Below, piece by piece: positions 1 to 64,000 of a DNA stretch of 64,000 bases; within the stretch, counting starts at the first letter, position 1, and every line of letters begins with the position of its first letter. The DNA lies in contig NZ_JARWAC010000010.1 in the NCBI RefSeq assembly GCF_029846175.1, positions 310,001 through 374,000 of the forward strand. Reading direction: 5' to 3'. A program made the position numbers and the translations under genes. This DNA comes from Sphaerisporangium sp. TRM90804 (GTDB lineage Bacteria; Actinomycetota; Actinomycetes; Streptosporangiales; Streptosporangiaceae). The notes below the pieces were generated by a model. The model saw only the letters and a program-made list of their open reading frames with translations. It had not been told where the DNA came from and made no database searches.

Positions 1-90
1 CACGTCAGCCGGGCCATCAGCAAGCTGGGGGCGCGCGACCGGGCGCAGCTCGTGGTCTTCGCCTACCAGTCGGGGCTGGTCGCCTGGTGA
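1..90 (+). CDS. LuxR/NarL-type response regulator, C-terminal fragment
   Basis: Only the last 29 codons lie in the window, ending at TGA 88-90. The encoded tail (HVSRAISKLGARDRAQLVVF...) matches the recognition helix and following helix of LuxR/GerE DNA-binding domains, which typically read THVSRxLxKLGxRDRxQ. The protein is therefore probably a NarL-family two-component regulator, with its receiver domain beyond the left edge. The next gene starts 133 bp downstream, so this gene probably ends its own transcription unit. The family call is good; the signal sensed cannot be told. Confidence 0.8.
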   Translation, partial: HVSRAISKLGARDRAQLVVFAYQSGLVAW

Positions 91-223
91 CCGCCGGGCG
101 TGCCACCCGCGTTCTGCGGGCATGACGGTTTAGGGGAGTTCGTCCCCATTTGGCGAGGAGTGGCAGCGTGCGGCCGTGCCGCCCTTCCGGGACGTCGAGG
201 CTCCGGCCTCCGGGGGTGATCGT

Positions 224-811
224 ATGAGTATGCGAGCAGGTCCAGGCATCATGCCGGCCCATGTGCCGGACGGCGTCACCGAGCTGGGCGACGGCATCGC
301 CCGCGGCGGCGGCCCGGTCGGCGTGGACGTCTACTTCGACTACCAGTGCCCGTTCTGCAAGCAGTTCGAGCTGACGACGGGCCCGACCCTGGACGGGCTG
401 GTCGAGGACCGGATGATCACCCTGGTGCACCATCCCGTGGCCTTCCTGGACGCCGCGTCCACCGACCGCTACTCCTCGCGGGCGTCGTCGGCCTCGGGAT
501 GCGCCGCCGACCAGGGCAGGTTCGCCGAGTACACCTACGCCCTGTTCGCCGCCCAGCCCCCCGAGGGCGGCCCGGGCCTGCCCGACGACGAGCTGGCGCG
601 GCTGGGCGAGTCGGTGGGCGTGACAGAACCGGCCTTCGGCATCTGCGTGCGCCGGCACACCTACCTGGACTGGGCGGCCTACGTGACGGCCGTCGCCATC
701 CGCCAGGGCGTGAACGCCACCCCGACCGTCTACGTGGAGGGCGTCTCCGTTCCGGCGAACACCCAGATGATCGTCGCCGCCGTCGCGTCCCTGAGCCCCG
801 GCCCGCGCTAG
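224..811 (+). CDS. DsbA-like thioredoxin-fold protein (CPFC)
   Basis: This encodes about 195 residues. The start at ATG 224 is preceded by GGGGGTG; a longer frame from 176 has no good ribosome binding site. Residues 36-46 hold the strand-plus-active-site pattern DVYFDYQCPFC, with the redox pair C42/C45, and the C-terminal part contains the cis-Pro region (NATPTVYVEG) expected of DsbA/FrnE-type thioredoxin folds. There is no signal peptide or membrane segment, so a cytoplasmic dithiol oxidoreductase or disulfide isomerase is more likely than a secreted DsbA. It stands alone between the LuxR-type gene and the STAS gene. The substrate is unknown. Confidence 0.8.
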   Translation: MSMRAGPGIMPAHVPDGVTELGDGIARGGGPVGVDVYFDYQCPFCKQFELTTGPTLDGLVEDRMITLVHHPVAFLDAASTDRYSSRASSASGCAADQGRFAEYTYALFAAQPPEGGPGLPDDELARLGESVGVTEPAFGICVRRHTYLDWAAYVTAVAIRQGVNATPTVYVEGVSVPANTQMIVAAVASLSPGPR

Positions 812-824
812 CCGGAGAGCGGTC

Positions 825-842
825 GGCCGGCGGCTGCCGGCC
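825..842 (+). terminator. GC-rich hairpin after the DsbA-like gene
   Basis: A perfect 7-bp stem (GGCCGGC / GCCGGCC) with the 4-nt loop GGCT begins 14 nt after the stop codon. There is no T-run, which is common for actinobacterial terminators. The position supports a terminator; its strength is a guess. Confidence 0.4.
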
Positions 843-863
843 CTGGCCCTCGCCGGCCTGCGC

Positions 864-962
864 CCGGGCGGGGGGCGGTCCCCGCTGCCCGGCGCCGCGC
901 CGACGTGGGAGTTCTACAGCGGCGGCTGGTACAAGCGGGACGTGGAGGGCAGGGGGCGGTAA
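864..962 (+). pseudogene. Possible gene remnant (C-terminal fragment)
   Basis: In the frame ending at TAA 960-962 the DNA reads ...LPGAAPTWEFYSGGWYKRD..., an aromatic-rich stretch that looks like a real protein tail rather than random GC-rich translation. It has no convincing start or ribosome binding site, and the frame runs back into the DsbA-like gene. It may be the 3' end of a decayed gene. Confidence is low, because short stretches like this also arise by chance. Confidence 0.15.
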
Positions 963-1040
963 CCGGCGTCGCTGGCCTGATGGGACGCGCGGGGCATAGC
1001 CTTCCTGGCAACAAGTAAGTCAGTAAAGGGGTGCATACCC

Positions 1041-1412
1041 ATGTCCGCGTCGCAGCACGGCCAGAATGTGGAAATCATCGACGAACAGCTCGAAGACTGC
1101 ACCGTGCTGCATGTCGGCGGCGAGCTGGACTTCCGCGGTACGCCCGTCTTGTACGCGCATGTCGAGCGGGTGTGGGGTGACGGCGCGGCTCTCAGGCTCG
1201 TGATCGATCTGGCAGGCATCCGGTTCTGCGACTCCGCAGGCCTGGGGGCGCTCGTCCACATCTTCAACAAGGCCAAGAACGCCGGGGGGCGGCTCGTCCT
1301 GGTCGCGATCCCCGACCATCTGCGGCGGCGCATGCGCATCAGCGGCCTGGAGAGCCACTTCGAGTTCCACGACACCATCGAAGAGGCCGTCGTCGCCGTC
1401 CGGGCCGCCTGA
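1041..1412 (+). CDS. STAS-domain anti-sigma factor antagonist
   Basis: A 123-residue single-domain STAS protein of the SpoIIAA/RsbV/BldG type. The signature FCDSAGLGAL (residues 62-71) carries the conserved phospho-acceptor Ser65. Proteins of this family, when unphosphorylated, bind an anti-sigma ATPase and free its sigma factor. ATG 1041 follows AAAGGGG at a spacing of about 9 nt. No anti-sigma kinase is adjacent; the nearest HATPase-type partner in the window is at 11301-11747, too far away to pair by context. It converges with the VOC gene, with a small GGGCC/GGCCC hairpin at 1421-1434 between them. Confidence 0.9.
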   Translation: MSASQHGQNVEIIDEQLEDCTVLHVGGELDFRGTPVLYAHVERVWGDGAALRLVIDLAGIRFCDSAGLGALVHIFNKAKNAGGRLVLVAIPDHLRRRMRISGLESHFEFHDTIEEAVVAVRAA

Positions 1413-1460
1413 CCCGTACCGGGCCGGTCGGCCCGCCCGCCCCGCCGGCCCGAGCGGCCG

Positions 1461-1970
1461 TCAGCCCGGGATGGAGACGCCCACGCCGCCCGGGGTCCCG
1501 GCGCCGTACCGCCGCTTCTCGCGGGCGATGTCCAGCGGCTCGATGCGGGCGCGTCCCGCCAGCGTCTCCTCGGTGAGCAGGCTCGCGGGCACCAGCCAGG
1601 ACACCTCGAACTCGATGCCGTCGGGGTCCTTGGCGTACAGGGCCTTGGTGGTGGAGTGGTCGGAGGAACCGGCCAGGGCGCCGAGCGCGGCCAGCTTCCC
1701 GGCCGCCTGCTCCAGGTCGTCCAGCGTCTCCACCTCCCACGCCAGGTGGTACAGGCCGACGGTGGCGCGCCCCGCCTGGGACGGCCCGGCGCCGGTCCCG
1801 ATCTGGAACAGCCCGAGGTCGTGGTCGTTGGACGACGCCGGCGCCTGCAGGAAGGCGGCGCCGGGCATGGACATGACGACGCGGAAGCCGAGGGCCTCGC
1901 GGTAGAACGCGACGCTACGCTCGACGTCGCGGACGTACAGCACGGCGTGGTTGAGGCGGCGGACGGGCAT
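1461..1970 (-). CDS. VOC-family (glyoxalase/extradiol dioxygenase fold) protein
   Basis: About 169 residues. The start at 1970 (MPVRRLNHAV...) has a strong GGAGG 5 nt upstream; a TTG further up at 1997 is less likely. Two beta-alpha-beta-beta-beta modules are visible: RLNHAVLYVRDVERSVAFYREALGF at the N-terminus, and the second with VGLYHLAWEV and DPDGIEFEVSW. The candidate metal ligands His (NHAV), His (YHLAW) and Glu (IEFEV) are in the usual places, so it may be an active metal-dependent dioxygenase or lyase, near CatE-like catechol dioxygenases. The substrate is unknown. It is transcribed divergently from nothing; the ROK gene upstream reads the same way. Confidence 0.8.
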   Translation of the reverse strand: MPVRRLNHAVLYVRDVERSVAFYREALGFRVVMSMPGAAFLQAPASSNDHDLGLFQIGTGAGPSQAGRATVGLYHLAWEVETLDDLEQAAGKLAALGALAGSSDHSTTKALYAKDPDGIEFEVSWLVPASLLTEETLAGRARIEPLDIAREKRRYGAGTPGGVGVSIPG

Positions 1971-1984
1971 GGGGTCCTCCAAAG

Positions 1985-1998
1985 GTTGAATGCTCAAC
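1985..1998. promoter_or_regulatory. Palindrome upstream of the VOC gene
   Basis: GTTGAATGCTCAAC is an inverted repeat (GTTGA-N4-TCAAC) lying 15-28 nt upstream of the VOC start codon. TTGA-N4-TCAA is a form often bound by MarR/HxlR-type dimers. The position fits an operator or promoter element, but the regulator is not identifiable here. Confidence 0.35.
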
Positions 1999-2042
1999 TA
2001 TTTCCAGCTTAGCTCTCTTTCCGGTGTCGCGCGCGTGCGGGG

Positions 2043-3230
2043 TCAGCGGGCCGGGCTCGACGGCGTGGCGTCCAGCATGACCAGGTGGGCGCCGGGATCG
2101 GCGATGATCCGCTGGATGACCTGCCCGGCGCCGCCCAGCGTCGCGGCGTCCGCGCCGACCCGCGACACCACCAGCGTGGGGACGCGCCGGCGCATCTGCC
2201 CGAGCCGCTCGCGCATGGCGCGCCCGGCGGGGGCGGAGACCCAGCCGTACAGGGGCGCGAAGATGCCGCCAAGCACGATCGTGTCGGGGTCGATCAGGTT
2301 GACGGCGGAGGTGAGCGCGACCCCGAGCGCGGAGCCGGCGCGCTCGCACGCCGCGGCCGCCGCCGCGTCCCCGCCCCGCAGTCGCGCCACCAGGCCGGCG
2401 AGGTCCTCCCCGGGCGCCAGCAGCGCGTCCTGGCCGGCGTAGCGCTCCAGGCAGCCGGACCCGCCGCACCGGCACGCGGGCCCCTCGGGGGAGACGACGA
2501 CGTGGCCCAGCTCGCCCGCGAAGCCGTGCGCGCCGCGGAACAGCTCGCCCTGGACGACCAGGCCCGCGCCGATGCCGATCTCCCCGGAGACGTGCAGGAA
2601 GTCCCCGAGCGAGGCGCCCGACCCGAACCACAGCTCGCCCAGGGCCGCGAGGTTCGCCTCGTTGTCGACCACCACCGGCAATGGCAGGTCGAGCGTCTCG
2701 GTGACGGCGACGTCCCGCCACCCGAGGTTGGGCGCGCGGTGCACCGCGCCCGTCGCGCGGTCGACCGGGCCCGGAAGGGCCACCATGCCGCCCGCCACCG
2801 ACAGCCCCAGCTCACCGGCGTCGACCAGCAGCGCGGACGCCAGCTCCCGCAGCCGCGCGATCACGTCCTCGGGCGTCGCCGCCCGGTTGTCCACAGGCTG
2901 TGTGCGCAGCAGGCGCACCGTCCGGCTGAGGTCGACCACGCATCCGGCCAGGTAGTCGACGTTGATCTCCAGGCCGAGCGCGGCCACCCGGTGCCCGCTC
3001 AGGCGCACCACGACGCCCGGCCGGCCCCGCTCGCCGTCGCGCACCGTGCCCGACTCCACGGCCATGCCGGCGTCGATGAGGTACGCCACCAGCTTCGACA
3101 CCGTGGTCTTGGTGAGGCCGGTGAACTCGGCCAGCGCGGCGCGGGTCAGCGGGCCGCGGCGGTCCAGCTCTCCCAGCACGGCGGCGAGGTTGCCCGCGCG
3201 CATGGCGCCGTGCCGCACCGCCGGTGACAT
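2043..3230 (-). CDS. ROK-family repressor of the xylose genes (XylR-like)
   Basis: About 395 residues from ATG 3230. A winged helix-turn-helix occupies roughly residues 10-75 ([20 protein letters not shown]), followed by a ROK sugar-binding domain with the zinc-site signature [14 protein letters not shown], the ROK motif [14 protein letters not shown], and GEIGIGAG. This architecture is that of XylR/NagC-type sugar-responsive repressors. It is divergent from xylA-xylB across a short region holding a perfect inverted repeat, so it most likely represses those genes until xylose (or another sugar) binds. A longer frame reaches 3401, but that would overlap the operator and xylA. The ribosome binding site at 3230 is weak, so the exact start is uncertain. 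Confidence 0.85.
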
Positions 3231-3323
3231 CAGGGGCCGTTCCCGGGCTCGATCACAGCAGTCAGACCTTTCCGGTGAAGTCACGGACGCGTCCCCCTTG
3301 ACCTGGGGCGCGTACCGTTCGAT

Positions 3324-3348
3324 ATTTAGTCCACAACTTAGACTAAAT
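3324..3348. promoter_or_regulatory. Inverted-repeat operator in front of xylA
   Basis: ATTTAGTC-N9-GACTAAAT is a perfect 8-bp inverted repeat in an AT-rich island of otherwise GC-rich DNA, 16 nt before the xylA start codon. ROK/XylR repressors bind sites of the TTTAGT...ACTAAA kind, so this is very probably the operator of the adjacent ROK regulator. Its position would block xylA transcription and may autoregulate the divergent regulator. Confidence 0.75.
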
Positions 3349-3363
3349 CGGGAGAGACCAGCG

Positions 3364-4515
3364 GTGGACGCGTACGCACCCAAAAGAGAAGACCGGTTCA
3401 CCTTCGGCCTGTGGACGGTCGGATGGCAAGCCAGGGACCCCTTCGGCGACGCCAGCCGCGCTCCGCTCGACCCGGTCGAGTCGGTGCACCGCCTCGCCGA
3501 GCTCGGCGCCTACGGCGTCACCTTCCACGACGACGACCTGCTCGCCACCGAGCCCGACCGCGACAAGGCCGTCGCCGCGTTCAAGCAGGCGCTCAGCGAG
3601 ACGGGCCTGAAGGTCCCGATGGCGACCACGAACCTGTTCACCCACCCCGTCTTCAAGGACGGCGGCTTCACCAGCAACGACCGCGACGTCCGCAGGTACG
3701 CCCTGCGCAAGGTCATGCGCAACGTCGACCTCGCCGCCGAGCTGGGCGCGACGACGTACGTCTGCTGGGGCGGGCGCGAGGGCGCCGAGTCCGACGCCGC
3801 CAAGGACGTCCGGGCCGCGCTCGACCGGTACAAGGAGAGCCTGGACATCCTGTGCTCCTATGTGCGCGAGAAGGGCTACGACATCAGGTTCGCCCTGGAG
3901 CCCAAGCCCAACGAGCCGCGCGGCGACATCCTGCTGCCGACGATCGGCCACGCGCTGGCGCTGATCGGCGAGCTGGAGCACCCCGAGATGGTCGGGCTCA
4001 ACCCCGAGGTCGGGCACGAGCAGATGGCCGGGCTCAACTTCGTGCACGGCATCGCGCAGGCGCTGTGGCACGGCAAGCTCTTCCACATCGACCTCAACGG
4101 CCAGCACGGCCCCAAGTACGACCAGGACCTGGTCTTCGGCCACGGCGACCTGAAGAGCGCGTTCTTCCTGGTCGACCTGCTGGAGAACGGCGGCTACGAC
4201 GGCCCGCGCCACTTCGACTACAAGCCGCTGCGCACCGAGGACTCCGAGGACGTCTGGGTGTCGGCCGCGGCCAACATGCGCACGTACCTGATCCTCAAGG
4301 CCAAGTCGGCGGCGTTCCGCGCCGACCCGGAGGTTCAGCAAGCCCTGGAGGACTCCCGCGTCACCGAGCTGGCCGTGCCGACGCTCGCCCCGGGGGAGAC
4401 CTTCGAGGACCTGGCCCGCGACGACTTCAACCCCGACAAGGCCGCCGAGCGGGGGTTCCACTTCACCCGCCTCAACCAGCTCGCGCTCGAACACCTCCTC
4501 GGGGTTCGGGGATGA
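3364..4515 (+). CDS. xylA: Xylose isomerase
   Basis: 383 residues, close to the 385-390 of actinobacterial class I xylose (glucose) isomerases. It converts D-xylose to D-xylulose in the cytoplasm using two divalent metals. The catalytic His lies in VTFHDDDL (H54), the WGGREG motif follows, the metal ligand Glu179 and Lys181 are in [10 protein letters not shown], and later ligands occur in GHEQMAGLN and HIDLNGQ. The start is GTG 3364, with GGGAGAG upstream; the much longer open frame extending to 2962 runs through the ROK gene and is not real. Its stop overlaps the xylB start (ATGA), so the two are translationally coupled. Confidence 0.97.
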
Positions 4516-5954
4516 CGCTGGTCGCGGGGGTCGACTCCTCGACGCAGAGCTGCAAGGTCGTCATCCGCGACGCCGCCACCGGCGCCCTGGTCCGCGAGGG
4601 CCGGGCGCCGCACCCGCCCGGCACCGAGGTCCACCCCGACCACTGGTGGACCGCCCTCCGGCAGGCCGTCGAGGCCGCCGGGGGGCTGGACGACGTCGCG
4701 GCGGTCTCGGTGGGCGCGCAGCAGCACGGCATGGTGTGCCTGGACGAGAACGGCGCCGTGGTGCGCGAGGCCCTGCTGTGGAACGACACCCGCTCGGCTC
4801 GGGCCGCCACCGACCTGATCGCCGAGCTGGGCGGCCCCGGCGCGTGGGCCGAGGCCGTCGGCAGCGTCCCCGTGGCGTCCTTCACCGTCACCAAGCTCCG
4901 CTGGCTGGCCGAGCACGAGCCTTCGAGCGCGGCCCGCACGGCGGCGGTCTGCCTGCCGCACGACTGGCTGACCTGGCGGCTGGCCGGTTCCCCCGGCATC
5001 ACGGCGCTCACCACCGACCGTGGCGACGCCTCGGGAACCGGCTACTGGTCCCCGTCCGCCGGCTCCTACCGCACCGACCTGCTCAAACAAGCCCTCGGCC
5101 ACACCCCGCTCCTCCCGGAAGTCCTGACCCCCACGGGCCAGGCGGGCCTCCTGCGCCCCTGGGGCCCCGGGGGGGCGGATCCAGCCGGGTCGTCCTCGGC
5201 GGGGCGGGGCGGCCCCGTCACCCGTGCCCGGCTGGCGCCGGGCACGGGTGACAACATGGCCGCGGCCCTGGGGGTCGGCGCCCTGCCGGGGGACGTGATC
5301 GTCTCCATCGGCACCTCGGGCACCGTCTTCGCCGTCGCCGCCGAGCCCAGCCGCGACGCCTCGGGCACCGTGGCCGGCTTCGCCGACGCCACCGGCCGCT
5401 TCCTGCCGCTGGTGGCGACGCTGAACGCGGCGCGGGTGCTCGACGCGGCGGCGGCGATGCTGGGCGTCACCCCGGCCCAGCTCTCCGACCTGGCCCTCCA
5501 GGCTCCGCCCGGAGCCGACGGCCTCGTCCTGGTGCCGTACCTGGAAGGCGAGCGCACCCCCAACCGCCCGGACGCCACCGGCTCGCTGCACGGCCTCCGC
5601 CTGGCCAACTCGACCGCGCCCCACCTGGCGAGAGCGGCCGTCGAGGGCATGCTCTGCGGCCTGGCCGACGGCCTGGACGCCATGGGCCTGACCCCCGAGA
5701 GGCTCCTGCTGATCGGCGGCGGCGCCAGATCCGAGGCCGTCCGGCGCATCGCCCCCACCGTCTTCGGCCACCCCGTCCTCGTCCCCGACCCGGGCGAGTA
5801 CGTGGCCGACGGCGCCGCCCGCCAGGCGGCCTGGCTCCTGTCGGAAACCCCCGACCCCCCGCCCTGGCAGGCCACCACCCCCGAACCCTACGAAGCCCCC
5901 GCAACCCCCGGCCTCCGCCCCCGTTACGCGGAAGTGGCGGCCAAGTCAGCCTGA
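4512..5954 (+). CDS. xylB: Xylulokinase
   Basis: 480 residues of the FGGY kinase family. It phosphorylates D-xylulose to xylulose-5-phosphate, feeding the pentose phosphate pathway. The N-terminal phosphate-binding loop [12 protein letters not shown], the ALLWNDTRS segment, the [10 protein letters not shown] loop and YLEGERTPN are all present. The start ATG overlaps the xylA stop by 4 nt. Residues about 215-240 carry a Gly/Ser/Ala-rich insertion ([18 protein letters not shown]) not usual in the family, probably a surface loop. A strong terminator follows the stop. Confidence 0.96.
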
Positions 5955-5965
5955 CCCCTCGCCCG

Positions 5966-5999
5966 AAAGGCCCCTGACGCCCAGCGCCAGGGGCCTTTT
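5966..5999 (+). terminator. Rho-independent terminator after xylAB
   Basis: AAAGGCCCCTG and CAGGGGCCTTTT form an 11-bp stem with an 11-nt loop, ending in a short T-run, 12 nt after the xylB stop codon. Confidence 0.9.
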
Positions 6000-6293
6000 C
6001 GTCGAAGAACGAGAGGGAATACCCGCCCTGCAAATGGGAGGAATCCCCGCCCAGATCCCTCAAATGGGCTCCGCTTCGCTCCGGACCGTTTTCCAGGTGG
6101 CAAGCCCCCTTCGACCCCCGACCAGGGGCTTCGCCCCACAACCCCACCGCGTCCCCGCGGCGCCACGAGAATCGAGTCTCGGCCGGGAACCTCGCCTGTC
6201 ACGGTGCTGGAGGCATCGCGCCGTGCGCGGCGGCCGGGTGGGTTCGTCCGTCCGTAGCGCGATCGGCCTGGACACGGATAGGCGGAAGCGCGG
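6000..6293. other. Intergenic stretch without a gene
   Basis: Nearly 300 bp between the xylAB terminator and the stop of the oxidoreductase gene on the other strand. I see a repeated CAAATGGG (about 6031 and 6061), and short GC-clamped inverted pieces such as CGCTTCGCTC and GGCTTCGCCC. There is no convincing coding frame, RNA gene or promoter. Confidence 0.4.
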
Positions 6294-7265
6294 TCACACG
6301 ATCTGGATGACGTGCTTGCCTCGGACGCCGCCGGCTTCCAGGGCGCGGTGGGCTTCGGCGATGGCGGTCAGCGGGTGCACGGTGTCGACGACCGGGCGGA
6401 TGGCGCCGCTCTCCACGTAGGCGGTGAGGTCGGAGAAGAGGTCGCGGGTCGGGGCGCCCGAGAAGAACTGCACGCGGCGGCGACCGTACACGGTGGACAC
6501 CAGGATGTACGACAGCGAGCCGACGAGGTTGCCGGTGTCGGGGGCGATGGTGACCATCCTGCCCCGAGGGGTGAGGAGACGACGGTAGGCGGGGAGCCGG
6601 CTGCCGACGGTGTCGAAGACGACGTCGAACCTTCCCAGGTGGCCAGGGCCGGTGACCGCGTAGTCGAAGGCCTCGTCGGCCCCCAACTCCCGGACGAGGT
6701 CGAGGTTCTTGCCGCCGGCCAGCGCGGTGACGTGCGCGCCGAAGGCCTTGCCGAGCTGGACGGCGACGCTGCCGACTCCGCCGGCGGCCCCGCGCACCAG
6801 CAGCCGCTCACCCGCCTGGAGGCGGGCCTTGTCGCGCAGGGCGGTGATGGCGGTGGTGCCGACGGGCAGCGCCGCGGCCTGGACGAGATCGAGACCCTTC
6901 GGGGTGTGGGACATCAGGTGCGCCTGCACGGTCACGAACTCCGCCGCGCTGCCCGCTTTGCCGCGGTAGTTGTCCTTGCGCGACAGGATCCCCCAGACCC
7001 GGTCACCGACGGCCAGTCCCCGCACCTCGGCGCCCACCTCGGCGACCTCGCCCACGAAGTCGATGCCCATGCGCTTGGGGAAGGAGCGGCCCGACATCAG
7101 CCGCAGCCCGCCCGAACGCAGGTGCAGCTCGCCTCCGTTCACGCTCACGGCGTGCACGCGGACGAGGACCTCGCCGGGGCGGGGGACGGGGACGGCCGCC
7201 GTTCCCACGTACAGCACGTCGGGCGGCCCATACCGGTCGTACATGGCTGCGCGCATCTGACTCAT
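6294..7265 (-). CDS. Zinc-independent MDR-family NAD(P)-dependent oxidoreductase (quinone-reductase-like)
   Basis: About 323 residues from ATG 7265, which has GGAGG 6-7 nt upstream. The N-terminal GroES-like domain (MYDRYGPPDVLYVG, GIDFVGEVAEVG) is followed by a Rossmann domain with LVRGAAGGVGSVAVQLGKAFGA. The cysteine-rich structural zinc loop is missing, as in quinone oxidoreductases and enoyl reductases of this superfamily. It probably reduces quinones or electrophilic enones with NADPH. It is divergent from a TetR gene across a region with two matched operators, so it is the likely target of that repressor and may serve in detoxification. The substrate is unknown. Confidence 0.85.
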   Translation of the reverse strand: MSQMRAAMYDRYGPPDVLYVGTAAVPVPRPGEVLVRVHAVSVNGGELHLRSGGLRLMSGRSFPKRMGIDFVGEVAEVGAEVRGLAVGDRVWGILSRKDNYRGKAGSAAEFVTVQAHLMSHTPKGLDLVQAAALPVGTTAITALRDKARLQAGERLLVRGAAGGVGSVAVQLGKAFGAHVTALAGGKNLDLVRELGADEAFDYAVTGPGHLGRFDVVFDTVGSRLPAYRRLLTPRGRMVTIAPDTGNLVGSLSYILVSTVYGRRRVQFFSGAPTRDLFSDLTAYVESGAIRPVVDTVHPLTAIAEAHRALEAGGVRGKHVIQIV

Positions 7266-7325
7266 CGGATTCCTCCATCGGTTCGTCGGCGGGTTCGTAC
7301 GACGGCACCGCCGCCCCACCGGGTC

Positions 7326-7390
7326 TAAGTGAACGAGGTCTTCCACTTACGTCCACCGCAACGCGGTAAGTGAAGGAGGTCTTCCACTTA
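7326..7390. promoter_or_regulatory. Two TetR operators (O1 7326-7349, O2 7367-7390)
   Basis: Two 24-bp copies, differing at one position, of TAAGTG-AA-N8-TT-C-CACTTA are spaced 41 bp start to start, about four helical turns. Each is a near-perfect inverted repeat. They lie between the divergent oxidoreductase and TetR genes. O2 ends 4 nt before a TAAAGT -10 element, so binding would block the TetR promoter; O1 lies nearer the oxidoreductase side. Confidence 0.8.
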
Positions 7391-7407
7391 GGGGTAAAGT
7401 GAGAGAC

Positions 7408-8085
7408 ATGTCCGTCGAGGCCTCTCGGAAGACCGTCCCGGTGCGCGACGCCCCGGGTGAAGCTCCGTCGCTGCGGGCCGACGCGCGGCACAACCGCAAC
7501 CGAATCGTGGACGCCGCCCGCGAGACGTTCTCCGAGCTGGGCCTGGGCGTGCCGATGTCGGAGATCGCCCGGCGCGCGGGCGTCGGCGCCGCGACGCTCT
7601 ACCGCCGCTTCCCCACCAAGGAGGCGCTGGTCACCGAGGCCTTCGCCGACCAGGTCGCGGCCTGCGCGGCCGTCGTCCACGACGCCGCCCGCGACCCCGA
7701 CCCGTGGCGCGGCTTCTGCACGGTGATCGAGCGCCTGTGCGCCATGCACGCCCACGACAGGGCGTTCACCGCCGCGTTCCTCTCGGCCTACCCCGACAAC
7801 CTCGACCACGAGGGCGAACGCGTACGTGCGGAGAAGGTCTTCGCCGACCTGGCCCGTCGCGCCCAGGAGGCCGGCAAGCTACGCCCCGACTTCGTCCCGG
7901 CCGACCTCATCCTGCTCCTCATGGCCAACGCCGGCATCGTCACCGACACCCCCCACCTCACCCAGGCCGCCTCAAGACGCTTCGTCGCCTACCAACTCCA
8001 GGCCCTCCGCGCCGCCACCGCCACCCCCCTCCCCCCAAGCCCCCCACTCACCCTCCACCACATCCACCGCCCCCCGACCGGCTGA
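7408..8085 (+). CDS. TetR-family repressor
   Basis: About 225 residues. The N-terminal helix-turn-helix is clear at roughly residues 30-75 (IVDAARETFSELG, MSEIARRAGVGAATLYRRFPTKEAL). The C-terminal ligand domain is of the type seen in many actinobacterial TetR proteins. The start ATG 7408 is seven bases after TAAAGT (7395-7400), which indicates a leaderless transcript; a GTG at 7399 sits inside that -10 box and is unlikely. The protein presumably binds the two operators just upstream, controlling itself and the divergent oxidoreductase. The C-terminal tail is proline-rich and low in complexity. Confidence 0.88.
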   Translation: MSVEASRKTVPVRDAPGEAPSLRADARHNRNRIVDAARETFSELGLGVPMSEIARRAGVGAATLYRRFPTKEALVTEAFADQVAACAAVVHDAARDPDPWRGFCTVIERLCAMHAHDRAFTAAFLSAYPDNLDHEGERVRAEKVFADLARRAQEAGKLRPDFVPADLILLLMANAGIVTDTPHLTQAASRRFVAYQLQALRAATATPLPPSPPLTLHHIHRPPTG

Positions 8086-8162
8086 AGTGGCGGGGCCGGT
8101 GCGCTCAAGGACGCATCTCCCATGGACTGAGCACCTTCCGGCCCGAGTGCGAGGGGTCGACA

Positions 8163-8203
8163 TCCCTGATCCACCCTGAGGGACCCGTAGGGCGGATCAG
8201 GGA
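8163..8203. promoter_or_regulatory. Long inverted repeat upstream of the membrane protein gene
   Basis: TCCCTGATCC and GGATCAGGGA form perfect 10-bp arms around a 21-nt spacer that itself contains CCCT/AGGG pieces. It ends 55 bp before the next gene. It could be a response-regulator operator or a terminator hairpin for the TetR gene; the lack of a T-run and the extra CAGGG half-site at about 8209 favour an operator. Confidence 0.4.
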
Positions 8204-8258
8204 CGGGTCAGGGGTGACACGGATGTTGGAAGGCGCCGTTTGGAGGCAGTCTTGATCC

Positions 8259-9056
8259 ATGCTTCCCCTGAGAAGGCTTTATCCGCTCCTCGCCGTCGCC
8301 GGATTGCTCGCCGCGTTGGTCATGGTGGCCGCCGGTCAGATCGGTGTCGGTCACGACAGGGTCGGGCTGACCATCGGTCAGTACGCGGCGCTGGAGCTTG
8401 GGGGAGCCACTCAGCTCGCGTTGGCGCTGCTCGGCCTGTCGTCGCTCGGGGTGCTGGCGGGCATGCGGGTGGTGGGTGCGCCCGTGGAGGGGTGGCCCGA
8501 GAGGCTTGTGCTGGTGTGGGCGGGGTCGGCCGTCGGGGCGGCGATGTTGCCGGGCACCCGGGTGGGTGAGTTCCTGATGGTGACCGCCATGGCGGCCCTG
8601 GCCGGGGCGGCGGCGCTGCTGGCCCGTCTCTTCGGCGACGACGAGCGCTGGAGGCCGGTGGCGCGCCCCCTGGAGTGGCTCGCCCTGGCGGCGGGCGGCG
8701 CCATCGCCGCGCTGATCTACGTGCTCCTGCCCGGCCGCGGCGTCATGGTCGGCGTCGTCGAGTGGACGCTCCTCGGCATCGCGATCGCCGTCCTCGGCGT
8801 CATCACCGCCCAGCTCACCCGTATCGCCTGGACCTCCGAGGACGCCGACACCCAGCCCGCGCCGGCGCCCACCCCCGCCCTCCCGCTCCGGAACACGGGT
8901 ATGCGCGCCCCCGCCCCCCTCGCGAACGCCGCCATGATGACCGCCCTGCGCACCCCCCACGCCCTGCCCACCATGACCATGGCCATGAGCGCCAGCCACC
9001 CCGAGGACGCCCACCTCGCCCACACCCGGGGCCCCGCCCTCCTCACCCGCTACTGA
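8259..9056 (+). CDS. Integral membrane protein, DUF998-like
   Basis: 265 residues with about six hydrophobic segments (for example LLAVAGLLAALVMVAAG, LVLVWAGSAVGAAML, LLGIAIAVLGVITAQL), then a Pro/Ala- and Met/His-rich tail of about 70 residues predicted to be disordered. The spacing of segments and the short loops resemble DUF998 proteins of actinobacteria, whose function is unknown. The start is ATG 8259. The gene is followed by a very strong bidirectional terminator. No function can be offered. Confidence 0.6.
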   Translation: MLPLRRLYPLLAVAGLLAALVMVAAGQIGVGHDRVGLTIGQYAALELGGATQLALALLGLSSLGVLAGMRVVGAPVEGWPERLVLVWAGSAVGAAMLPGTRVGEFLMVTAMAALAGAAALLARLFGDDERWRPVARPLEWLALAAGGAIAALIYVLLPGRGVMVGVVEWTLLGIAIAVLGVITAQLTRIAWTSEDADTQPAPAPTPALPLRNTGMRAPAPLANAAMMTALRTPHALPTMTMAMSASHPEDAHLAHTRGPALLTRY

Positions 9057-9105
9057 CGCATCCACGTCCCAGGCCGGAACGATCTGCCACTCCGTTCGGG
9101 CGGAG

Positions 9106-9140
9106 GCCCGGGCGCCCCGCTGTCGGCGGGGCGCCCGGGT
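9106..9140. terminator. Strong bidirectional terminator
   Basis: A perfect 14-bp stem (CCCGGGCGCCCCGC at 9107-9120 with its complement at 9126-9139) around a 5-nt loop, extendable by one wobble pair. It lies between the convergent membrane-protein and TROVE genes and can serve both. Confidence 0.85.
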
Positions 9141-9156
9141 CTGACGCGTGGGGGTG

Positions 9157-10818
9157 TCAGCCGCGCAGGAACCCGTTGACGACGAGCGGCAGCGACGCGT
9201 CCAGGCCGACGACGTTGAGCACGCCGAGGTCGCCCGGGTCGGCGATCGTGTAGCCGGCCGCCGTCATGGCCGACACGACCACCCGCGTGGCGGGGTTGAC
9301 CGCGTGCCGGTAGGCGGTGAGCGCCTGGGAGGGGTGCGAGCGGCCGGCCCAGGTCTCGTTGTCGGTGAACACCACGATGCCGTCCACGTTCAGCTTGACG
9401 TCCTTCGCCCACGTGAACGGGAGCGACAGGTCGGTGCCGCCGCCCGAGGGGCGCCACGTCGCGATCTCCCGCAGGTTGGTGCGCGGGGTGACGCGCGAGG
9501 CGTGGACGCTGGTGTCGACGTCGATGAGGTGGACGTTCTCGCGCTCGATCCGGGCCAGCATGACGGCCATCGCGCTCGCGACCTCGTACGCGGTGCCGAG
9601 GGGCGAGCCGCCGACGGTGAGAGGGGAGTGCCCCATGGAGCCGGAGGAGTCGACCGCGACCAGGAGCCGCCTGCCGGACGGCCGCACGGTGCCGAAGGCG
9701 TGCTCGTAGGTCTCCTCCAGGGCGTCGAGGATCGCGGGCAGCGGCTTCCACCTCTGGACTTCGGCGCGCCGGTTGGGCAGGGAGCGGCCGGAGGCGTAGA
9801 CGCGCATCGCGAGCCACGCGTCCATGGGGTGGACGCGTGCCCTGACGACGGCGGCGGGGTCGCGGAGCCGGGCGGCGGCGCGCGCGGTGGCGTCCCCCAT
9901 CGGAGTGAGGGTGCCGATGCGGGTCATCCGAGCCAGGTTGCGGATGAGCGCCGTCATGCCGATGGTGTCGACCAGGGCTTCCCACACGGACGGCTCGCGG
10001 AGCATGGCGTCGGGGAGGAACTCCCACGGCACCCGCGCCTCGCCGACCACGCGGGCCGCCTCGGCGGGGGTGGTGACGGCCTTGGCGGTGAGGAACCGGT
10101 CGACGGCGGGCAGCTCGTCGCGGGCCTCGTCGTCGGAGACGTTCCCCGCGATCCATCCGAACAGCGTCCGGCGCTGGGGGGTGTCGGCGGAGGGGTGGGC
10201 GATGCGGAGCACGTCGCGCAGCGCGAACGCCTCCCTGGCCGGGGTCCTGCGCTGGGCCGCCTTGCACACGCGGAACGCGACGTCGTCCGGAGCGCCCTCC
10301 AGGAACCACGACCCGAGCGCGGTGCGCAGGCTGCGGCCGACTACCGGCGCCGTACCCCGCCCCGTGGACTTGCCGCCCAGGTTCTTGTGGTAGCCGAAGA
10401 ACGTCGCCAGGTGGTCGGTGGTGCGGGCGACCTTGGGCAGGGCGAGCTTGGCGGCCTGACGGGTGCCGGGGTCTCCCTTGGCGTAGGCGGCGGCGAGGGC
10501 GAACAGCGCGGGCCGGTTCTTGGGCGCGCGGGGCGGCCGCGCCGTCGAGATGTCGGTGAGCAGGGCGACGACCCGCGGGCCGTCCTCGGCGATGGCCTCG
10601 AACAGCACGTCGGCGTTCTCCGAGGTCAGCTTGTCCTGGCCGACGTAGTAGGTACCGCCGGAGGTGCCGAGAAGGAGGAAGTCCTCCAGGCGGTTCCAGG
10701 TGTCCTTGGCGTGGACGTAGCCGCCGGCGGCGTTCTTCACCTGGTCGGCGCGGCCGGGGATGGGCTGGTTCTGCGGGGTCGCGACGGTGGAGATGGACGC
10801 CAGGGGGTCACGAGCCAT
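9157..10818 (-). CDS. rsr: TROVE/vWA-domain RNA-binding protein (Ro60 homologue, Rsr-like)
   Basis: About 553 residues. ATG 10818 (MARDPLASI...) has GGAGG 7 nt upstream; the longer frame to 11058 would read through the RNA genes. The first 350 residues have the HEAT-repeat-like TROVE character (LEDFLLLGTSGGTYYVGQDKL, AREAFALRDVLRIAHP), which forms the RNA-binding ring of Ro60. The last 180 residues are a von Willebrand A domain with an intact MIDAS (VAVDSSGSMG, D390) and VFTDNETW. Ro proteins bind Y RNAs and misfolded RNAs and, in bacteria, can tether the exonuclease PNPase. Two tRNA-like RNAs lie immediately upstream on the same strand, as expected for a Ro/Y-RNA locus. No RtcB ligase or PNPase gene is in the window. 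Confidence 0.93.
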   Translation of the reverse strand: MARDPLASISTVATPQNQPIPGRADQVKNAAGGYVHAKDTWNRLEDFLLLGTSGGTYYVGQDKLTSENADVLFEAIAEDGPRVVALLTDISTARPPRAPKNRPALFALAAAYAKGDPGTRQAAKLALPKVARTTDHLATFFGYHKNLGGKSTGRGTAPVVGRSLRTALGSWFLEGAPDDVAFRVCKAAQRRTPAREAFALRDVLRIAHPSADTPQRRTLFGWIAGNVSDDEARDELPAVDRFLTAKAVTTPAEAARVVGEARVPWEFLPDAMLREPSVWEALVDTIGMTALIRNLARMTRIGTLTPMGDATARAAARLRDPAAVVRARVHPMDAWLAMRVYASGRSLPNRRAEVQRWKPLPAILDALEETYEHAFGTVRPSGRRLLVAVDSSGSMGHSPLTVGGSPLGTAYEVASAMAVMLARIERENVHLIDVDTSVHASRVTPRTNLREIATWRPSGGGTDLSLPFTWAKDVKLNVDGIVVFTDNETWAGRSHPSQALTAYRHAVNPATRVVVSAMTAAGYTIADPGDLGVLNVVGLDASLPLVVNGFLRG

Positions 10819-10895
10819 GTCGGCCTCCGTGTGCCGTTCGACCCGCCGGGTGGCGGATGTGTGAGGGGGGTGGGGAGAGCGGATGTGGTGGTGTG
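10819..10895 (-). other. Leader between tRNA-like RNA 2 and the Ro-like gene
   Basis: This short leader carries two more CACATCCG/ACATCCG copies (minus strand, about 10884 and 10859) and GGGTCGAACGG, similar to the putative Ro-binding GUCGAA element of RNA 2, 14 nt before the GGAGG of the Ro-like gene. It may be part of a third, shorter RNA or a site for autoregulation by the Ro protein. Confidence 0.3.
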
Positions 10896-11040
10896 TGCGC
10901 CGGTTAAGCCGGCGTCCTGGGCCGCTGGACGACACCCCGAGGGGCGGCGGGATTCGAACCCGCGTGACCGGCACCCCATAACCGACGTACTTCGACCCGC
11001 TCTCCCCATGCTCGTCAGCTCTGCCGGCGGCACGGATGTG
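10896..11040 (-). ncRNA. tRNA-like RNA 2, candidate YrlA-type Y RNA
   Basis: Read on the minus strand, a T-arm is unmistakable: GCGGG, loop TTCGAAT, CCCGC (10963-10947). Before it is an anticodon-like arm GTCGG/CCGGT (10986-10982 with 10971-10967), and GGGG/CCCC (11007-11004, 10944-10941) can close the tRNA-like part. Outside this, GCTGACGA (11019-11012) pairs with TCGTCCAGC (10932-10924) leaving one bulged C, a feature typical of Ro-binding stems. GUCGAAG at 10996-10990 resembles the bacterial Ro-binding consensus as I remember it. A CGCCGG/CCGGCG hairpin (10914-10898) ends the unit. It cannot be a normal tRNA: there is no CCA-type acceptor end and no proper D-arm. The ends given are approximate. 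Confidence 0.6.
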
Positions 11041-11049
11041 GTGTACCGA

Positions 11050-11186
11050 CCGGAGCATCAGGTCGCCAGACGACCCGACAGGACTCGAACCTGTAATGAA
11101 TCACCAGTGATAACCAGCCGGATTCGACCCGTACCACCGGCAGTGCTGACGAACGACCAGGTCTGGAGCCGACACGGATGTGGCGT
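11050..11186 (-). ncRNA. tRNA-like RNA 1, candidate YrlA-type Y RNA
   Basis: On the minus strand: a D-arm-like hairpin GCCGG/CCGGC (11141-11137, 11121-11117) with a 15-nt loop, a short hairpin ATCA-CTGG-TGAT (11111-11100) in the anticodon position, and a T-arm ACAGG, TTCGAGT, CCTGT (11094-11078). The flanks GGTC...GTCAG (11158-11146) pair with CTGGCGACC (11069-11061), closing the whole fold outside the tRNA-like part as in Y RNAs. It starts with the same CACATCCGTG as RNA 2. A TAGCGT box at 11241-11236 could be the promoter of both RNAs. Ends are approximate. An old tRNA pseudogene pair is the main alternative, made unlikely by the closing stems and the Ro gene next door. Confidence 0.6.
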
Positions 11187-11300
11187 CGCCCCCGGCGTCT
11201 CGGGTGCCCACTCCAAGCCCTGTGAACCGCATACAACGCTACCGAGCGATTTCATCCGACGCATTCCCATTTCGGAAAACGCGGGCACGCGTTGGGAACG

Positions 11301-11747
11301 TCATCCGATCGCTGCTTCAAGGCGCGCCGCACCCGGGGGAGTGGCAGGGGGTGTGAGCTTCCAGTGGGCCCATACGGTCTTGCCTGGGCCTGGGGTGAGT
11401 GGGGTTACGCCGTGGTCGTGGGTTAGGGCGGTCACTATGGTCAGGCCTCGGCCGTGTAGGGCTTCCGGGCCTAGGTCGAGGTGGCGGACCTTTCCGGGGC
11501 TGTGGTCGGTTACCTCGACGGTTAGAGCTTCGGTGGTGGCCTGCATCGCGAGGGTGATCGGGGGGTCCCCGTAGTTGACCGCGTTCGCCAGTAGTTCGTC
11601 GACGGTCAGGATCACGTCGTCCTGGAGGTCGTGAAGGCCCCAGTCGGTGAGAAGCCTGGCGGTCGTGGCCCGGGCTCTGGGGATCATGGCGAGGTGGTGG
11701 GGGAGGTTCCATCGGACGGTGCGAATGCCGTCCGGGGTCTCGGGCAT
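11301..11747 (-). CDS. Anti-sigma-factor-like ATP-binding protein (HATPase_c)
   Basis: About 148 residues, a lone GHKL/HATPase domain like those of RsbW/SpoIIAB serine kinases. The N-box is TVDELLANAVNYGDPP, the G1 box VEVTDHSPG, and the G2 region LHGRGLTIV. ATG 11747 has AGGAG 7 nt upstream; the longer frame to 11975 runs through the promoter region. In actinobacteria such genes commonly sit beside XRE (Scr1) and DUF397 genes, exactly as here, where they are divergent. It probably regulates or phosphorylates a partner protein; the target is unknown. Confidence 0.85.
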   Translation of the reverse strand: MPETPDGIRTVRWNLPHHLAMIPRARATTARLLTDWGLHDLQDDVILTVDELLANAVNYGDPPITLAMQATTEALTVEVTDHSPGKVRHLDLGPEALHGRGLTIVTALTHDHGVTPLTPGPGKTVWAHWKLTPPATPPGAARLEAAIG

Positions 11748-12002
11748 CGGTTCTCCTGGGAATAGGCGCGTGCGGCGATATCCCGGAAGTGGAAATGTGT
11801 ATGAGTCAGTGCATATAGGGCACTGCGTGGCCGCCGTGGGTTGGAGTCGAATCTGTTCGCTGCTCTGTGTCCGACCGCATTCCACAGTTCTTATTTCACG
11901 CTTCCGGCGTTCAGAGCCATCGTCGTAGGCTCCGGCGTAACGCGCCGCGTGCACCGGTGATTGTGCGCGCGGCATTCACCCCGTGAGCGTCTGTGAGGGA
12001 TC

Positions 12003-12806
12003 GTGAACGGCACCGGTATGACACCGCTCGAATTCTTCGCCAGGGAACTGCGCCAGGCCCGCGAGGCGGCCGGTCTGAGCCAGGCCCAGCTCGCCACCGC
12101 CGTCGTCGGCTACTCCCCGTCCTTCGTCGCCATGGTCGAGACCGGCCGAAGGTTCCCCAAGCCCGACTTCGCCGAACGCTGCGACCGCACACTGAACACC
12201 GGCGGCATCCTCGCCCGCCTGACAGAAGACCTGGTCTGCCGAGCCATGCCCCCGGAGTGGCTGGGTAAATGGCTGCAGATAGAGAGCACGGCGACCGCAC
12301 TGCTTTCGTACCAGCCGCTCCTGGTACCTGGACTACTTCAGACGGAGTCGTACGCGCGAGAGGTCATCGGCACATCGGGTAGACCTTTCGATGTCGACGA
12401 TCAGGTGACGGCTCGTCTGGCACGCCAGTCCATCCTGGACGGCGACAGAAGGCCGATGCTGGTCGTCGTCCTCGATGAGTGCGTCCTGCGCCGACCCGTC
12501 GGCGGGGCGCAGGTCATGCACGATCAGATACTGCATTTGCTCGACACCGTAAGGCGTCCAGAGGTCGTCATACAGATTGTGCCGCTGGAAGCCGGTGCTT
12601 ATTCTGGCTTGGCGGGGCCCTTCGTCGTGGCCGATATGGCCGGAAGGGAAGTGGTCTATGTCGATAATGCGCTGAGCGGAGACGTCATCGAGCACGCACC
12701 CGACGTGGCGACCCTAAAACGCCTTTGGGAGTCTCTGCGGGCGGAGGCGCTGCCGATGAAGCAATCGATCGAGTTGATGGCAAAGGTGGCGGAGACATGG
12801 ATATGA
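12003..12806 (+). CDS. XRE-family regulator with DUF5753 (Scr1-type)
   Basis: 267 residues from GTG 12003, with GTGAGGGA upstream. An N-terminal helix-turn-helix (residues about 10-65: LRQAREAAGLSQAQLATAV, PSFVAMVETGRRFPKPDFAERCD) is followed by the DUF5753 domain (LLSYQPLLVPGLLQTESYAR, VIQIVPLEAGAYSGLAGPF). This is the Scr1 type, frequent in filamentous actinomycetes and usually paired with a small DUF397 (Scr2) protein in toxin-antitoxin-like or developmental switches. The DUF397 gene overlaps its 3' end. Base composition is less GC-rich here than in the neighbours, as is common for this mobile family. Confidence 0.92.
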   Translation: MNGTGMTPLEFFARELRQAREAAGLSQAQLATAVVGYSPSFVAMVETGRRFPKPDFAERCDRTLNTGGILARLTEDLVCRAMPPEWLGKWLQIESTATALLSYQPLLVPGLLQTESYAREVIGTSGRPFDVDDQVTARLARQSILDGDRRPMLVVVLDECVLRRPVGGAQVMHDQILHLLDTVRRPEVVIQIVPLEAGAYSGLAGPFVVADMAGREVVYVDNALSGDVIEHAPDVATLKRLWESLRAEALPMKQSIELMAKVAETWI

Positions 12807-12985
12807 CAGAGCTGCACTGGCGCAAGTCCTCGTACAGCAGCGGCAACGGTGGCGACTGTGTGGAGATCGCCTCTTTTTCGGCCGGAGTCGCTGTTCGGGA
12901 CAGTAAGAACCCTTCCGGCCCCGTGTTGACGGTCAGTTCGGGGGCGTGGTCGGCGTTTGTCGGTGGGGTGAAGGCCGGGCGGTGA
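12797..12985 (+). CDS. DUF397 small protein (Scr2-type)
   Basis: About 62 residues with the family signature LHWRKSSYSSGNGGDCVE, then VAVRDSKNPSGPVL and W.AF..G. It starts at ATG 12797, or at ATG 12803, which overlaps the stop of the XRE gene; either way translation is coupled. DUF397 proteins act with Scr1 regulators, in some cases as the partner relieved or bound by them. The role here is inferred from the pairing alone. Confidence 0.9.
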   Translation: MDMTELHWRKSSYSSGNGGDCVEIASFSAGVAVRDSKNPSGPVLTVSSGAWSAFVGGVKAGR

Positions 12986-13020
12986 CGGCGGTTGGTTCGG
13001 GGCGTCTTCGGGGGAGGTAC

Positions 13021-13050
13021 TTGACAGTCACTAGTACTGGGCACAGTCTA
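13021..13050 (+). promoter_or_regulatory. Promoter and possible operator of the PadR gene
   Basis: TTGACA (13021-13026) is a consensus -35 box; with a 17-bp spacer the -10 would be near CAGTCT (13044-13049), which is weak. Between them CAGT-C-ACTAGT-ACTG (13025-13039) is nearly palindromic and could be the PadR autoregulatory site. Confidence 0.4.
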
Positions 13051-13055
13051 GGAGT

Positions 13056-13412
13056 GTGACGTCGAGCCATGATCCGCAGCTGCTGAAGGGCGTGTTGTCG
13101 CTTCTGCTGTTGCATCTGCTGGCCGAGCGGGAGTCGTACGGGTACGAAGTGGTGCGGCGTCTGCAGGAGGCCGGGTTCGCTGACGTGCTCGAAGGCAGCG
13201 TCTATCCGGCGCTGGCGCGCCTGGAGCGCGAGGAGCGGATCGCCACCCGGCTGGTGCCCTCGCCGAGCGGGCCCGCGCGCAAGTACTACCGACTGACTCC
13301 GGCCGGATGGCATGCGCTGCGAGCGGGGTCCACCGCGTGGGCCCGGCACACGAGCAGCGTCGACGCCGTCCTGGCACGGCCTCTGCCCACGGCACCCGAG
13401 GAGGGAAGCTGA
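13056..13412 (+). CDS. PadR-family transcriptional regulator
   Basis: 118 residues with the PadR winged helix: LKGVLSLLLLHLLAERESYGYEVVRRLQEAGF, then GSVYPALARLEREERI and the wing SGPARKYYRLTPAG. It starts at GTG 13056, with TAGGAG directly upstream. The next gene, a HAAS-type membrane protein, follows after 1 bp, so the two form an operon. PadR plus a HAAS-domain protein is a standard pair, in which the regulator represses the operon until a ligand or stress appears. The ligand is unknown. Confidence 0.92.
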   Translation: MTSSHDPQLLKGVLSLLLLHLLAERESYGYEVVRRLQEAGFADVLEGSVYPALARLEREERIATRLVPSPSGPARKYYRLTPAGWHALRAGSTAWARHTSSVDAVLARPLPTAPEEGS

Positions 13413-13413
13413 C

Positions 13414-13974
13414 ATGTCGCACACCATCGGCTGGTGGGACCGGGTACGCATCGAGCGTCTCGTGTGGACGCTGGATCAGCGCCTGTACGACCTGCCCACA
13501 CGATCGCGAGTCGCCATCCGCCGGGAGGTCAGGGCCAACCTGCTGGAGGCCGCCGCGGACGTCGGCACCACCGAGGCGCTGCGCCGCGTCGGTGGGAGCG
13601 GGCAGCTCGCCCAGCGGTATCTGGTTGCCCAGCTGGGTGAAGGTCCTCGCCACTCCTGGGTGGCCGCCTTCTGGTTCGGAAGCCTGACCCCGTTCGTGCT
13701 CAACTTCGTGTTCGGCGAGGCGGCCGACGCGTACCGGCAGGGCGTCCTCGCCGTCGATCCGCATGCCGACGGCACCTTCGTCTGGCCCGGCGTCAGCTAT
13801 CTGCAGACCCCCACCACGTTCACCTTCGCCGACGGCTACGCCACCCAGCTGACCGGCACGTGGACCGTGCTGACCTACCTGCTGTGGATCGGCGGCACCA
13901 TCGTCGTGGGCCGGCTCTGGCGCCTGCTGACCTCTCGAATCAGGCGCCCCGACTCCGTCACCCACACCGTCTGA
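13414..13974 (+). CDS. HAAS/DUF1700-like membrane protein paired with PadR
   Basis: About 186 residues from ATG 13414, behind GAGGGAAG. The first 80 residues have the helical HAAS pattern (ERLVWTLDQRLYDLPTRSRVAIRREVRANLLEAAADVG-type, ending in LAQRYL). Two hydrophobic segments follow (VAAFWFGSLTPFVLNFVFG and WTVLTYLLWIGGTIVVG) with an extracytoplasmic loop between them. HAAS proteins are thought to act as signalling or assembly modules next to PadR regulators. It ends convergent to the cvn operon. Confidence 0.7.
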   Translation: MSHTIGWWDRVRIERLVWTLDQRLYDLPTRSRVAIRREVRANLLEAAADVGTTEALRRVGGSGQLAQRYLVAQLGEGPRHSWVAAFWFGSLTPFVLNFVFGEAADAYRQGVLAVDPHADGTFVWPGVSYLQTPTTFTFADGYATQLTGTWTVLTYLLWIGGTIVVGRLWRLLTSRIRRPDSVTHTV

Positions 13975-14001
13975 ACACCGGCCGTAGCCGGATCACGGCT
14001 C

Positions 14002-14577
14002 CTAGCCGGCGGCCGGGGTGAGGGTGCGGAGGGCGTGTTCCACGAGGGTCACCAGGACCACCTTGGCCGAGGCTCGGCGGCGGACGTCGCACATGATGAC
14101 CGGGATGTCGGGGTCCAGGTCGAGCGCGATCCTGACGTCCTCGGCCTCGTGCCGGTCGGCGCCGTCGAAGCAGTTGACGGCGACGATGAAGGGGGTGCCG
14201 CGCTGCTCGAAGTAGTCGATGCTGGGGAAGCAGTCGGTCAGGCGCCTGGTGTCGGCCAGGACGACCGCGCCGAGGGCGCCGTACGACAGCTCGTCCCACA
14301 TGAACCAGAAGCGCTCCTGGCCGGGCGTGCCGAAGAGGTACACCACCAGGCCCTCGCGGATGGTGATGCGGCCGAAGTCCATGGCGACCGTCGTGGTGGT
14401 CTTGGCCTCCACGCCGTCGAGGTCGTCGACGCCGATGCCACGGTCGGAGAGGACCTCTTCGGTGCGCAGTGGCCGGATCTCGCTGATCGCGCCCACCAGC
14501 GTGGTCTTGCCCACGCCGAAGCCACCCGCCACCAAGATCTTGAGGGCGACGGGCTCCTCAGAGTGCTCGTAGGCCAT
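14002..14577 (-). CDS. cvnD: Conservon small GTPase (CvnD/MglA-like)
   Basis: 191 residues. Walker A GGFGVGKTT, switch region TTTTVAMDFGRI and G3 FGTPGQERF are clear. The G4 motif is NCFD in place of NKxD, as is usual in CvnD proteins. It is the last gene of the cvn operon, overlapping cvnC by 20 nt. CvnD proteins are thought to act as the GTP-dependent output of a membrane-kinase complex that controls aerial growth and secondary metabolism in streptomycetes; here this is inferred from synteny. Confidence 0.92.
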   Translation of the reverse strand: MAYEHSEEPVALKILVAGGFGVGKTTLVGAISEIRPLRTEEVLSDRGIGVDDLDGVEAKTTTTVAMDFGRITIREGLVVYLFGTPGQERFWFMWDELSYGALGAVVLADTRRLTDCFPSIDYFEQRGTPFIVAVNCFDGADRHEAEDVRIALDLDPDIPVIMCDVRRRASAKVVLVTLVEHALRTLTPAAG

Positions 14578-14932
14578 TGATCACTTCCTTGAGAAGGCGC
14601 TCATTCGGGCGCGGTCCACGTTGGGCGGGAGCCCGGACGCTGATCATGCCCTGATCCTGGAGATCGCCAAGTAGAACGCGGACCACGCCGAGCGGCAGGT
14701 CGAGCTCTGAGGCGATGTCCGCGACCGACATCGGCCGGTCGGCGAGCTCCAGGATGCGCTGCTCCTCGGGGCCGAGACCGGCCTCGCCAGTGTACGGAGA
14801 CCCGGTCGCCGACACCATGGCGATCAGGTCGAGATCGTCACCGGACGAACGTGTGCGGCCACGGATGAGCGCGTACGGCCGGACGATCGGCCCGGCCTCC
14901 TCATCGAGCCACTGCTCGCCGCGAATCGTCAT
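14558..14932 (-). CDS. cvnC: Conservon DUF742 protein (CvnC)
   Basis: 124 residues with the DUF742 signature IVRPYALIRGRT near the N-terminus and a winged-helix-like core (ILELADRPMSVADIASELDLPLGVVRVLLGDL). Its start overlaps the cvnB stop (4 nt), and its end overlaps cvnD. It probably bridges the roadblock protein and the GTPase. DNA binding is possible from the helix-turn-helix look but is unproven for the family. Confidence 0.92.
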   Translation of the reverse strand: MTIRGEQWLDEEAGPIVRPYALIRGRTRSSGDDLDLIAMVSATGSPYTGEAGLGPEEQRILELADRPMSVADIASELDLPLGVVRVLLGDLQDQGMISVRAPAQRGPRPNERLLKEVINGLRAL

Positions 14933-15333
14933 GGCGACCGCCGGGGGTTGGTGGAGATGTGCTGGCCGACCCGCTTGACCAGCATCGCCATCTCGTACGC
15001 GATGTGGCCCACGTCGGCGTCCGCGCTGCTCAGCACCGCGAGACAGGTGCCGGTGCCCGCCGCCGTGACGAACAGGAAGGCGTTCTCCATCTCGACGATG
15101 GTCTGCCGGACCTCGCCGCCGCCGAAGTGCCGTCCGGCACCCCGGGCGAGGCTCTGGAAGCCGGACGCGACGGCGGACAGGTGTTCGGCGTCCTCACGGC
15201 TGAACCCCATGGAGGCACCGACGACCAGGCCGTCGGTGGACAGGATGACCGCCTGGCGTACGGCGGCGACCCTGCTGATGAGATCGTCGAGAAGCCAGTT
15301 GAGTTCGCCGTTTGACGAGACTTTGCCGGTCAT
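14929..15333 (-). CDS. cvnB: Conservon roadblock/LC7 protein (CvnB)
   Basis: 134 residues, a single roadblock/LC7 domain (LNWLLDDLISRVAAVRQAVILSTDGL, ending in IAYEMAMLVKRVGQHI). Such proteins act as activators or scaffolds for Ras-like GTPases. The 4-nt overlaps with cvnA upstream and cvnC downstream imply coupled translation and fixed stoichiometry. Confidence 0.93.
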   Translation of the reverse strand: MTGKVSSNGELNWLLDDLISRVAAVRQAVILSTDGLVVGASMGFSREDAEHLSAVASGFQSLARGAGRHFGGGEVRQTIVEMENAFLFVTAAGTGTCLAVLSSADADVGHIAYEMAMLVKRVGQHISTNPRRSP

Positions 15334-18071
15334 TCGTCACCCTTCTCGCCAGTCGTCAGATGTACGTAACCCTCACTATGGTCGCGCAGGTCGGGCTGTT
15401 GGTCATCCTCGTCGGGCCGGACGTCGCCGTCCTCGCCCCCGCCGGACGGGTCGTGCTCGCCTCGGGACCTGCTCAGACGCCCCTCGGACGGATCTCGGGT
15501 CTCCTTGGAGGAATCTCGCGCGCCCTCGGGGTCGCCGGGCGGATCGCCGTCCTCCGGGCCTGAGTCCTCGCGGCCCCGGCGCGAGCCCTGCTGGAAGGCG
15601 GAGAACATCGCGCGCGCCTCGTCGGGCGAGCGCTCCGGGCGGCCGGAGCCGGTCGTCGGCCCGGCAGGTCCGGTCGCCGGCCCCGCCGGCGCCATGCCCG
15701 CTTCCGGCGCGCCGGGCTCGCCGGGGTAGGGCGGGGTGGGGGCGGCCAGCGGGCCGGTGGTCTCGCGCAGCTGCGGCGCCATGTTGGCCTGGCGGACGCG
15801 GCGCGGCAGGCCGTTGTGGGTGCCGCCGGTCAGCGGCCCGCGCGGGGACGGCACCGCCCCCGCCGGCCTGGGCGGGGCGGTCGCCGCCGGCCCGCCGTCG
15901 TCGGAGGCGCTGCCGGCCGCGTCGGGGACGTCGGTGCCGGGCGGGTCGTCGGAGTGCGGGATGGCCGGCACCACGGTCAGCGACGGCGCGTCGCCCCGCG
16001 GGTTCGTGGGGGTGAAGAACGGCGAGGTGGTGAAGCGGGGGTCGTCGTCGTCCTCCTCGGGCGGCACCGGCGGGTGCTCGTGGCCCCCGCCGCCCTGCTG
16101 GAGCGCGACCCGTGCCAGCGACCCGCGCGGCCGGTGCGGCACGTCGTCCGCGAGCGAGCCCGGGATGGGGGACGGGGAGCCGTCGTCGACGACCAGGGCC
16201 TTCGGGATGAGCACGATGGCCGTGGTGCCCCCGTAGGGCGACCCGCGCAGCAGCACGCTGACGCCGTTGCGCGCGGCGAGCTGGCTCACGACGAACAGGC
16301 CGAGCCGGTCGCTGTCGGCCAGGTCGAACTCCGGCGGGTGGGCGAGCCGGTCGTTGACCGCCTCGTACTCCTCGGGCAGCAGGCCGAGCCCGCGGTCCTC
16401 GATCTCGACGACGAAGCCGTTGGCGACCGACTCGCCCCGCACCAGCACCCGGGTCTGCGGCGGCGAGAAGACCGTCGCGTTCTCGACCAGCTCGGCGATC
16501 AGGTGGATGAGGTCGGCGACCGCCGCGCCCGACAGGTAGGCGTTCGGCACGGGCAGCACGTTGACCCGCGTGTAGCCCTCCACCTCCGCGACGGCGGCCC
16601 GGATGATGTCGACGGCGGGCACCGGCTTGCGCCAGACGCGGCCGGGCGCGGAGCCGGACAGGATGATCAGGCTCTCCGCGTGGCGGCGCATGCGGGTGGT
16701 GAGGTGGTCCAGGTGGAACAGGTCCTCCAGCGCCTCGGGCTCGGCCGCGCGGCGCTGCATGGCGTCCAGCAGCGTGAGCTGCCGGTGCAGCAGCCCCTGC
16801 TTCCTGCGGGCCAGGTTGAGGAACACCTGGCTGACGCCCCTGCGCAGGTCGGCCTGCTCGACGGCGGCCTGGACGGCGGTGTGCTGCACGGAGCCGAACG
16901 CCCGCGCGACGTCCTCGATCTCGGTGGACTCCCCGGCGGTGATCTCCGGCGCCTCGGCGGCGACGTCGACCGGCTCCCCCTTGCGCAGGCGGTCGACGAC
17001 GTGCGGCAGCCGGACATCGGCCAGCTCGCGGGCGGAGTTGCGCAGCCCGGCCAGCTCGCGGATGAGGCGGCGGCCGAAGCGCACCGAGATGACGATCGAG
17101 GCCACCACCGCGACGAGGCCGAGCCCGCCGGCGAGGCCGATGCGGACCAGGATGCCGGTGGCCACCGTCCGGGCACGGTCGGCCAGCAGGGAGGAGTCCT
17201 TGGCGCCGACCTGGTCGAGCGTCGCCGAGAGGTTGTCGGTGATCGCCTTCCACCGGCCGAGCGAGTCGGGCAGCGGGCCGCTCAAGCGGGCGTTGGAGAT
17301 CAGGTCCTGCTCCATGGCCGCGAAGCGCCGGAAGGTCGGGGAGGCGAAGACCTCCTCGTACGGCCTGCGCAGCTCCGGGTCGAGCATGGCCATGCCCTTG
17401 GAGTACTGGAAGCGCCGGTTGGCCGCCCACTCGGCGAAGGCGGTGTACTCGGCGTCCGACAGGCCCTGGCTGGTGAGGGCTCCGCTGACCAGCGCGTTCT
17501 GCCGGGAAATGATCTCTCTCGCGTTGCCCATCGCCTGCATGGCGCCGGCCTGCTCGTAGATCGACAGGTCGGGCACCGACACCATGCGGTCGTAGAGGCG
17601 GAAGAGGGCGTCCATGACGCGGGTGTAGGCCTGGGCGGTCTCCAGGCGGCCGGCCTGCCGGGTGTCGACGTTGGCGCGGATGCCGGGCAGCTGCTCGATC
17701 TCGTTGAGCAGGCCGGTCAGCGAGGTCTTCATGGGCTCGTTGAGCGCGCTGAGGGTGTCGCCGGACTCGGCCGAGGCGCGGAACTTCCCGAGGGAGGTGT
17801 CGGTGGCGGCCCGCTGGGTGGCCAGCGCCGCAGGGTCGCCGGTGCCGGTGCTGAGGACGGCGACGGAGAGCGAGCGCTCGGCCTGGATCTTGAGGCCGAG
17901 GTCGGTGGAGGTGACGCCGAGGCTCTGGTAGATCGTGTTGGCCCGCAGGAGTGATATTCCATCACCGATGGTGAGGTTAAGAACGAATCCCCACAGAGCG
18001 CTCAGAGACAGCAGAGGCAGGAGTAGCAAGGTAAAGATCTTGAAGCGGATGGACCGCTTTCGAGAACCCAT
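15330..18071 (-). CDS. cvnA: Conservon sensor histidine kinase with NIT domain (CvnA)
   Basis: About 913 residues from ATG 18071 (MGSRKRSIRFKIF...), preceded by AGGAG. A first membrane segment (FTLLLLPLLSLSALWGFVL) leads into an extracellular nitrate/nitrite-sensing-like (NIT) domain (AERSLSVAVLSTG, EIISRQNALVSGAL). Then come a second membrane segment (IGLAGGLGLVAVVASIVIS), a HAMP-like linker, a HLDHLTTRMRRHAESL dimerisation segment and the HATPase N-box HLIAELVENATVFSPP. About 230 residues of disordered Pro/Gly/Asp-rich tail follow. No response regulator is linked, as usual for conservons, whose output goes through CvnB-D. The signal is unknown. Confidence 0.92.
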   Translation of the reverse strand: MGSRKRSIRFKIFTLLLLPLLSLSALWGFVLNLTIGDGISLLRANTIYQSLGVTSTDLGLKIQAERSLSVAVLSTGTGDPAALATQRAATDTSLGKFRASAESGDTLSALNEPMKTSLTGLLNEIEQLPGIRANVDTRQAGRLETAQAYTRVMDALFRLYDRMVSVPDLSIYEQAGAMQAMGNAREIISRQNALVSGALTSQGLSDAEYTAFAEWAANRRFQYSKGMAMLDPELRRPYEEVFASPTFRRFAAMEQDLISNARLSGPLPDSLGRWKAITDNLSATLDQVGAKDSSLLADRARTVATGILVRIGLAGGLGLVAVVASIVISVRFGRRLIRELAGLRNSARELADVRLPHVVDRLRKGEPVDVAAEAPEITAGESTEIEDVARAFGSVQHTAVQAAVEQADLRRGVSQVFLNLARRKQGLLHRQLTLLDAMQRRAAEPEALEDLFHLDHLTTRMRRHAESLIILSGSAPGRVWRKPVPAVDIIRAAVAEVEGYTRVNVLPVPNAYLSGAAVADLIHLIAELVENATVFSPPQTRVLVRGESVANGFVVEIEDRGLGLLPEEYEAVNDRLAHPPEFDLADSDRLGLFVVSQLAARNGVSVLLRGSPYGGTTAIVLIPKALVVDDGSPSPIPGSLADDVPHRPRGSLARVALQQGGGGHEHPPVPPEEDDDDPRFTTSPFFTPTNPRGDAPSLTVVPAIPHSDDPPGTDVPDAAGSASDDGGPAATAPPRPAGAVPSPRGPLTGGTHNGLPRRVRQANMAPQLRETTGPLAAPTPPYPGEPGAPEAGMAPAGPATGPAGPTTGSGRPERSPDEARAMFSAFQQGSRRGREDSGPEDGDPPGDPEGARDSSKETRDPSEGRLSRSRGEHDPSGGGEDGDVRPDEDDQQPDLRDHSEGYVHLTTGEKGDE

Positions 18072-18180
18072 GGACACTCCTGCAGCGCTCGGAGGCTCTT
18101 GTGGCATTTGAGCGGAATGCACCTCCGGAAGATCGCACAGAAGGCTAGCACCGATAGAGTTCCGGCGTACTGGAGGACAG

Positions 18181-19017
18181 ATGATTGCTGTGATTACGGG
18201 GGCCAGTGCCGGGATCGGCGCCGCCGCGGCCGAGCGGCTGGCGCGCGACGGGCACGAGGTCGTCCTGGTCGGCCGGGCCCGTGCCCGGCTCGACGCGGTG
18301 GCCGAGCGCATCGCGCACGCGTCGGGCCGGCACCCCGCCGTCGCGACCGCCGACTTCACCTCGTTCGAGGAGGTCACCCGGCTCGCGGCCGACCTGCTCG
18401 ACCGCTACGAGCGCATCGACGTGCTCGCCAACAACGCCGGCGTCATGTGCACCAAGAAGCGGATGACCGCCGACGGCCACGAGACGATGATGCAGGTGAA
18501 CCACCTGTCGCCGTTCCTGCTGACCAGCCTGCTGCTCGACCGCGTCAAGGCGTCCGAGGGCCGGGTGGTGACGACGGCCTCCGGCGCCGCGAGGAGCGGC
18601 CGGCTGGACCCCGCCGACCTCGACCGGTCGCGCAGGCGCTGGATGGCCTGGTTGCAGTACTGCGACACCAAGCAGGCCAATACGCTCATCACCGCCGCCC
18701 TTGCTCGGCGCGGCGTGGCGGCCACCTGCTTCCACCCCGGCGTGGTGCGTACGGCGTTCGCGCCCGGCAGTCTGTACATGAAGCTGCTGATGGCCGTGCC
18801 CGGCCTGGCGATCCCGCCGGAGCAGGCCGCGCGCCCGCTTGTGCACCTCGCCACCACGATCGACGGCACCCGGCACGCCGGGCGCTACTTCGCCGGAGGC
18901 GTGCCGGCCCCCGCCACGCGGCTGATGACCGACCCCGGCCTGGCCGAGACGCTTTGGGAGGCCACCGCGGCCCTCACCGGCCTGTCCACCGAGAAGCCGT
19001 CCCGCGAGGAGTCCTGA
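18181..19017 (+). CDS. Short-chain dehydrogenase/reductase
   Basis: 278 residues from ATG 18181, with GGAGG 6 nt upstream. The Rossmann glycine motif TGASAGIG, NNAGV, a Ser region (TTASGAA) and the catalytic YCDTK (Y-x3-K) are all present, so it should be an active NAD(P)-dependent oxidoreductase. The overall pattern resembles retinol-dehydrogenase/WW-domain-oxidoreductase-like SDRs. It is divergent from cvnA (110 bp between starts) but need not be related to it. The substrate is unknown. Confidence 0.9.
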   Translation: MIAVITGASAGIGAAAAERLARDGHEVVLVGRARARLDAVAERIAHASGRHPAVATADFTSFEEVTRLAADLLDRYERIDVLANNAGVMCTKKRMTADGHETMMQVNHLSPFLLTSLLLDRVKASEGRVVTTASGAARSGRLDPADLDRSRRRWMAWLQYCDTKQANTLITAALARRGVAATCFHPGVVRTAFAPGSLYMKLLMAVPGLAIPPEQAARPLVHLATTIDGTRHAGRYFAGGVPAPATRLMTDPGLAETLWEATAALTGLSTEKPSREES

Positions 19018-19030
19018 GCCCTCGCCCGAG

Positions 19031-19050
19031 CCGCCGGGGCGCCCCGGTGG
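19031..19050. terminator. Hairpin after the SDR gene
   Basis: CCGGGGCGCCCCGG (19034-19047) is a perfect palindrome extendable by two further pairs across a G-T wobble, 14 nt after the SDR stop codon. No T-run. Confidence 0.45.
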
Positions 19051-19185
19051 GCGGATCTCCGTCCGGGGCGGACCCATCTTGGGGCACGGCCGGGGCGTGT
19101 GGTGGGCGCTCGTCCGGTGATGTTCGCCTCGCCGACATCGGGCGTTCCCCTGGTTCCCAGCGCCCGGCGTTAGGGTCCCGGGCTC

Positions 19186-20415
19186 GTGACCTCCGCCACT
19201 CCGGCGTCCCCCGGCTCGGTGCCCTCGCCTTCGGCTCCCCGCCCGCCGGTGCCCGCCGCCCCGCCTGACGTGCCCCGGGATGTCGCGCCGCCCCAGGCGC
19301 CGGAGACCGCCGCGCCCCCGCGGGTCGCCGCGCCCACGGACGCCGCCCCCGCCCCGAGGAACGCCGGCACGCGGGCCACCGCGCCCCCGAAGCCCATCGC
19401 GCCGCGCTCCGGCGAGCGGGTCAGGGACCCGTTCCTGGACAACGCGAAGTTCCTGGCGATCACCCTCGTGGTCACCGGCCACCTCATCGAGGACCTGCGG
19501 GACGTGCCGGCCGCGCACGCGCTCTACTTCTTCGGCTACCTGTTCCACATGCCGCTGTTCATCCTGCTCAGCGGCTACCTGTCGCGGAACTGGACGTTCT
19601 CGCCCGGCAAGGCCAGGAAGCTGATCAGCGGCCTCGCGGTGCCGTACGCCGTCTTCGAGGCGGCCTACTCGCTGTCGCGGTGGCTCACCACCGGCACGCT
19701 GGAGTTCAGCCTGCTCGAACCGTACTACCTGACGTGGTTCCTGATGTCGCTGTTCATGTGGCGGCTGTCGACCCCGGTGTGGCAGCAGCTCCGCTGGCCG
19801 CTGGCGGTCGCGGTCGGGCTGTCGCTGCTGTCGGGCATGAGCGACCTGCCCGACGAGCTGTCGATGAACAGGACGCTCGGCCTGCTGCCGTTCTACGTCC
19901 TCGGCCTCATGCTCCGCCCGGCCGACCTGGAGTTCCTCAAGGGCCGGTGGGTCCGCCTGGCCGGCGCCGCGGTGCTGGCGGCGGGCCTGGCGCTGGCGTT
20001 CCGGTTCCACGCCGACATCGCGACCGAGTGGATCCGCTGGCGGAGCAGCAACACCGCGATCGGGGTGAACGACCTCGCCGGCAGCGCGATCCGCCTGGGC
20101 CTGCTGACGGCCGGGGCCGCGCTCGTGCTCGCGTTCCTGGCCGTCACGCCGTCGCGGCGCACGTGGTACTCCGGCCTCGGTGCGGCGACGATGTACGCCT
20201 ACCTGCTGCACGGCTTCGTCGTGAAGGCCGTCGAGCCGTACTACGGCGGCCTGCGCACCCCGGCGGGCGTCGCGCTGGTGATCGTGCTGGGCGTGGGGCT
20301 GACCGTGCTGCTCTGCTCGCCGGCGGTCCGCCGCCTCACCGGGTGGGCGGTCGAGCCCGACACCTCCTGGGCCTTCACCAAGATCCGCCGGCCCCGGTCG
20401 CGCCCGTCGCGGTGA
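19186..20415 (+). CDS. Acyltransferase-3 family integral membrane protein
   Basis: 409 residues. The first 80 are Pro/Ala-rich and probably cytoplasmic and disordered. The acyltransferase-3 signature follows: RDPFLDNAKFLAITLVVTGHLIED with the active-site-type His, then LFHMPLFILLSGYLS. About ten membrane segments are seen. The family transfers acyl (often acetyl) groups from the cytoplasm to extracellular sugars or lipids; the closest look is to fucose-4-O-acetylase-like members. It starts at GTG 19186, nine bases after a TAGGGT box, so the message may be leaderless. The stop lies 7 bp from that of the convergent flavoprotein gene. Confidence 0.85.
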   Translation: MTSATPASPGSVPSPSAPRPPVPAAPPDVPRDVAPPQAPETAAPPRVAAPTDAAPAPRNAGTRATAPPKPIAPRSGERVRDPFLDNAKFLAITLVVTGHLIEDLRDVPAAHALYFFGYLFHMPLFILLSGYLSRNWTFSPGKARKLISGLAVPYAVFEAAYSLSRWLTTGTLEFSLLEPYYLTWFLMSLFMWRLSTPVWQQLRWPLAVAVGLSLLSGMSDLPDELSMNRTLGLLPFYVLGLMLRPADLEFLKGRWVRLAGAAVLAAGLALAFRFHADIATEWIRWRSSNTAIGVNDLAGSAIRLGLLTAGAALVLAFLAVTPSRRTWYSGLGAATMYAYLLHGFVVKAVEPYYGGLRTPAGVALVIVLGVGLTVLLCSPAVRRLTGWAVEPDTSWAFTKIRRPRSRPSR

Positions 20416-20422
20416 CCGGCGG

Positions 20423-22372
20423 TCAGGCGTCTTCCAGGTCGCGCACGGCCTGGCAGGCGGCGGTGACGGCGGCGTCGACGTCGCCGCCGGGCACGGCGTC
20501 CGCGCCGGCCATGGCCACCCGCCCGAAGCGCCGTCGCGCCGTGTCGGACGGGAGCGGCCCGGCGGGGTGGAACGCGTCCCACGGCCGGGTGTACTCGCGG
20601 GCGTGGCCGTGGCCCCAGCGGTTGACCGTCAGGCCCTCGACGTCGCGGGCCGGGTCGAAGCCCCACGGGCCGAGCAGCCGCGCGAGCTGCTGCCGCACGC
20701 CGTACTCCAGCGCGCTGTACGGCGTGGCAGCCAGGGCGCGGCGCCCGGCCGCCGCGGCGTCGCGGGGGGAGACCCCCGGCGGGGCGGGGGCGTGCACCAG
20801 GTGCGCGGTGACGGGCTCGCCCGGCTCGCGCGGGCACCGGTAGGAGCCGGTGCTCACCGGGACGGCCAGCTCGGCCGACGCCCAGTACGCGCCGGTGAAG
20901 CGCACGCGGTGGACGCCCGCCGCGTGCCAGGCGCGCCAGTCGCGCAGCTGTACCGTCGCGTGCACCAGCGGCATGCGCACCGCCTGGCGCATGGCGTCCT
21001 TCTGCTCGGCCGGGAGGTCCTGGACGAGGTAGGGGATCATCGTGTGCCCGCAGGCCATGACCACCGCGCCGCCGCGCACCGTGCGCACGCGGGCGCCGTC
21101 GAAGTAGCCCACGGTGCCGTCCGCGCGCACCAGGACCACCGGGCTCGACAGGCGCACCCGCACCCGGTTGCCCGCCCGGTCGAGCGCGCCGCGGTCGAGC
21201 CGGGTCGTGGTGATCTCCCCGGCCGAGGCGGCGCCGGCGAAGCCGGGCACCATGCGGGCGACCATCATGCGCACCAGCGCCTGGTTGCCCTCGGGGAACG
21301 GGTGGGCGTCCGCGGCCCGGCCGCGCGCCGCCCTGGTGGAGGCGAGCGGGGAGGGGTGGGAGGCGTCCAGGCCGAGCCCGGCGAACCCGGGGTAGGTGAA
21401 GCGGCCGGCGAGCAGCCACGCGTCCAGCGCGCCGAGCGCGTCGGCGCCGTGCGCCCACGTGGCGCTCGGCATCGTCTGGCAGAAGCGGACGACGTCCGGA
21501 TGCGCCCCGCACACCTCGCGCAGGAACCGGGTGTACGTCAGCGCGGCCAGCCGCCGCTTCTTCTCCTCGCCGGACAGGCCCGGGAACCAGTCGGGGGGAT
21601 GGTCGTAGAGCAGTGCCAGCTCCTCGCGCGCCCGGGCGGCGACGGGCAGCTCCGCCACCCAGTCGGCCGTGGCCCGCCCGGGCGCCAGCCGCACCAGCCG
21701 GTCGGCGCCGAAGCTCTCGCGGTCGCAGAACACCGCCTCGTGCATGCCGAGGCCGGGGTACAGGGCCGGGTCGGCGCCGCCCGCCCCGCCCGCCCCGCTC
21801 ACCTCGACGCCGAGGTCGGCGAGCAGCTCCCTGCCGTCCCGCGACCACTCCGACGGCGCGTACAGGCCGCCGGAGCCGCCGTGGGAGACGAGCGGGCCCG
21901 CGCGGCCCGCCGGGTGGAACTCGTTGCGCCGGGCCTGGCCGCCGATGTCGTCGTGGTTGTCCAGCACCAGCACCCGCGCCCGGGGGTGCCGCCGCGTCCA
22001 GGCGTAGGCCGCGGTGACGCCGCTGACGCCGGCGCCGACCACGACGAGGTCGTAACGCTCGCCGGTCGGCTCCGGCTCCCCGGCGCGCTCCCAGAACCGG
22101 CCGTCGCGCAGGGCGTGCGGGACGGCGAGCGCGTCCGGCGTGTTCCCGCGCAGCCCCTGGGCCGCGGCGGGGTGCGCCGCCGAGCGGGTACGCCCCGGGC
22201 CTTCGAGCGGCGTGGACGGCGCGCCGCGACCGGCCAGGGAGCCGAGCGCCGTGGTGGCGGCCACCATCGTGACCCCGTCGAAGAAGTCCCGGCGGCTGAT
22301 CGGCCGGTCCATTCCCAGCTCGTGTGCCCGACTTCCGTAATGATCTTCGCCAAGCGGGAAATGAGCGGTCAT
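20423..22372 (-). CDS. Tat-exported FAD-dependent amine oxidoreductase, spermidine-dehydrogenase-like
   Basis: About 649 residues from ATG 22372. The N-terminus carries a twin-arginine signal (ISRRDFFDGVTMVAATTALG), so the folded flavoprotein should be exported. The FAD-binding GAGVSG motif sits in YDLVVVGAGVSGVTAAYAW, and 20 residues on comes DNHDDIGGQARRNEF, which closely matches the hallmark of SpdH-type spermidine dehydrogenases. Later motifs include VVMACGHTMIPY. It probably oxidises polyamines or related amines outside the membrane. The heme-binding Cys motif of some SpdH enzymes was not seen. No partner gene is adjacent. Confidence 0.8.
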   Translation of the reverse strand: MTAHFPLGEDHYGSRAHELGMDRPISRRDFFDGVTMVAATTALGSLAGRGAPSTPLEGPGRTRSAAHPAAAQGLRGNTPDALAVPHALRDGRFWERAGEPEPTGERYDLVVVGAGVSGVTAAYAWTRRHPRARVLVLDNHDDIGGQARRNEFHPAGRAGPLVSHGGSGGLYAPSEWSRDGRELLADLGVEVSGAGGAGGADPALYPGLGMHEAVFCDRESFGADRLVRLAPGRATADWVAELPVAARAREELALLYDHPPDWFPGLSGEEKKRRLAALTYTRFLREVCGAHPDVVRFCQTMPSATWAHGADALGALDAWLLAGRFTYPGFAGLGLDASHPSPLASTRAARGRAADAHPFPEGNQALVRMMVARMVPGFAGAASAGEITTTRLDRGALDRAGNRVRVRLSSPVVLVRADGTVGYFDGARVRTVRGGAVVMACGHTMIPYLVQDLPAEQKDAMRQAVRMPLVHATVQLRDWRAWHAAGVHRVRFTGAYWASAELAVPVSTGSYRCPREPGEPVTAHLVHAPAPPGVSPRDAAAAGRRALAATPYSALEYGVRQQLARLLGPWGFDPARDVEGLTVNRWGHGHAREYTRPWDAFHPAGPLPSDTARRRFGRVAMAGADAVPGGDVDAAVTAACQAVRDLEDA

Positions 22373-22631
22373 TCCGCGATCATCACCCCCGGTCACAAGC
22401 GGAATGGGGCGTGTCGGGGAGCGGGGAGCAAGTCTTTTGGGGTTTATTGCGCCCGCCGTACAGGGAACGTGTCCGGCTTCTCGCCGTTTTTTCATGCCGG
22501 TACGGGAACGCGGCCTTCGGGTCGCTCGTTGGCCCGGGAGAAGGCGTATCGCGCGAAGGTGACGGCCACGGGGAAGTTGCCGTTTCTTCCGAAGTATCGA
22601 TGTGCTGGGATAAACGGGGTAACGTTCGCGT

Positions 22632-22862
22632 TTGCAGTTGTATGAGGCGACGGGGTGTGCGGTGGTCGGCAGGCAGGGCAGGGTGACCGGCAGAATCGGG
22701 CCGGGCCTTGTGGGCGAGGTGATGGTGCCGATACGCGGGGGCGTTGAGGCCTTCTACGCCCACCCGTCGATTCCCGACGAGGAGATCCTGGTGGGGTCGA
22801 TCATCGTCGTCGTCGAGTACTACCCGCCCCGCACGGTGTATGTGGCCCGCGCGGCCGTCTGA
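22632..22862 (+). CDS. Small NfeD-like OB-fold protein
   Basis: Up to 76 residues; the start could be TTG 22632 or 22638, or GTG 22662 (better spaced to a GGGG). The core VVGRQGRVTGRIGPGLVGEVMV and the closing IIVVVEYYPPRTVYVARA match the soluble OB-fold domain at the C-terminus of NfeD proteins, without the protease or membrane parts. It sits 37 bp before a flotillin gene, the standard partner of NfeD. It likely binds the flotillin assembly on the cytoplasmic face. Confidence 0.7.
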   Translation: MQLYEATGCAVVGRQGRVTGRIGPGLVGEVMVPIRGGVEAFYAHPSIPDEEILVGSIIVVVEYYPPRTVYVARAAV

Positions 22863-22899
22863 ACTCTCTCTCCCACCCCCCTCTTTTGCGGAGGTCGCA

Positions 22900-24414
22900 T
22901 TGACCACCATGGAGCTGGCCGTCTGGGCCGGCGGCGCCGTCATCCTCCTCGTCATCGCCGTTCTGCTGTTCAAGGCCGTCTGGCGGGTCGCCGAGCCCAA
23001 CGAGGCCCTGATCATCTCCGGCCTGGGCGCGCGCACGAAGAACGAGCTCGCCGAGAGCCTCGGTTTCAAGATCATTACTGGTAAGGGCGCCGCCGTGCTG
23101 CCCGGGTTCCAGACGGCGCGGCGGCTGCGGCTCGACAGCCGCGCCACCAACCTCCAGGTCAACTGCGTGACCCAGCAGGGCATCCCGGTGCAGGTGCGCG
23201 GCGTGATCATCTACAAGGTCGGCGACGACTTCGCCTCGATCGCCAACGCCGCCCGGCGCTTCCTCGACCAGCAGGACAGCATGAACGGGGCCATCCACGA
23301 GCTGTTCACCGGCCACCTGCGCTCGATCATCGGCAACCTCACCGTCGAGGACCTCATCCTCAACCGCGAGCGGCTGACCGGCGAGACCCGCAGCAGCGCG
23401 GCCGACGAGATGAGCAAGCTCGGGCTGGTCGTCGACTCCCTGCAGATCCAGGAGATCGACGACGAGACCGGCTACATCCTCAACCTCGGCAAGCCGCACG
23501 CCGCCAGGATCGCCGCCTCCGCCCGCATCGCCGAGGCGCAGCGCGACCAGGAGGCCACCGAGGCCGAGCAGATCGCCGCGGCCAAGAAGGCGGCGGCCGT
23601 CCGCGACTCGCAGATCCAGCAGGCCGGCTACCAGGCCGAGATGGACGAGGCCGCCGCCAGGTCGCGGCAGGCTGGGCCGCTTTCCGAGGCGACCGCGCGG
23701 CAGGAGGTCGTCGTCCAGGAGACCCGGGCCGCCGAGCTGGAGGCCAACCTCGCCGAGCAGCGGCTGCAGTCGCAGGTGCGCAAGCCCGCCGACGCGCGGG
23801 CGTACGAGACGGTGACGCTGTCGCAGGCCGAGCGGGACGCGCGCATCGCCCAGGCCCAGGCCGAGGCGAAGGAGACCGAGCTGCGGGCCGTCGCCCAGGC
23901 GTCCCAGGTGAAGCAGGCCGCGGTCGCGGAGGCCGAGTCGGTGCGGCTGCGCGGCGAGGCCGCCGGTGCGGCCTCCCGGGCGACCGGTGAGGGCGAGGCC
24001 GCGGCGGCCAAGGCGCGCGCGCTGGCCGACGCCGAGGGCGCCAAGGCCAAGGGCCTGGCGGAGGCGGAGGCGGCCAAGGCGAAGGGCCTGGCCGAGGCCG
24101 ACGCCATCCGCGCCCGCTCCGAGGCTCTGGCCGAGAACCAGGAGGCCGTCATCGCGCAGCAGCTCGCGCAGAACTGGCCCGCGATCGTCGAGGCGGGGTC
24201 CAAGGCGTTCGGCAACGTCGACCACATGGTCGTGCTGAACGGCGCCCAGGGCATCGAGGAGATGCTCGCCAAGGCGCTCACGCTCGGCGGCACCGGGCTG
24301 GGCCTGGCCCGCTCGCTGCTGAACGGCGCCACGCCCCCGGCCGCGGCCCCGGCTCCGGCCCCGGTCCTGAACGGCGTCGACCACCCGAAGCCCCGCGTCA
24401 CCGACGGCGGCTGA
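22900..24414 (+). CDS. floT: Flotillin-like SPFH-domain protein
   Basis: About 504 residues from TTG 22900, 5 nt after GGAGG (an ATG at 22909 is spaced too far). One N-terminal membrane anchor (VWAGGAVILLVIAVLLFKAVW) is followed by the SPFH/PHB domain (residues about 30-190, ending SLQIQEIDDETGYILNLGKPH) and a long Ala/Glu/Lys-rich coiled coil (about 190-430) with repeated AEA.AKAKGLAEA units. The C-terminus has the flotillin-type IEEMLAKAL segment. Flotillins organise membrane microdomains and oligomerise through the coiled coil. It forms a pair with the NfeD-like gene upstream. Confidence 0.92.
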   Translation: MTTMELAVWAGGAVILLVIAVLLFKAVWRVAEPNEALIISGLGARTKNELAESLGFKIITGKGAAVLPGFQTARRLRLDSRATNLQVNCVTQQGIPVQVRGVIIYKVGDDFASIANAARRFLDQQDSMNGAIHELFTGHLRSIIGNLTVEDLILNRERLTGETRSSAADEMSKLGLVVDSLQIQEIDDETGYILNLGKPHAARIAASARIAEAQRDQEATEAEQIAAAKKAAAVRDSQIQQAGYQAEMDEAAARSRQAGPLSEATARQEVVVQETRAAELEANLAEQRLQSQVRKPADARAYETVTLSQAERDARIAQAQAEAKETELRAVAQASQVKQAAVAEAESVRLRGEAAGAASRATGEGEAAAAKARALADAEGAKAKGLAEAEAAKAKGLAEADAIRARSEALAENQEAVIAQQLAQNWPAIVEAGSKAFGNVDHMVVLNGAQGIEEMLAKALTLGGTGLGLARSLLNGATPPAAAPAPAPVLNGVDHPKPRVTDGG

Positions 24415-25286
24415 CCCCGCCGTCCCATGATCAGCCTCCGGTGCCCGGGTCGCGGGGCGCCGGAGGCCCAAGGCCTGTTTCAGCCAATGCCCCCGCCCTA
24501 CCGCGTCGCTCGCCCCTCTGACCGGCCGCCGTGTCCCTCCCCGATCGGCGGCCGTCTCCGAAACGGCGCCTTCGGCACAGCCTCATCAGGGGCGACCCTC
24601 CGCCGGTCACCTCTCTCCGTCGCGCGGACAACCACCCCGGGCCCGGAGAAACGCGTCGGCCAGACCGTGGCCGGGGATTGGCTGTGGGTCGGCCGGGGCG
24701 GCGTCATGACGCCGACAGGCCGGCGCGGTGTCCGCGAGCTTCACCGCGCCGCGCGCCGTACGGCCGCGCCGCCTTCGCCGTACGACTCCCGGCCGACACG
24801 GCGCCGGGATCGGGCACTAGGCAGGTGGAGGGAGGGCGACCCGGCCGGGTCGTGCTGACGCGGGTCCTCATCGGCTGAGAGCGGTTGCTGTGCGCGACGG
24901 TGCGGAGTGAGCGACCGAGGGTCGCCCTGGGGAAGGCTGCGCCGAAGACACCGTTTCGAGACGGTGGCCGGTTGGTGGTCGGCAGCGGGATGGGACCTGT
25001 GGGAAGGCAGCGGTTCTTGTCGGAACGGGCGCGGTGGTAGTGCTCGTTCCGGCGCCGATACGGGGCTTGCCCCGGATGGCGAAGACGGCGCCGTGTACGG
25101 CGGTTGGCTGGTTTCGGCTCCATGGTCGGTGGCCGGTTGGTAGTGGGCGCGGCATGAGTGCCGTGGGCGGTCGTCTTGTTCGTTCGGCCGCAGTGCTGTG
25201 CTCATCCGGCGCCGACGCGGTGCTTGCTTGTGTGGCGAAGACGGCGCCGTGTACGGCGGCTCGCCGGGGCCCCGGGCCGTGAGGCG
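24415..25286. repeat. Gene-free stretch with direct and inverted repeats
   Basis: About 870 bp between two genes that point at each other. A 26-bp sequence beginning GGCGAAGACGGCGCCGTG is exactly repeated at 25078-25103 and 25234-25259 (156 bp apart), each preceded by a related CCGGCGCCGA segment. A second element, GGCCGTCTCCGAAACGG with its continuation (24550-24622), reappears in inverted orientation at about 24896-24965 with clear but imperfect identity. The core ACGGYGYCTTCGGC is common to all copies. Frames across it are repeat-derived and I see no credible gene. Confidence 0.55.
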
Positions 25287-26744
25287 CTATCGGTGGCGTG
25301 CGGGTGGGTGGGGGTGGACGGCTTCCAGGACTTCGGTCAGGACTTCGGTCAGGGCGTCGAGGGCGGCCGGGTAGGCGTGTTCGGGTGGGGTGGCGTAGCC
25401 GACGACGAGACCCTGGGGGTGGTCGCCGGGGTGGTGCCAGGAAGGGCCCAGGCCGCTGAGGGCCAGGCCGTGCTCGGCGGCGCGGGCGAGCACCTCGGGC
25501 TCGGCGGGGCCGTCCGGCGGCAGGCCGATCAGAACGTGCAGACCGGCGGCGATGCCCCGCACGACCGGGCCGCGCGGCCGTCCCGGCCCCGGGCCGATCG
25601 TGGCGACCAGCAGGTCGCGGCGGCGGCGGTAGCGCAGGCGGCAGGCGCGCACGTGGCGGTCGTACGCGTGGCCCACGATGAGGTCGGCCAGCACGAGCTG
25701 GCCGAGCGTCTCGGTGTGGTGGTCGGCGTGCAGCTTGGCGTCCACGACGGGCCCGACGAGCCGGTCGGGCAGCGCCATCCAGGCCAGCCGCAGCCCCGGG
25801 CCCAGCGTCTTGGAGGCGGTTCCCACGTAGGCCACGTGGTCGGGCGCCATGCCCTGGACGGCCCCCACGGGCTGGCGGTCGTAGCGGAACTCCCCGTCGT
25901 AGTCGTCCTCGACGACCAGGCCGCCGGTCGCGCGCGCCCACTCGACCAGGGCGTGCCGGCGCGACGGGTGCATGGTCACCCCGGTGGGGGACTGGTGGGC
26001 GGGCGTGACGACCACCGCGCCCACCCCCTCGTACGCGGGCCCGGCCAGCAGGTCGGTGCGGGCGCCGCGCTCGTCAACCGGCAGCGGCGCCACCCGCCCG
26101 CCCGCGCGGCGCACCACGTCACGGTGGAACGCGAACCCCGGGTCCTCGGTCGCGATAGCGGGCGCGGGGCCGGCGGACACCACCTGGGCGAGCAGGGAAA
26201 GGGCCTGGGTGAAGCCGGAGACGATCACCACGCGGCCGGGGGCGACCAGCACGCCGCGGGTCCGCCCGAGGTGGCCGGCGATCGCGTGCCGCAGCTCCCC
26301 GGCGCCCTGCGCGGCCCCGTAGTCGTACGCCGCGGCCGGCGTGGTGGCCAGCACCCGGCGGGTGGAGCGCAGCCACGCCGCCCTCGGGAACGCGGTGACG
26401 TCCGGGCGGCCGGGCCGCAGGTCGTGCCGCGGCGAGGCCGGCTCGCGCCCGGCGGGAGCGGTGTCCGGGCGACGGGCCGCGACCTCGGCCACCGACGTCC
26501 CCGACCCCCGGCGCGCGGTCAGATACCCCTCGGCGACGAGCTGGTCGTAGGCCGCGCTGACCGTGTTGCGCGACAGGCCCGCCTCGGCGGCCAGGACACG
26601 CGTGGACGGCAGCCGGGTGCCGGGCGCGAGCCGCCCGTCGCGGACGGCGTCCCGCAGCGCGCGCTCCAGGCCGATGCGCCGGCCCGCGCCGGAGTCCAGC
26701 TCCACATGCAGGTCGATCCCGAAAGTGGCCCGGTGTCCCGACAC
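25287..26744 (-). CDS. MocR/PdxR-family regulator (GntR wHTH + aminotransferase fold)
   Basis: 485 residues from GTG 26744. The N-terminal GntR winged helix (LERALRDAVRDGRLAPGTRLPSTR, LSRNTVSAAYDQLVAEGYL) is joined to a class-I aminotransferase fold with VVTPAHQSPTG, EDDYDGEF and a PLP-lysine context YVGTASKTLGPGLRLAW. MocR proteins use PLP, sometimes with an amine, as effector. It is divergent from a carboxymuconolactone-decarboxylase-like gene, and two copies of a 42-bp element lie between and over the two starts. It likely controls that gene and itself. Confidence 0.92.
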   Translation of the reverse strand: MSGHRATFGIDLHVELDSGAGRRIGLERALRDAVRDGRLAPGTRLPSTRVLAAEAGLSRNTVSAAYDQLVAEGYLTARRGSGTSVAEVAARRPDTAPAGREPASPRHDLRPGRPDVTAFPRAAWLRSTRRVLATTPAAAYDYGAAQGAGELRHAIAGHLGRTRGVLVAPGRVVIVSGFTQALSLLAQVVSAGPAPAIATEDPGFAFHRDVVRRAGGRVAPLPVDERGARTDLLAGPAYEGVGAVVVTPAHQSPTGVTMHPSRRHALVEWARATGGLVVEDDYDGEFRYDRQPVGAVQGMAPDHVAYVGTASKTLGPGLRLAWMALPDRLVGPVVDAKLHADHHTETLGQLVLADLIVGHAYDRHVRACRLRYRRRRDLLVATIGPGPGRPRGPVVRGIAAGLHVLIGLPPDGPAEPEVLARAAEHGLALSGLGPSWHHPGDHPQGLVVGYATPPEHAYPAALDALTEVLTEVLEAVHPHPPARHR

Positions 26745-26850
26745 GGAAAGGGACCTTACCTTCGCGCCGGTCCGCGCGGCAGCGGAGTTCTCCGGGCGGG
26801 CCGCCCCCGGAAGTGGCCCAGTCTCCCGGCGCGGAAATGGACCTTACCTT
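26721..26850. promoter_or_regulatory. Duplicated 42-bp MocR site (26721-26762 and 26809-26850)
   Basis: Two direct copies with 36 of 42 positions identical, 88 bp apart. Both contain AAGTGGCCC near one end and GGACCTTACCTT at the other. The first spans the start codon of the MocR gene; the second lies just upstream of the promoter of the divergent gene. MocR/PdxR dimers are known to bind direct repeats, so these are probable operators. Confidence 0.7.
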
Positions 26851-26879
26851 GGGCCACCCGCCCCCCTAGCGTCGTGGCC

Positions 26880-27386
26880 ATGACGAACACGATGACCGAC
26901 GGCGCGACGGCCGAGGCCGCCGGGCCGATGAAGCCCCGGTTCTCCCTGCGCGACACCGCACCCGAGATCTACCAGGCCATGCGGGCACTGGACGCCGCCG
27001 TCGAGGGGTCCGGGCTGGAACCCTCGCTGATCGAGCTGGTCAAGATCCGCGCGTCGCAGCTCAACGGCTGCGCGTACTGCATCGACATGCACACCCGGGA
27101 CGCCCGCGCGGGCGGTGAGAGCGAGCAGCGCGTCTACGCGTTGACGGCCTGGCACGAGACCCCGTTCTTCACCCCGCGCGAGCGCGCGGCGCTGGAGCTC
27201 ACCGAGGCCGCCACCCTGCTCCCGGCGAACGGCGTGAGCGACGAGCTCTACGAGCGGACCGCCCGGCACTTCTCCGAGGGTGACCTGGTCAAGCTCATCT
27301 GGGCCATCGTGGTGATCAACGCGTGGAACCGGGTCGCGGGCGCCGCCCGGCTGGTCCCCGGCACCTACGTGCGCCCCGCCGGCTGA
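26880..27386 (+). CDS. AhpD/carboxymuconolactone-decarboxylase-family protein
   Basis: 168 residues. The AhpD core motif is intact: LNGCAYCIDMHTRDAR, with the redox pair CAYC and the distal His. Such proteins are peroxidase partners or unspecific alkylhydroperoxidases. TAGCGT (26867-26872) lies seven bases before ATG 26880 and there is no ribosome binding site, so the transcript is probably leaderless. A longer open frame reaching 25158 is an antisense shadow of the MocR gene. Control by the divergent MocR regulator is likely. Confidence 0.9.
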   Translation: MTNTMTDGATAEAAGPMKPRFSLRDTAPEIYQAMRALDAAVEGSGLEPSLIELVKIRASQLNGCAYCIDMHTRDARAGGESEQRVYALTAWHETPFFTPRERAALELTEAATLLPANGVSDELYERTARHFSEGDLVKLIWAIVVINAWNRVAGAARLVPGTYVRPAG

Positions 27387-27490
27387 GGGTTCCCGGACGC
27401 CGTCCCGCATGGCGGTCACCCGGTACGCCCGGCGCGAGCACGCCACGCCGTTCCGGCGCGGGGGGCCGGAGACCGCAAAGATTGGGAGCG

Positions 27491-27550
27491 TCCCCTTCGG
27501 GGGAGGTAGTGCGTTGCGCCCCCCGGCGGTGACCGTCCGGATTCGTCCGG
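27491..27550 (+). promoter_or_regulatory. Two UUCG-tetraloop hairpins in the fdh leader
   Basis: TCCCC-TTCG-GGGGA (27491-27504) and CCGGA-TTCG-TCCGG (27537-27550) are two perfect 5-bp stems with the very stable UUCG loop, in the leader upstream of the formate dehydrogenase start at 27574. They may stabilise the leader, mark a small RNA switch, or be chance in GC-rich DNA. They do not match any riboswitch I can name. Confidence 0.4.
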
Positions 27551-27573
27551 TCGCAGAGGGTGGGGGCGAGATT

Positions 27574-30500
27574 ATGGGCTTGCGTGGCCTGCTGGGCAGA
27601 TGGCCGGTCGTCCGGCAGCTCACCGGCCCCGACCGGCACGGGCTGGGCGTCGCCGTCCGCTCGCCCCGCACCGACACGCTGCGCGGGCGCGTGGCCACGG
27701 CCGACCGCGTGGTCAAGTCCATCTGCCCGTACTGCGCGGTGGGCTGCGGGCAGAACGTCTACGTCTCCGGCGGCGAGGTCGTGCAGATCGAGGGCGACCC
27801 CGACTCGCCGATCAGCCGGGGCAGGCTCTGCCCCAAGGGCTCGGCGACCCTCCAGCTCACCACCGGGGACGCCCGCGAGCGCATGGTGCTGTACCGCCGG
27901 CCGTACGGCACCGAGTGGGAGCCGCTGGAGCTGGAGACGGCGATGGAGATGGTCGCCGAGCGCGTGGTGCGCACCCGGCGCGCGACCTGGCAGGAGCACC
28001 ACCAGGGCAAACGGGTGGCCCGCACGCTCGGCATCGCGAGCCTGGGCGGCGCGACGCTGGACAACGAGGAGAACTACCTGATCAAGAAGCTGATGACCGG
28101 CCTCGGCGTGGTGCAGGTGGAGAACCAGGCGCGGGTCTGCCACAGCTCGACGGTGACCGGCCTCGGCACCTCGTTCGGCCGGGGCGGCTCCACCACGTTC
28201 CTGCAGGACCTGCAGCACTCCGACTGCATCGTCATCGAGGGCTCCAACTTCGCCGAGGCGCATCCGGTCGGCTACCAGTGGGTGGTGGAGGCCAAGCTGC
28301 GCGGAGCGACGATCATCCACGTCGACCCGCGCTTCAGCCGCACCAGCGCCATGGCCGACCTGTACGTGCCGATCCGCGCGGGCACCGACATCGCCTTCCT
28401 CGGCGCGATCGTCAACCACGTGCTGAGCGAGGGCAAGGACTTCCGCGAGTACGTCCTGAACTACACCAACGCCGCCACCATCGTGAACGACGACTACAAG
28501 GACACCGAGGACCTCGACGGCGTCTTCTCCGGCTTCGACCCCGAGACGCGCGGCTACGACGTCACCACCTGGCACTACAAGGGCCCGGAGGTCCAGGCCG
28601 CCTCAGGGCACCGCATCAGGATCGGCGAGTACCACACGCCCGGCCGCGGCGAGTCGCACGGCTCGGGCGGGGCGCCGGTGACCCGCCTGCCGGAGTCGGA
28701 CCCGACGCTCACCCACCCGCGGTGCGTCTACCAGATACTCAAGCGGCACTTCGCGCGCTACACCCCCGCGTTGGTCGAGGAGACGTGCGGAATCCCGCCG
28801 GAGCTGTTCGCCCGGGTGTGCGACGCGGTGACGTCCAACTCCGGGCGCGACCGCACCACCGCCTTCGCCTACGCGGTCGGCTGGACGCAGCACACCGTCG
28901 GCACCCAGTACATCCGCACGGCGAGCATCCTGCAGTCGCTGCTCGGCAACATCGGCCGCCCGGGCGGCGGCATCATGGCGCTGCGCGGCCACGCGAGCAT
29001 CCAGGGCTCCAGCGACATCCCGACCCTGTACAACCTGCTGCCGGGGTACATCCCCATGCCGTTCGCGCACACCGACGAGAACCTGGACACCTTCGTCGAC
29101 GTCGTCAGCACCCACAAGGGCTTCTGGGCAGACGCCCGGCACTACGTGGTCAGCCTGCTCAAGGCCTACTACGGGGGCGCGGCGACGCCGGACAACGAGT
29201 TCTGCTTCGGCCACCTGCCCCGGCTGACCGGCACGCACAGCACCTACGACACGGTGATGGCGCAGCTCGCCGGCGAGTGCAAGGGCATGTTCCTGTTCGG
29301 CGAGAACCCGGCCGTCGGCCACGCCAACGCCGCCCTGCAGCGCAAGGGGATGGCCAACCTCGAATGGCTGGTGGTGCGCGACCTCTCGCTGATCGAGTCG
29401 GCCACCTGGTGGAAGGACGGCCGGGAGATCCGCACCGGCGAGATGCGCACCGCCGACATCGGCACCGAGGTGTTCTTCTTCCCCGCCGCCTCGCACACCG
29501 AGAAGAGCGGCACGTTCACCAACACCAACCGGCTGCTCCAGTGGCACCACGCGGCCGTCGAGCCCGCCGGCGACCGGCGCAGCGACCTGTGGTTCGTCTA
29601 CCACCTGGGACGGAAGATCAGGGAGCGCCTGGCCGGCTCCACCGACCCGGCCGACCGGCCGATCCTCGACCTGACCTGGGACTATCCCGAGGAGGGCGAG
29701 CTTCGCGAGCCGAGCGCGGACGCCGTCCTGCGGGAGGTCAACGGGTACGGGCCCGGCGGCCGCCTGCTGGGCGGCTACACCGAGCTGCGCGGCGACGGCT
29801 CCACCTCCTGCGGCTGCTGGATCTACTGCGGCGTCTTCGCCGACGGGGTGAACCAGGCGGCGCGGCGCAGGCCGCACACCGAGCAGAGCTGGGTGTCGCC
29901 CGAATGGGGCTGGGCGTGGCCGATGAACCGGCGCACGCTGTACAACCGCGCCTCGGCCGACCCGGACGGCCGGCCGTGGAGCGAGCGCAAGGCGTACGTC
30001 TGGTGGGACGCCGAGCAGGGGAGGTGGACCGGGCACGACATCCCCGACTTCGTCGACGACCGGCCGCCGGACTACCGCCCCCCGGACGACGCGTCGGGCG
30101 TCGACGCGCTGTCCGGCATCGACCCGTTCATCATGCAGGGCGACGGCAAGGCGTGGCTGTTCGCGCCCGCGGGGCTGATGGACGGGCCGCTGCCCACGCA
30201 CTACGAGCCGCAGGACACGCCGTGCGAGAACCCGCTGTACCGGGCGCACCGCAGCAACCCGGCGCGGCTGCTCTACTCGCACCCGGGCAACCTCTACCAC
30301 CCGCCGGGCAACGAGGTGTACCCGTACGTGGTCACCACCTACCGGCTCACCGAGCACTTCACCGCCGGGGGGATGAGCCGCTGGCTGCCCTACCTCGCCG
30401 AGCTGCAGCCGGAGATGTTCTGCGAGGTCTCCCCGCAGCTCGCCGACGAACGGCTGCTGGAGCACGGCGGCTGGGCCACCATCGTCACCGCGCGCGGGGC

Positions 30501-30795
30501 GATCGAGGCCAGGGTGATGGTCACCGACCGCGTGCCGCCCCTACGCATGAACGGCCGCGTCATCCACCAGATCGGGCTGCCGTACCACTGGGGCCCGAAC
30601 GGCCTCACGATCGGCGACCCGGCCAACGAGCTGACGTCCATCGTCCTGGACCCCAACGCCGACATCCAGGAGAGCAAGGCGACCACCGCCGACATCCAGC
30701 CGGGCCGCCGTCCGCGCGGGCCGGGCCTGGTGCGCCTGGTGGAGACCTTCCGGCGCAGGGCCGGCATCGGCGAGCGCACCGGACTGGAGGTCTGA
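27574..30795 (+). CDS. fdhA: Formate dehydrogenase catalytic subunit (molybdopterin, cysteine type)
   Basis: About 1073 residues from ATG 27574, with GGGGGCGAG upstream. A [4Fe-4S] site is formed by C51, C54, C58 and C86 (CPYCAVGC...RLCPKG). At the metal-ligand position, where FdnG-type enzymes have selenocysteine (ARIU), this protein has C189 in NQARVCHSSTVTGLGTSFGRGG. Further molybdopterin-binding segments follow (FGENPAVGHAN, SHTEKSGTFTNTNRLLQW). The length and the two downstream genes match FDH-N type enzymes. Unlike E. coli FdnG, no twin-arginine signal is visible, so the active site may face the cytoplasm. It should oxidise formate to CO2. Confidence 0.93.
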   Translation: MGLRGLLGRWPVVRQLTGPDRHGLGVAVRSPRTDTLRGRVATADRVVKSICPYCAVGCGQNVYVSGGEVVQIEGDPDSPISRGRLCPKGSATLQLTTGDARERMVLYRRPYGTEWEPLELETAMEMVAERVVRTRRATWQEHHQGKRVARTLGIASLGGATLDNEENYLIKKLMTGLGVVQVENQARVCHSSTVTGLGTSFGRGGSTTFLQDLQHSDCIVIEGSNFAEAHPVGYQWVVEAKLRGATIIHVDPRFSRTSAMADLYVPIRAGTDIAFLGAIVNHVLSEGKDFREYVLNYTNAATIVNDDYKDTEDLDGVFSGFDPETRGYDVTTWHYKGPEVQAASGHRIRIGEYHTPGRGESHGSGGAPVTRLPESDPTLTHPRCVYQILKRHFARYTPALVEETCGIPPELFARVCDAVTSNSGRDRTTAFAYAVGWTQHTVGTQYIRTASILQSLLGNIGRPGGGIMALRGHASIQGSSDIPTLYNLLPGYIPMPFAHTDENLDTFVDVVSTHKGFWADARHYVVSLLKAYYGGAATPDNEFCFGHLPRLTGTHSTYDTVMAQLAGECKGMFLFGENPAVGHANAALQRKGMANLEWLVVRDLSLIESATWWKDGREIRTGEMRTADIGTEVFFFPAASHTEKSGTFTNTNRLLQWHHAAVEPAGDRRSDLWFVYHLGRKIRERLAGSTDPADRPILDLTWDYPEEGELREPSADAVLREVNGYGPGGRLLGGYTELRGDGSTSCGCWIYCGVFADGVNQAARRRPHTEQSWVSPEWGWAWPMNRRTLYNRASADPDGRPWSERKAYVWWDAEQGRWTGHDIPDFVDDRPPDYRPPDDASGVDALSGIDPFIMQGDGKAWLFAPAGLMDGPLPTHYEPQDTPCENPLYRAHRSNPARLLYSHPGNLYHPPGNEVYPYVVTTYRLTEHFTAGGMSRWLPYLAELQPEMFCEVSPQLADERLLEHGGWATIVTARGAIEARVMVTDRVPPLRMNGRVIHQIGLPYHWGPNGLTIGDPANELTSIVLDPNADIQESKATTADIQPGRRPRGPGLVRLVETFRRRAGIGERTGLEV

Positions 30796-30800
30796 CACCG

Positions 30801-31670
30801 ATGTCGGAACGCACGGCAGAGGCGGCCACCCGGCTGCCGCAGGTGCAGGAGGAGACCGGTTACGCCGACCATCCGCCGCGCATGGGGTTCTTCACCGACA
30901 CCTCGGTGTGCATCGGCTGCAAAGCGTGCGAGGTCGCGTGCAAGGAGTGGAACCAGCTCCCGGCCGACGACCCGCTGGAGTTCACCGGCATGTCCTTCGA
31001 CAACACCGGGCAGCTCTCGGCGTCCACGTGGCGGCACGTGGCCTTCATCGAGCAGCGCAAGCCCATGCGCGCGCCGACCGGCGCGGGCGACGACGGCGCG
31101 GGTGACCTGCGGCTGCTGATGGCGTCGGACGTGTGCAAGCACTGCACCGACGCGGCCTGCCTGGACGTCTGCCCCACCGGCTCGCTGCTGCGCACGGAGT
31201 TCGGCACCGTGGTGGTGCAGGAGGACGTGTGCAACGGCTGCGGCTACTGCGTGTCGGCCTGCCCGTACGGCGTCCTGGACAAGCGTGAGCGCGACGGCCG
31301 CGTGTGGAAGTGCACCCTCTGCTACGACCGCCTGGTCGACGACCTCACCCCGGCGTGCGCCAAGGCGTGCCCCACCGAGTCGATCCAGTACGGCCCGCTG
31401 GACGAGCTGCTCGAACGCGCCGCCGCCCGCGTGCGCGACCTGCACGAGGACGGCGTCACCGACGCCCGCCTGTACGGCCACGACCCCGCCGACGGCGTCC
31501 GGGGCAACGGCGCCTTCTTCCTGCTCCTGGACAGGCCCGAGGTCTACGGCCTGCCGCCCGCCCCCATGGACACGACCCGCGACCTGCCCTCGATCTGGCG
31601 GCACGCGGCCGCCGCCGCCCTGACCCTCGCCGCCGGCGTCGCCGCGGCCTTCGCCCTGGAGCGCCGATGA
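30801..31670 (+). CDS. fdhB: Formate dehydrogenase iron-sulfur subunit
   Basis: 289 residues from ATG 30801, with GGAGG upstream. Four cysteine clusters of the CxxCxxC(x3)C kind are visible (CIGCKACEVACKEW, CKHCTDAACLDVCPTG, CNGCGYCVSACPYG, CTLCYDRL...PACAKACP), enough for four [4Fe-4S] clusters as in FdnH. A C-terminal hydrophobic helix (AAAALTLAAGVAAAFALE) could anchor it. It passes electrons from the catalytic to the membrane subunit. The stop overlaps the start of the next gene (ATGA). Confidence 0.95.
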   Translation: MSERTAEAATRLPQVQEETGYADHPPRMGFFTDTSVCIGCKACEVACKEWNQLPADDPLEFTGMSFDNTGQLSASTWRHVAFIEQRKPMRAPTGAGDDGAGDLRLLMASDVCKHCTDAACLDVCPTGSLLRTEFGTVVVQEDVCNGCGYCVSACPYGVLDKRERDGRVWKCTLCYDRLVDDLTPACAKACPTESIQYGPLDELLERAAARVRDLHEDGVTDARLYGHDPADGVRGNGAFFLLLDRPEVYGLPPAPMDTTRDLPSIWRHAAAAALTLAAGVAAAFALERR

Positions 31671-32635
31671 ACACCCCGTACCCGGCCGCCGGGAACGGGC
31701 GCGCCGACGGCCGGGCCGGCGGGCACGGCGTGGTGGCGGAGAAGGAGTTCGCCTCCTACTACGACCGGCCCATCCTGAAGCCGCCGACGTGGAAGGCCTC
31801 CAACATCGCCGGCTACCTCTACCTCGGCGGCCTGGCGGGCGCCTCCTCGGTGCTCGCGGCGGGCGGTGAGCTCACCGGACGGCCGCGCCTGGCCCGGGCG
31901 AGCAGGGTCGCGGCGGTCGCCGGCGTCTCCCTGTCGCTCGCCGCCCTCATCGAGGACCTGGGCCGGCCGGAGCGCTTCGTGAACATGCTGCGCACGTTCA
32001 AGCCCACCTCGCCGATGAGCGTCGGCACCTGGCTGCTCTCCGCGTACACCCCGCTGGCGGTGGCGGGCCTGGCCTCCGACCTCACCGGCCGCTGCCCCGC
32101 GCTGGGCCGGGCGGCGGGCTACGGCGCCGCGCTGCTCGGGCCGGCCGTCACGACGTACACGGCGGCGCTGCTCAGCGACACCGCCGTGCCGGCCTGGCAC
32201 GAGGGGCACCGCGAGCTGCCGTTCCTGTTCGCCGGCTCGGCCGCGGCCACGGCGGCGGGCTTCGCCCTGATCGCGACGCCCCTGGCGGAGAACGGTCCCG
32301 CGCGCCGCGCCGCGCTGGCCGGCACCGCGGTGGAGCTGGTCGCCGGACGGCTGATGCGCCGCCGGATGGGCATGATCGCCGATGCCTACGAGCTGGGCAG
32401 CGCGGGCGCCCTGATGCGCGCCGCCGAGACCCTGGCCGTCGCCGGCGCCGCCGGTACGCTCCTGTCGCGCCGCAGGCGGGCTCTGGCCGTCGCCTCGGGA
32501 GCCGCCCTGATGGCCGCCTCCGCCTTCGTGCGCTTCGGCGTCTTCGCGGCGGGCGTGGCCTCCACCGAGGACCCGCGCTACACCGTCGTCCCCCAGCGCG
32601 CCCGCGCCTCGGCCCCGCCCCACCACCCGGGCTGA
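31667..32635 (+). CDS. NrfD/PsrC-type membrane subunit
   Basis: About 322 residues. The start ATG 31667 overlaps the stop of the iron-sulfur gene. The N-terminal motif FASYYDRPILKPPTWKASNIAGYLYLGGLAGAS is typical of NrfD-like quinone-interacting subunits. About eight hydrophobic segments follow, with EDLGRPERFVNMLRTFKPTSPMSVG, the hallmark loop of this family. It replaces the b-type cytochrome FdnI of E. coli, and would hand formate electrons to menaquinone without heme. Confidence 0.9.
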   Translation: MNTPYPAAGNGRADGRAGGHGVVAEKEFASYYDRPILKPPTWKASNIAGYLYLGGLAGASSVLAAGGELTGRPRLARASRVAAVAGVSLSLAALIEDLGRPERFVNMLRTFKPTSPMSVGTWLLSAYTPLAVAGLASDLTGRCPALGRAAGYGAALLGPAVTTYTAALLSDTAVPAWHEGHRELPFLFAGSAAATAAGFALIATPLAENGPARRAALAGTAVELVAGRLMRRRMGMIADAYELGSAGALMRAAETLAVAGAAGTLLSRRRRALAVASGAALMAASAFVRFGVFAAGVASTEDPRYTVVPQRARASAPPHHPG

Positions 32636-32677
32636 GGCCCACCGGGCCGTCCGCCGGACAGCGAGTCCGGCCGGAAG

Positions 32678-32692
32678 GTTATATCGTCTAAC
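32678..32692. promoter_or_regulatory. Possible TetR operator
   Basis: GTTATATCGTCTAAC, an AT-rich inverted repeat (GTTA-N7-TAAC) in GC-rich DNA, 60 bp before the TetR gene. It probably overlaps the promoter and may be an autoregulatory site. Confidence 0.45.
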
Positions 32693-32752
32693 TTTCGCTA
32701 GGGTAGGTCGCGCCGTTGGGATCGACGGCAGGGCGGAAGGAAGGACACGACT

Positions 32753-33466
32753 GTGGCGCAGACGGCGGGAGGCCCTCGGGCCCGCTACCGGGAGCAGACG
32801 CGCGGGGAGATCAAGGAGATCGCGCTCCGCCAGCTCGCCGAGGGCGGCATCGGCGCCATCGCGCTCACCCGCATCGCCAAGGACCTGGGCCTGTCCGGCC
32901 CGGCCCTCTACCGCTACTTCGCGAGCCGCGACGATCTGCTGAGCGCGCTGATCCTCGACGCCTACGACGACATCGCCACCATCCTGCGCGCCGCGGCCGG
33001 GCGGTCGGCCGCGCGGCCTGCCCGCGAGCGGCTCCGGGAGCTGGCCGGCGCCTACCGAACCTGGGCCGTGACCCAGCCGCACCGTTACCTGCTCCTGTTC
33101 GGCTCCCCGCTCCCCGGCTACGCCGCCCCGCCGGACACCGTCACCAGCGCACGCGCCGCCCTGGGCCCCTTCGTCCGCATCTTCGCCGAGGGCAAGCCCG
33201 CCCCCGCCGTCCAGTCCCTGGTCGAGCAGATGCGCGCCTGGGCCGCCCGCGAACCCCAGGTCGCCGCGTGGGTGGCCGAGCACACCACCCCCACCGGCGA
33301 CGACACCGCCGGAGTGGCCCTGGCGGGCGCCCTCCAGGCCTGGACCCGCCTGCACGGCGTCCTCACCCTGGAGGTGGAAGGCCAGTTCGCCGGCATGGGC
33401 CACGACCCCGCCACCCTCATGGAAACCGAACTCCACACCCTCGCCGACACCTTCTCCCTCACCTAG
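32753..33466 (+). CDS. TetR-family regulator (WHG-type C-terminal domain)
   Basis: 237 residues from GTG 32753, after a GGAAGGAAGGA ribosome binding site. The helix-turn-helix is at about residues 15-60 (IKEIALRQLAEGGIGAIALTRIAKDLGLSGPALYRYFASRDDL). The C-terminal half with LRELAGAYRTWAVTQPHRYLLLFGSPLPGY matches the WHG-domain TetR group. It ends 13 bp from the stop of a convergent MFS exporter, a common arrangement for a regulator and its drug pump, but the target is unproven. Confidence 0.88.
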   Translation: MAQTAGGPRARYREQTRGEIKEIALRQLAEGGIGAIALTRIAKDLGLSGPALYRYFASRDDLLSALILDAYDDIATILRAAAGRSAARPARERLRELAGAYRTWAVTQPHRYLLLFGSPLPGYAAPPDTVTSARAALGPFVRIFAEGKPAPAVQSLVEQMRAWAAREPQVAAWVAEHTTPTGDDTAGVALAGALQAWTRLHGVLTLEVEGQFAGMGHDPATLMETELHTLADTFSLT

Positions 33467-33479
33467 CCGACGGGGACGG

Positions 33480-35000
33480 TCAGTCGAACGTGAGTTCTCT
33501 GGTGTGGCGGGGCATCAGGAGCATGGCGGCGACGCTGAGGACGGCGACGACCAGCAGGGCCAGGAAGACGTGGTGGGTGGCCTCGTAGAGGGCTCCGCGG
33601 ATGTAGGTGGCGGCGGGCGTGTGGGCGGCGGCGCCCTGGGCGCCGAGGACGAGGCTGGTGGCGTCGAGGGTGGTGGGGAGCTGCCCGGCGAGCTGGGCCG
33701 GCGGGTGGGCGAAGCGGTCGGCGAGGGTGGCGTTGGAGATGGCGCCGAGGACGGCCGCGCCCACGGCGCTGCCGATGGAGCGGGAGAACATGTTGGTCGC
33801 GGTGACGACGCCGCGGCGCTCCCAGCCCACCACCGACTGGATGGCGACCATCGTCGGGCTGGACGCCAGGCCCAGGCCCGCGCCGACGACGAAGCAGGCG
33901 CCCGCGACCTGCCAGACGTTCGCCTGCTGGGTGAGCAGGAAGCCCATCAGGGCGCCCGCCACCACCAGCACGCCGCCGATGAGGGCGGTGTCGCGGAAGC
34001 CGATGCGCATGTAGACGCGGCCGGAGAGCGTCGCGGCGATGGGCCAGCCGATGGTGAGGGCGGCCAGGGCGAAGCCGGCCACCAGGGCGCCGGTGCCGAG
34101 CACGCCCTGGGCGTACGTCGGCACGTACGAGCTGAGGCCGATCATGAGCGCGCCGACGGTGAGGCCGACCAGGTTGCCGCCGGTGAGCGTGCGGTGCCGG
34201 AAGACCCACAGCGGCAGGATGGGCTCGGCGGCCCTGCGTTCGACGAGCACGAACGCCACGATGAGCACGACGCCGACGGCGAAGATCGCCAAGCTGGGCA
34301 CGGAGTCCCACGCCCAGGCGACGCCGCCTTCGAGCAGGCCGAGGATGAGCAGGCTGGAGCCGCCGGTGAGCAGCACGGCCCCGGTGTAGTCGATGTGGTG
34401 CTTGCTGGGCTCCACCCGCTCCTTGAAGCGGCGGGCCAGCATCCAGGCGGCCAGCGCGCCGAGCGGCAGGTTGATGTAGAAGATCCACCGCCAGCTCAGG
34501 TACTCGGAGAACAGGCCGCCCAGGGTGGGGCCGATGACGGCGGAGATGCCCCACACGCTGGCGACGTAGCCCTGCACGCGGGCGCGCTCCTCCACCGAGT
34601 ACAGGTCGCCGACCATCGTGATGCTCATGGGCTGGACGGCGCCGGCGCCGATGCCCTGGATGGCGCGCGCGACGATCAGCGCGGGCATGCTCCAGGCGAA
34701 GCCGCACAGGATCGACCCGAGCAGGAAGGCCGCGATGCCGAAGAACATGACCGGCTTGCGCCCGAACAGGTCGGCGAACTTGCCGTACAGCGGGACGGTG
34801 ACGGCCTGGGTGAGCAGGTAGACGGAGAACAGCCACGGGAACTGCGAGAAGCCGCCGAGGTCGCTGACGATCGACGGCACCGCCGTCGCGATGATCGTGC
34901 TGTCGAGCGCCACCAGGCTGGTGCAGAGCATGATCGCCGCCAGGACCGGCCCGCGCTCCGACCGGAGACCGACGCCCTTCGATGTCGTTGTCGTCGTCAC
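33480..35000 (-). CDS. MFS drug exporter, DHA2 (14-TMS) family
   Basis: 506 residues with about 14 membrane segments. Motif A is YGKFADLFGRKPVM, motif C-like GISAVIGPTLGG, and the N-terminal D1-type motif LVALDSTIIATAVPSI is intact. It starts at GTG 35000 with AAGGAG upstream. The family exports drugs or metabolites by proton antiport. It converges with the TetR gene, which may regulate it; the MFS upstream region contains TTATACGAT, faintly like the AT-rich TetR palindrome. Confidence 0.92.
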   Translation of the reverse strand: MTTTTTSKGVGLRSERGPVLAAIMLCTSLVALDSTIIATAVPSIVSDLGGFSQFPWLFSVYLLTQAVTVPLYGKFADLFGRKPVMFFGIAAFLLGSILCGFAWSMPALIVARAIQGIGAGAVQPMSITMVGDLYSVEERARVQGYVASVWGISAVIGPTLGGLFSEYLSWRWIFYINLPLGALAAWMLARRFKERVEPSKHHIDYTGAVLLTGGSSLLILGLLEGGVAWAWDSVPSLAIFAVGVVLIVAFVLVERRAAEPILPLWVFRHRTLTGGNLVGLTVGALMIGLSSYVPTYAQGVLGTGALVAGFALAALTIGWPIAATLSGRVYMRIGFRDTALIGGVLVVAGALMGFLLTQQANVWQVAGACFVVGAGLGLASSPTMVAIQSVVGWERRGVVTATNMFSRSIGSAVGAAVLGAISNATLADRFAHPPAQLAGQLPTTLDATSLVLGAQGAAAHTPAATYIRGALYEATHHVFLALLVVAVLSVAAMLLMPRHTRELTFD

Positions 35001-35102
35001 GTCGGGAGCTCTCCTTGCGCTTCGGGCGTCGACATCGGGCGTGGCACCTCCGTCGATAGGGCGGTCGCACGCGAGTACGAAACCGGCACTTCGCCCTTTA
35101 CA

Positions 35103-35140
35103 TTCCCCTCTGTCCGGACTTATACGATCCGAGAGGGGAA
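35103..35140. promoter_or_regulatory. Inverted repeat between the MFS and glycosyltransferase genes
   Basis: TTCCCCTCT and AGAGGGGAA form perfect 9-bp arms around a 20-nt AT-richer core that itself holds CGGA-N9-TCCG. It may terminate the upstream glycosyltransferase gene, or be an operator for the MFS gene; TATAAG in the core (minus strand) could be a -10 box. Confidence 0.45.
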
Positions 35141-35226
35141 GTAACAGGGGTGCGGGAGGGTCCCGACACCCGGTGACCCGCCACGGGCGAGGCCCGTACG
35201 GCGGCTGCTCCGGCGACGGCCGGAGG

Positions 35227-37305
35227 TCAGATCATGACGTGGGCCTCGGGGTGGCCGACGAAGCTGAACTGGGCGTTCCGGGTGAGCTTGTAGTCCTGCG
35301 CCTTCCAGGTGTGGGCCGAGGCGTCGGCGCCGCGCATGTAGACGAAGTTGAAGCGGTCGGCCGAGTAGATGCGGACGCCCTCCTCCTTGCAACGCCGCAC
35401 CAGGCGGGTGTCCTCGCCCGCGTTGACCGGCTCGAACGCGAACGCGCGCAGCAGGTCGGCCTTGGCGAGGATCGTGGCGCCCTGCACCAGGTGGGCGTAC
35501 CGGTGCTCCAGGCCCGGCAGGCGCATCACGGTGGTGTTGGTGGCCGGGAAGTAGGTGTAGTGGGCGCCCTTGCCGACCATCTCGGCGTCGGCGTAGTCGA
35601 AGGCCCGCAGCAGGTCGGACAGGTAGTGCTCGCCGTACAGGTTGTCGTCGTCCATCTTGGCGATGTGGTCGCCGTCGGCCTGGGCGATGCCGAGGTTCAG
35701 CACCTCGCCGAGCGTCAGCGAGGGCGCGGCGGTGAGCACCTTGACGGCGGGCACGCCGGCGGCGAGGGCCTTGTCCGTGACCACCTGCGGGTCGATGTCC
35801 AGCCCGTGCAGCACCAGGATGAGCTCCAGGTCGCGGTGGCGCTGGCGGGCGACCTGCGCGATGGCGTGCTCAAGCTGCCCGGCCCGGTTGGTCGGCAGCA
35901 CGACCGACACGCTCCTGGTGGCCGTGCGCACCGGGCGGCCGAGGTCGCCGAGGATCTGGTCGACGCGGTGCGAGAACAGGTGCTTGTCGAAGACCTCGCG
36001 CATGGCGAGATGGGCCTGGCGGGCGCGCAGCTCGGGGCTGTTGATCAGGTAGAGGGCCATGTTGTAGGCCTCCTCCTGGGTGTGCGCGACCGGCACCAGC
36101 GGCCCGAAGGTCTCCTCGATGGCACGCGACCAGCCCGAGAGCACCGTGGTGGAGCACGCCGACAGCTCGAAGACCCGCCGCGCGCACATGGTGGGCGAGT
36201 CGATCACCGAGTTCACGTTGAGGAAGACCTTGTACATCTTGTACGCGGCCAGCATCTGCTCGTACGGCAGCTCGCCCACGATGTGCGGGCGGTACTCCTC
36301 GGGCCAGGCGTACTTGTCGCCGGCCTTGTCGTTGCGGGCGAAGATGTGCAGGCCGAGCTCCCGGGTGGGGGCGATCACGGTCTCCATCTGCTCGCGCCGT
36401 TCGGGGTGCTTGTCGCGGAAGTACATGCCCGCGAAGACCACGTCGTACGGGCGGCCCTGCTTGGTCTGCACCGGGTTGTGCACCCGGGGCTGCGCCGCGA
36501 ACTGCAGCACCCCGACGCGGTCGTGCCCCAGGATCTCGCGGTACTTGGGCACCATGTCGCCGTCGCACGTGTACACGTGGTCGAACAGCTTGGCGGTGTC
36601 GATGAAGAAGTCGAAGTTCGGCGGGTCCTCCTTGTTCCAGAAGACCGTGGGAACGCCCTGCTCGCGGCACCAGGCCAGCAGGTCGCGCAGCTCCTGCTTG
36701 GGCGCGTTGGTGCCGGTCATCTGGTAGCGCCAGCGCCCCTGGTTGCCGTGCCAGGCCGACTCGCAGAACAGCACGTCAGGACGCTTCTCGGCGAAGATCT
36801 CCGGCCAGTCCTTGAGCCCGAACTCGATCTGGTCCCACTCGTACTTGAACGCCATGCGGGAGAAGTCGTCCAGGATCACGGCGACCTTGAGGCCGGGCCG
36901 GTTGACCGGCCCCTCCGGCCACGCGAGGTTCGGGATCCTGACCTCGGGGGCGTGCGCCTGCCTGCTCTCGATGGCGACGCCGCTCGCGGCGACGGTGGCG
37001 GGCGGCTTGGGCGCCTTCTTCGGCTTCATCGCCTGCGACAGGTCGCGGGGGAGCCGGACGAGCCTGGCCGGGCGCTTGGCGCCGGCCAGCGCGGTGCTGA
37101 CGCGGTACGGGCGCTGCGCCTTGGTGGCCGAGAGCTGCCACTGGGCGTACTCGGCGCGGGCCTCGGCGGTGGCCAGGCGCCGCTCCAGCTCGCGGATCCG
37201 CTCCTCGTAGCGCTCGACGGCCTTGCGCTCCTCGGGCAGCCAGTTCGCCGCCCCGAGGCGCTGGAAACGCGGCTCGTCCGGGTTCGTCTGGTCACTTTCG
37301 GCCAT
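35227..37305 (-). CDS. Two-domain glycosyltransferase (CgeB-like + GT2)
   Basis: About 692 residues from ATG 37305. A coiled-coil start (about residues 22-45: RKAVERYEERIRELERRLATAEA) is followed by a CgeB/DUF3880-like GT-B region (about 120-435: VAVILDDFSRMAFKYEWDQ, VPTVFWNKEDPPNFDFF, VFLNVNSVIDSPTMCARRVFELSAC). A C-terminal GT-A/GT2 domain follows (about 440-692: SVVLPTNRAGQLEHAIAQV, HIAKMDDDNLYGEHYL with the metal-binding acidic triad). It is cytoplasmic and probably adds two different sugars to a surface glycan. The neighbouring epimerase gene is upstream in the same direction. Confidence 0.82.
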   Translation of the reverse strand: MAESDQTNPDEPRFQRLGAANWLPEERKAVERYEERIRELERRLATAEARAEYAQWQLSATKAQRPYRVSTALAGAKRPARLVRLPRDLSQAMKPKKAPKPPATVAASGVAIESRQAHAPEVRIPNLAWPEGPVNRPGLKVAVILDDFSRMAFKYEWDQIEFGLKDWPEIFAEKRPDVLFCESAWHGNQGRWRYQMTGTNAPKQELRDLLAWCREQGVPTVFWNKEDPPNFDFFIDTAKLFDHVYTCDGDMVPKYREILGHDRVGVLQFAAQPRVHNPVQTKQGRPYDVVFAGMYFRDKHPERREQMETVIAPTRELGLHIFARNDKAGDKYAWPEEYRPHIVGELPYEQMLAAYKMYKVFLNVNSVIDSPTMCARRVFELSACSTTVLSGWSRAIEETFGPLVPVAHTQEEAYNMALYLINSPELRARQAHLAMREVFDKHLFSHRVDQILGDLGRPVRTATRSVSVVLPTNRAGQLEHAIAQVARQRHRDLELILVLHGLDIDPQVVTDKALAAGVPAVKVLTAAPSLTLGEVLNLGIAQADGDHIAKMDDDNLYGEHYLSDLLRAFDYADAEMVGKGAHYTYFPATNTTVMRLPGLEHRYAHLVQGATILAKADLLRAFAFEPVNAGEDTRLVRRCKEEGVRIYSADRFNFVYMRGADASAHTWKAQDYKLTRNAQFSFVGHPEAHVMI

Positions 37306-37418
37306 GGTGCGACCTGCCCCCCTCACATCCGGCTCACTGCCCGGCAATGTGCGATCGTACGGCGTTCCCCGATGTATCGCGGCATTTCTGGCTAGATGCC
37401 CAGATCAGCGGGGGTGGA

Positions 37419-38552
37419 TCAAGCGGTCGGCGGCGTGCCGTGCGAGGCGGGGGAGAGGTTGTCGCCGCGCAGCCACGCCTCGATGACGCGGGCGATCCGC
37501 GGCCCGGCGGCGCCGTCCCACAGCGGCGGCAGCTCGCCGCTCGGGGTCGCCGCGCCGTCGGCGAGCGCCTTGGACGCCGCGGCCGGCAAGGTCGCGGGGG
37601 TGACCAGCCGGTTGGTGCCGTGGGTGATCGTGATGGGCCGCTCGGTGTTCGGCCGCACCGTCAGGCACGGCACGCCCAGCATGGTGGTCTCCTCCTGGAC
37701 GCCGCCGGAGTCGGTCACGACCAGCGCCGCGCCGCGCACCAGCGAGAGGAACTCCACGTAGCCCAGCGGGTCGATGATCGACAGGTTGCCGCCGGTGACC
37801 AGGCCGGCCTCGGCCAGGCGCCCGCGCCCGCGCGGGTGCAGCGGGACGACGATCGGCACCTGCTCGGCGACCGCCAGCACGCCCTCGACCAGCTCGCGGG
37901 CCGACGCCGGGTCGTCGACGTTGCCCGGCCGGTGCAGGGTGGCGACCGCGTACCGCTCGGGCAGGCCGAGACGCGCCCGGACCGGCTCGGGGTCGAGCTT
38001 CGGCAGCGCCGAGAACAGGCTGTCGATCATGGGGTTGCCGACCAGGTGGACCTTGCCCGGCGGCACGCCCTCGTTCGCCAGGTGGGACAGGCCGTCGGGG
38101 CTGGTGACCAGCAGCAGGTCGGCGAGGGCGTCGGTGACGACCCGGTTGACCTCCTCGGGCATCTCGCGGTCGAAGGACCGCAGCCCGGCCTCGACGTGCG
38201 CGGTCGGCACGCCCAGCTTGGCGCAGACGAGGATCGCCGCGAGGGTGGAGTTCACGTCCCCGTAGACCACGACCAGGTCGGGCCGGTGCGCGAGCACGAC
38301 CTCCTCCAGGCCGACGAGCAGCGCCGCCGTCTGGCGCGCGTGGCTGCCGGACCCGACGCCGAGGTTGGCGATCGGCTCGGGAAGGCCCAGGTCGGCGAAG
38401 AAGACGTCCGACATCAGCGCGTCGTAGTGCTGCCCGGTGTGGACGATGCCCTGCCGGACGCCCAGAGCGCCGAGCCCGCGCACGACGGGCGCCGCCTTGA
38501 CGAAGTTGGGGCGGGCGCCGAGCACGTGCAGAACGAGGGGGTTCTCCCTCAT
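37419..38552 (-). CDS. wecB: UDP-N-acetylglucosamine 2-epimerase (non-hydrolysing)
   Basis: 377 residues from ATG 38552. GARPNFVKAAPV near the start, VYGDVNSTLA, HVEAGLRSFDREMPEEVNR, ATLHRPGNVDD and TDSGGVQEETTMLGVP are the family hallmarks. The enzyme converts UDP-GlcNAc to UDP-ManNAc. With the nucleotide-sugar dehydrogenase at 40419 this should give UDP-ManNAcA. It is divergent from the glycosyltransferase at 38629 with 76 bp between starts. Confidence 0.95.
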   Translation of the reverse strand: MRENPLVLHVLGARPNFVKAAPVVRGLGALGVRQGIVHTGQHYDALMSDVFFADLGLPEPIANLGVGSGSHARQTAALLVGLEEVVLAHRPDLVVVYGDVNSTLAAILVCAKLGVPTAHVEAGLRSFDREMPEEVNRVVTDALADLLLVTSPDGLSHLANEGVPPGKVHLVGNPMIDSLFSALPKLDPEPVRARLGLPERYAVATLHRPGNVDDPASARELVEGVLAVAEQVPIVVPLHPRGRGRLAEAGLVTGGNLSIIDPLGYVEFLSLVRGAALVVTDSGGVQEETTMLGVPCLTVRPNTERPITITHGTNRLVTPATLPAAASKALADGAATPSGELPPLWDGAAGPRIARVIEAWLRGDNLSPASHGTPPTA

Positions 38553-38628
38553 TGACCTCGCCTTTCAGCCGGGAGCGTGTCATCTGGGATCCAATGGGCC
38601 CAAGCCGTGCCTATGGTACGGTCGCCGC

Positions 38629-40290
38629 GTGGTTTCCGAGGCCAGCCGGCCCGAGAAGGTCTCCCCGAAGTCGGCTCGCGCCGGCCTGCGCGGCTTCCTC
38701 AAGGGCTTCATCCAGCACCCGGTCATCGTCTCCAGGGTCTTCGTCACCAGGGTCAAGTCCGACCCCATGAGGGTGGCGCAGGCGGCGGCGGAGGCGATGC
38801 CGTCGCGACTGCGCCCCGTCGTGGGCAGGGTCGCCTGGCCCGTGGCCCGCGTCGCGCGCGTGACGGCGCGCAGGGTCGCCCGGCGCATGGCGGACGGCCC
38901 CCTGGAGGCCGCCAAGACGCGGTTCGAGCGCGGCGAGATGACCAAGGCGGTCGAGACCCTCCGGCCGCACGCCCGGTGGCCGTTCATCCGCCGCCGGATG
39001 GCCTACTACGAGGGCGAGAAGGCCGCCATCGGCCCCGCCCCGATCCCGCCGAAGTCCAAGGTGATCGTCGGCGAGCGGGTCTCCGGCCGGGTGCTGCACT
39101 GCGTCACCAACGCGCTGCCGTACACCCAGGCCGGGTACACCGTGCGCACCCACCGCATCGTGACCGCCCAGCTCGCCGCGGGGCTCGACCCGCACGTGGT
39201 GACGAGCTGGGGCTGGCCGATGCTCCAGGGGCACGCCGACGCCGAGCCGTACGAGGAGATCGAGGGCATCCCCTACCACCGGCTGCTGCCGAGCGGCGAG
39301 GTGCCGTTCGAGAGCCGGGGCCGCATGATCCGCGGCGCCGGCGAGGTCGCCGAGCTGGTCAGGACGCTGCGGCCGCAGGTCCTGCACGCCGCCACCGACC
39401 ACCGCAACGGCTCGGTCGGGCTCGCGGTCCGCGAGCGCACCGGCACGCCGCTGGTGTACGAGGTGCGCGGCTTCCTAGAGGAGACCTGGGCCTCGCGCGA
39501 CCCCGCGCGGGTGGGCAGCGAGCGGCACCTGCTCCAGCGTGACCGCGAGGCGCACATCATGCGCTCGGCGGACGCGGTGGTGACGCTGGCGGAGACGATG
39601 GCCGCCGAGATCGTGGAGCGCGGGGTGCCCCGGGAGAAGATCTTCCTGGCGCCGAACGCGGTCGACGACAGCCTGCTGACCGCCCGGTACGACGGCGCCG
39701 CGTTCCGCGCCGCGTACGGCATCGAGCCCGGCGAGATCGTCGTCGGGTCGGTGTCCAGCATCGTCGGCTACGAGGGCTTCGCCACGCTGCTGTCCGCGGC
39801 CGCCCTGCTGCGCGACGGCGGCACGCCGGTCAGGGTGTTGATCGTCGGCGACGGCGCCGAGCGCCCGGCGCTGCTCGCCCAGGCCGCGGCCCTCGGTCTC
39901 GGCGACCTCGCGCTGCTGCCCGGCAGGGTGGGCCCTGAGGAGGCGCTGCAGGCGCAGTCGGCGCTGGACATCTTCGTGTGTCCCCGCGACGACCTGCGGG
40001 TCTGCCGCCTGGTCACGCCGCTCAAGCCGGTGGAGGCGATGGCGCTGGGCAAGCCGGTCGTGCTCAGCGACCTGCCCGCGCTGTCGGAGCTGGTCGGGTC
40101 GGACGGCGCCGGGCTGCTGGTGCCGCCCGGCGACCCCGCCGCGCTGGCCAAGGCCCTCGCGGCGCTGCGTGAGGACCCCGAGCGGCGCGCGGCGATGGGC
40201 GAGGCGGGGCGCGCGGAGGTCGCAGCGAAGCGCACGTGGAGCCGGATCGCCGAGGGCTACCGGGCGATCTACCAGTCAGTGGTGTCCTGA
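38629..40290 (+). CDS. Glycosyltransferase family 4 with an N-terminal helical extension
   Basis: About 553 residues from GTG 38629. TACGGT (38617-38622) ends 6 nt upstream, so the message is probably leaderless. The first 150 residues are basic and helical, without a membrane helix (for example RRVARRMADGPLEAAKTRFERGEM); the GT-B core follows, with ALPYTQAGYTVRTHR (donor/acceptor loop) and the GT4 C-terminal elements GRVGPEEALQAQ, VTPLKPVEAMALGKPVVLSDLPAL. It is cytoplasmic and retaining. The next gene supplies a nucleotide sugar, so it probably builds the same glycan. Confidence 0.85.
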   Translation: MVSEASRPEKVSPKSARAGLRGFLKGFIQHPVIVSRVFVTRVKSDPMRVAQAAAEAMPSRLRPVVGRVAWPVARVARVTARRVARRMADGPLEAAKTRFERGEMTKAVETLRPHARWPFIRRRMAYYEGEKAAIGPAPIPPKSKVIVGERVSGRVLHCVTNALPYTQAGYTVRTHRIVTAQLAAGLDPHVVTSWGWPMLQGHADAEPYEEIEGIPYHRLLPSGEVPFESRGRMIRGAGEVAELVRTLRPQVLHAATDHRNGSVGLAVRERTGTPLVYEVRGFLEETWASRDPARVGSERHLLQRDREAHIMRSADAVVTLAETMAAEIVERGVPREKIFLAPNAVDDSLLTARYDGAAFRAAYGIEPGEIVVGSVSSIVGYEGFATLLSAAALLRDGGTPVRVLIVGDGAERPALLAQAAALGLGDLALLPGRVGPEEALQAQSALDIFVCPRDDLRVCRLVTPLKPVEAMALGKPVVLSDLPALSELVGSDGAGLLVPPGDPAALAKALAALREDPERRAAMGEAGRAEVAAKRTWSRIAEGYRAIYQSVVS

Positions 40291-40383
40291 GGAACGGCCA
40301 TGACAGGAAGTCACCCTCCCCTTTGCTGCCCGTTCAATCGCATTCGACATGAGCTATGCCGACTTGAGATAGCCTTTGCCACC

Positions 40384-40422
40384 ATGCAGTGTTGTTTCGG
40401 ACTTCCACGGGTCGCGATGTGA
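40384..40422 (+). CDS. Candidate 12-residue leader peptide with Cys-Cys
   Basis: ATG 40384 opens MQCCFGLPRVAM, whose stop overlaps the GTG 40419 start of the dehydrogenase gene. A TAGCCT box (40370-40375) is 8 nt upstream, so it could be translated from the 5' end of a leaderless message. Overlapping stop/start would couple it to the next gene. It could be a regulatory leader or just chance. Confidence 0.3.
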   Translation: MQCCFGLPRVAM

Positions 40423-41684
40423 GCGGATACGATCTCGCCGTCATCGGCCTCGGATACGTGGGCATGCCCCTGGCCAAGGAGGCCACCGGGGCGGGCCTGC
40501 GGGTGGTCGGGCTCGACGTCGACCCCGTCAAGGTCGACGCCCTGACCTCCGGCCGGTCGTACATCGACGACCTCACCGACGCCGACCTGGACGCGATGCT
40601 GGCGGGCGGCTTCACCGCCACCCTCGACCAGTCGATCCTGGCCTGCAGCGAGACCATCGTGATCTGCGTGCCGACCCCGCTCGACGAGGACCACCGCCCC
40701 GACCTCTCGGCGGTCAAGGGCGCGGTCGGAGCGGTCGGCCGCTACCTCCAGCGCGGCACCCTCGTGGTGCTGGAGTCGACGACCTACCCGGGCACCACCG
40801 ACGAGGTCGTGCGGCCCATCCTGGAGGAGGCGTCCGGCCTCACCGCGGGCGTCGACTTCCACCTCGCCTTCTCCCCCGAGCGCATCGACCCGGGCAACGC
40901 CAAGTACGGCCTGCGCAACACCCCGAAGGTCGTCGGCGGCTACACCCCGGTGTGCCGCGACCGCGCCGAGACGTTCTACGCCCGCTTCATCGAGCAGGTC
41001 GTGACCGTGAGCGGCACGCGCGAGGCCGAGATGGCCAAACTGCTGGAGAACACCTACCGGCACGTCAACATCGCCCTCGTCAACGAGATGGCGATCTTCT
41101 GCGACGAGCTGGGCGTCGACCTGTGGGAGTCGATCGAGGCGGCCGCCACCAAGCCGTTCGGCTTCCAGAAGTTCCTGCCCGGCCCGGGGGTGGGCGGCCA
41201 CTGCATCCCGGTGGACCCCTCCTACCTGTCGCACGCGGTCCGCAGGCTCGGCTACCCGTTCCGGTTCGTGGAGCTGGCGCAGGAGATCAACGAGCGGATG
41301 CCCGCCTACGTGGTCGCCCGCGTGCAGCGCCTGCTGAACCGTGCCAGGAAGCCGGTCAACGGCTCCCGCGTCCTGCTCATGGGAGTGACGTACAAGCCCG
41401 ACATCGCCGACGAGCGCGAGACCCCCGCCGTGCCGATCGCCCGCGCGTTCCGCGACCTGGGCGCCGAGCTGACCTTCGCCGACCCGCACGTGAAGTCGTG
41501 GGCCGTCGACGGGGTGGAGGTGCCGCGCGAGGACGACCTGCAGACGGCGGTGGAGAAGGCGGACGTGACCGTGCTGCTCCAGCAGCACTCCGCGTTCGAC
41601 CTCGACATGGTGGAGCGGCAGGCCGCGCTCCTGCTCGACACCCGGGGCGTCCTCTCCGAGGGCGAACGCGTCGAGCGGCTCTGA
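40419..41684 (+). CDS. wecC: UDP-ManNAc/UDP-GlcNAc-type nucleotide-sugar 6-dehydrogenase
   Basis: About 421 residues from GTG 40419 (an in-frame GTG at 40389 is the alternative). The N-terminal NAD site DLAVIGLGYVGMPLAKEA, VPTPLDEDHRPDLS, AFSPERIDPGN and the catalytic Cys in GPGVGGHCIPVDPSYL identify the WecC/WbpA/CapL group rather than UDP-glucose dehydrogenase. It oxidises the C6 alcohol of UDP-ManNAc (or UDP-GlcNAc) to the uronate. Together with wecB it predicts UDP-ManNAcA. Confidence 0.92.
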   Translation: MSGYDLAVIGLGYVGMPLAKEATGAGLRVVGLDVDPVKVDALTSGRSYIDDLTDADLDAMLAGGFTATLDQSILACSETIVICVPTPLDEDHRPDLSAVKGAVGAVGRYLQRGTLVVLESTTYPGTTDEVVRPILEEASGLTAGVDFHLAFSPERIDPGNAKYGLRNTPKVVGGYTPVCRDRAETFYARFIEQVVTVSGTREAEMAKLLENTYRHVNIALVNEMAIFCDELGVDLWESIEAAATKPFGFQKFLPGPGVGGHCIPVDPSYLSHAVRRLGYPFRFVELAQEINERMPAYVVARVQRLLNRARKPVNGSRVLLMGVTYKPDIADERETPAVPIARAFRDLGAELTFADPHVKSWAVDGVEVPREDDLQTAVEKADVTVLLQQHSAFDLDMVERQAALLLDTRGVLSEGERVERL

Positions 41685-41697
41685 CGGGGGTCGGCGC

Positions 41698-42786
41698 GTG
41701 CACGTGCTTGTCATGACGGTGGTCCACCACCCAGAGGACGCCCGGATCCTGCACCGGCAGATCCGCGCGCTCGTGGACGCCGGGCATGTCGTCACGTACG
41801 CGGCGCCCTACAGCGCGCGCGGCGTCGTGCCGCGGTCGTGGGTGACCGGCGTCGACCTGCCGAGGGCCGCCGAGCGCAGGCGGCTGACCGCGATCGGCGC
41901 GGCGCGGCGCCTGTTCAAGAGCATGCGCGACCAGGTCGATCTGGCCGTCATCCACGACCCCGAGCTGCTGCTCGCCGTCGCCGGCGTGCGGCGCCGCCCG
42001 CCGGTCGTCTGGGACGTGCACGAGGACACGCCCGCCACGCTGTCGCTCAAGCCGTGGCTGCCGGCGCTGCTGCGCCCGCCGACGCGCTTCCTCGCGCGCA
42101 TGCTGGAGGGCACGGCCGAGCGCCACCTGCACCTGCTGCTGGCCGAGACGGCCTACGCCGGGCGGTTCCGGCAGGCGCACCTGGTGGTGCCCAACGAGAC
42201 CTGGGTGCCCGACCACGTGAGCGCGCCCTCCGACGACCGCGTCGTCTACCTGGGCTGGCTGTCGGAGGCCCGCGGCGTGCGCGAGGCCGTCGAGGTGGGC
42301 CGGCTGCTGCAGCCGCACAGGATCGCGGTGGAGCTCATCGGCTACGCCGACCCGCAGAGCAGGCCCATGCTGAACAAGGCCGTGGCCGAGGGCGTGCTGG
42401 AGTGGCGCGACTTCATGCCGAACGACGAGGCGCTCAAGCGGCTCGACGGCGCGCTGGCCGGGCTGTCGCTGCTGCACGACGAGCCGAACTACCGGCACTC
42501 GATGCCCACCAAGATCGTGGAGTACATGGCCCACGGCATCCCGGTGATCACCACGCCGTCGCCCAGGGCCGTGGAGCTGGTGGAGCGCTACCAGAGCGGC
42601 GTCGTGGTCCCCTGGCGCGACCCGGAGGCCGTCGCGCAGGCGGTGCTGCGGCTGCGCAACCATCCGGCCGAGCGCCGGGCCGCCGGCGCGCGCGGGTACG
42701 CGGCGGCCAGGGCGAACCACCACTGGCCCAACTCGGCGCGCAGGTTCGTCGGCCAGCTTGAGGCTTGGGCGGCCGCGCGGAAGTGA
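41698..42786 (+). CDS. Glycosyltransferase family 4
   Basis: 362 residues from GTG 41698, 13 bp after the dehydrogenase. The N-terminus MHVLVMTVVHHPEDARILHRQI, IHDPELLLAV and VWDVHEDTP, and the C-terminal segment SMPTKIVEYMAHGIPVITTPSPRAVELV, are typical of GT4 enzymes that act on lipid-linked or teichuronic-type glycans. It probably forms an operon with the two preceding genes. It is soluble or peripheral at the membrane. The sugar is unknown. Confidence 0.85.
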   Translation: MHVLVMTVVHHPEDARILHRQIRALVDAGHVVTYAAPYSARGVVPRSWVTGVDLPRAAERRRLTAIGAARRLFKSMRDQVDLAVIHDPELLLAVAGVRRRPPVVWDVHEDTPATLSLKPWLPALLRPPTRFLARMLEGTAERHLHLLLAETAYAGRFRQAHLVVPNETWVPDHVSAPSDDRVVYLGWLSEARGVREAVEVGRLLQPHRIAVELIGYADPQSRPMLNKAVAEGVLEWRDFMPNDEALKRLDGALAGLSLLHDEPNYRHSMPTKIVEYMAHGIPVITTPSPRAVELVERYQSGVVVPWRDPEAVAQAVLRLRNHPAERRAAGARGYAAARANHHWPNSARRFVGQLEAWAAARK

Positions 42787-42827
42787 CCCCGGCGCCGGCC
42801 CGTGAAAGATCGAGCTGTGTCATATCA

Positions 42828-42852
42828 GGCCCTCGTCCGCCTTATGAGGGCC
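42828..42852 (+). terminator. Hairpin between the GT4 and DUF4434-like genes
   Basis: GGCCCTC (42828-42834) and GAGGGCC (42846-42852) form a perfect 7-bp stem with an 11-nt loop, 41 nt after the GT4 stop. It could be an attenuator or terminator before the next gene. Confidence 0.4.
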
Positions 42853-42880
42853 ACAACCTAAGGACGGTAATCTCCTGAAG

Positions 42881-44689
42881 GTGCGCGGGCTCACACTGCT
42901 CCTGGGAGCTGCTCTCCTGGCCGCCGTCGCGGCCATGGTGATGGTCCTGCCGGACTCCCCGAACGGCTCACCGGTCTCGACGACCGGCACGCCGCCCGGG
43001 GCCGGGAAGGCCACGCCCACCCCCGCGGCACGCGTCTTCAGCGACCCCTGTGGAACGTTCGACACGACGACTCCCACGCCGTACGCCGTCACCGGCTACT
43101 GGCTGGTGCCGACCGCCGACCACTGCACCTGGCGCAGCCAGCTCCAGGCGATCCACCGGGTGGGCGGCGACACCGTCGTGCGGCTCGGTTACGGCCTGCA
43201 GCCGCGCCCGGTCGACCAGGACGGCTTCGTCATGGACTCGGCCGGCGACGCGCCGGACCCGCGGTACGAGCGGTGCGAGGAGAACGGCATGACCTGCGTG
43301 CAGGCCGCCGAGTCCGCGCTCAAGGCCGCCAACCCCGGCAACCGCATCTCCTGGACGTACGTCTACCGCACCGACGAGTCGTTCGGCCCGGGGCTGTTCC
43401 GCTGCCCGCAGATGGAGCACCCGATCACCGTCGGGAAGAAGGTGTTCTTCCGGCTGATCGCGCCCGACGACGGCTCGGACGACGCCACCTGCGACTTCAG
43501 CTCCCGTGGGCGCGGCTACCACCTCATCCTGATCGACGGCAGCTCCGACGACAGCCTCACCGAGATCCTCGGCCTCGCCGACCGGTTCGCGATGAAGGTC
43601 TTCCCCGCACTCCCCGTCGCCCCGCGCGACCGCCTGGTGCCCACCAGGGCCGATCCCCGGCACATCGGCACGCTGACCACGCTGACCCGCCGCATCCTGC
43701 AGGACTACGGCGACCGCTTCAAGGACCGCGCCTCGCTCGGCGGGGTCTACCAGCCCTTCGAGCTGCAGTTGCGCAAGTGGCCCGACCCCGCGGAGGTCTC
43801 AACCCTCCAGGTCTACGCCGAGCAGCACGACATCGTCGAGCAGGAGCTGCCCGGCAAGCCGATCATGGTGAGCCCGTACCTGGACGCGCGCAAGGACAAG
43901 CCGTTCACCTCGACGCCCGCCGAGGTGAGCGCCGGCTTCAAGGAGCTCGCACGCACGGGCGTCGGCATCATCGCCCCCCAGGACAGCCGGGGCACCGGCA
44001 AGGTGGGCCTGTACTGGCCCAACCTCAAGGGCACGACCGTGGACGACCGGCTCAAGCCGGTCGTCGGCGACACCTCCTACGGGGACGCCTACCACGGCTC
44101 CACCCGCGACTACTACCGGGCGATGGGCGAGGCGCTGGCCGAGCTGCGGGCCGAGGGCGACGACGTCGAGCTGTGGGCCAACGTCGAGGCGTTCGAGCCC
44201 GAGGGCGACGGCGCGTGCGAGAACGGCGGGGTGCGCGGCGTCACCGACAAGCAGCGCCTGGACGAGGCGGTCGCGCTCGCCGGGCCGTACGTCTCGAAGA
44301 TCATCTCCTACAAGTGGAGCAGTTTCTTCACCTGCGGCACCCCGACGCTCGCCGAGCAGGTCGAGAAGGACTGGGACCGGCCCATCCCCATCCAGGCCTT
44401 CCCCGGCCGCCGGGGCATCCAGGACGGCATCGAGGTGCGCGGCTACAACCTCGCGCGCGGCACGGTCACGCTGAGCTGGCACGGCGGCGAGGAGCCGCGC
44501 GTGGCCGACTCCGGCGCGGTGGGCTGGTCGGACCTCACGCCGATCCCCGGCCTGCCGCCCGCCGTGCAGAAGCTGTGGATCCCGGTCGACTGGTCGACGG
44601 TCCCGGAGGGCGCGTGGGTGCGCGTGGAGGTCGCCTCGGCCGACGGGCGCGAGGGCAACGCGCCCGTCTACTTCAACCGCGCGGCCTGA
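42881..44689 (+). CDS. Secreted DUF4434-like protein (TIM-barrel, glycosidase-like)
   Basis: 602 residues from GTG 42881. A signal peptide or anchor (TLLLGAALLAAVAAMVMVL) and a Thr/Pro-rich linker precede a domain with TGYWLVPTADHCTWRSQL, then GVYQPFEL, KPIMVSPYLDAR, GVGIIAPQDSRG and VELWANVEAFEPEG, the order of strands expected for a DUF4434 TIM barrel. A final 90-residue beta domain follows (RGTVTLSWHG, KLWIPVDWSTVPEG). It probably acts on an extracellular glycan made by the genes upstream. No enzyme activity is known for the family. Confidence 0.65.
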   Translation: MRGLTLLLGAALLAAVAAMVMVLPDSPNGSPVSTTGTPPGAGKATPTPAARVFSDPCGTFDTTTPTPYAVTGYWLVPTADHCTWRSQLQAIHRVGGDTVVRLGYGLQPRPVDQDGFVMDSAGDAPDPRYERCEENGMTCVQAAESALKAANPGNRISWTYVYRTDESFGPGLFRCPQMEHPITVGKKVFFRLIAPDDGSDDATCDFSSRGRGYHLILIDGSSDDSLTEILGLADRFAMKVFPALPVAPRDRLVPTRADPRHIGTLTTLTRRILQDYGDRFKDRASLGGVYQPFELQLRKWPDPAEVSTLQVYAEQHDIVEQELPGKPIMVSPYLDARKDKPFTSTPAEVSAGFKELARTGVGIIAPQDSRGTGKVGLYWPNLKGTTVDDRLKPVVGDTSYGDAYHGSTRDYYRAMGEALAELRAEGDDVELWANVEAFEPEGDGACENGGVRGVTDKQRLDEAVALAGPYVSKIISYKWSSFFTCGTPTLAEQVEKDWDRPIPIQAFPGRRGIQDGIEVRGYNLARGTVTLSWHGGEEPRVADSGAVGWSDLTPIPGLPPAVQKLWIPVDWSTVPEGAWVRVEVASADGREGNAPVYFNRAA

Positions 44690-44743
44690 ACCGGCCGGTG
44701 AGCGGCCACCCGGCGTCACACGGGGCGGTGTAACGTGCGTGCC

Positions 44744-45406
44744 ATGGTCCCGCGAATCCCCGTCAGCGTGGATCTCGTCGTGCTCACCGTGCGGTTCCAG
44801 CAGCTCTCCGCGCTGGTCTGGCAGCGCGACCGCCCGCCGTACCAGGGCGGCTGGGCGCTGTCCGGCGGCTTCATCCAGCTTGAGGAGGATCTCCCGGCCG
44901 CCGCGGCCCGGGTGCTCGCCGAGCGCGCCGGCCTGCCCGGGGCGCCGATCCACCTGGAGCAGCTCCGCACGTACGGCTACCCCGACCGCGACCCCCGCCA
45001 GCGGGTGGTGAGCGTCGCCTACCTCGGCCTGGCCCCCGACCTGCCGGCCTCCACCGAGGCGCACATGAGCTGGCAGCCGGTCTCCTCGCTGGAGTCGATG
45101 GCGTTCGACCACCGAAGGATCATGCTCGATGGCATCGAGCGAGCCGGGGCCAAGCTCGAGTACACCTCCCTCGGCGCGGCCTTCTGCCCGGTGGAGTTCA
45201 CCGTGGCCGACCTGCGCCGGGTGTACGAGATCGTGTGGGGCCGCCCGCTCGACCCTCGCAACTTCCACCGCAAGGTCACCAAGGCCGACGGCTTCCTGGT
45301 GCCCACGGGCCGGACGACGACCCGCGACGGCGGCCGCCCCGCGATGCTCTATCGCAGGGGCCCCGCCGAGCTGCTGCACCCCCCCATGCTCCGCCTGGCC
45401 GGCTAG
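44744..45406 (+). CDS. NrtR-like regulator (degenerate Nudix + winged helix)
   Basis: 220 residues. The Nudix-like part WALSGGFIQLEEDLPAAAARVLAERAGL keeps the first Gly/Glu but has Val and Arg where the REUxEExGU box needs Glu, so hydrolysis is unlikely. The C-terminal winged helix (VEFTVADLRRVYEIVWGRPLDPRNFHRKV) matches NrtR repressors of NAD metabolism, which sense ADP-ribose. ATG 44744 follows TAACGT by 7 nt, so it looks leaderless. No NAD gene is beside it, so the target is open. Confidence 0.85.
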   Translation: MVPRIPVSVDLVVLTVRFQQLSALVWQRDRPPYQGGWALSGGFIQLEEDLPAAAARVLAERAGLPGAPIHLEQLRTYGYPDRDPRQRVVSVAYLGLAPDLPASTEAHMSWQPVSSLESMAFDHRRIMLDGIERAGAKLEYTSLGAAFCPVEFTVADLRRVYEIVWGRPLDPRNFHRKVTKADGFLVPTGRTTTRDGGRPAMLYRRGPAELLHPPMLRLAG

Positions 45407-45613
45407 CGCCCCGCCGGTGCCCGTGCGCCGCATGGTGGGCTTATCGCCCAATCGGTCCCCGTGCGCCGCCCGGCCGGCTGACCCCCCGGTCCCGTGCCCC
45501 GCCTGGCGTTCCACCGCGCGAACCCTCGCCCGGCGCACGGGGTTCCCCCGGCCGGCGGCCCCACGCCCGGCCGCGTCTCGCGGGAGGGCCCCGGACGCCC
45601 ATAAGGTAAGGTC

Positions 45614-46684
45614 ATGCCGCGATTGCGCCCCATTCTCGATGAGCTGCCCGTGTACCGGCCCGGCAAGGCCGTCGTGGCCGCCGACGGCCGGTCGTTCAAG
45701 CTGTCGTCCAACGAGTCCCCTTACGGTCCGCTGCCGTCCGTGCGGGAGGCGATCGCCGCCGCGGCCGGCGAGGTCCACCGCTACCCCGACCCCGCGTGCG
45801 TCCGGCTGACCGAGGCCGTGGCCCGGCGCCTCGGCGTACCGCAGGAGCACGTCGCCCTGGGCGCCGGTTCCGTGACCATCGCGCAGCAGCTCTTCGAGAC
45901 CGTCGGCGAGCCGGGCGCCGAGGTGGTCTACGCCTGGCGCTCGTTCGAGGCCTACCCGCTGCTCGCCGACCTGTCCGGGGTCACCTCCGTGCGGGTGCCG
46001 CTGGCGGCCGAGACCCACGACCTCGCCGCGATGGCGGCGGCGGTGACGCCGCGCACGCGCATGGTCCTGGTGTGCAACCCGAACAACCCGACCGGCACGG
46101 TCAACCACGGCGCCGAGCTGCGCGGGTTCCTCGACGCCGTGCCCGAGGACGTCCTGGTCGTCCTGGACGAGGCCTACCGCGAGTACGTGCGCGACCCCGG
46201 CGTGCCCGACGGCCTCACCCTGTACGCCGACCGTCCCAACGTGGCCGTGCTGCGCACCTTCTCCAAGGCGTACGGGCTGGCCGGCCTGCGGGTGGGTTAC
46301 CTCGTCGCCCAGGAGCCGGTGGCCTCGGCCGTGCGCAAGACCACGGTGCCCTTCGCGGTCAACAGCCTCGCCCAGGCGGCCGCGATCGCCTCGCTGGAGG
46401 CCGAGGGGGAGCTGCTGGAGCGGGTGGAGGCCGTCGTCGCCGAGCGCGCGCGGGTGCGCGAGGGGCTGCTCGGCCAGGGCTGGGAGATCCCGCCGACCGA
46501 GGCCAACTTCGTCTGGCTGCGGCTGGGCGGGCGCACGCTGGAGTTCGCCGAGCGCTGCGCGGTCGACGGCGTCGCGGTGCGGCCGTTCGCCGGGGAGGGC
46601 GCCCGGGTGTCCATCGGCTCGCCGGAGGCGAACGACGCCTTCCTGTCCGCCGCGGCGGATTTCCGGGCGGCGAACACAGGTTGA
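45614..46684 (+). CDS. hisC: Histidinol-phosphate/aromatic aminotransferase
   Basis: 356 residues. It is a class I/II PLP enzyme of the HisC/Pat group: [53 protein letters not shown] and the PLP lysine in [15 protein letters not shown]. It starts at ATG 45614, 6 nt after TAAGGT, so the message may be leaderless. No other his gene is nearby, so an aromatic amino acid aminotransferase or biosynthetic role is equally likely. Confidence 0.9.
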
Positions 46685-46701
46685 CCAACCGGTGAGTGAA
46701 G

Positions 46702-46807
46702 TTTCCACACCATGTGGATAACCGGCGCATCACGGAGTGGCGGACATTCCATTTGCGCATCTGAAACCGGGAATTGTCAGGTCCGCGCATGAGCCGGGTT
46801 ATCCACA
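46702..46807. promoter_or_regulatory. Cluster of DnaA-box-like sites
   Basis: TTTCCACA (46702-46709) and TGTGGATAA (46713-46721) face each other 3 bp apart as TCCACA-CCA-TGTGGA, and a third, perfect TTATCCACA stands at 46799-46807. The last two match the classic DnaA box, in opposite orientations. Downstream of hisC and far from any replication gene, the set could titrate DnaA or regulate a nearby gene. Confidence 0.55.
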
Positions 46808-46878
46808 GGCTGTGAATGAAAAGCCCGTCCGGGTGCGCCCGGGCGGGCGGCACGACCGGAACCCGGGCCCGCCGCCGG

Positions 46879-47170
46879 GAAAGAAGACGGGCGTGTTTCG
46901 GGCGTGCGGTCCCGCCGGAGATCGGTACGCCTGGGAGCCGCCCGTCGCGGGGCCGGAACCTGCGCCTTCTCGAAACAGGAGGGGCGGTGTCGAGCGTTCG
47001 GCCGTCTGGGAAATCGGTGCGCCTGGGAACCGGCCGTCGCCGGGCCGGAGCGGGAGCCGCGCCACGCCTTCCCGAAACAAGAAGGGCGGTAGCGAGCGTT
47101 CGGCCGTCTCGGAAATCGGAATGCCGGCAGACGGGGCGTCGCCCGGTCGGAGCCGGGGAACGCGGCCGGT
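46879..47170. repeat. Three degenerate tandem repeats of about 100 bp
   Basis: Units starting with GAAA(C/G)A at 46879, 46972 and 47074 share GTTCGGCCGTCTsGGAAATCGG and CCGGTCGGAG-type segments. Periods are 93 and 102 bp. The unit also resembles part of the 24.55-kb element (GGCCGTCTCCGAAACGG). Frames through it are not credible genes. Confidence 0.6.
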
Positions 47171-47245
47171 CCGCGGCGGTACGCCGGAACCCGGCCGGAT
47201 GCGGTGGGAGGCGCCCGGCCGAGTTCGCGGGGTCCCGCCGTCCCG

Positions 47246-48595
47246 CTAGCGGGGGCCCAGCTTCTCCACGATGAGCCGGTAGAGCTGCCGGGGGCGGCCC
47301 GGTTGCGGAGTGCGGTTAGGCGGGAGCGGCCACGCGAGCCCCTCGTCGACCAGCGTGCGCAGCAGCCGCCGAGCCGTGCGCGGAGTCACCGCGAGCATGC
47401 GCCCGGCGCTCTCCGCGTCCACGATCGTGTCGCCGCCCTCCAGTTTGGCCGCCAGGCGCGCGAGCACCTCGACGCCCTTGGGCCTTCCCTGCCCCGGTGC
47501 CTGCGGAGGCATCCGCGGCGCCGGCACCAGCGTGCGGCCCTCGCGGTCGACCGCGAAGCCCTGGGGCTGCTTGCCGGCCTGGGTCCGCGCCAGGGCGGCC
47601 CTGGCGTGGGTCTCGGCGTCGTGGGTGGTGCGTCCCATGCCCACGCCGACCTCGACGGTCAACCCGAGGTCGTCGCGGATGCGCGCCGCGAACGGCAGGA
47701 CGCGGAACCCGTCGGTCGCCGCGGCCATCGAGCCCCGCGTCGCCGTCACCAGGTAGCTGTGGTCGTCGATCGCCCATACGGCGGCGTTCATCCGGTTGGC
47801 TTCCTGGACCAGCAGGCGGTGCAGGGACAGCCTGAGCTCGTCGCGCCAGTATCTCGGAGCCGCCCGCCGCACGGGCTCGCGTAACGTCGGCACCTCGATC
47901 AGGACGACGGTCAGCTGGGACTCCTCCAGCCTGTGGTGCGCGCCGAGCAGCGCCGCGGTGTGCAGCGCCGTGCGCACCGCCGAAGAGGTCGGCCGCACCC
48001 GCACGGTCGGCACGCCCGCCGCGGTGAGCCGGTCGGCCACCGCCGGCAGGCAGGTCAGGGCACCGGTGGTGCTGCCCTGACGATGCAGCCTCTCGTGGAA
48101 GGCCGCCACGGTGCCGGTCGCGCCGGACTCCTCGCGGGTCTGCACCCCCGAGGACGGCAGGCCGAGGTCGGCGTACGCCTCCTCCACCTCAGGCCGGCCC
48201 AGCACGTCGACGCTCACCCGGCGCGGGTCGATGCGATCGTCCAGCGCCGCGCGAGCCAGCGCCGCCGTCAGCGCCGGGCCGCCGAGCTGCACGTACGTCG
48301 CCGGGATCGTCAGCACGCCCGAACGCTTCGCCAGGTCGTAGGGGACCGGGCTGGCGAACAGGCAGGCGTCCACCCCCGGGCCCAGCCGCACCACCTTGTC
48401 GGCGGCCTCCTGTTCGTCACGGTAGGCGGCGGCGACCAGCCGGCACGGAACCGGGGCCGCCGCATGGCCCATGAGCATCACTCTCTCGACCAGGTCGTGG
48501 GGTCCCACCACCCCGATGGTTAAGTCTGGGGCCGATGCCCCCACGCGTGACCCTCGCGGAGTTTCTTCGGCCCGCTCGACCAATGTTCGTCCCAT
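47246..48595 (-). CDS. Transcriptional regulator: sensor-like, GGDEF-like and winged-helix parts
   Basis: About 449 residues from ATG 48595. N-terminal part (about 20-150) has a Rossmann-like look (LTIGVVGPHDLVERVMLMGH, VDACLFASPVPYDLAK). A central part (about 250-345) has the spacing of a degenerate GGDEF/nucleotide-cyclase fold (LTVVLIEVPTL, MNAAVWAIDDHSYLV, LTVEVGVGMGRTTHDAETHA) but no GGDEF motif. A C-terminal winged helix (AESAGRMLAVTPRTARRLLRTLVDEGLA) completes it. I do not recognise the family by name; a regulator sensing a nucleotide or metabolite is a guess. Confidence 0.6.
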   Translation of the reverse strand: MGRTLVERAEETPRGSRVGASAPDLTIGVVGPHDLVERVMLMGHAAAPVPCRLVAAAYRDEQEAADKVVRLGPGVDACLFASPVPYDLAKRSGVLTIPATYVQLGGPALTAALARAALDDRIDPRRVSVDVLGRPEVEEAYADLGLPSSGVQTREESGATGTVAAFHERLHRQGSTTGALTCLPAVADRLTAAGVPTVRVRPTSSAVRTALHTAALLGAHHRLEESQLTVVLIEVPTLREPVRRAAPRYWRDELRLSLHRLLVQEANRMNAAVWAIDDHSYLVTATRGSMAAATDGFRVLPFAARIRDDLGLTVEVGVGMGRTTHDAETHARAALARTQAGKQPQGFAVDREGRTLVPAPRMPPQAPGQGRPKGVEVLARLAAKLEGGDTIVDAESAGRMLAVTPRTARRLLRTLVDEGLAWPLPPNRTPQPGRPRQLYRLIVEKLGPR

Positions 48596-48917
48596 CCCGC
48601 CATACCTCTGAATCGAGGCCGCCCCGCCTCGCGCCGGCCGGGCCGTGGGTGCTGCCCGATCGCGCACTGGCGTGGCCACCTCTCCCTCCACATCGGTCGA
48701 TTCCGCCTGGCGGAGACCACCGTGAGACCGCGGTCAAGGCGATTCACAGGGGTTCCCGGGCAGGGTTCGTCGCCCATCCGGTCTAGTCCTCTTTGGAACG
48801 ATCGCTCGCCGAGGCACTAATGTCACGCCCGGATTTGCCCGACCCCTACCCGGCCATGCCGGCAGGTTATGGGAGACAAGAGCATATGGACTGGTCAGAG
48901 GCGGTTTACGGGCAGAG
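48596..48917. other. Gap between the regulator and murA
   Basis: Holds the upstream region of the regulator gene and the 3' side of murA. A short frame at 48820-48990 (+), starting after a TAATGT box, overlaps the murA end on the other strand and reads MSRPDLPDPYPAMPAGYGRQ..; it has no known relatives I can name and may be chance. No other feature is visible. Confidence 0.3.
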
Positions 48918-50189
48918 TCACGACGGAGAGGAAATTTCTCTTACCACATCGCCTCCCAGGGCCTTCATCCGCAACGCGAGGTCGTGGTGACCGCGGTCGA
49001 TGAGATAGCCGGGGGAGACGACGGTCTCGCCCTCGGCCACGAGGCCGGCCAGAATCAGGGCGATTCCCGAACGCAGGTCGTGGGCGGTGACGTCGGTGCC
49101 GGTGAGCGGGGTCGGGCCGTGCACGACCGCGCGGCTGCCCTCCACCTCGATGCGCGCGCCCATCTTGTTGAGCTCGCCGGCGAGCGCGAAGCGGCCGTCG
49201 AAGATGCGCTCGTGGATGTAGCTGGCGCCGTCGGCCACGCAGGCGACCGTCATGAGCGGCGACTGCAGGTCGGTCGCGAAGCCGGGGTAGGTGTCGGTGA
49301 TGACGTTGATCGGCCGCAGCTGGCGGTCCTGCCGCACGCTGAGCACCGCGCCGTTGGTAGCGAACTCGACGCCCATCTGCTCCAGCTTCCAGCGGACCAC
49401 GCCGAGGTGCTCCAGGGACGCGCCCACCAGGTGCACCTCGCCGCCGGTGATCGCGGCGGCCATCGCGAAGACGCCGGCGTCGAGCCGGTCGGGCATGACG
49501 CGGTGCTCCACAGCGGTCAGCTCGTCGACGCCCTCGACCGTGATGAAGCCCGTGCCGCCGCCGCTGATGCGCGCGCCCATGCGGCTCAGCATGCTGATGA
49601 CGTCGAGCACCTCGGGCTCCAGCGCGGCGTTCTCGATGATGGTGGTGCCCTTGGCCAGGGCCGCCGCCATGATGAGGTTCTCGGTGCCGGTGTGCGAGGG
49701 CGTGTCGAGGTACAGCGGGGCGCCGGTCAGGCCTGAGGCCTTGACGTGGATGACGCTCTCGCCCTCGTCGACGATCGCGCCGAGCCGCTTGTAGCCGAGG
49801 TAGTGGAAGTCGAGGTTGCGGCTGCCGAGGTTGCAGCCGCCCACGCCCTCGATGACGGCCTCGCCGAGACGGTGGAGCAGGGCCGGCACGAACAGCACCG
49901 ACCCGCGGAACCTGCGGGCGATCTCGGCCGGCAGCACCGGGCTGCTCAGGTTGGAGGCGTCGATGACCAGCGTGCGCTCGGTCTCGTGGAGCTGCACCTT
50001 GGCGCCGACGGCCTCCGCCAGTTCGAGGGCACGCCGCACGTCCTCGATGATGGGGACGTTGCGCAGCACCGTCCGGCCCTCGGCGGCGAGCAGGGCCGCG
50101 CCGATCATCGGGAGCACGGCGTTCTTGGCTCCCTGGATGAAGGCGGTTCCGCTCAGGGCGTTGCCACCGCGCACGCGGTAACGAACCAT
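48918..50189 (-). CDS. murA: UDP-N-acetylglucosamine 1-carboxyvinyltransferase
   Basis: 423 residues from ATG 50189, with AAGGAG upstream ([10 protein letters not shown]...). It performs the first committed step of peptidoglycan synthesis, transferring enolpyruvate from PEP to UDP-GlcNAc. The catalytic cysteine is present (C119 in [11 protein letters not shown]), so it should be fosfomycin-sensitive in principle; the PEP-binding Lys22 is in [10 protein letters not shown]. It stands alone, as usual in actinomycetes, with weak spacing to neighbours. Confidence 0.96.
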
Positions 50190-50343
50190 ATGATGTGGCT
50201 CCTTGGAGTCTGGGGAAGTGCGCGCCATACGCGACACGCCGGTCAAGCGGGCGGCGGCGAGGTTATGCGCCAACAGTAGTGCTTTCGGGATGGACGGCTG
50301 GCCGCTTTGCCTCCACAGAGCTGCCCCGGAATGTCACCTTTAC

Positions 50344-51402
50344 TCACCGTATGGGCTGATTCGTCGGAACTGTTGGAGAAGCGGCGAGCAGCAGGTTGTT
50401 CGCGCGCTGGTCGACGAACCGCGTGACCACCTGCTGTGCGTAGCCGAAAACCATAGCCCACACGAGGATGGATGTCTGGGAGCTGAGGCCCCCGAAACCC
50501 GGCACGAACCCGGAGTTGAGGATCAGCAGGCCCAAGATCGCCGTGGCCACGCCGGCGGGCGCCTTCAGCAGGTTCTGCGCCACCGCGAGCGAGTACCTCG
50601 TCGACAGCTCCGACCTGGTCGACAGGCTGGCCGCCGTGGCGAGCGCCGCGCCCAGCATGCCGACCAGCGCGACCAGCGGGACGTCGCCCCGGCTGGGCCG
50701 CGGGCCGCCGCTCGGGCAGATGAACGTCATCGGGGTCGAGCCGAGGGTGGCGAGGATCGTGCCGTTGCCGCACATAGGGATCGCCCGCGGCCAGACCGCG
50801 CCCACGGCGACCAGCGCCGAGACGATGACCGTCAGCGCCATGACCCCGCCGAGCAGCATGTTGCGGAAGCTGCGCACCCGCCCGCTCTCCACGGCGACGG
50901 CGTGGTAGGCGGCCCGGAGCACCGACTGCAGCAGCGACCGGTCGCGCTCGTCGACGTCCCCCGCCTCGGCCCGCGCGGCCAGCCGGGTGAGCCGGACGTC
51001 GTCGGCGGGCAGGTACGCCTTGGCGGTGGCGAGCACCTCCGGCGTGCGGGCGTTCAGCTCGCCGGCCGGCAGCAGGCCGTACAGCAGGATCGTCGCCCCG
51101 TGCAGGTTGGACCAGGCGCCCTCGATGGTCTGCCCGGTCAGCCACCGCCGCCACCCCTGCCGCTCCGCCGCGTACGCCGCGGACTTCTCCAGGTGGCGGA
51201 CGAGCGCGGCGTGCAGCGCCGCCGTCCCCGGCTCGTGCCGCCGGGCCGCCAGGCAGCGGTCGGCGTCAGCCCGTAAGTCCTCCCCGCGCGCGGCGATGTA
51301 GACGCGCCACACCCCCGGCCACTGCGGCCGGTCCCTCTCGGGCACGTTCCCGGCGTCCCGGGGGGACCCCTCGCTCTCCTCGACGGCGGGCTCGGCTGCC
51401 AT
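50344..51402 (-). CDS. Hypothetical membrane protein, four helices
   Basis: 352 residues from ATG 51402, with GGAGG upstream. A charged cytoplasmic N-terminal region of about 180 residues, rich in helices (LRADADRCLAARR, HAALVRHLEKSAAYAAERQGW), precedes about four membrane segments (MLLGGVMALTVIVSALVAVGAVW, VPLVALVGMLGAALATAASL, GVATAILGLLILNSGFV, ILVWAMVFGYAQQVV). It is downstream of purD in the same direction (94 bp). I do not recognise the family. Confidence 0.6.
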   Translation of the reverse strand: MAAEPAVEESEGSPRDAGNVPERDRPQWPGVWRVYIAARGEDLRADADRCLAARRHEPGTAALHAALVRHLEKSAAYAAERQGWRRWLTGQTIEGAWSNLHGATILLYGLLPAGELNARTPEVLATAKAYLPADDVRLTRLAARAEAGDVDERDRSLLQSVLRAAYHAVAVESGRVRSFRNMLLGGVMALTVIVSALVAVGAVWPRAIPMCGNGTILATLGSTPMTFICPSGGPRPSRGDVPLVALVGMLGAALATAASLSTRSELSTRYSLAVAQNLLKAPAGVATAILGLLILNSGFVPGFGGLSSQTSILVWAMVFGYAQQVVTRFVDQRANNLLLAASPTVPTNQPIR

Positions 51403-51496
51403 ACGATCCTCCCGGTTTCGGCCAATGCCCCCGGCTTACCGCGCCGCCGCCCCCCGCGCCACCCTTTTCACGATCACCGGTCGCATAGCCCAGGGA

Positions 51497-52729
51497 TCAG
51501 GCGCGGGCGGCGATGTCGGTGCGGTGGTGGGAGCCGCGGAGGCTGAGGTTGGCCAGCGCCTCATAGGCGGCCCGGCGGGCGGTGGGGATGTCGGGGCCGG
51601 TGCCGACGACGTTGAGCACCCGGCCTCCGGCGGAGACCACGCGGCCCTGATCGTCCAGGGCGGTGCCGGCGTGCAGCACGTAGGCGTCCTTCGCGGGGGT
51701 GTCGAGGCCCTCGATGAGGTCGCCCTTGACCGGGTCGGCCGGGTAGTCCTCGGCCGCGACCACGACGGTCACCGCCGCGCCGTCGCGGTAGCGGGGGGCG
51801 GGCCTCCCGGCCAGGGTGCCGGTGGCGCAGGCGTGCAGCAGGGCGGCCAGCGGCGTCTCCAGGCGGTCGAGCACCACCTGGGTCTCCGGGTCGCCGAACC
51901 GGGCGTTGAACTCGATGACCTTGGGCCCCGCCGACGTCAGCGCCAGGCCCACGTACAGCACGCCCGTGTACGGGGTGCCGCGCCGCCGCAGCTCGCCGAC
52001 GGTCGGCGTCACGACCTCGGCCATCACCCGCTCTGTCAGCCCCTCGGGCGCCCAGGGCAGCGGCGTGTAGGCGCCCATGCCCCCCGTGTTCGGGCCCTGG
52101 TCGCCGTCGTAGGCGCGCTTGAAGTCCTGCGCGGGCTGGAGCGGGACGGCGACCGTGCCGTCGCAGAGGGCGAACAGGGAGACCTCCGGGCCGTCGAGGA
52201 ACTCCTCCACGACCACCCGCCCGCAGGCCGCCGCGTGGGCGAGCGCCTCGGCGCGGTCGGAGGTCACCACGACGCCCTTGCCCGCGGCCAGCCCGTCGTC
52301 CTTGACCACGTACGGCGCGCCGAACGCGTCGAACGCGGCCTCGGCCTCCTCGGCCGTCACGCACACACGCGCCCCGGCCGTCGGCACGCCCGCGGCCACC
52401 ATGACCTCCTTGGCGAACGCCTTGGAGCCCTCCAGTCGGGCCGCCTCCGCGGAGGGCCCGAAGCAGGCGACGCCCGCCGCGCGCACGGCGTCGGCGACGC
52501 CGGCGACGAGCGGCGCCTCGGGGCCGATCACGACCAGCTCGGCGCCCAGCCGCTCGGCGAGCGCCACGACCTCGCCGGGGTCGGTCGGCACCACGGGATG
52601 GACGGCCGCCACCGACGCGATTCCGGCGTTGCCGGGAGCGCAGTGCAGCTCTGAGACCTGGGGGTCGAGCCCGAGGGCGCGGCAAAGAGCATGCTCACGG
52701 CCACCGGACCCAATCACGAGAACGCGCAC
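51497..52729 (-). CDS. purD: Phosphoribosylamine-glycine ligase
   Basis: About 410 residues. GTG 52729 ([15 protein letters not shown]) follows TAGACT by 7 nt with no ribosome binding site, indicating a leaderless message; the frame to 53176 is not real. The ATP-grasp domain is shown by [16 protein letters not shown], the [17 protein letters not shown] strand and [17 protein letters not shown]. It makes glycinamide ribonucleotide in purine synthesis. A fragment of a likely purA lies at the right edge, not adjacent. Confidence 0.96.
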
Positions 52730-52777
52730 GTGGGGGAGTCTACGGCCCCCGCCCCCAGCCTCCCGCCCCCGTACACG

Positions 52778-52920
52778 CACGGCCGCCTTCAGGCAGGTGA
52801 CGACGGTGGTGTGGTGGTCTCCCGTCCCCCGTGCGCGCGGTCGCCTCCGGGCGCGTGACGAAGGTGATGTGCTGGTGTCTCGCGCCCCTGCCACGCGCAC
52901 GGTCGCCGCTCGGGAGTGGG
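52778..52920. repeat. Three degenerate 58-62-bp repeats
   Basis: Units beginning GCRCGGYCGCC at about 52778, 52836 and 52898 share GTGACGAmGGTGrTGTGsTGGT and TCTCsCGyCCCCsyG. They lie behind the purD promoter. The rest of the 52743-53277 gap holds GC-rich low-complexity sequence and a leader for the corA region; no further gene was seen. Confidence 0.45.
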
Positions 52921-53277
52921 TACCGCGCTCCGCCCGCCCACCCCGCCACGCTTCACGGGCTACCCGCTTCCCTCCCGCTCCCGGGCGCGCGGTGTGGCCC
53001 GGGTAGGGATCGGGGGTCGGGGCTCGGGGACCCGTGCGTATCGCCCACGGGCGCCAGTGGGGACCGGGGCTCGGTTCGCCGTCACCCCGCATCGTCTCCG
53101 GCTCGCGGTTCTCGGTGCCTGGTTGAGGGGCTGCGGGGCCGCACCCGGACGGGGACCCCACATTGTGGAGTTCCATGATCTGGCGGGTGGCGGCGGATGT
53201 AAGCTAGGTCGATAGCCCGGACCGTGTTAGGTTGGGGCGGCTTTGGCTGCTTTCGAGCGATTGGAGGTGCAGTCGTT

Positions 53278-53361
53278 ATGACATCTGGCGATCCCAACAG
53301 TACGTGCCCACACACGTACGCCGTGCGCATAACCGACCACTCCAATCGGTGCCCGGCCTAG
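53278..53361 (+). CDS. Candidate 27-residue leader peptide upstream of corA
   Basis: ATG 53278 has a strong GGAGGT 9 nt upstream and opens MTSGDPNSTCPHTYAVRITD..., ending at TAG 53361, 90 bp before corA. A similar arrangement (the CorL leader) controls corA in Salmonella by translation. The strong ribosome binding site makes translation likely; a role in corA control is inference. Confidence 0.45.
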   Translation: MTSGDPNSTCPHTYAVRITDHSNRCPA

Positions 53362-53451
53362 AGCCTTCTTCTCGCGCGTTCGTTCCCGTGACATCTGTCG
53401 CGCCGTGCTCGCGCATGCTGGTTCTCCACGCCGGGCGGGAAAGGCACCGCC

Positions 53452-54591
53452 ATGCGTTCCTCCACCCTTTTCCAGCGGATCAACCGGCACCCCCGCCCCG
53501 TCCACGTCCGCTTCGGCGCCACGGCCGCCGCGCAGCGGCCCTCGCCGCACCGTGACGTGACCGGCGCCCGTTGCGTCCCCCCGAGCGACTCCCTGGTGGA
53601 GTTCGGCGCCTACGTGGGCGGCAAGCGCATCCAGGTCCCCGGCATCCCGGAGGCCGTCGAGCTCGTCCGCGCGCACAACGCCGCCTCCGGCGCGGGCGAC
53701 GCGTACGTGTGGGTGGGGCTGCACGAGCCCGAGGCCCTGGAGGTCGAGTGGCTGGCCGAGGTCTTCGGCCTGCACCCGCTGGCGGTCGAGGACGCCATCA
53801 AGGCGCACCAGCGGCCCAAGGTCGAGCGCTACGGCGACTCCCTGTTCGTCGTGCTGAAGACCATCGCCTACCTCGGCGACGACGACACCTCCGCCACCGG
53901 CGAGATCATCGCCACCGGCGAGATCATGCTGTTCGTCGGCTCCGACTTCGTGGTCACCGTCCGCCACGGCCGGCACTCCCCGCTCGCCGAGGTGCGCGCC
54001 CGCCTGGAGGCCAAGCCGAAGCTGCTGGCACGCGGCCCCTCCGGCGTGCTGCACGCCATCTCCGACCACGTCGTCGACCGCTACCTCTCGGTGGCCGACC
54101 TGATGCAGGCCGAGCTGGAGGAGGTCGAGGCCGCCGTCTTCTCCGACGTCAGCTCGCGCGACATCAGCCGCATCTACCAGCTCAAGCGCGAGATGATCGA
54201 GATGAAGCGCGCCGTCACCCCGCTGCGCACCCCGCTCGGCGCGCTCCCGCAGCGCCGCATGATCCCCTCCGAGATGCGCGAGTACTTCCGCGACGTCGTC
54301 GACCACCTCTCCCGCGTGTGCGAGCAGGTCGAGTCCTCCAACGAGCTGTGCAACTCCATCCTCCAGGCGGCCCTGGCCCGCACCAACGCCCTGGCCAACG
54401 AGGACATGCGCAAGATCTCCGCCTGGGTCGCGATCATCTCCGTCCCCACGATGATCGCCGGCATCTACGGCATGAACTTCGACAACATGCCCGAACTCTC
54501 CGCCGCCTGGGGCTACCCCGTGGTCGTCGGCACCATGTTGATCATCTGCACCATCCTCTACCGAGGCTTCCGCCGCAACAGCTGGCTCTGA
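53452..54591 (+). CDS. corA: CorA-type magnesium/cobalt transporter
   Basis: 379 residues from ATG 53452. A large cytoplasmic N-terminal region (VGLHEPEALEVEWLAEVFGLHPLAVEDAIKAHQRPKVE, the classic CorA segment) leads to two C-terminal membrane helices with the selectivity motif YGMNF (residues about 346-350). It should form a pentameric Mg2+ channel. The first 45 residues are basic and not conserved. A candidate leader peptide precedes it. Confidence 0.95.
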   Translation: MRSSTLFQRINRHPRPVHVRFGATAAAQRPSPHRDVTGARCVPPSDSLVEFGAYVGGKRIQVPGIPEAVELVRAHNAASGAGDAYVWVGLHEPEALEVEWLAEVFGLHPLAVEDAIKAHQRPKVERYGDSLFVVLKTIAYLGDDDTSATGEIIATGEIMLFVGSDFVVTVRHGRHSPLAEVRARLEAKPKLLARGPSGVLHAISDHVVDRYLSVADLMQAELEEVEAAVFSDVSSRDISRIYQLKREMIEMKRAVTPLRTPLGALPQRRMIPSEMREYFRDVVDHLSRVCEQVESSNELCNSILQAALARTNALANEDMRKISAWVAIISVPTMIAGIYGMNFDNMPELSAAWGYPVVVGTMLIICTILYRGFRRNSWL

Positions 54592-54723
54592 CCTGTACCA
54601 CCCCGCCCCGCCGCCTGGGCGCCGGCCGTCCGCCGCCCAGGTGTCCGCGGCTCACCCACGCCGCCGCGAGCCCTTCCGGCGGACGGCCCTCGCGCGGCCC
54701 GCCCCCGCCCTGGAGCCCTCGGC

Positions 54724-54783
54724 GGCTGAGGACGACTGCTCGCGCGAGCATGAGGCTGAGGACGACTGCTCGCGCGAGCATGA
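54724..54783. repeat. Perfect 30-bp tandem duplication with palindromes
   Basis: A 30-bp unit (GGCTGAGGACGACTGCTCGC...) is repeated exactly, 54724-54753 and 54754-54783. Each copy contains the perfect 14-bp palindrome TGCTCGCGCGAGCA (54737-54750 and 54767-54780). Between corA and tenA, which converge, it may terminate both or bind a dimeric protein. Confidence 0.8.
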
Positions 54784-54835
54784 GATGGAGTGCGTCGAGT
54801 GTCGCCCCTGGAAAGCGGGCCGAAGGCGCCGAGGG

Positions 54836-55558
54836 TCAGACGGGCCAGGACTCGCGGCGCCAGGCGGCGTCCCAGAACATCCACTCGTAGCGGGACGTGG
54901 TGGTGAAGTGCTCGCGGGCCTGGGCGCGCTGGGCGTCGGTGGCCTCTTCGCCCGCCTGGTCGGCCAGGGCCACCACGCGGCGGACCACGCCCTGGAAGGC
55001 CTCGTCGCCGTACACCGAGATCCAGCGCTGGTAGAGGGGGTCGGGGGAGGATCGTTCGAGCAGCGCCTCGCCCACGCGGGCGTAGATCCAGTAGCAGGGG
55101 AGGACGGCCGCGAGGCCGTCCAGGAACGAGCCTCCGTACACGGTCGCCAGCAGGTAGCTGGTGTACGCCCGGGTGGTCGGGCCGACGGGCAGGGCGGCTG
55201 CCTGCTCGGCGGTGCCGCCCAGGCCTTCCATGAAGGCGGCGTGCATCTCCTGTTCGGCGGCGATGGCGCCCACGGCGTCGCTCGCGAAGGCCCGCACGCC
55301 GTCGTCGCTCGGCGCCCGGGCGGCGCAGACCGCCAGCGCGCGGGCGTAGTCGCGCAGGTAGTGGGAGTCCTGCACCACGAAGTGCCGGAACGCGTCCCGG
55401 GGCAGCGACCCGTCGACCAGGCCGGTGATGAAGGGGTGGTCGAGGATGGCCGAGTAGATCGGCGCGATCCCGTCCCACATCTCGCGGCTGAGCGGCGGCC
55501 GTCCGGTGGCATGCCCGGACGCCGGGGCGGACGAGGACAGGGTGACTTCAGACGTCAT
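54836..55558 (-). CDS. tenA: TenA-family thiaminase II / aminopyrimidine aminohydrolase
   Basis: 240 residues. TenA hallmarks: HPFITGLVDGSLPRDAFRHFVVQDSHYLRDYARAL, then EQEMHA, and the catalytic Cys region VLPCYWIYARVG. It salvages thiamine-derived pyrimidine. A TPP riboswitch lies directly upstream. No other thi gene is in the window. The start (55558) is next to the riboswitch. Confidence 0.92.
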   Translation of the reverse strand: MTSEVTLSSSAPASGHATGRPPLSREMWDGIAPIYSAILDHPFITGLVDGSLPRDAFRHFVVQDSHYLRDYARALAVCAARAPSDDGVRAFASDAVGAIAAEQEMHAAFMEGLGGTAEQAAALPVGPTTRAYTSYLLATVYGGSFLDGLAAVLPCYWIYARVGEALLERSSPDPLYQRWISVYGDEAFQGVVRRVVALADQAGEEATDAQRAQAREHFTTTSRYEWMFWDAAWRRESWPV

Positions 55559-55564
55559 CAGGAC

Positions 55565-55655
55565 TGACTCCCTACGCCGGCATGACCCGGTCAGGTTCGA
55601 GCGGTCTGCGGCCGTGTCAGCCGCACTCTCAGTCCGGTACGCCGGACTCCCGCGT
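55565..55655 (-). ncRNA. TPP riboswitch (THI element)
   Basis: On the minus strand: GGGAGTCCGGC...CTGAGAGTGCGGC...CCGCAGACCGC, then CGAACCTGACCGGGTCATGCC and GGCGTAGGGAGTC. CTGAGA and the GAACCTGA...GTAGGGA segments are the hallmark thiamine-pyrophosphate-binding parts. It ends 7 nt before the tenA start, which would let it control tenA translation initiation. Confidence 0.95.
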
Positions 55656-55873
55656 TCTGTCGCAACGAGACTAGCGCGTCCGCCCCCACTTAAATCCAGG
55701 AGGGCTCCAAGCCGGGCGGGCCGACCAGAGGGCCCGTCCGCGCCGGGGCGGGGTGATCACAGGGGTCGGATTCCTCCCCGGGGGCTCCGTAGCTCACGCC
55801 TCGTATAGCGGAAAAGCCGTCACGGCCACGCGGCGCCCTTCGCGGGGCTACCCTCGAAGCAGGTGATGGTGAA

Positions 55874-56176
55874 TTGCTCGACACCGTAGTGGTTCCAGAC
55901 TTCTGCGGCGTCCAGGCGCTCAACGCCTGGCTGGCCGGTCACGAAGTCGGCGTCCTGCTCCAAGGGCCCGACCCCGACAGTCCGCACCCGGTCATGCACG
56001 GCATCGTGGTCGCCCAGGAGCCGCCACCCGGCACCCGTGTGGACAGATGGGACACCGTGACGGTGTGGGTCCGTCACGAGCCCGGCGACGAAGGCGGCGT
56101 CCGGGAACCGCGCGGGCCGATCCCGCCCCTCCAGGCCTTCAGCCTCGAACCGCCCGTGGACCCCGGCCCTGCCTGA
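55874..56176 (+). CDS. Small PASTA-domain protein
   Basis: About 100 residues, probably from TTG 55874 with AGGTGATGG upstream. One PASTA-like unit is visible: VVVPDFCGVQALNAWLAGHEVGVLL and IVVAQEPPPGTRVDRWDTVTVWV. PASTA units bind peptidoglycan fragments when extracellular, but no signal peptide or membrane helix is visible, so its place is unclear. The Pro-rich C-terminus looks disordered. Confidence 0.65.
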   Translation: MLDTVVVPDFCGVQALNAWLAGHEVGVLLQGPDPDSPHPVMHGIVVAQEPPPGTRVDRWDTVTVWVRHEPGDEGGVREPRGPIPPLQAFSLEPPVDPGPA

Positions 56177-56230
56177 CCCCGAAAACCGATCCCCCCGCGG
56201 CGGGGCCGGCGTCTACGGTAAGGGGCTGTC

Positions 56231-56827
56231 GTGTCGAAGTGGCCCCGGGGGTTGGCGATGGCGGTGGACGAACACGTGGACGCGCTGGTCGAGGTACTGG
56301 CCGGGCATCGGCCCCTGACGGACGTCGAGGCCGCCGACCTGGAACGGGCGCGGGCGCTGCCCGCGGCGGGTGACCCGTGGCACCGGTCGACGGCCCTGCA
56401 CGTCACGGTGTCGGCCCTGGTGGTGCATCCGCCCACGCGGCGGGTGCTGCTGCGCTGGCACGCGCGCCAGCAGGCCTGGCTCCAGGTGGGCGGGCACGCG
56501 GACCCTGGCGAGGTCGACCCGCTCGCCGTCGCGTCACGCGAGGCGCGGGAGGAGACGGGGCTGGCGGACCTCACGCCATGGCCCGGCCCGGAGCTCGTGC
56601 ACGTCGTCATCGTGCCGGTGGCCGCCGGTGGACGGGAGCCGGCGCACGAGCACGCCGACCTGCGGTACGTCCTCGCGACGAGCACGCCCGACGCGGTGAG
56701 GCCGGAGAACCCGGAAGCCCGGCTCCGCTGGCTTTCGGTGGCCGAGGCCGGTGCGCTCACCCCCGAGCCCAACGTCCGCGAGACGCTGTCCCGCCTCGAC
56801 CGCCTCTTCGACCTGCACGAATCCTGA
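56231..56827 (+). CDS. Nudix hydrolase
   Basis: 198 residues from GTG 56231, with AAGGGG upstream. The Nudix box is intact: GGHADPGEVDPLAVASREAREETGL. About 50 helical residues precede it. The substrate is probably a nucleoside diphosphate derivative; the loop HEHADLRYVLATS is like that of actinobacterial Nudix proteins. It stands 54 bp after the PASTA gene and could share its transcript. Confidence 0.9.
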   Translation: MSKWPRGLAMAVDEHVDALVEVLAGHRPLTDVEAADLERARALPAAGDPWHRSTALHVTVSALVVHPPTRRVLLRWHARQQAWLQVGGHADPGEVDPLAVASREAREETGLADLTPWPGPELVHVVIVPVAAGGREPAHEHADLRYVLATSTPDAVRPENPEARLRWLSVAEAGALTPEPNVRETLSRLDRLFDLHES

Positions 56828-56880
56828 ACCCGCGGCGAGCCGGCGGCTTGGCGGTCTCCGCGGAGCGCCCGAGTTCACGG

Positions 56881-57072
56881 GATCGGGCGGGTGACGGCGG
56901 CGGCGTGGCGCGTGGGCCGGGTGTCTGGGGTGGCGTCGTGTTTGATCGCGCTGTGGTCGGGCGTCCCGGGGCTCGGGATCGGGCGGTGACGGCGGGGCGT
57001 GGCGCGTCGGCCGGGTGTGCGGGGCGGCGTCGCGCTTGATCGCACCGCGGCCGGCCGTGCCGCGCCGACGGC
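56881..57072. repeat. Two 96-bp degenerate tandem repeats
   Basis: GATCGGGCGG opens both copies (56881, 56977), followed by GTGACGGCGG, TGGCGCGT, GCCGGGTGT and TTGATCGC in the same order. The copies are clearly related but diverged. The stretch 56828-57334 has no credible gene. Confidence 0.6.
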
Positions 57073-57271
57073 GCGGCCGGCCGCGGGCGGGCGTTGGGGC
57101 GACGCCGCCGGGACGGTGGCCGGTCCTGGGGGCCGATGCCATCCCGGCGGTATCGCGTGTCGATATGTTGGCGTTAACAACTGTGGTCGTCAAGGGGCTC
57201 CCCGCGCCTTGGCGGCTCATCACGGGTGACCTGGGATGGGCGCCGGGGTGGCCGGGCGAAGCCGTGAAACG

Positions 57272-57287
57272 TTCAGGTAGGCCTGAA
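57272..57287. promoter_or_regulatory. Palindrome upstream of the GH43 region promoter
   Basis: TTCAGGTAGGCCTGAA is a perfect 6-bp inverted repeat with a 4-bp spacer, 48 bp before a consensus -35 box. It has a loose likeness to iron-box sequences (TTAGGTTAGGC) but is shorter. A repressor or activator site is likely. Confidence 0.4.
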
Positions 57288-57334
57288 TGCCTGCTGGTAT
57301 GAGCAGTGGTGATTCGTCGAGGCGTGGACGGGTG

Positions 57335-57363
57335 TTGACAGGGTTGCCGGAGCGGCTTACGAA
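57335..57363 (+). promoter_or_regulatory. Consensus-like sigma-70 promoter
   Basis: TTGACA (57335-57340), a 17-bp spacer, then TACGAA (57358-57363). It would start transcription near 57370, leaving about 410 nt before the GH43 gene, or 67 nt before the short frame at 57437. Confidence 0.6.
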
Positions 57364-57436
57364 TGTGTTCCGCACTGGGAGCACTGACGCATTGTGATGT
57401 GCGCTTGTTAGCGCACACAGGTGATGCGGAACGCTC

Positions 57437-57679
57437 ATGAGTGCGACCGCGAGCGTCCCGCCCGTGCCGCAGTGGCGGGAAGTCCCCGTGTCCCTGTTCC
57501 GGAGCCGCCAGGAGGTCGTTCCCGCTGCCAGATCCTTGTTCGCCCGGCCGCTGACCCGGGGGGCCGCGCGACCCAGGTGGTCGTGCGGTCCACGCTCCCT
57601 TGTGCGGTCCGCGCTCCCTGTGCGGTCCGCGTCCCTATGCGGTCCGCACCCTGTGCGGTCCGCGTTCGCGCGAACGTGA
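57437..57679 (+). CDS. Small hypothetical protein, uncertain
   Basis: An 80-residue frame from ATG 57437, 67 nt after the predicted start of the 57335 promoter. The first half (SATASVPPVPQWREVPVSLF..) looks like plausible protein; the second half is translated from the tandem repeats at 57583-57669 (repeated VRSA/CGP units). It may be real, or the leader of the GH43 transcript. No homology is evident. Confidence 0.3.
   Translation: MSATASVPPVPQWREVPVSLFRSRQEVVPAARSLFARPLTRGAARPRWSCGPRSLVRSALPVRSASLCGPHPVRSAFART
57583..57669. repeat. Five short repeats with shrinking period
   Basis: TGCGGTCC-containing units begin at 57583, 57602, 57620, 57637 and 57653, with periods of 19, 18, 17 and 16 bp. 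Each unit is (g/a)tgcggtccgcgctccct with one base fewer each time. The array sits in the leader of the GH43 gene. Confidence 0.75.
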
Positions 57680-57782
57680 CGCGCCGGGGGACGGCCCGCG
57701 CCGGTGTCTCACCGCCGCCGTGCGGCCCGCCCGGTCAGCGCCGTCTTCCCCCGATGTCGTCTCGACCGAGAGGCCGCCTCAG

Positions 57783-58841
57783 ATGGACAGATCACCAGCA
57801 CCGCCCGCGCGCCCCCGCCGTCACCGGCTCGTCGCCGTCCTCGCGACGGCCGTCACCGCGCTGGCGGTGTGCCAGGCGGCGATCGCCGCGGGGCCGGCGG
57901 CCGCGGCGGACGCCGCCCCGGCCGTCCGCCCGGTGGCCGCCCCCACCACGCCGCCGTCGTCGTACCCCAACCCCGGCTACGTCACCGGCGACGTCAACGT
58001 GCACGACCCCGAGGTGACCAAGACCCCCGGCGGGACCTACCTGCTCGCGTACACCGGCAACAACGTCTCGCTGAAGACCTCGACCGACCGGACCGCCTGG
58101 CGCAACGCCGGGTCGGCGTTCCCGGGCGGCGTCCCCTGGGCGCATCCGTACACCAACGGAAGCAACACGGTGTGGGCCCCGGACATCACCTACGTCAACG
58201 GCCGGTACGTCATGTACTACTCGGCCTCCACCTTCGGCTCCAACCGCTCGGCGATCTTCCTGGCCACCAGCACCAGCGGCGCGGCGGGATCGTGGACCAA
58301 CCAGGGTCTGGTCATCGAGACTCGGACGTCGGACAACTTCAACGCCATCGACCCCAACCTGGTCATCGACGACCAGGGCCGCTGGTGGCTGAGCCTGGGC
58401 TCGTTCTGGTCGGGCATCAAGCTCGTCCAGCTCGACCCGGCGACCGGCAAGCGGTCGAACAGCACGATCCGTAGCATCGCCGGCCGGGGCGGCGGCGCCA
58501 TCGAGGCGCCCACCATCATGCGCCGGGGCGGCTACTACTACCTGTTCGTCTCGTTCGACACCTGCTGCCGGGGCGCCTCAAGCACCTACCGGGTCATGGT
58601 GGGCCGCTCCACCTCGGTCACCGGCCCGTACACCGACCGCAACGGGGTGGCGATGACCTCCGGGGGCGGCACCCAGGTGCTGGCCGGCCACGGAAGCATC
58701 CACGGCCCCGGCCACCAGGCCGTCCTGGCCGACAACGACGGCGACGTGCTGTTCTACCACTGGTACGCCAACGACAACTCCTCCCGTCTCGGCATCAACC
58801 TGCTCGGCTGGGACTCGGCGGGCTGGCCGTTCGTGTACTGA
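57783..58841 (+). CDS. Secreted GH43 arabinan endo-1,5-alpha-L-arabinosidase
   Basis: 352 residues from ATG 57783. A signal peptide (RRHRLVAVLATAVTALAVCQ, cleavage near AAA-DAA at about 41) precedes a five-bladed beta-propeller with the three GH43 acidic residues: the base Asp in VHDPEVTKTPGG, the pKa Asp in NAIDPNLVI and the acid Glu in IEAPTIMRR. It should cut alpha-1,5-arabinan outside the cell. Its 3' end overlaps the convergent nucleotidyltransferase gene by 47 bp. Confidence 0.92.
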   Translation: MDRSPAPPARPRRHRLVAVLATAVTALAVCQAAIAAGPAAAADAAPAVRPVAAPTTPPSSYPNPGYVTGDVNVHDPEVTKTPGGTYLLAYTGNNVSLKTSTDRTAWRNAGSAFPGGVPWAHPYTNGSNTVWAPDITYVNGRYVMYYSASTFGSNRSAIFLATSTSGAAGSWTNQGLVIETRTSDNFNAIDPNLVIDDQGRWWLSLGSFWSGIKLVQLDPATGKRSNSTIRSIAGRGGGAIEAPTIMRRGGYYYLFVSFDTCCRGASSTYRVMVGRSTSVTGPYTDRNGVAMTSGGGTQVLAGHGSIHGPGHQAVLADNDGDVLFYHWYANDNSSRLGINLLGWDSAGWPFVY

Positions 58842-59586
58842 CCTCGGCGGCGACCCGGTCGATCGCGGGCCCCAGGAACCCGCGCGACAGGCGCGCCCGG
58901 CGGCCGAGCCACTCAGGCGAGGCCGGGCCGGGGTCGTCGTACCGGCGGCGCCTGATGTCGTCGACGACCTCGGCGGGCGCGCCCAGCTCGCGCAGCACGC
59001 CGAGCGCCTGGCCCTTGGTGATCAGCGTTCCGTCCCGCAGGGTCACCGACGCCCTCGCGAGGGTCAGCAGCCCGAGGTCGACCCAGATGTCCTCCAGCCA
59101 CCGCTCAGGGTGGTCCAGCGCCGGCCGCCAGAAGGTCGTCAGGTCCTCGACGACGAAGGCCGCGAGCTGCTCGGCGGGCACCGGCGGTAGCAGCGCCGCC
59201 GGCGCCTCGCCGTGCAGCACCAGCCCGAACTCGTGCAGCTCCCGCCGGGAGATCGGCGTCACCGGGCGGCGGAACAGCTCCTCGTGTGCCCAGACCAGAT
59301 GGTCGCGGGCGGGATCGGCCAGCTCGCCGGCGGCGAGATAGCCGCAGTGCAGGTGGGACGCCAACGGCTCCGCGCCGGTCAGGTTCTCGTGCGTCTCGAC
59401 GAGCCGCCGCTCCTCGCCGGGACGGCACGGCCGTTCGAGGACGGCCACCAGGTCGAGGTCGCTGCGGCCCTCCTGGTAGTCGCCGCCGGCCAGGGACCCG
59501 TGCGCCCATACCGCGACGACCGGCACGATCGACCGGATATCAGTGACGAAGCGGTCGAGCAGCCGTGCGGTGCGTTCGTCTGCCAT
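58795..59586 (-). CDS. Nucleotidyltransferase (aminoglycoside adenylyltransferase-like)
   Basis: 263 residues from ATG 59586. The GS-x10-DxD motif of the DNA-polymerase-beta fold is in AHGSLAGGDYQEGRSDLDLVAV, and a helical C-terminal half (LGLLTLARASVTLRDGTLITKGQAL) matches the AadA-like domain order. It may adenylate an antibiotic or another small molecule; true aminoglycoside activity is unproven. It overlaps the GH43 gene end to end by 47 bp. Confidence 0.75.
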   Translation of the reverse strand: MADERTARLLDRFVTDIRSIVPVVAVWAHGSLAGGDYQEGRSDLDLVAVLERPCRPGEERRLVETHENLTGAEPLASHLHCGYLAAGELADPARDHLVWAHEELFRRPVTPISRRELHEFGLVLHGEAPAALLPPVPAEQLAAFVVEDLTTFWRPALDHPERWLEDIWVDLGLLTLARASVTLRDGTLITKGQALGVLRELGAPAEVVDDIRRRRYDDPGPASPEWLGRRARLSRGFLGPAIDRVAAEVSTRTASPPSPSRAG

Positions 59587-59646
59587 GCGGCCAGTCTGCG
59601 CGACCGGCCCTCGGCCCGCGCGCCGGACGCCGGTATGCGGGGACGT

Positions 59647-60132
59647 TCAGAGCGTGCCGACGAACGCCTCGGCCTCGGCCTGGCCCATGCCGGTCTCGCC
59701 GCGTACGAGGTAGACGGCCTGCTCCGCGCGGCCGGTGGCCTTCAGCTCGCGCACGCGGGTCGCCAGGTCGGCGCGGGGGGCGTCCTGGGGGGAGCGGGGC
59801 GCGTCCTGGGGCGAAAGGAGCGCGCCCGGCCGGAAGCGCGCCATGTTGGGGTGGCTCCACAGGGGATGCCCCACCGCCACGGCGTCCACGACGTCCTTGG
59901 CCTCTTTCAGGCCGAGCCCGACGTGGGTGCGCAGCTCCTTGATCGCCTCGATCTTGCGTCCTCGGTGCGTCAGTTGCGTGACGAGCCGTTCGAGATCCTC
60001 GGGCGAAGGAGGCATGACGGGCGTGCCGCCGCCCGCCTGGCGCGCGCCTTTGACGACGCCGACGACCACCACCAGGACGACCGCGAGCAGGATTACCAGG
60101 ATCGCGAGCTCGAGGGGCCCGAAGGACGGCAT
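59647..60132 (-). CDS. Membrane-anchored protein with ribosomal L7/L12 C-terminal domain
   Basis: 161 residues. An N-terminal helix (LELAILVILLAVVLVVVVGVV) anchors it. Residues about 57-85 are strikingly like the L7/L12 C-terminal domain: KIEAIKELRTHVGLGLKEAKDVVDAV, the part that docks translation factors in the ribosome. A weaker second copy follows (AEQAVYLVRGETGMGQAEAEAFV). A short SPQDAP repeat links them. Function is unknown; it may recruit a partner to the membrane. Confidence 0.75.
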   Translation of the reverse strand: MPSFGPLELAILVILLAVVLVVVVGVVKGARQAGGGTPVMPPSPEDLERLVTQLTHRGRKIEAIKELRTHVGLGLKEAKDVVDAVAVGHPLWSHPNMARFRPGALLSPQDAPRSPQDAPRADLATRVRELKATGRAEQAVYLVRGETGMGQAEAEAFVGTL

Positions 60133-60196
60133 GCGCGCATCGTATGACCGTCACCCGCGCGCCGTACAGAGCCGGGCCTGTGGCTGGATTCCTCTC

Positions 60197-60290
60197 ATGC
60201 GCCACAGCCGTCTCGGCGGCACCGGCCCCGACATCCCGGTGCTCGTCCTCGGCTCCGGCGAGACGATCACTGGCATGCCGGAGGCCCGGT
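60197..60290 (+). pseudogene. Possible aldo/keto reductase start remnant
   Basis: ATG 60197 opens MRHSRLGGTGPDIPVLVLGS, which is the pattern at the start of aldo/keto reductases (MxyxxLGxTGLxVSxLxLG). The frame then becomes unlike the family after about 30 residues and runs into the VOC gene on the opposite strand. It may be the 5' scrap of a lost gene. Confidence 0.35.
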
Positions 60291-60331
60291 GGCGGCTTCA
60301 CAGGCCACGGGCGGGGGGAGGGCTTCGTGGG

Positions 60332-60688
60332 TCACAGGTAGAGGCAGAACGGGTGCCCGGCGGGGTCGAAGCAGACGCGGACGTCGTCCTGGGGCTGGAA
60401 GTCGGCGAGCACGGCGCCCGCCGCCCGCGCGTACGCCACGGCGGCCTCCAGGTCGTCCACCTTGATCTCCAGGTGCATCATCATCTGCTGGGCGTCCGCG
60501 ACGGCGGGCCAGGTGGGCCGGGTGTAGGCCGTCTCGGTCTGGAACGCCAGGCCGCGCCCGCCGTCGGGCGCGCTGAGCTTCACCCAGTCGGACTCGTCCT
60601 CCTCGACCTTCCAGCCCAGCAGCCGGACGTAGAAGGCGGCCAGTTCACGTGCGTCGGGCGCGTCGAGGGTGGTGCCCGTCAGTGTCAT
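60332..60688 (-). CDS. VOC-family protein (glyoxalase-like)
   Basis: About 118 residues from ATG 60688, with GGAG 8 nt upstream. TLDAPDARELAAFYVRLLGWKVEEDE and MMMHLEIKVDDLEAAVAYARAAGA are the two halves of the VOC fold, ending DDVRVCFDPAGHPFCLYL. It is of the common small 'glyoxalase-like domain' type seen in many actinobacteria. The substrate is unknown. Confidence 0.85.
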   Translation of the reverse strand: MTLTGTTLDAPDARELAAFYVRLLGWKVEEDESDWVKLSAPDGGRGLAFQTETAYTRPTWPAVADAQQMMMHLEIKVDDLEAAVAYARAAGAVLADFQPQDDVRVCFDPAGHPFCLYL

Positions 60689-60801
60689 CGAAGGGTGCTC
60701 CGTCACGGCTGACAGCCTAGACGCGGCTCTCAGCCCGCTTCGTCGAAACCCGGGGCGGGGTGTCGCGCGACGACGGCGGGACACCGGGCGACGAGGGAGG
60801 G

Positions 60802-61995
60802 TCAGGGGACGATGCGCAGCTCGGGCCGGTGGTCAGGGAGGCCGAGGAGCTCGCGGACGCGCGAGACGTGCCAGGCGAGCTGGGCGGCCAGTTCGACCAT
60901 GCCGAGCCCGGTGTCGGCCACCGCCAGCTCGAAGGCCTGCCGCAGCAGCACCGGGTGCTCGCCCGGGTAGCCGGTGATCGGCTCGCCCGCGAAGCCCGGC
61001 TGGTCGCGCAGGGCCTTGAGCCGCTGGTAGGCGCGGCCGGACGAGGAGTCCGACAGCAGGCCCACCTCGCGGCAGCGGTACAGCAGGGAGTCGACCGAGA
61101 CGCCCCACACGTGCCGCAGCTCCGCCAGGCGGCGCAGGTCGAGGCGCCGGGGCAGCTCCGGCAGGATGCTGTCGCGCGGGGTCAGGAACTCGGCCGCGAA
61201 CGTGTCGGCCTCGCGTTCCTGCTGGGCGTCCCCGGCGGCCGTGTCGCCGTGCAGCACCAGGTGCCCCAGCTCGTGGGCGGCGGTGAAGCGGTAGCGGTGG
61301 ATGTCGTCGAACCGGTTGGCGGTGAGCACCACGATCGGCCGGGGGAGCTGTGAGGTCGAGAAGGCGTCGACGGTCGTGGCGTCCTCGTCGGGCGGGGGCA
61401 GCACCACGACGATGCCGTGGGCCTCCATGTGCCGCACCAGGTGCGAGATCGGCCCGGTGCCGAGCCCCCAGTGACGGCGCAGCGCCCGCGCGGCGGCGGC
61501 CGGCTCGCGCGGCAGGTCGACGCCGGAGTGCACCTCGCCGCCGGAGAACCCCGGCAGGTCGACGTGCGGCAGCCGCACCCGTTTCTCCAGGGCGTGGGTC
61601 AGCTCCCACACCTGCTCGACGAAGGCGACCGCCTTGGCGCGCTGGTGGACGCGGGTGGAGCGCAGGCTGCGGAAGTGCGCCATGGAGCCGTCGAGCTTGC
61701 CGTGCGGCCGGCCCGACAGGAAGAACGCCAGCGGGACGCCGAGCGCGCCGGCCAGGCGCGGGATGAGGTGCGGCCGGGGATGGGTCATGCCGGTCTCGTA
61801 CTGCCCGACCGCAGCCGGGGTGACGCCCACCCGCTCGGCGAGGTCCTTCTTGGTCATCCCGGCGAGCCGCCGCGCCTGCGTGAGCCGCGCCTGGTCGAAG
61901 GCGTCGGCCACCGCCTGCGGCGTCGGGCCGCGGCGGGCGTCGGCGGAGGTGTCGAAGAGGCGGGTCTGGCCGCGGCCGGACCTACGCTCGCTCAT
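60802..61995 (-). CDS. XRE regulator fused to ImmA/IrrE metallopeptidase
   Basis: 397 residues from ATG 61995. An N-terminal helix-turn-helix (residues about 35-90: LTQARRLAGMTKKDLAERVGVTPAAVGQYETG) is joined to an ImmA/IrrE zinc peptidase domain with HELGHLVLHGD and the later EREADTFAAEFLTP. Such fusions cleave or inactivate repressors or are the antitoxin-like part of XRE-COG2856 pairs. Its start overlaps the stop of the upstream gene by 14 bp, so they form an operon. Confidence 0.9.
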   Translation of the reverse strand: MSERRSGRGQTRLFDTSADARRGPTPQAVADAFDQARLTQARRLAGMTKKDLAERVGVTPAAVGQYETGMTHPRPHLIPRLAGALGVPLAFFLSGRPHGKLDGSMAHFRSLRSTRVHQRAKAVAFVEQVWELTHALEKRVRLPHVDLPGFSGGEVHSGVDLPREPAAAARALRRHWGLGTGPISHLVRHMEAHGIVVVLPPPDEDATTVDAFSTSQLPRPIVVLTANRFDDIHRYRFTAAHELGHLVLHGDTAAGDAQQEREADTFAAEFLTPRDSILPELPRRLDLRRLAELRHVWGVSVDSLLYRCREVGLLSDSSSGRAYQRLKALRDQPGFAGEPITGYPGEHPVLLRQAFELAVADTGLGMVELAAQLAWHVSRVRELLGLPDHRPELRIVP

Positions 61996-62794
61996 CGGCG
62001 GCGATCGGCGTCTCGTCGGGTGCCTCGCTGTCGACCGGGAACAGCGCGCCGTTGCCGCGCTCGGCGGCGGGCCGCCCGACGATGGTCAGGTCGGGCTCGG
62101 CGCCGTGGTCGAAGCGCTCGGCCGCGCCCGGCTCGGCGGCGGGCAGCGCCATCCACGGCAGAGCGGTGAGCAGCGGGATCTGCTCGCAGTGCAGCCAGTG
62201 GATCCTGCCCATGTCGTCGATCAGCTCGGCCTCTCCCCAGTAGAGCTTGAGCAGGCTGGCCTGGGCGTTGGCGGCGTACGCCACCGGGATGAGGCGGGTG
62301 TCGTCGGGAAGCTGCGCCAGCACCGGGCGGATCTCGGCGCGCTCGGCCTCGTCGTCGCCCTCGTCGAGGGCGAGGTCGAGCACCTCCTGGAAGTAGCGGG
62401 TCTGCGGGCCGAAGCGGGTGAACAGCTCGCGGACCAGGGCGGACACCCGCCCGTCGCCCACCCGCGCCTCGCTGATGGGCGTCGTGTCGTCGTCGGCGTA
62501 CCGGAAGGGCAGGAACAGGTTGCCGTCGAGCACGACCAGATGGTGGGGCGAGCCGAACGGCCGGACGACCTGGAAGCCGGGCTCGTGCTTGAAGCCGTCG
62601 ACGAGCGCCTCGTAGCGCCGGGCCATCAGCGTGGAGCCGTAGGCGTACCGCTTTTCGCTGCGCGAGGAGCGCTGGGCGTCCTGCGCGTTGCCGGCGGCCT
62701 CCAGCAGGGACGCGGCGAGCTGCCCGCGCACCGACTCGGCGCGGTCGCCGAACCGCTCGGCGGCCCAGCGGGAAATCTGCGGCTCTGCGTGCAT
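61982..62794 (-). CDS. Hypothetical partner of the XRE-ImmA protein
   Basis: About 270 residues from ATG 62794, with GGAGGT upstream. It is soluble and has no recognisable motif; the segments RRYEALVDGFKHEPGFQVVRPFGSPHHLVVL and FLPFRYADDDTTPI look like a defined alpha/beta domain. The tight overlap with the XRE-ImmA gene suggests the two work together, perhaps as a toxin-antitoxin-like pair. I do not know the family. Confidence 0.7.
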   Translation of the reverse strand: MHAEPQISRWAAERFGDRAESVRGQLAASLLEAAGNAQDAQRSSRSEKRYAYGSTLMARRYEALVDGFKHEPGFQVVRPFGSPHHLVVLDGNLFLPFRYADDDTTPISEARVGDGRVSALVRELFTRFGPQTRYFQEVLDLALDEGDDEAERAEIRPVLAQLPDDTRLIPVAYAANAQASLLKLYWGEAELIDDMGRIHWLHCEQIPLLTALPWMALPAAEPGAAERFDHGAEPDLTIVGRPAAERGNGALFPVDSEAPDETPIAADERA

Positions 62795-62921
62795 CGGTGA
62801 CCTCCGGTCCGCGGCGTGACGTCTGTCAGATGATCGGCGCTGCCACTTCAGTTCTCCGCACCATACTCCCGCCGGCACTCCAGTTGATGTTGTGACGCGC
62901 CGGCGCGGAGGGGCGCGGGCC

Positions 62922-63842
62922 TCAGGCGGGCGTCGGGCGCAGCGCGGCGACCGGTTCGGGGAGGGGCAGGCCGCGTGCGGCCCACAGCTCCCGCAGGACG
63001 TCGGGGTAGTCGGTGACGATGGCACGGACCCCGAGGTCGATCATGCGCGACGCCTCCTCGGCGTCGTTGACCGTCCACACCGCCACCGGCAGCCCCGCGG
63101 AGCCGGCCTGGGCCATCAGGTGCTCGTCCACGAGCACGCGGTCGGGGGACAGGGTGGTCGCGCCCACCGACGCGGCGGCGGCCGCGATGTCGCCGCCGAA
63201 GTCGGCGTGATGGTCGAGCCCCAGCCACTCGGGCCGGAGCGTCGGCTTCTCCACCAGGGCGTAACGCGCGGGCACGAGGTCTTCGGCGACGCGCAGCACG
63301 CGCCAGTCGAAGCTGAGGATCGCCGAGCCGTCGAGCCTGCCGTGCCGGTCGAGCTCGGCCACGACCCGCTCGGTGAACTCCAGGGGATCGCCCGACAGGT
63401 CGGGCCGGGTGGGGTCGGACTTCAGCTCGACGTTCAGCCGGACGTCGTCGGCGCCGTACGCGCCCACCAGGGCCAGGACGGAGCCCAGCGTGGGCATGCG
63501 GGTGCCGGGCACCGGCACCTGGGTGCGGGCGAAGCGGTCGTTCGCCGACCTCGGATGCCGCACGCCGACGTCCAGCGTGCGCAACTGTGTCATCGACAGC
63601 GAGCGGATGGGCTTGCCGACGTAGGGGAACGCGGGGTCACCCGGGGTGGCCGGGACGGTGTCGGCGCTGGTCACCGCCGACACGGTGAGATCGTGCGTCA
63701 GGACGAGCTGACGGTCGGCGGTCAGCGCGACGTCGAGCTCGATCGCGTGGACGCCGAGCTCGAGCGCGTGGACCATGCCGGGGAGCGTGTTCTCCGGGCG
63801 AAGGCCCCGTGCGCCCCGGTGGCCGTGTATCTCCACCTGCAC
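62922..63842 (-). CDS. Glycerophosphodiester phosphodiesterase
   Basis: 306 residues from GTG 63842, which is 8 nt after a TAGGGT box, so it looks leaderless. GDPD motifs are clear: HGHRGARGLRPENTL, AIELDVALTADRQLVLTHDLTV (the ExD/HD pair), LNVELKS and VAVWTVND at the end. It is cytoplasmic (no signal peptide) and releases glycerol-3-phosphate from lipid-derived diesters. Confidence 0.92.
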   Translation of the reverse strand: MQVEIHGHRGARGLRPENTLPGMVHALELGVHAIELDVALTADRQLVLTHDLTVSAVTSADTVPATPGDPAFPYVGKPIRSLSMTQLRTLDVGVRHPRSANDRFARTQVPVPGTRMPTLGSVLALVGAYGADDVRLNVELKSDPTRPDLSGDPLEFTERVVAELDRHGRLDGSAILSFDWRVLRVAEDLVPARYALVEKPTLRPEWLGLDHHADFGGDIAAAAASVGATTLSPDRVLVDEHLMAQAGSAGLPVAVWTVNDAEEASRMIDLGVRAIVTDYPDVLRELWAARGLPLPEPVAALRPTPA

Positions 63843-63961
63843 AATGGCGCACCCTATCGGTCACCCGCCCGGGCCATGGTGAGGCGGGGCCGTCCGAAGC
63901 GCCCATCGGCCCGTGCGGTCTGCCCGGGCCGGCGGCGCCGGGGCCGCCGGCCGGCCGCCGC

Positions 63962-64000
63962 TCAGATCAGCGGGCGGATGGTGAGGGTCTGGTCGCGCCC
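63962..64000 (-). CDS. purA: Likely adenylosuccinate synthetase, C-terminal fragment
   Basis: The last 12 codons read GRDQTLTIRPLI before TGA (63964-63962). The ending GPGRDQT(I/L) is typical of actinobacterial PurA. The rest of the gene lies beyond the right edge. The call rests on these few residues. Confidence 0.5.
   Translation of the reverse strand, partial: GRDQTLTIRPLI

Follow-up and report, generated by a model that had tools for sequence, protein, structure and literature searches.

The Y RNAs of vertebrates follow a plan of a Ro stem and a loop. YrlA RNAs bear dihydrouridine and pseudouridine, which DusA and TruB introduce. An additional group of Y RNAs with a stronger likeness to tRNA is reportedly mentioned by Wang in 2018, and may overlap with the group containing the RNAs analysed here. 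In Deinococcus radiodurans a Y RNA tethers Rsr to PNPase in RYPER (PMC4726728, PMC8058203). The Salmonella operon is written as rsr-yrlBA-rtcBA (PMC7790460), and binding of Y RNAs to Rsr has been reported in Mycobacterium smegmatis (PMC4726728, which cites Chen 2014).

The locus described below lies in a 64,000-nt stretch of the genome of Sphaerisporangium sp. TRM90804 (the window). All the features discussed are on the reverse strand, and their coordinates are those of the window.

The Ro protein

The ro gene runs from its ATG at 10818 to 9157 and encodes a Ro60/Rsr ortholog of 553 amino acids, comprising a TROVE (HEAT) ring and a vWA domain with the MIDAS sequence DSSGS. Both domains are matched in Pfam (PF25045 vWA_Ro60, 6.4e-42; PF05731 TROVE, 3.7e-19). 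The best match among solved structures is Deinococcus Rsr (2nvo, E = 1.9e-81), and human RO60 is matched with E = 7.9e-74. This was the only TROVE gene found in the genome. Residues K170, R174 and H187 of human Ro60, which we take to have roles in RNA binding, correspond in a manual alignment to K186, R190 and H208 of the window protein. Among the Ro proteins of the window and 37 relatives K186 and R190 are kept in all 38 and H208 in 37, while the MIDAS residues D390, S392 and S394 are kept in all 38. The Shine-Dalgarno sequence of the gene, GGAGG, is located at 10824–10828.

Architecture of the Y RNA units

The window was compared with the loci of 37 relatives, making 38 loci (of 39 initial loci, the truncated L039 and L041, a 57-residue piece, were excluded before counting). 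Each unit upstream of ro is based upon a conserved Ro-type stem, GGGUCGAA...CGGUUAUC...CAYAUCCG, which is constant among the units, with a variable head. The variable domain has the layout of tRNA in circularly permuted order, running through an anticodon part, the T-arm, a closed acceptor and the D-arm. Units of class 0 keep the stem and have no tRNA domain; they are plain stem-loops. In class I, the distal unit in the relatives, the cloverleaf is complete and its anticodon loop canonical. The tRNA domain is partial in class II, where several units are without the D-arm or the anticodon arm, and in class III it is split at the anticodon. Among the 23 7-nt anticodon loops of class I, U33 is present in 22 and both A37 and A38 in all 23; the anticodon bases themselves take eight forms. 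A continuous loop, 3–5 bases long in 63 of 83 units, connects the two strands of the acceptor. Classes I, II and III are all present in Microtetraspora malaysiensis NBRC 100735.

The window contains two units, which were scored with R1, a covariance model built only from the class I units of the relatives. The Ro-proximal unit, copy 2 (10871–11007; R1 68.3 bits, E = 1.3e-14), belongs to class III and is supported by the covariation of that class. Its outer helix is formed by 11007–10995 with 10884–10872 and its upper helix by 10987–10979 with 10906–10898. Above these are the T-arm (10963–10947, GCGGG-TTCGAAT-CCCGC), the closed acceptor hairpin (10946–10933) and the D-arm (10930–10914). The cloverleaf is closed by a helix resembling an anticodon stem (5/5 pairs), in which GCCGGC (10913–10908) pairs with GCCGGT (10972–10967). 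This pairing is favoured by the comparison with relatives, and a GCCGG-CTTAA-CCGGC hairpin competes with it. The middle unit, copy 1 (11024–11139; R1 55.5 bits, E = 2.4e-11), is placed in class II by alignment. It comprises the conserved Ro stem, an upper helix, a short hairpin (ATCA-CTGG-TGAT) in the place of the anticodon, the T-arm (11094–11078, ACAGG-TTCGAGT-CCTGT) and a closed acceptor hairpin (11077–11059, from the alignment); no D-arm is recognisable. The outer stem of copy 1 is extended, with 25 of the 26 positions of its 3′ strand (11010–11035) paired with the 5′ strand (11129–11154). An intact anticodon loop is absent from both copies.

Much of this had been anticipated by a first-pass annotation of the DNA. 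It had proposed a TROVE/vWA gene on the strand of the RNAs, as the Pfam domains, the gene coordinates and the Y RNAs directly upstream bear out. It had also placed the two T-arms exactly, and the outer closing stems it described are present around both copies. Its anticodon-like hairpins fare less evenly; copy 1 has a short one, while that of copy 2 competes with the favoured pairing that closes the cloverleaf.

The D-arm of copy 2 led us to expect descent from tRNA-Glu. This parentage was rejected, as the rotated copy aligns better elsewhere, scoring 63 with tRNA-Cys, 58 with tRNA-Gly and 54 with tRNA-Glu (maximum of 100 shuffles 45) against 27 distinct sequences of the genome's own tRNAs (ARAGORN, 30 loci; the genome has 59 tRNA matches). 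Because the scores are spread over Cys, Gly and Glu, no parent tRNA can be named.

Conservation and covariation of the units

R1 gives 106 matches upstream of Ro in the 38 loci, with two to four per locus in 37 of them. No usable relative (of 37) is without a unit, although the single match of L010 overlaps the ro start codon. A fragment of 37 nt matched in L021 is open to doubt. All the clade A loci (38/38) and 15 of 18 loci outside the clade A set have units adjacent to ro, and the units have a long end-to-end stem with the conserved internal loop.

The alignment of class I contains 15 pairs with double changes, and 97.7% of its cells are paired, against 34–44% when slid. In class III there are 12 such pairs, with 95.4% of cells paired against 38–54%. 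In neither class are the counts independent events, as the relatives are close to each other and one genome contributes three loci. The number of further pair types in class III was matched by 43 of 500 shuffles. The outer helices match their own units; in class III, 21 of 22 units form at least seven contiguous pairs with their own partner strand. On swapping strands the fraction falls to 0.47 with other class III units and to at most 0.02 with those of class I or II. By the same measure, swaps within class I give 0.57 (own 0.71) and within class II 0.67 (own 0.83). For the closure of the class III core, the length of the longest helix across the tRNA-like region, sought without positional constraint, did not discriminate (mean 5.14 for own strands, 5.09 swapped). 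A position-specific test found 5/5 pairs in 10 of 22 units and at least four in 14, with 5/5 in 11% of swapped combinations. Single-sequence folding gave no signal relative to shuffled sequences (z scores: copy 2, +0.23; copy 1, −1.27; upstream stretch, +0.55); the evidence for the Y RNAs is comparative.

R1 also detects units at distant Ro genes that did not contribute to the model. The 20 best-scoring loci of a class-wide search include 18 that are not in the family-A set, and downstream of the units a Ro-like ORF is present at 15 of the 18 (4e-85 to 4e-5, as E values for a small set of ORFs). At the other three no such ORF was found, L129 lying at a contig end, L135 having another gene next to it and L142 having none in the stretch examined. 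Family genomes with a Ro above the Pfam cut-off all have an R1 match of 2e-6 or better (24/24), and 23 have one of 1e-8 or better (by eye), a co-occurrence that is weak by itself because many genomes without such a Ro also match. Counts of genomes with an R1 match (181 of 200 and 293 of 394) are not used as evidence, since many of the matches are confined to model positions 31-10x, as would be expected of two adjacent tRNA genes.

The first-pass annotation had suggested a search with a YrlA covariance model. Both copies are matched by that of Rfam, at 27.2 bits (copy 2) and 15.8 bits (copy 1), far under the gathering score of 69, and among 20 upstream stretches scanned the best score was 48.1 bits, all being below the cut-off. 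The RNAs are therefore not filed as RF02553. A tmRNA match overlapping copy 2 is also sub-threshold (19.3 bits, cut-off 47), with a lower E value (7.6e-06) than that of YrlA (0.001). Lack of covariation in the arms, or absence of the elements from relatives that keep ro, had been named as grounds for rejecting the proposal; the helices covary, and 37 of 37 relatives have units. The suggestion that tandem, non-identical copies are in themselves unusual is not supported, given the two to four units of nearly every locus and the yrlBA pair of Salmonella.

Surroundings of the array

Upstream of copy 1 there is a probable deletion scar (11161–11220, by eye against relatives), where a class 0 unit, represented by its 5′ end (roughly 11220–11201), runs directly into a class I unit represented by its 3′ end (roughly 11190–11161). 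From this sequence comparison the window appears to have lost its complete-cloverleaf unit by deletion. A promoter-like −10 element, TAGCGT (11236–11241), was identified by eye, and also precedes the array in several relatives. A sigma-70 scan found no promoter at the array, and no terminator was found there.

Two arrays of clade A, L143 and L144, have lost ro and keep class 0 and class I units (class I scores 145.4 and 132.2 bits). The Ro ORF is absent from the 5 kb examined at L143, and at L144 ro is reduced to its last ~20 residues; both genomes have Ro elsewhere. With the exception of Herbidospora, no neighbouring gene is common to more than three loci. The single RtcB match of the genome is on another contig. 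The first-pass annotation was thus correct that no rtcB lies beside ro in the window, but this is not distinctive, as neighbours are rarely common to the loci.

A Ro motif in the leader of ro

Directly 5′ of the Shine-Dalgarno sequence, and about 10 nt from the last unit, is a hairpin CACATCCGCC-ACCC-GGCGGGTCGAAC (10836–10861). The two strands of the Ro motif are both present in it, but in exchanged order and flanking a short loop that varies between loci, an arrangement absent from the aligned units. A strict pattern for this hairpin is found in 19 of the 38 loci, and in 25 when variants read by eye are included. It is missing or broken in 13, including all seven of Herbidospora, and was not seen by eye in the distant Ro clade. 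In the 200 family genomes the strict pattern occurs in nine, and in eight of these it is at the ro leader; the ninth (G045) is not among the Ro genomes and was counted as a miss. The strict pattern covers only 8 of the 24 Ro genomes.

The hairpin may be an operator at which Ro acts. Alternatively, it could direct processing, mark a boundary or be the remnant of a further unit, and we give this somewhat less than an even chance. The array would require a 3′ boundary, the hairpin abuts the last unit of the window, and arrays do lose parts through deletion, as in the window and L144. Against this, the hairpin retains both Ro-motif strands, swapped around a variable short loop and unlike any aligned unit, and it adjoins the Shine-Dalgarno sequence.

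Discussion

The analysis shows which genes are present, that the structures are conserved and linked to ro, that the tRNA-like domain is permuted and its acceptor closed, and that the leader motif is specific. On comparative sequence grounds the window RNAs are confirmed as real bacterial Y RNAs that mimic tRNA. The central claim of the first-pass annotation, a ro gene accompanied by its own tRNA-mimicking Y RNAs, is upheld by the Ro identity, the covariation and the units shared with relatives.

We consider it very probable that the locus is a self-contained Ro RNP cassette working along the following lines. A transcript made from a promoter upstream of the array would carry several Y RNAs and might extend into the ro mRNA. 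The units would be freed by cleavage, for which RNase III acting on the long outer stems of class I and class II units is a candidate. Conservation suggests that Ro binds each Y RNA through its constant stem, that is the outer helix and the asymmetric internal loop with strands GUCGAAG and CAYAUCC. The far end would then present the permuted tRNA-shaped domain to a partner that recognises a tRNA-like shape. The examples of Deinococcus and Salmonella make PNPase and tRNA-modifying enzymes candidates for that partner. Through the array a single Ro could in this way display a number of tRNA shapes. Free Ro in excess of Y RNA may bind the swapped motif of the leader, blocking the Shine-Dalgarno sequence and repressing its own mRNA.

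The tRNA-like domains might serve instead as decoys or competitors for tRNA enzymes, such as anticodon nucleases, rather than as a tether to PNPase, with the array presenting several anticodons simultaneously. The anticodon arm of class I is kept while its three anticodon bases vary in eight ways, and YrlA has been raised as a possible competitive inhibitor of anticodon nuclease (PMC7790460). We regard a decoy function as rather unlikely, as the window has no intact anticodon loop, YrlA fragments were not detected in Salmonella (PMC7790460), and the variety of anticodons may be drift in a non-decoding loop. The two functions are compatible with each other.

Rather than being separate RNAs, the structures could also function solely in cis, with the ro mRNA having them as its long leader or as an attenuator, for in all 38 loci the units lie directly upstream of ro on the same strand and the leader hairpin adjoins the Shine-Dalgarno sequence. 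Yet the stems are self-contained, the units differ in sequence from each other, and their plan resembles Y RNAs known as separate RNAs in other bacteria (PMC4726728). The orphan arrays L143 and L144 keep their units, and although these losses of ro could be recent, they lowered our estimate for a cis-only role from improbable to very improbable.

That the elements are tRNA genes, either decayed or working in circularly permuted form and later rejoined, might be suggested by the T-arms and D-arms and, in relatives, the canonical anticodon loops. When class I bodies are rotated, their alignments with the tRNAs of their own genomes score above shuffled sequences (65–96; shuffle maxima 42–56, 20 shuffles each), relaxed settings of ARAGORN call a tRNA in 54 of 82 rotated units (a figure without a shuffled control), and the acceptor loop contains a CCA triplet in 14 of 83 units, six of them among the seven distal units of Herbidospora. 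This reading is hardly credible, for ARAGORN finds no tRNA anywhere in the window, the acceptor is closed by a loop that contains no CCA in the 24 class I units or the two window copies, class 0 keeps the stem without any tRNA domain, several class II units lack an arm, and the conserved stem motif and covariation argue against decay.

What is unusual at this locus is the anticodon-bearing units of the relatives, together with the Ro-motif hairpin in the ro leader. The relatives have up to four tRNA-mimicking RNAs in tandem, some with a complete false anticodon. No such array or leader is named in the titles and abstract openings surveyed from the literature on bacterial Y RNA and Ro, and a prior description is possible. 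We tentatively propose that one Ro is served by exchangeable tRNA mimics, in which a constant stem is combined with domains of different tRNA types, up to entire permuted cloverleaves with eight kinds of anticodon loop among the relatives, that Ro senses its own excess through the leader, and that both the anticodon class and the operator are undescribed. A single type of Ro is matched with a set of RNAs having none, part, an anticodon-split form or the whole of the tRNA domain, and comparison of the classes could reveal which arms matter, and for which partner. If the leader hairpin is an operator it would be a simple, testable mechanism for matching the level of Ro to that of Y RNA. The new actinobacterial group envisaged by the first-pass annotation is borne out as a family-wide kind beyond the reach of Rfam YrlA; Y RNAs of actinobacteria were already known (Mycobacterium smegmatis, PMC4726728). 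The units can be used as the seed for an RNA family that Rfam currently misses.

Comparison with known systems

Like vertebrate Y RNAs the class 0 units are plain stem-loops, but the vertebrate model (RF00019) had no match at E = 1 in the 20 upstream stretches. The closest resemblance is to YrlA (RF02553), with which the units share adjacency to ro, a long end-to-end stem and a permuted T-arm, closed acceptor hairpin and D-arm. Copy 2 has all three of these elements and is closed, like YrlA, by an anticodon-stem-like helix; copy 1 has the T-arm and acceptor only. They differ from YrlA in the stem motif (GGGUCGAA/CAYAUCCG with CGGUUAUC), and from the Rfam structure line of YrlA in the full anticodon arm found in relatives and in units without a D-arm or tRNA domain. 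As in the Salmonella rsr-yrlBA-rtcBA operon, Ro occurs together with two Y RNAs, whereas RtcB is on another contig. The Rsr of Deinococcus radiodurans is the closest solved Ro, and its Y RNA tether in RYPER provides a working analogy only; in contrast to RYPER, several Y RNAs are here available to each Ro.

The Ro protein and its Y RNA units

The ro gene (minus strand, from the ATG at 10818 to 9157) encodes a protein of 553 residues containing a Ro60-type vWA domain (Pfam, 6.4e-42) and a TROVE domain (3.7e-19), whose closest relatives of solved structure are Deinococcus Rsr (2nvo, 1.9e-81) and human RO60 (7.9e-74). K170, R174 and H187 of human Ro60, which we take to be positions with RNA-binding roles, correspond in a hand alignment to K186, R190 and H208. 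These are kept in 38, 38 and 37 of 38 orthologs respectively, and the MIDAS residues in all 38. No further TROVE gene was found in the genome, and Ro was found in six of 11 genomes of the genus.

Scanning genomes for Ro relatives yielded 39 loci. Of these, 37 had an intact region upstream and were retained; together with the window they make up the 38 loci analysed. A motif search located 83 Y RNA units in 37 of these, which were assigned to classes from position and sequence. Class I is distal (24 units), class II lies in the middle (23, including copy 1 of the window at 11139–11024, minus strand) and class III adjoins ro (22, including copy 2 at 11007–10871, minus strand); Herbidospora has two further classes of seven units each. 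With R1, a covariance model trained on class I units only, the 38 loci yielded 106 matches at a threshold of E 0.01, one of which (37 nt, in L021) is doubtful. There are four matches in 10 loci, three in 11, two in 16 and one in L010, where the match extends over the ro start codon. Among the extra matches are class 0 mini Y RNAs that lie first in the array (L005:5369–5448, L008:5387–5466, L024:5368–5452 and 14 more), stem-loops of 76–85 nt that have a stem of the same kind but lack a tRNA domain; CGGUUAUC is intact in 15 of the 17 examined. L010, L014 and L037 are three Ro loci of a single genome, Spongiactinospora TRM90649, one of them divergent; each has at least one Y unit.

The T-arms of both window RNAs lie exactly where the first-pass annotation had placed them. 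ARAGORN found no tRNA in the window, and single-sequence folding of the two RNAs gave no informative signal. The proposed search with the Rfam YrlA model matched both places, with scores of 27.2 bits for copy 2 (E 0.001) and 15.8 bits for copy 1 (E 2.1) that are both below the gathering score of 69. Overlapping copy 2 is a tmRNA match that scores 19.3 bits (Rfam cut-off 47). YrlA reached 69 bits in none of 20 upstream stretches, taken from close relatives in 18 cases and from distant ones in two; the top score was 48.1 in a distant relative and 47.1 among the close ones. There is no anticodon-bearing unit in the window; at ∼11220–11161 a class 0 5′ end appears by eye to be fused to a class I 3′ end, and the sequence here reads as a deletion. 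A TPP riboswitch at 55552–55663 (minus strand, 57.7 bits, over the Rfam gathering score) is unrelated to the ro locus.

Structure and covariation of the units

The class I structure was drawn by RNAalifold from the alignment alone. It comprises an outer helix, an internal loop with CGAAG on one strand and a nine-pair upper helix, followed by four hairpins in the order anticodon arm, T-arm, closed acceptor and D-arm. As modelled, this is a complete tRNA cloverleaf that starts at the anticodon arm, with the Y stem inserted between the D-arm and the anticodon arm. Changes on both sides are found in 15 of 40 pairs in class I, 12 of 27 in class III and 11 of 26 in class II, all counts of non-independent events since the sequences share ancestry and a single genome contributes three of the loci. 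Pairing is possible in 97.7% of class I cells (34–44% with partners slid) and 95.4% of class III cells (38–54%). Covariation of the arms, which the first-pass annotation had left to alignments, is borne out in both classes: the covariation score was reached by 0 of 500 shuffles for class I and by no shuffle for class III, where the number of further pair types was reached by 43 of 500. In class II the stem and T-arm are kept and the remainder varies from near-full to T-arm and acceptor only.

Class III resembles YrlA in that the anticodon stem itself is the closing helix of the tRNA-like domain. All five pairs of this stem form in 10 of 22 units, the window's included, and at least four in 14, compared with five in 11% of swapped combinations.

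The Y units have a constant stem and a variable head, as judged from sequence. Mean pairwise identity in classes I, II and III is 0.77, 0.78 and 0.76 for the stem, and 0.73, 0.47 and 0.55 for the core; by eye, the D-arm of a unit at a given position differs in tRNA type between related species. The outer stem has a mean of 22.5 of 26 positions paired in class I (range 15–25) and 23.1 in class II (range 11–26), and is shorter in class III (15.6). With its own partner it has a mean of −43.7, −49.3 and −29.9 kcal/mol in classes I, II and III, compared with −31.2, −40.9 and −26.3 kcal/mol on swapping within the class and −14.6 to −29.2 kcal/mol when class I and II strands are swapped between classes. 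In classes I and II the long outer stem may provide processing sites.

A 7-nt loop occupies the anticodon place in 23 of 24 class I units, with C32 and U33 each in 22 and A37 and A38 in all 23. Positions 34–36 comprise eight anticodons (GTT 7, TCT 6, TCC 2, CAT 2, TTT 2, TGT 2, TTC 1 and CCC 1). Rotated into tRNA order, the class I units score 65–96 against tRNAs of their own genomes, all 24 above their 20 shuffles (maxima 42–56). An unbroken loop connects the two acceptor strands, which leaves the unit with no free 3′ end that could be charged. None of the 24 class I units and neither window copy has CCA in this loop. The triplet is present in 14 of the 83 units, six of them among the seven distal Herbidospora units (L030, L031, L033, L034, L036 and L038), and is perhaps a trace of the parental tRNA 3′ end.

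Leader hairpin and promoter-like block

Between the last unit and the ro Shine–Dalgarno sequence lies a hairpin, CACATCCGCC-ACCC-GGCGGGTCGAAC (10861–10836, minus strand), in which the two strands of the Y-stem motif occur with their order swapped, and a short loop takes the place of the open ends of the Y RNA. It is found in 19 of 38 leaders by a strict pattern, and close variants seen by eye in six more (L005, L018, L027, L028, L032 and L037) bring this to 25; it is missing or broken in 13, all seven Herbidospora leaders among them. The pattern CAYATCCGC-N2-12-GCGGGTCGAA occurs once each in nine of 200 family genomes, eight times at a ro leader in genomes belonging to the 24 with Ro; the backward control gave zero matches in the 200. 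The sole match away from a known ro gene (G045:C13:129834–129854) is probably due to chance. On its sequence, the simplest reading of the hairpin is a putative Ro operator: Ro free of Y RNA would bind it and cover the ribosome-binding site of ro. The hairpin may instead be a boundary signal or a leftover.

A promoter-like block (11241–11236, minus strand), AGGTGTG followed after a gap by CGGTAGCGT or CTACGGT, lies in the same place before the first unit in several relatives. The first part of this block is not a −35 box of the sigma-70 type, so the array may be driven by a different sigma factor.

Linkage of the units to ro

Ro exceeds the Pfam cut-off in 24 of 200 family genomes. Compared by eye, each of these 24 contains an R1 match with an E-value no higher than 2e-6, and in 23 it is at most 1e-8; weaker matches are common in other family genomes too. 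Among the best 20 loci of a class-wide R1 search, 18 are outside the set of the window and its close relatives, with a Ro-like ORF downstream in 15. By eye, most of these distant loci belong to a second clade (L066–L071, L126–L141) with a more distant Ro, a different stem motif (CCCGGUGCGMAGGC, CGGUUACUUC and CUCGGG) and, in many loci, anticodon arms. In some ro leaders of this clade the Shine–Dalgarno sequence appears by eye to be paired in a plain hairpin.

Two strong class I matches sit away from Ro genes over the Pfam cut-off. L143 (1149–1398, genome G121) has a class 0 and a class I unit (145.4 bits), with no Ro ORF within the 5 kb examined. In L144 (1195–1616, genome G068) there is a class 0 unit, a class I unit (132.2 bits) and a third, poor one; the ORF after them matches no more than the final 21 positions of the Ro profile. 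Ro is present elsewhere in both genomes, and from their sequences these look like arrays that have lost ro. They favour RNAs acting in trans; that the structures act only in cis on the ro mRNA, and are not separate RNAs, was already improbable and becomes very improbable because these arrays keep their units with no intact ro.

ORFs of at least 150 aa that do not overlap Ro are common to at most three of the 39 loci outside Herbidospora, whose seven loci have one common neighbourhood. A search of the 39 loci for 11 neighbours of the window ro matched one helix-turn-helix protein in four of them (29–39% identity) and three neighbours in L007 only. Judged by gene content, ro and its Y units behave as a stand-alone cassette. 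RtcB is encoded on another contig, in agreement with the first-pass annotation that rtcB is not near ro.

Comparison with known Y RNAs

According to published work (PMC4726728, PMC8058203, PMC8394870 and PMC7790460), Rsr of Deinococcus is tethered to PNPase by Y RNA (PMC4726728, PMC8058203), Y RNAs of Mycobacterium smegmatis are bound to Rsr (PMC4726728) and the Salmonella operon is rsr-yrlBA-rtcBA (PMC7790460). Because of the Salmonella operon and the M. smegmatis Y RNAs, tandem and actinobacterial Y RNAs are already known as such; nor are two Y RNAs in a row unusual, as had been proposed, given that operon and the two to four R1 matches in 37 of 38 loci. A further Y RNA clade closer to tRNA was reportedly mentioned by Wang in 2018. 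The structure line of Rfam YrlA has three hairpins without an anticodon arm, whereas class I units have one.
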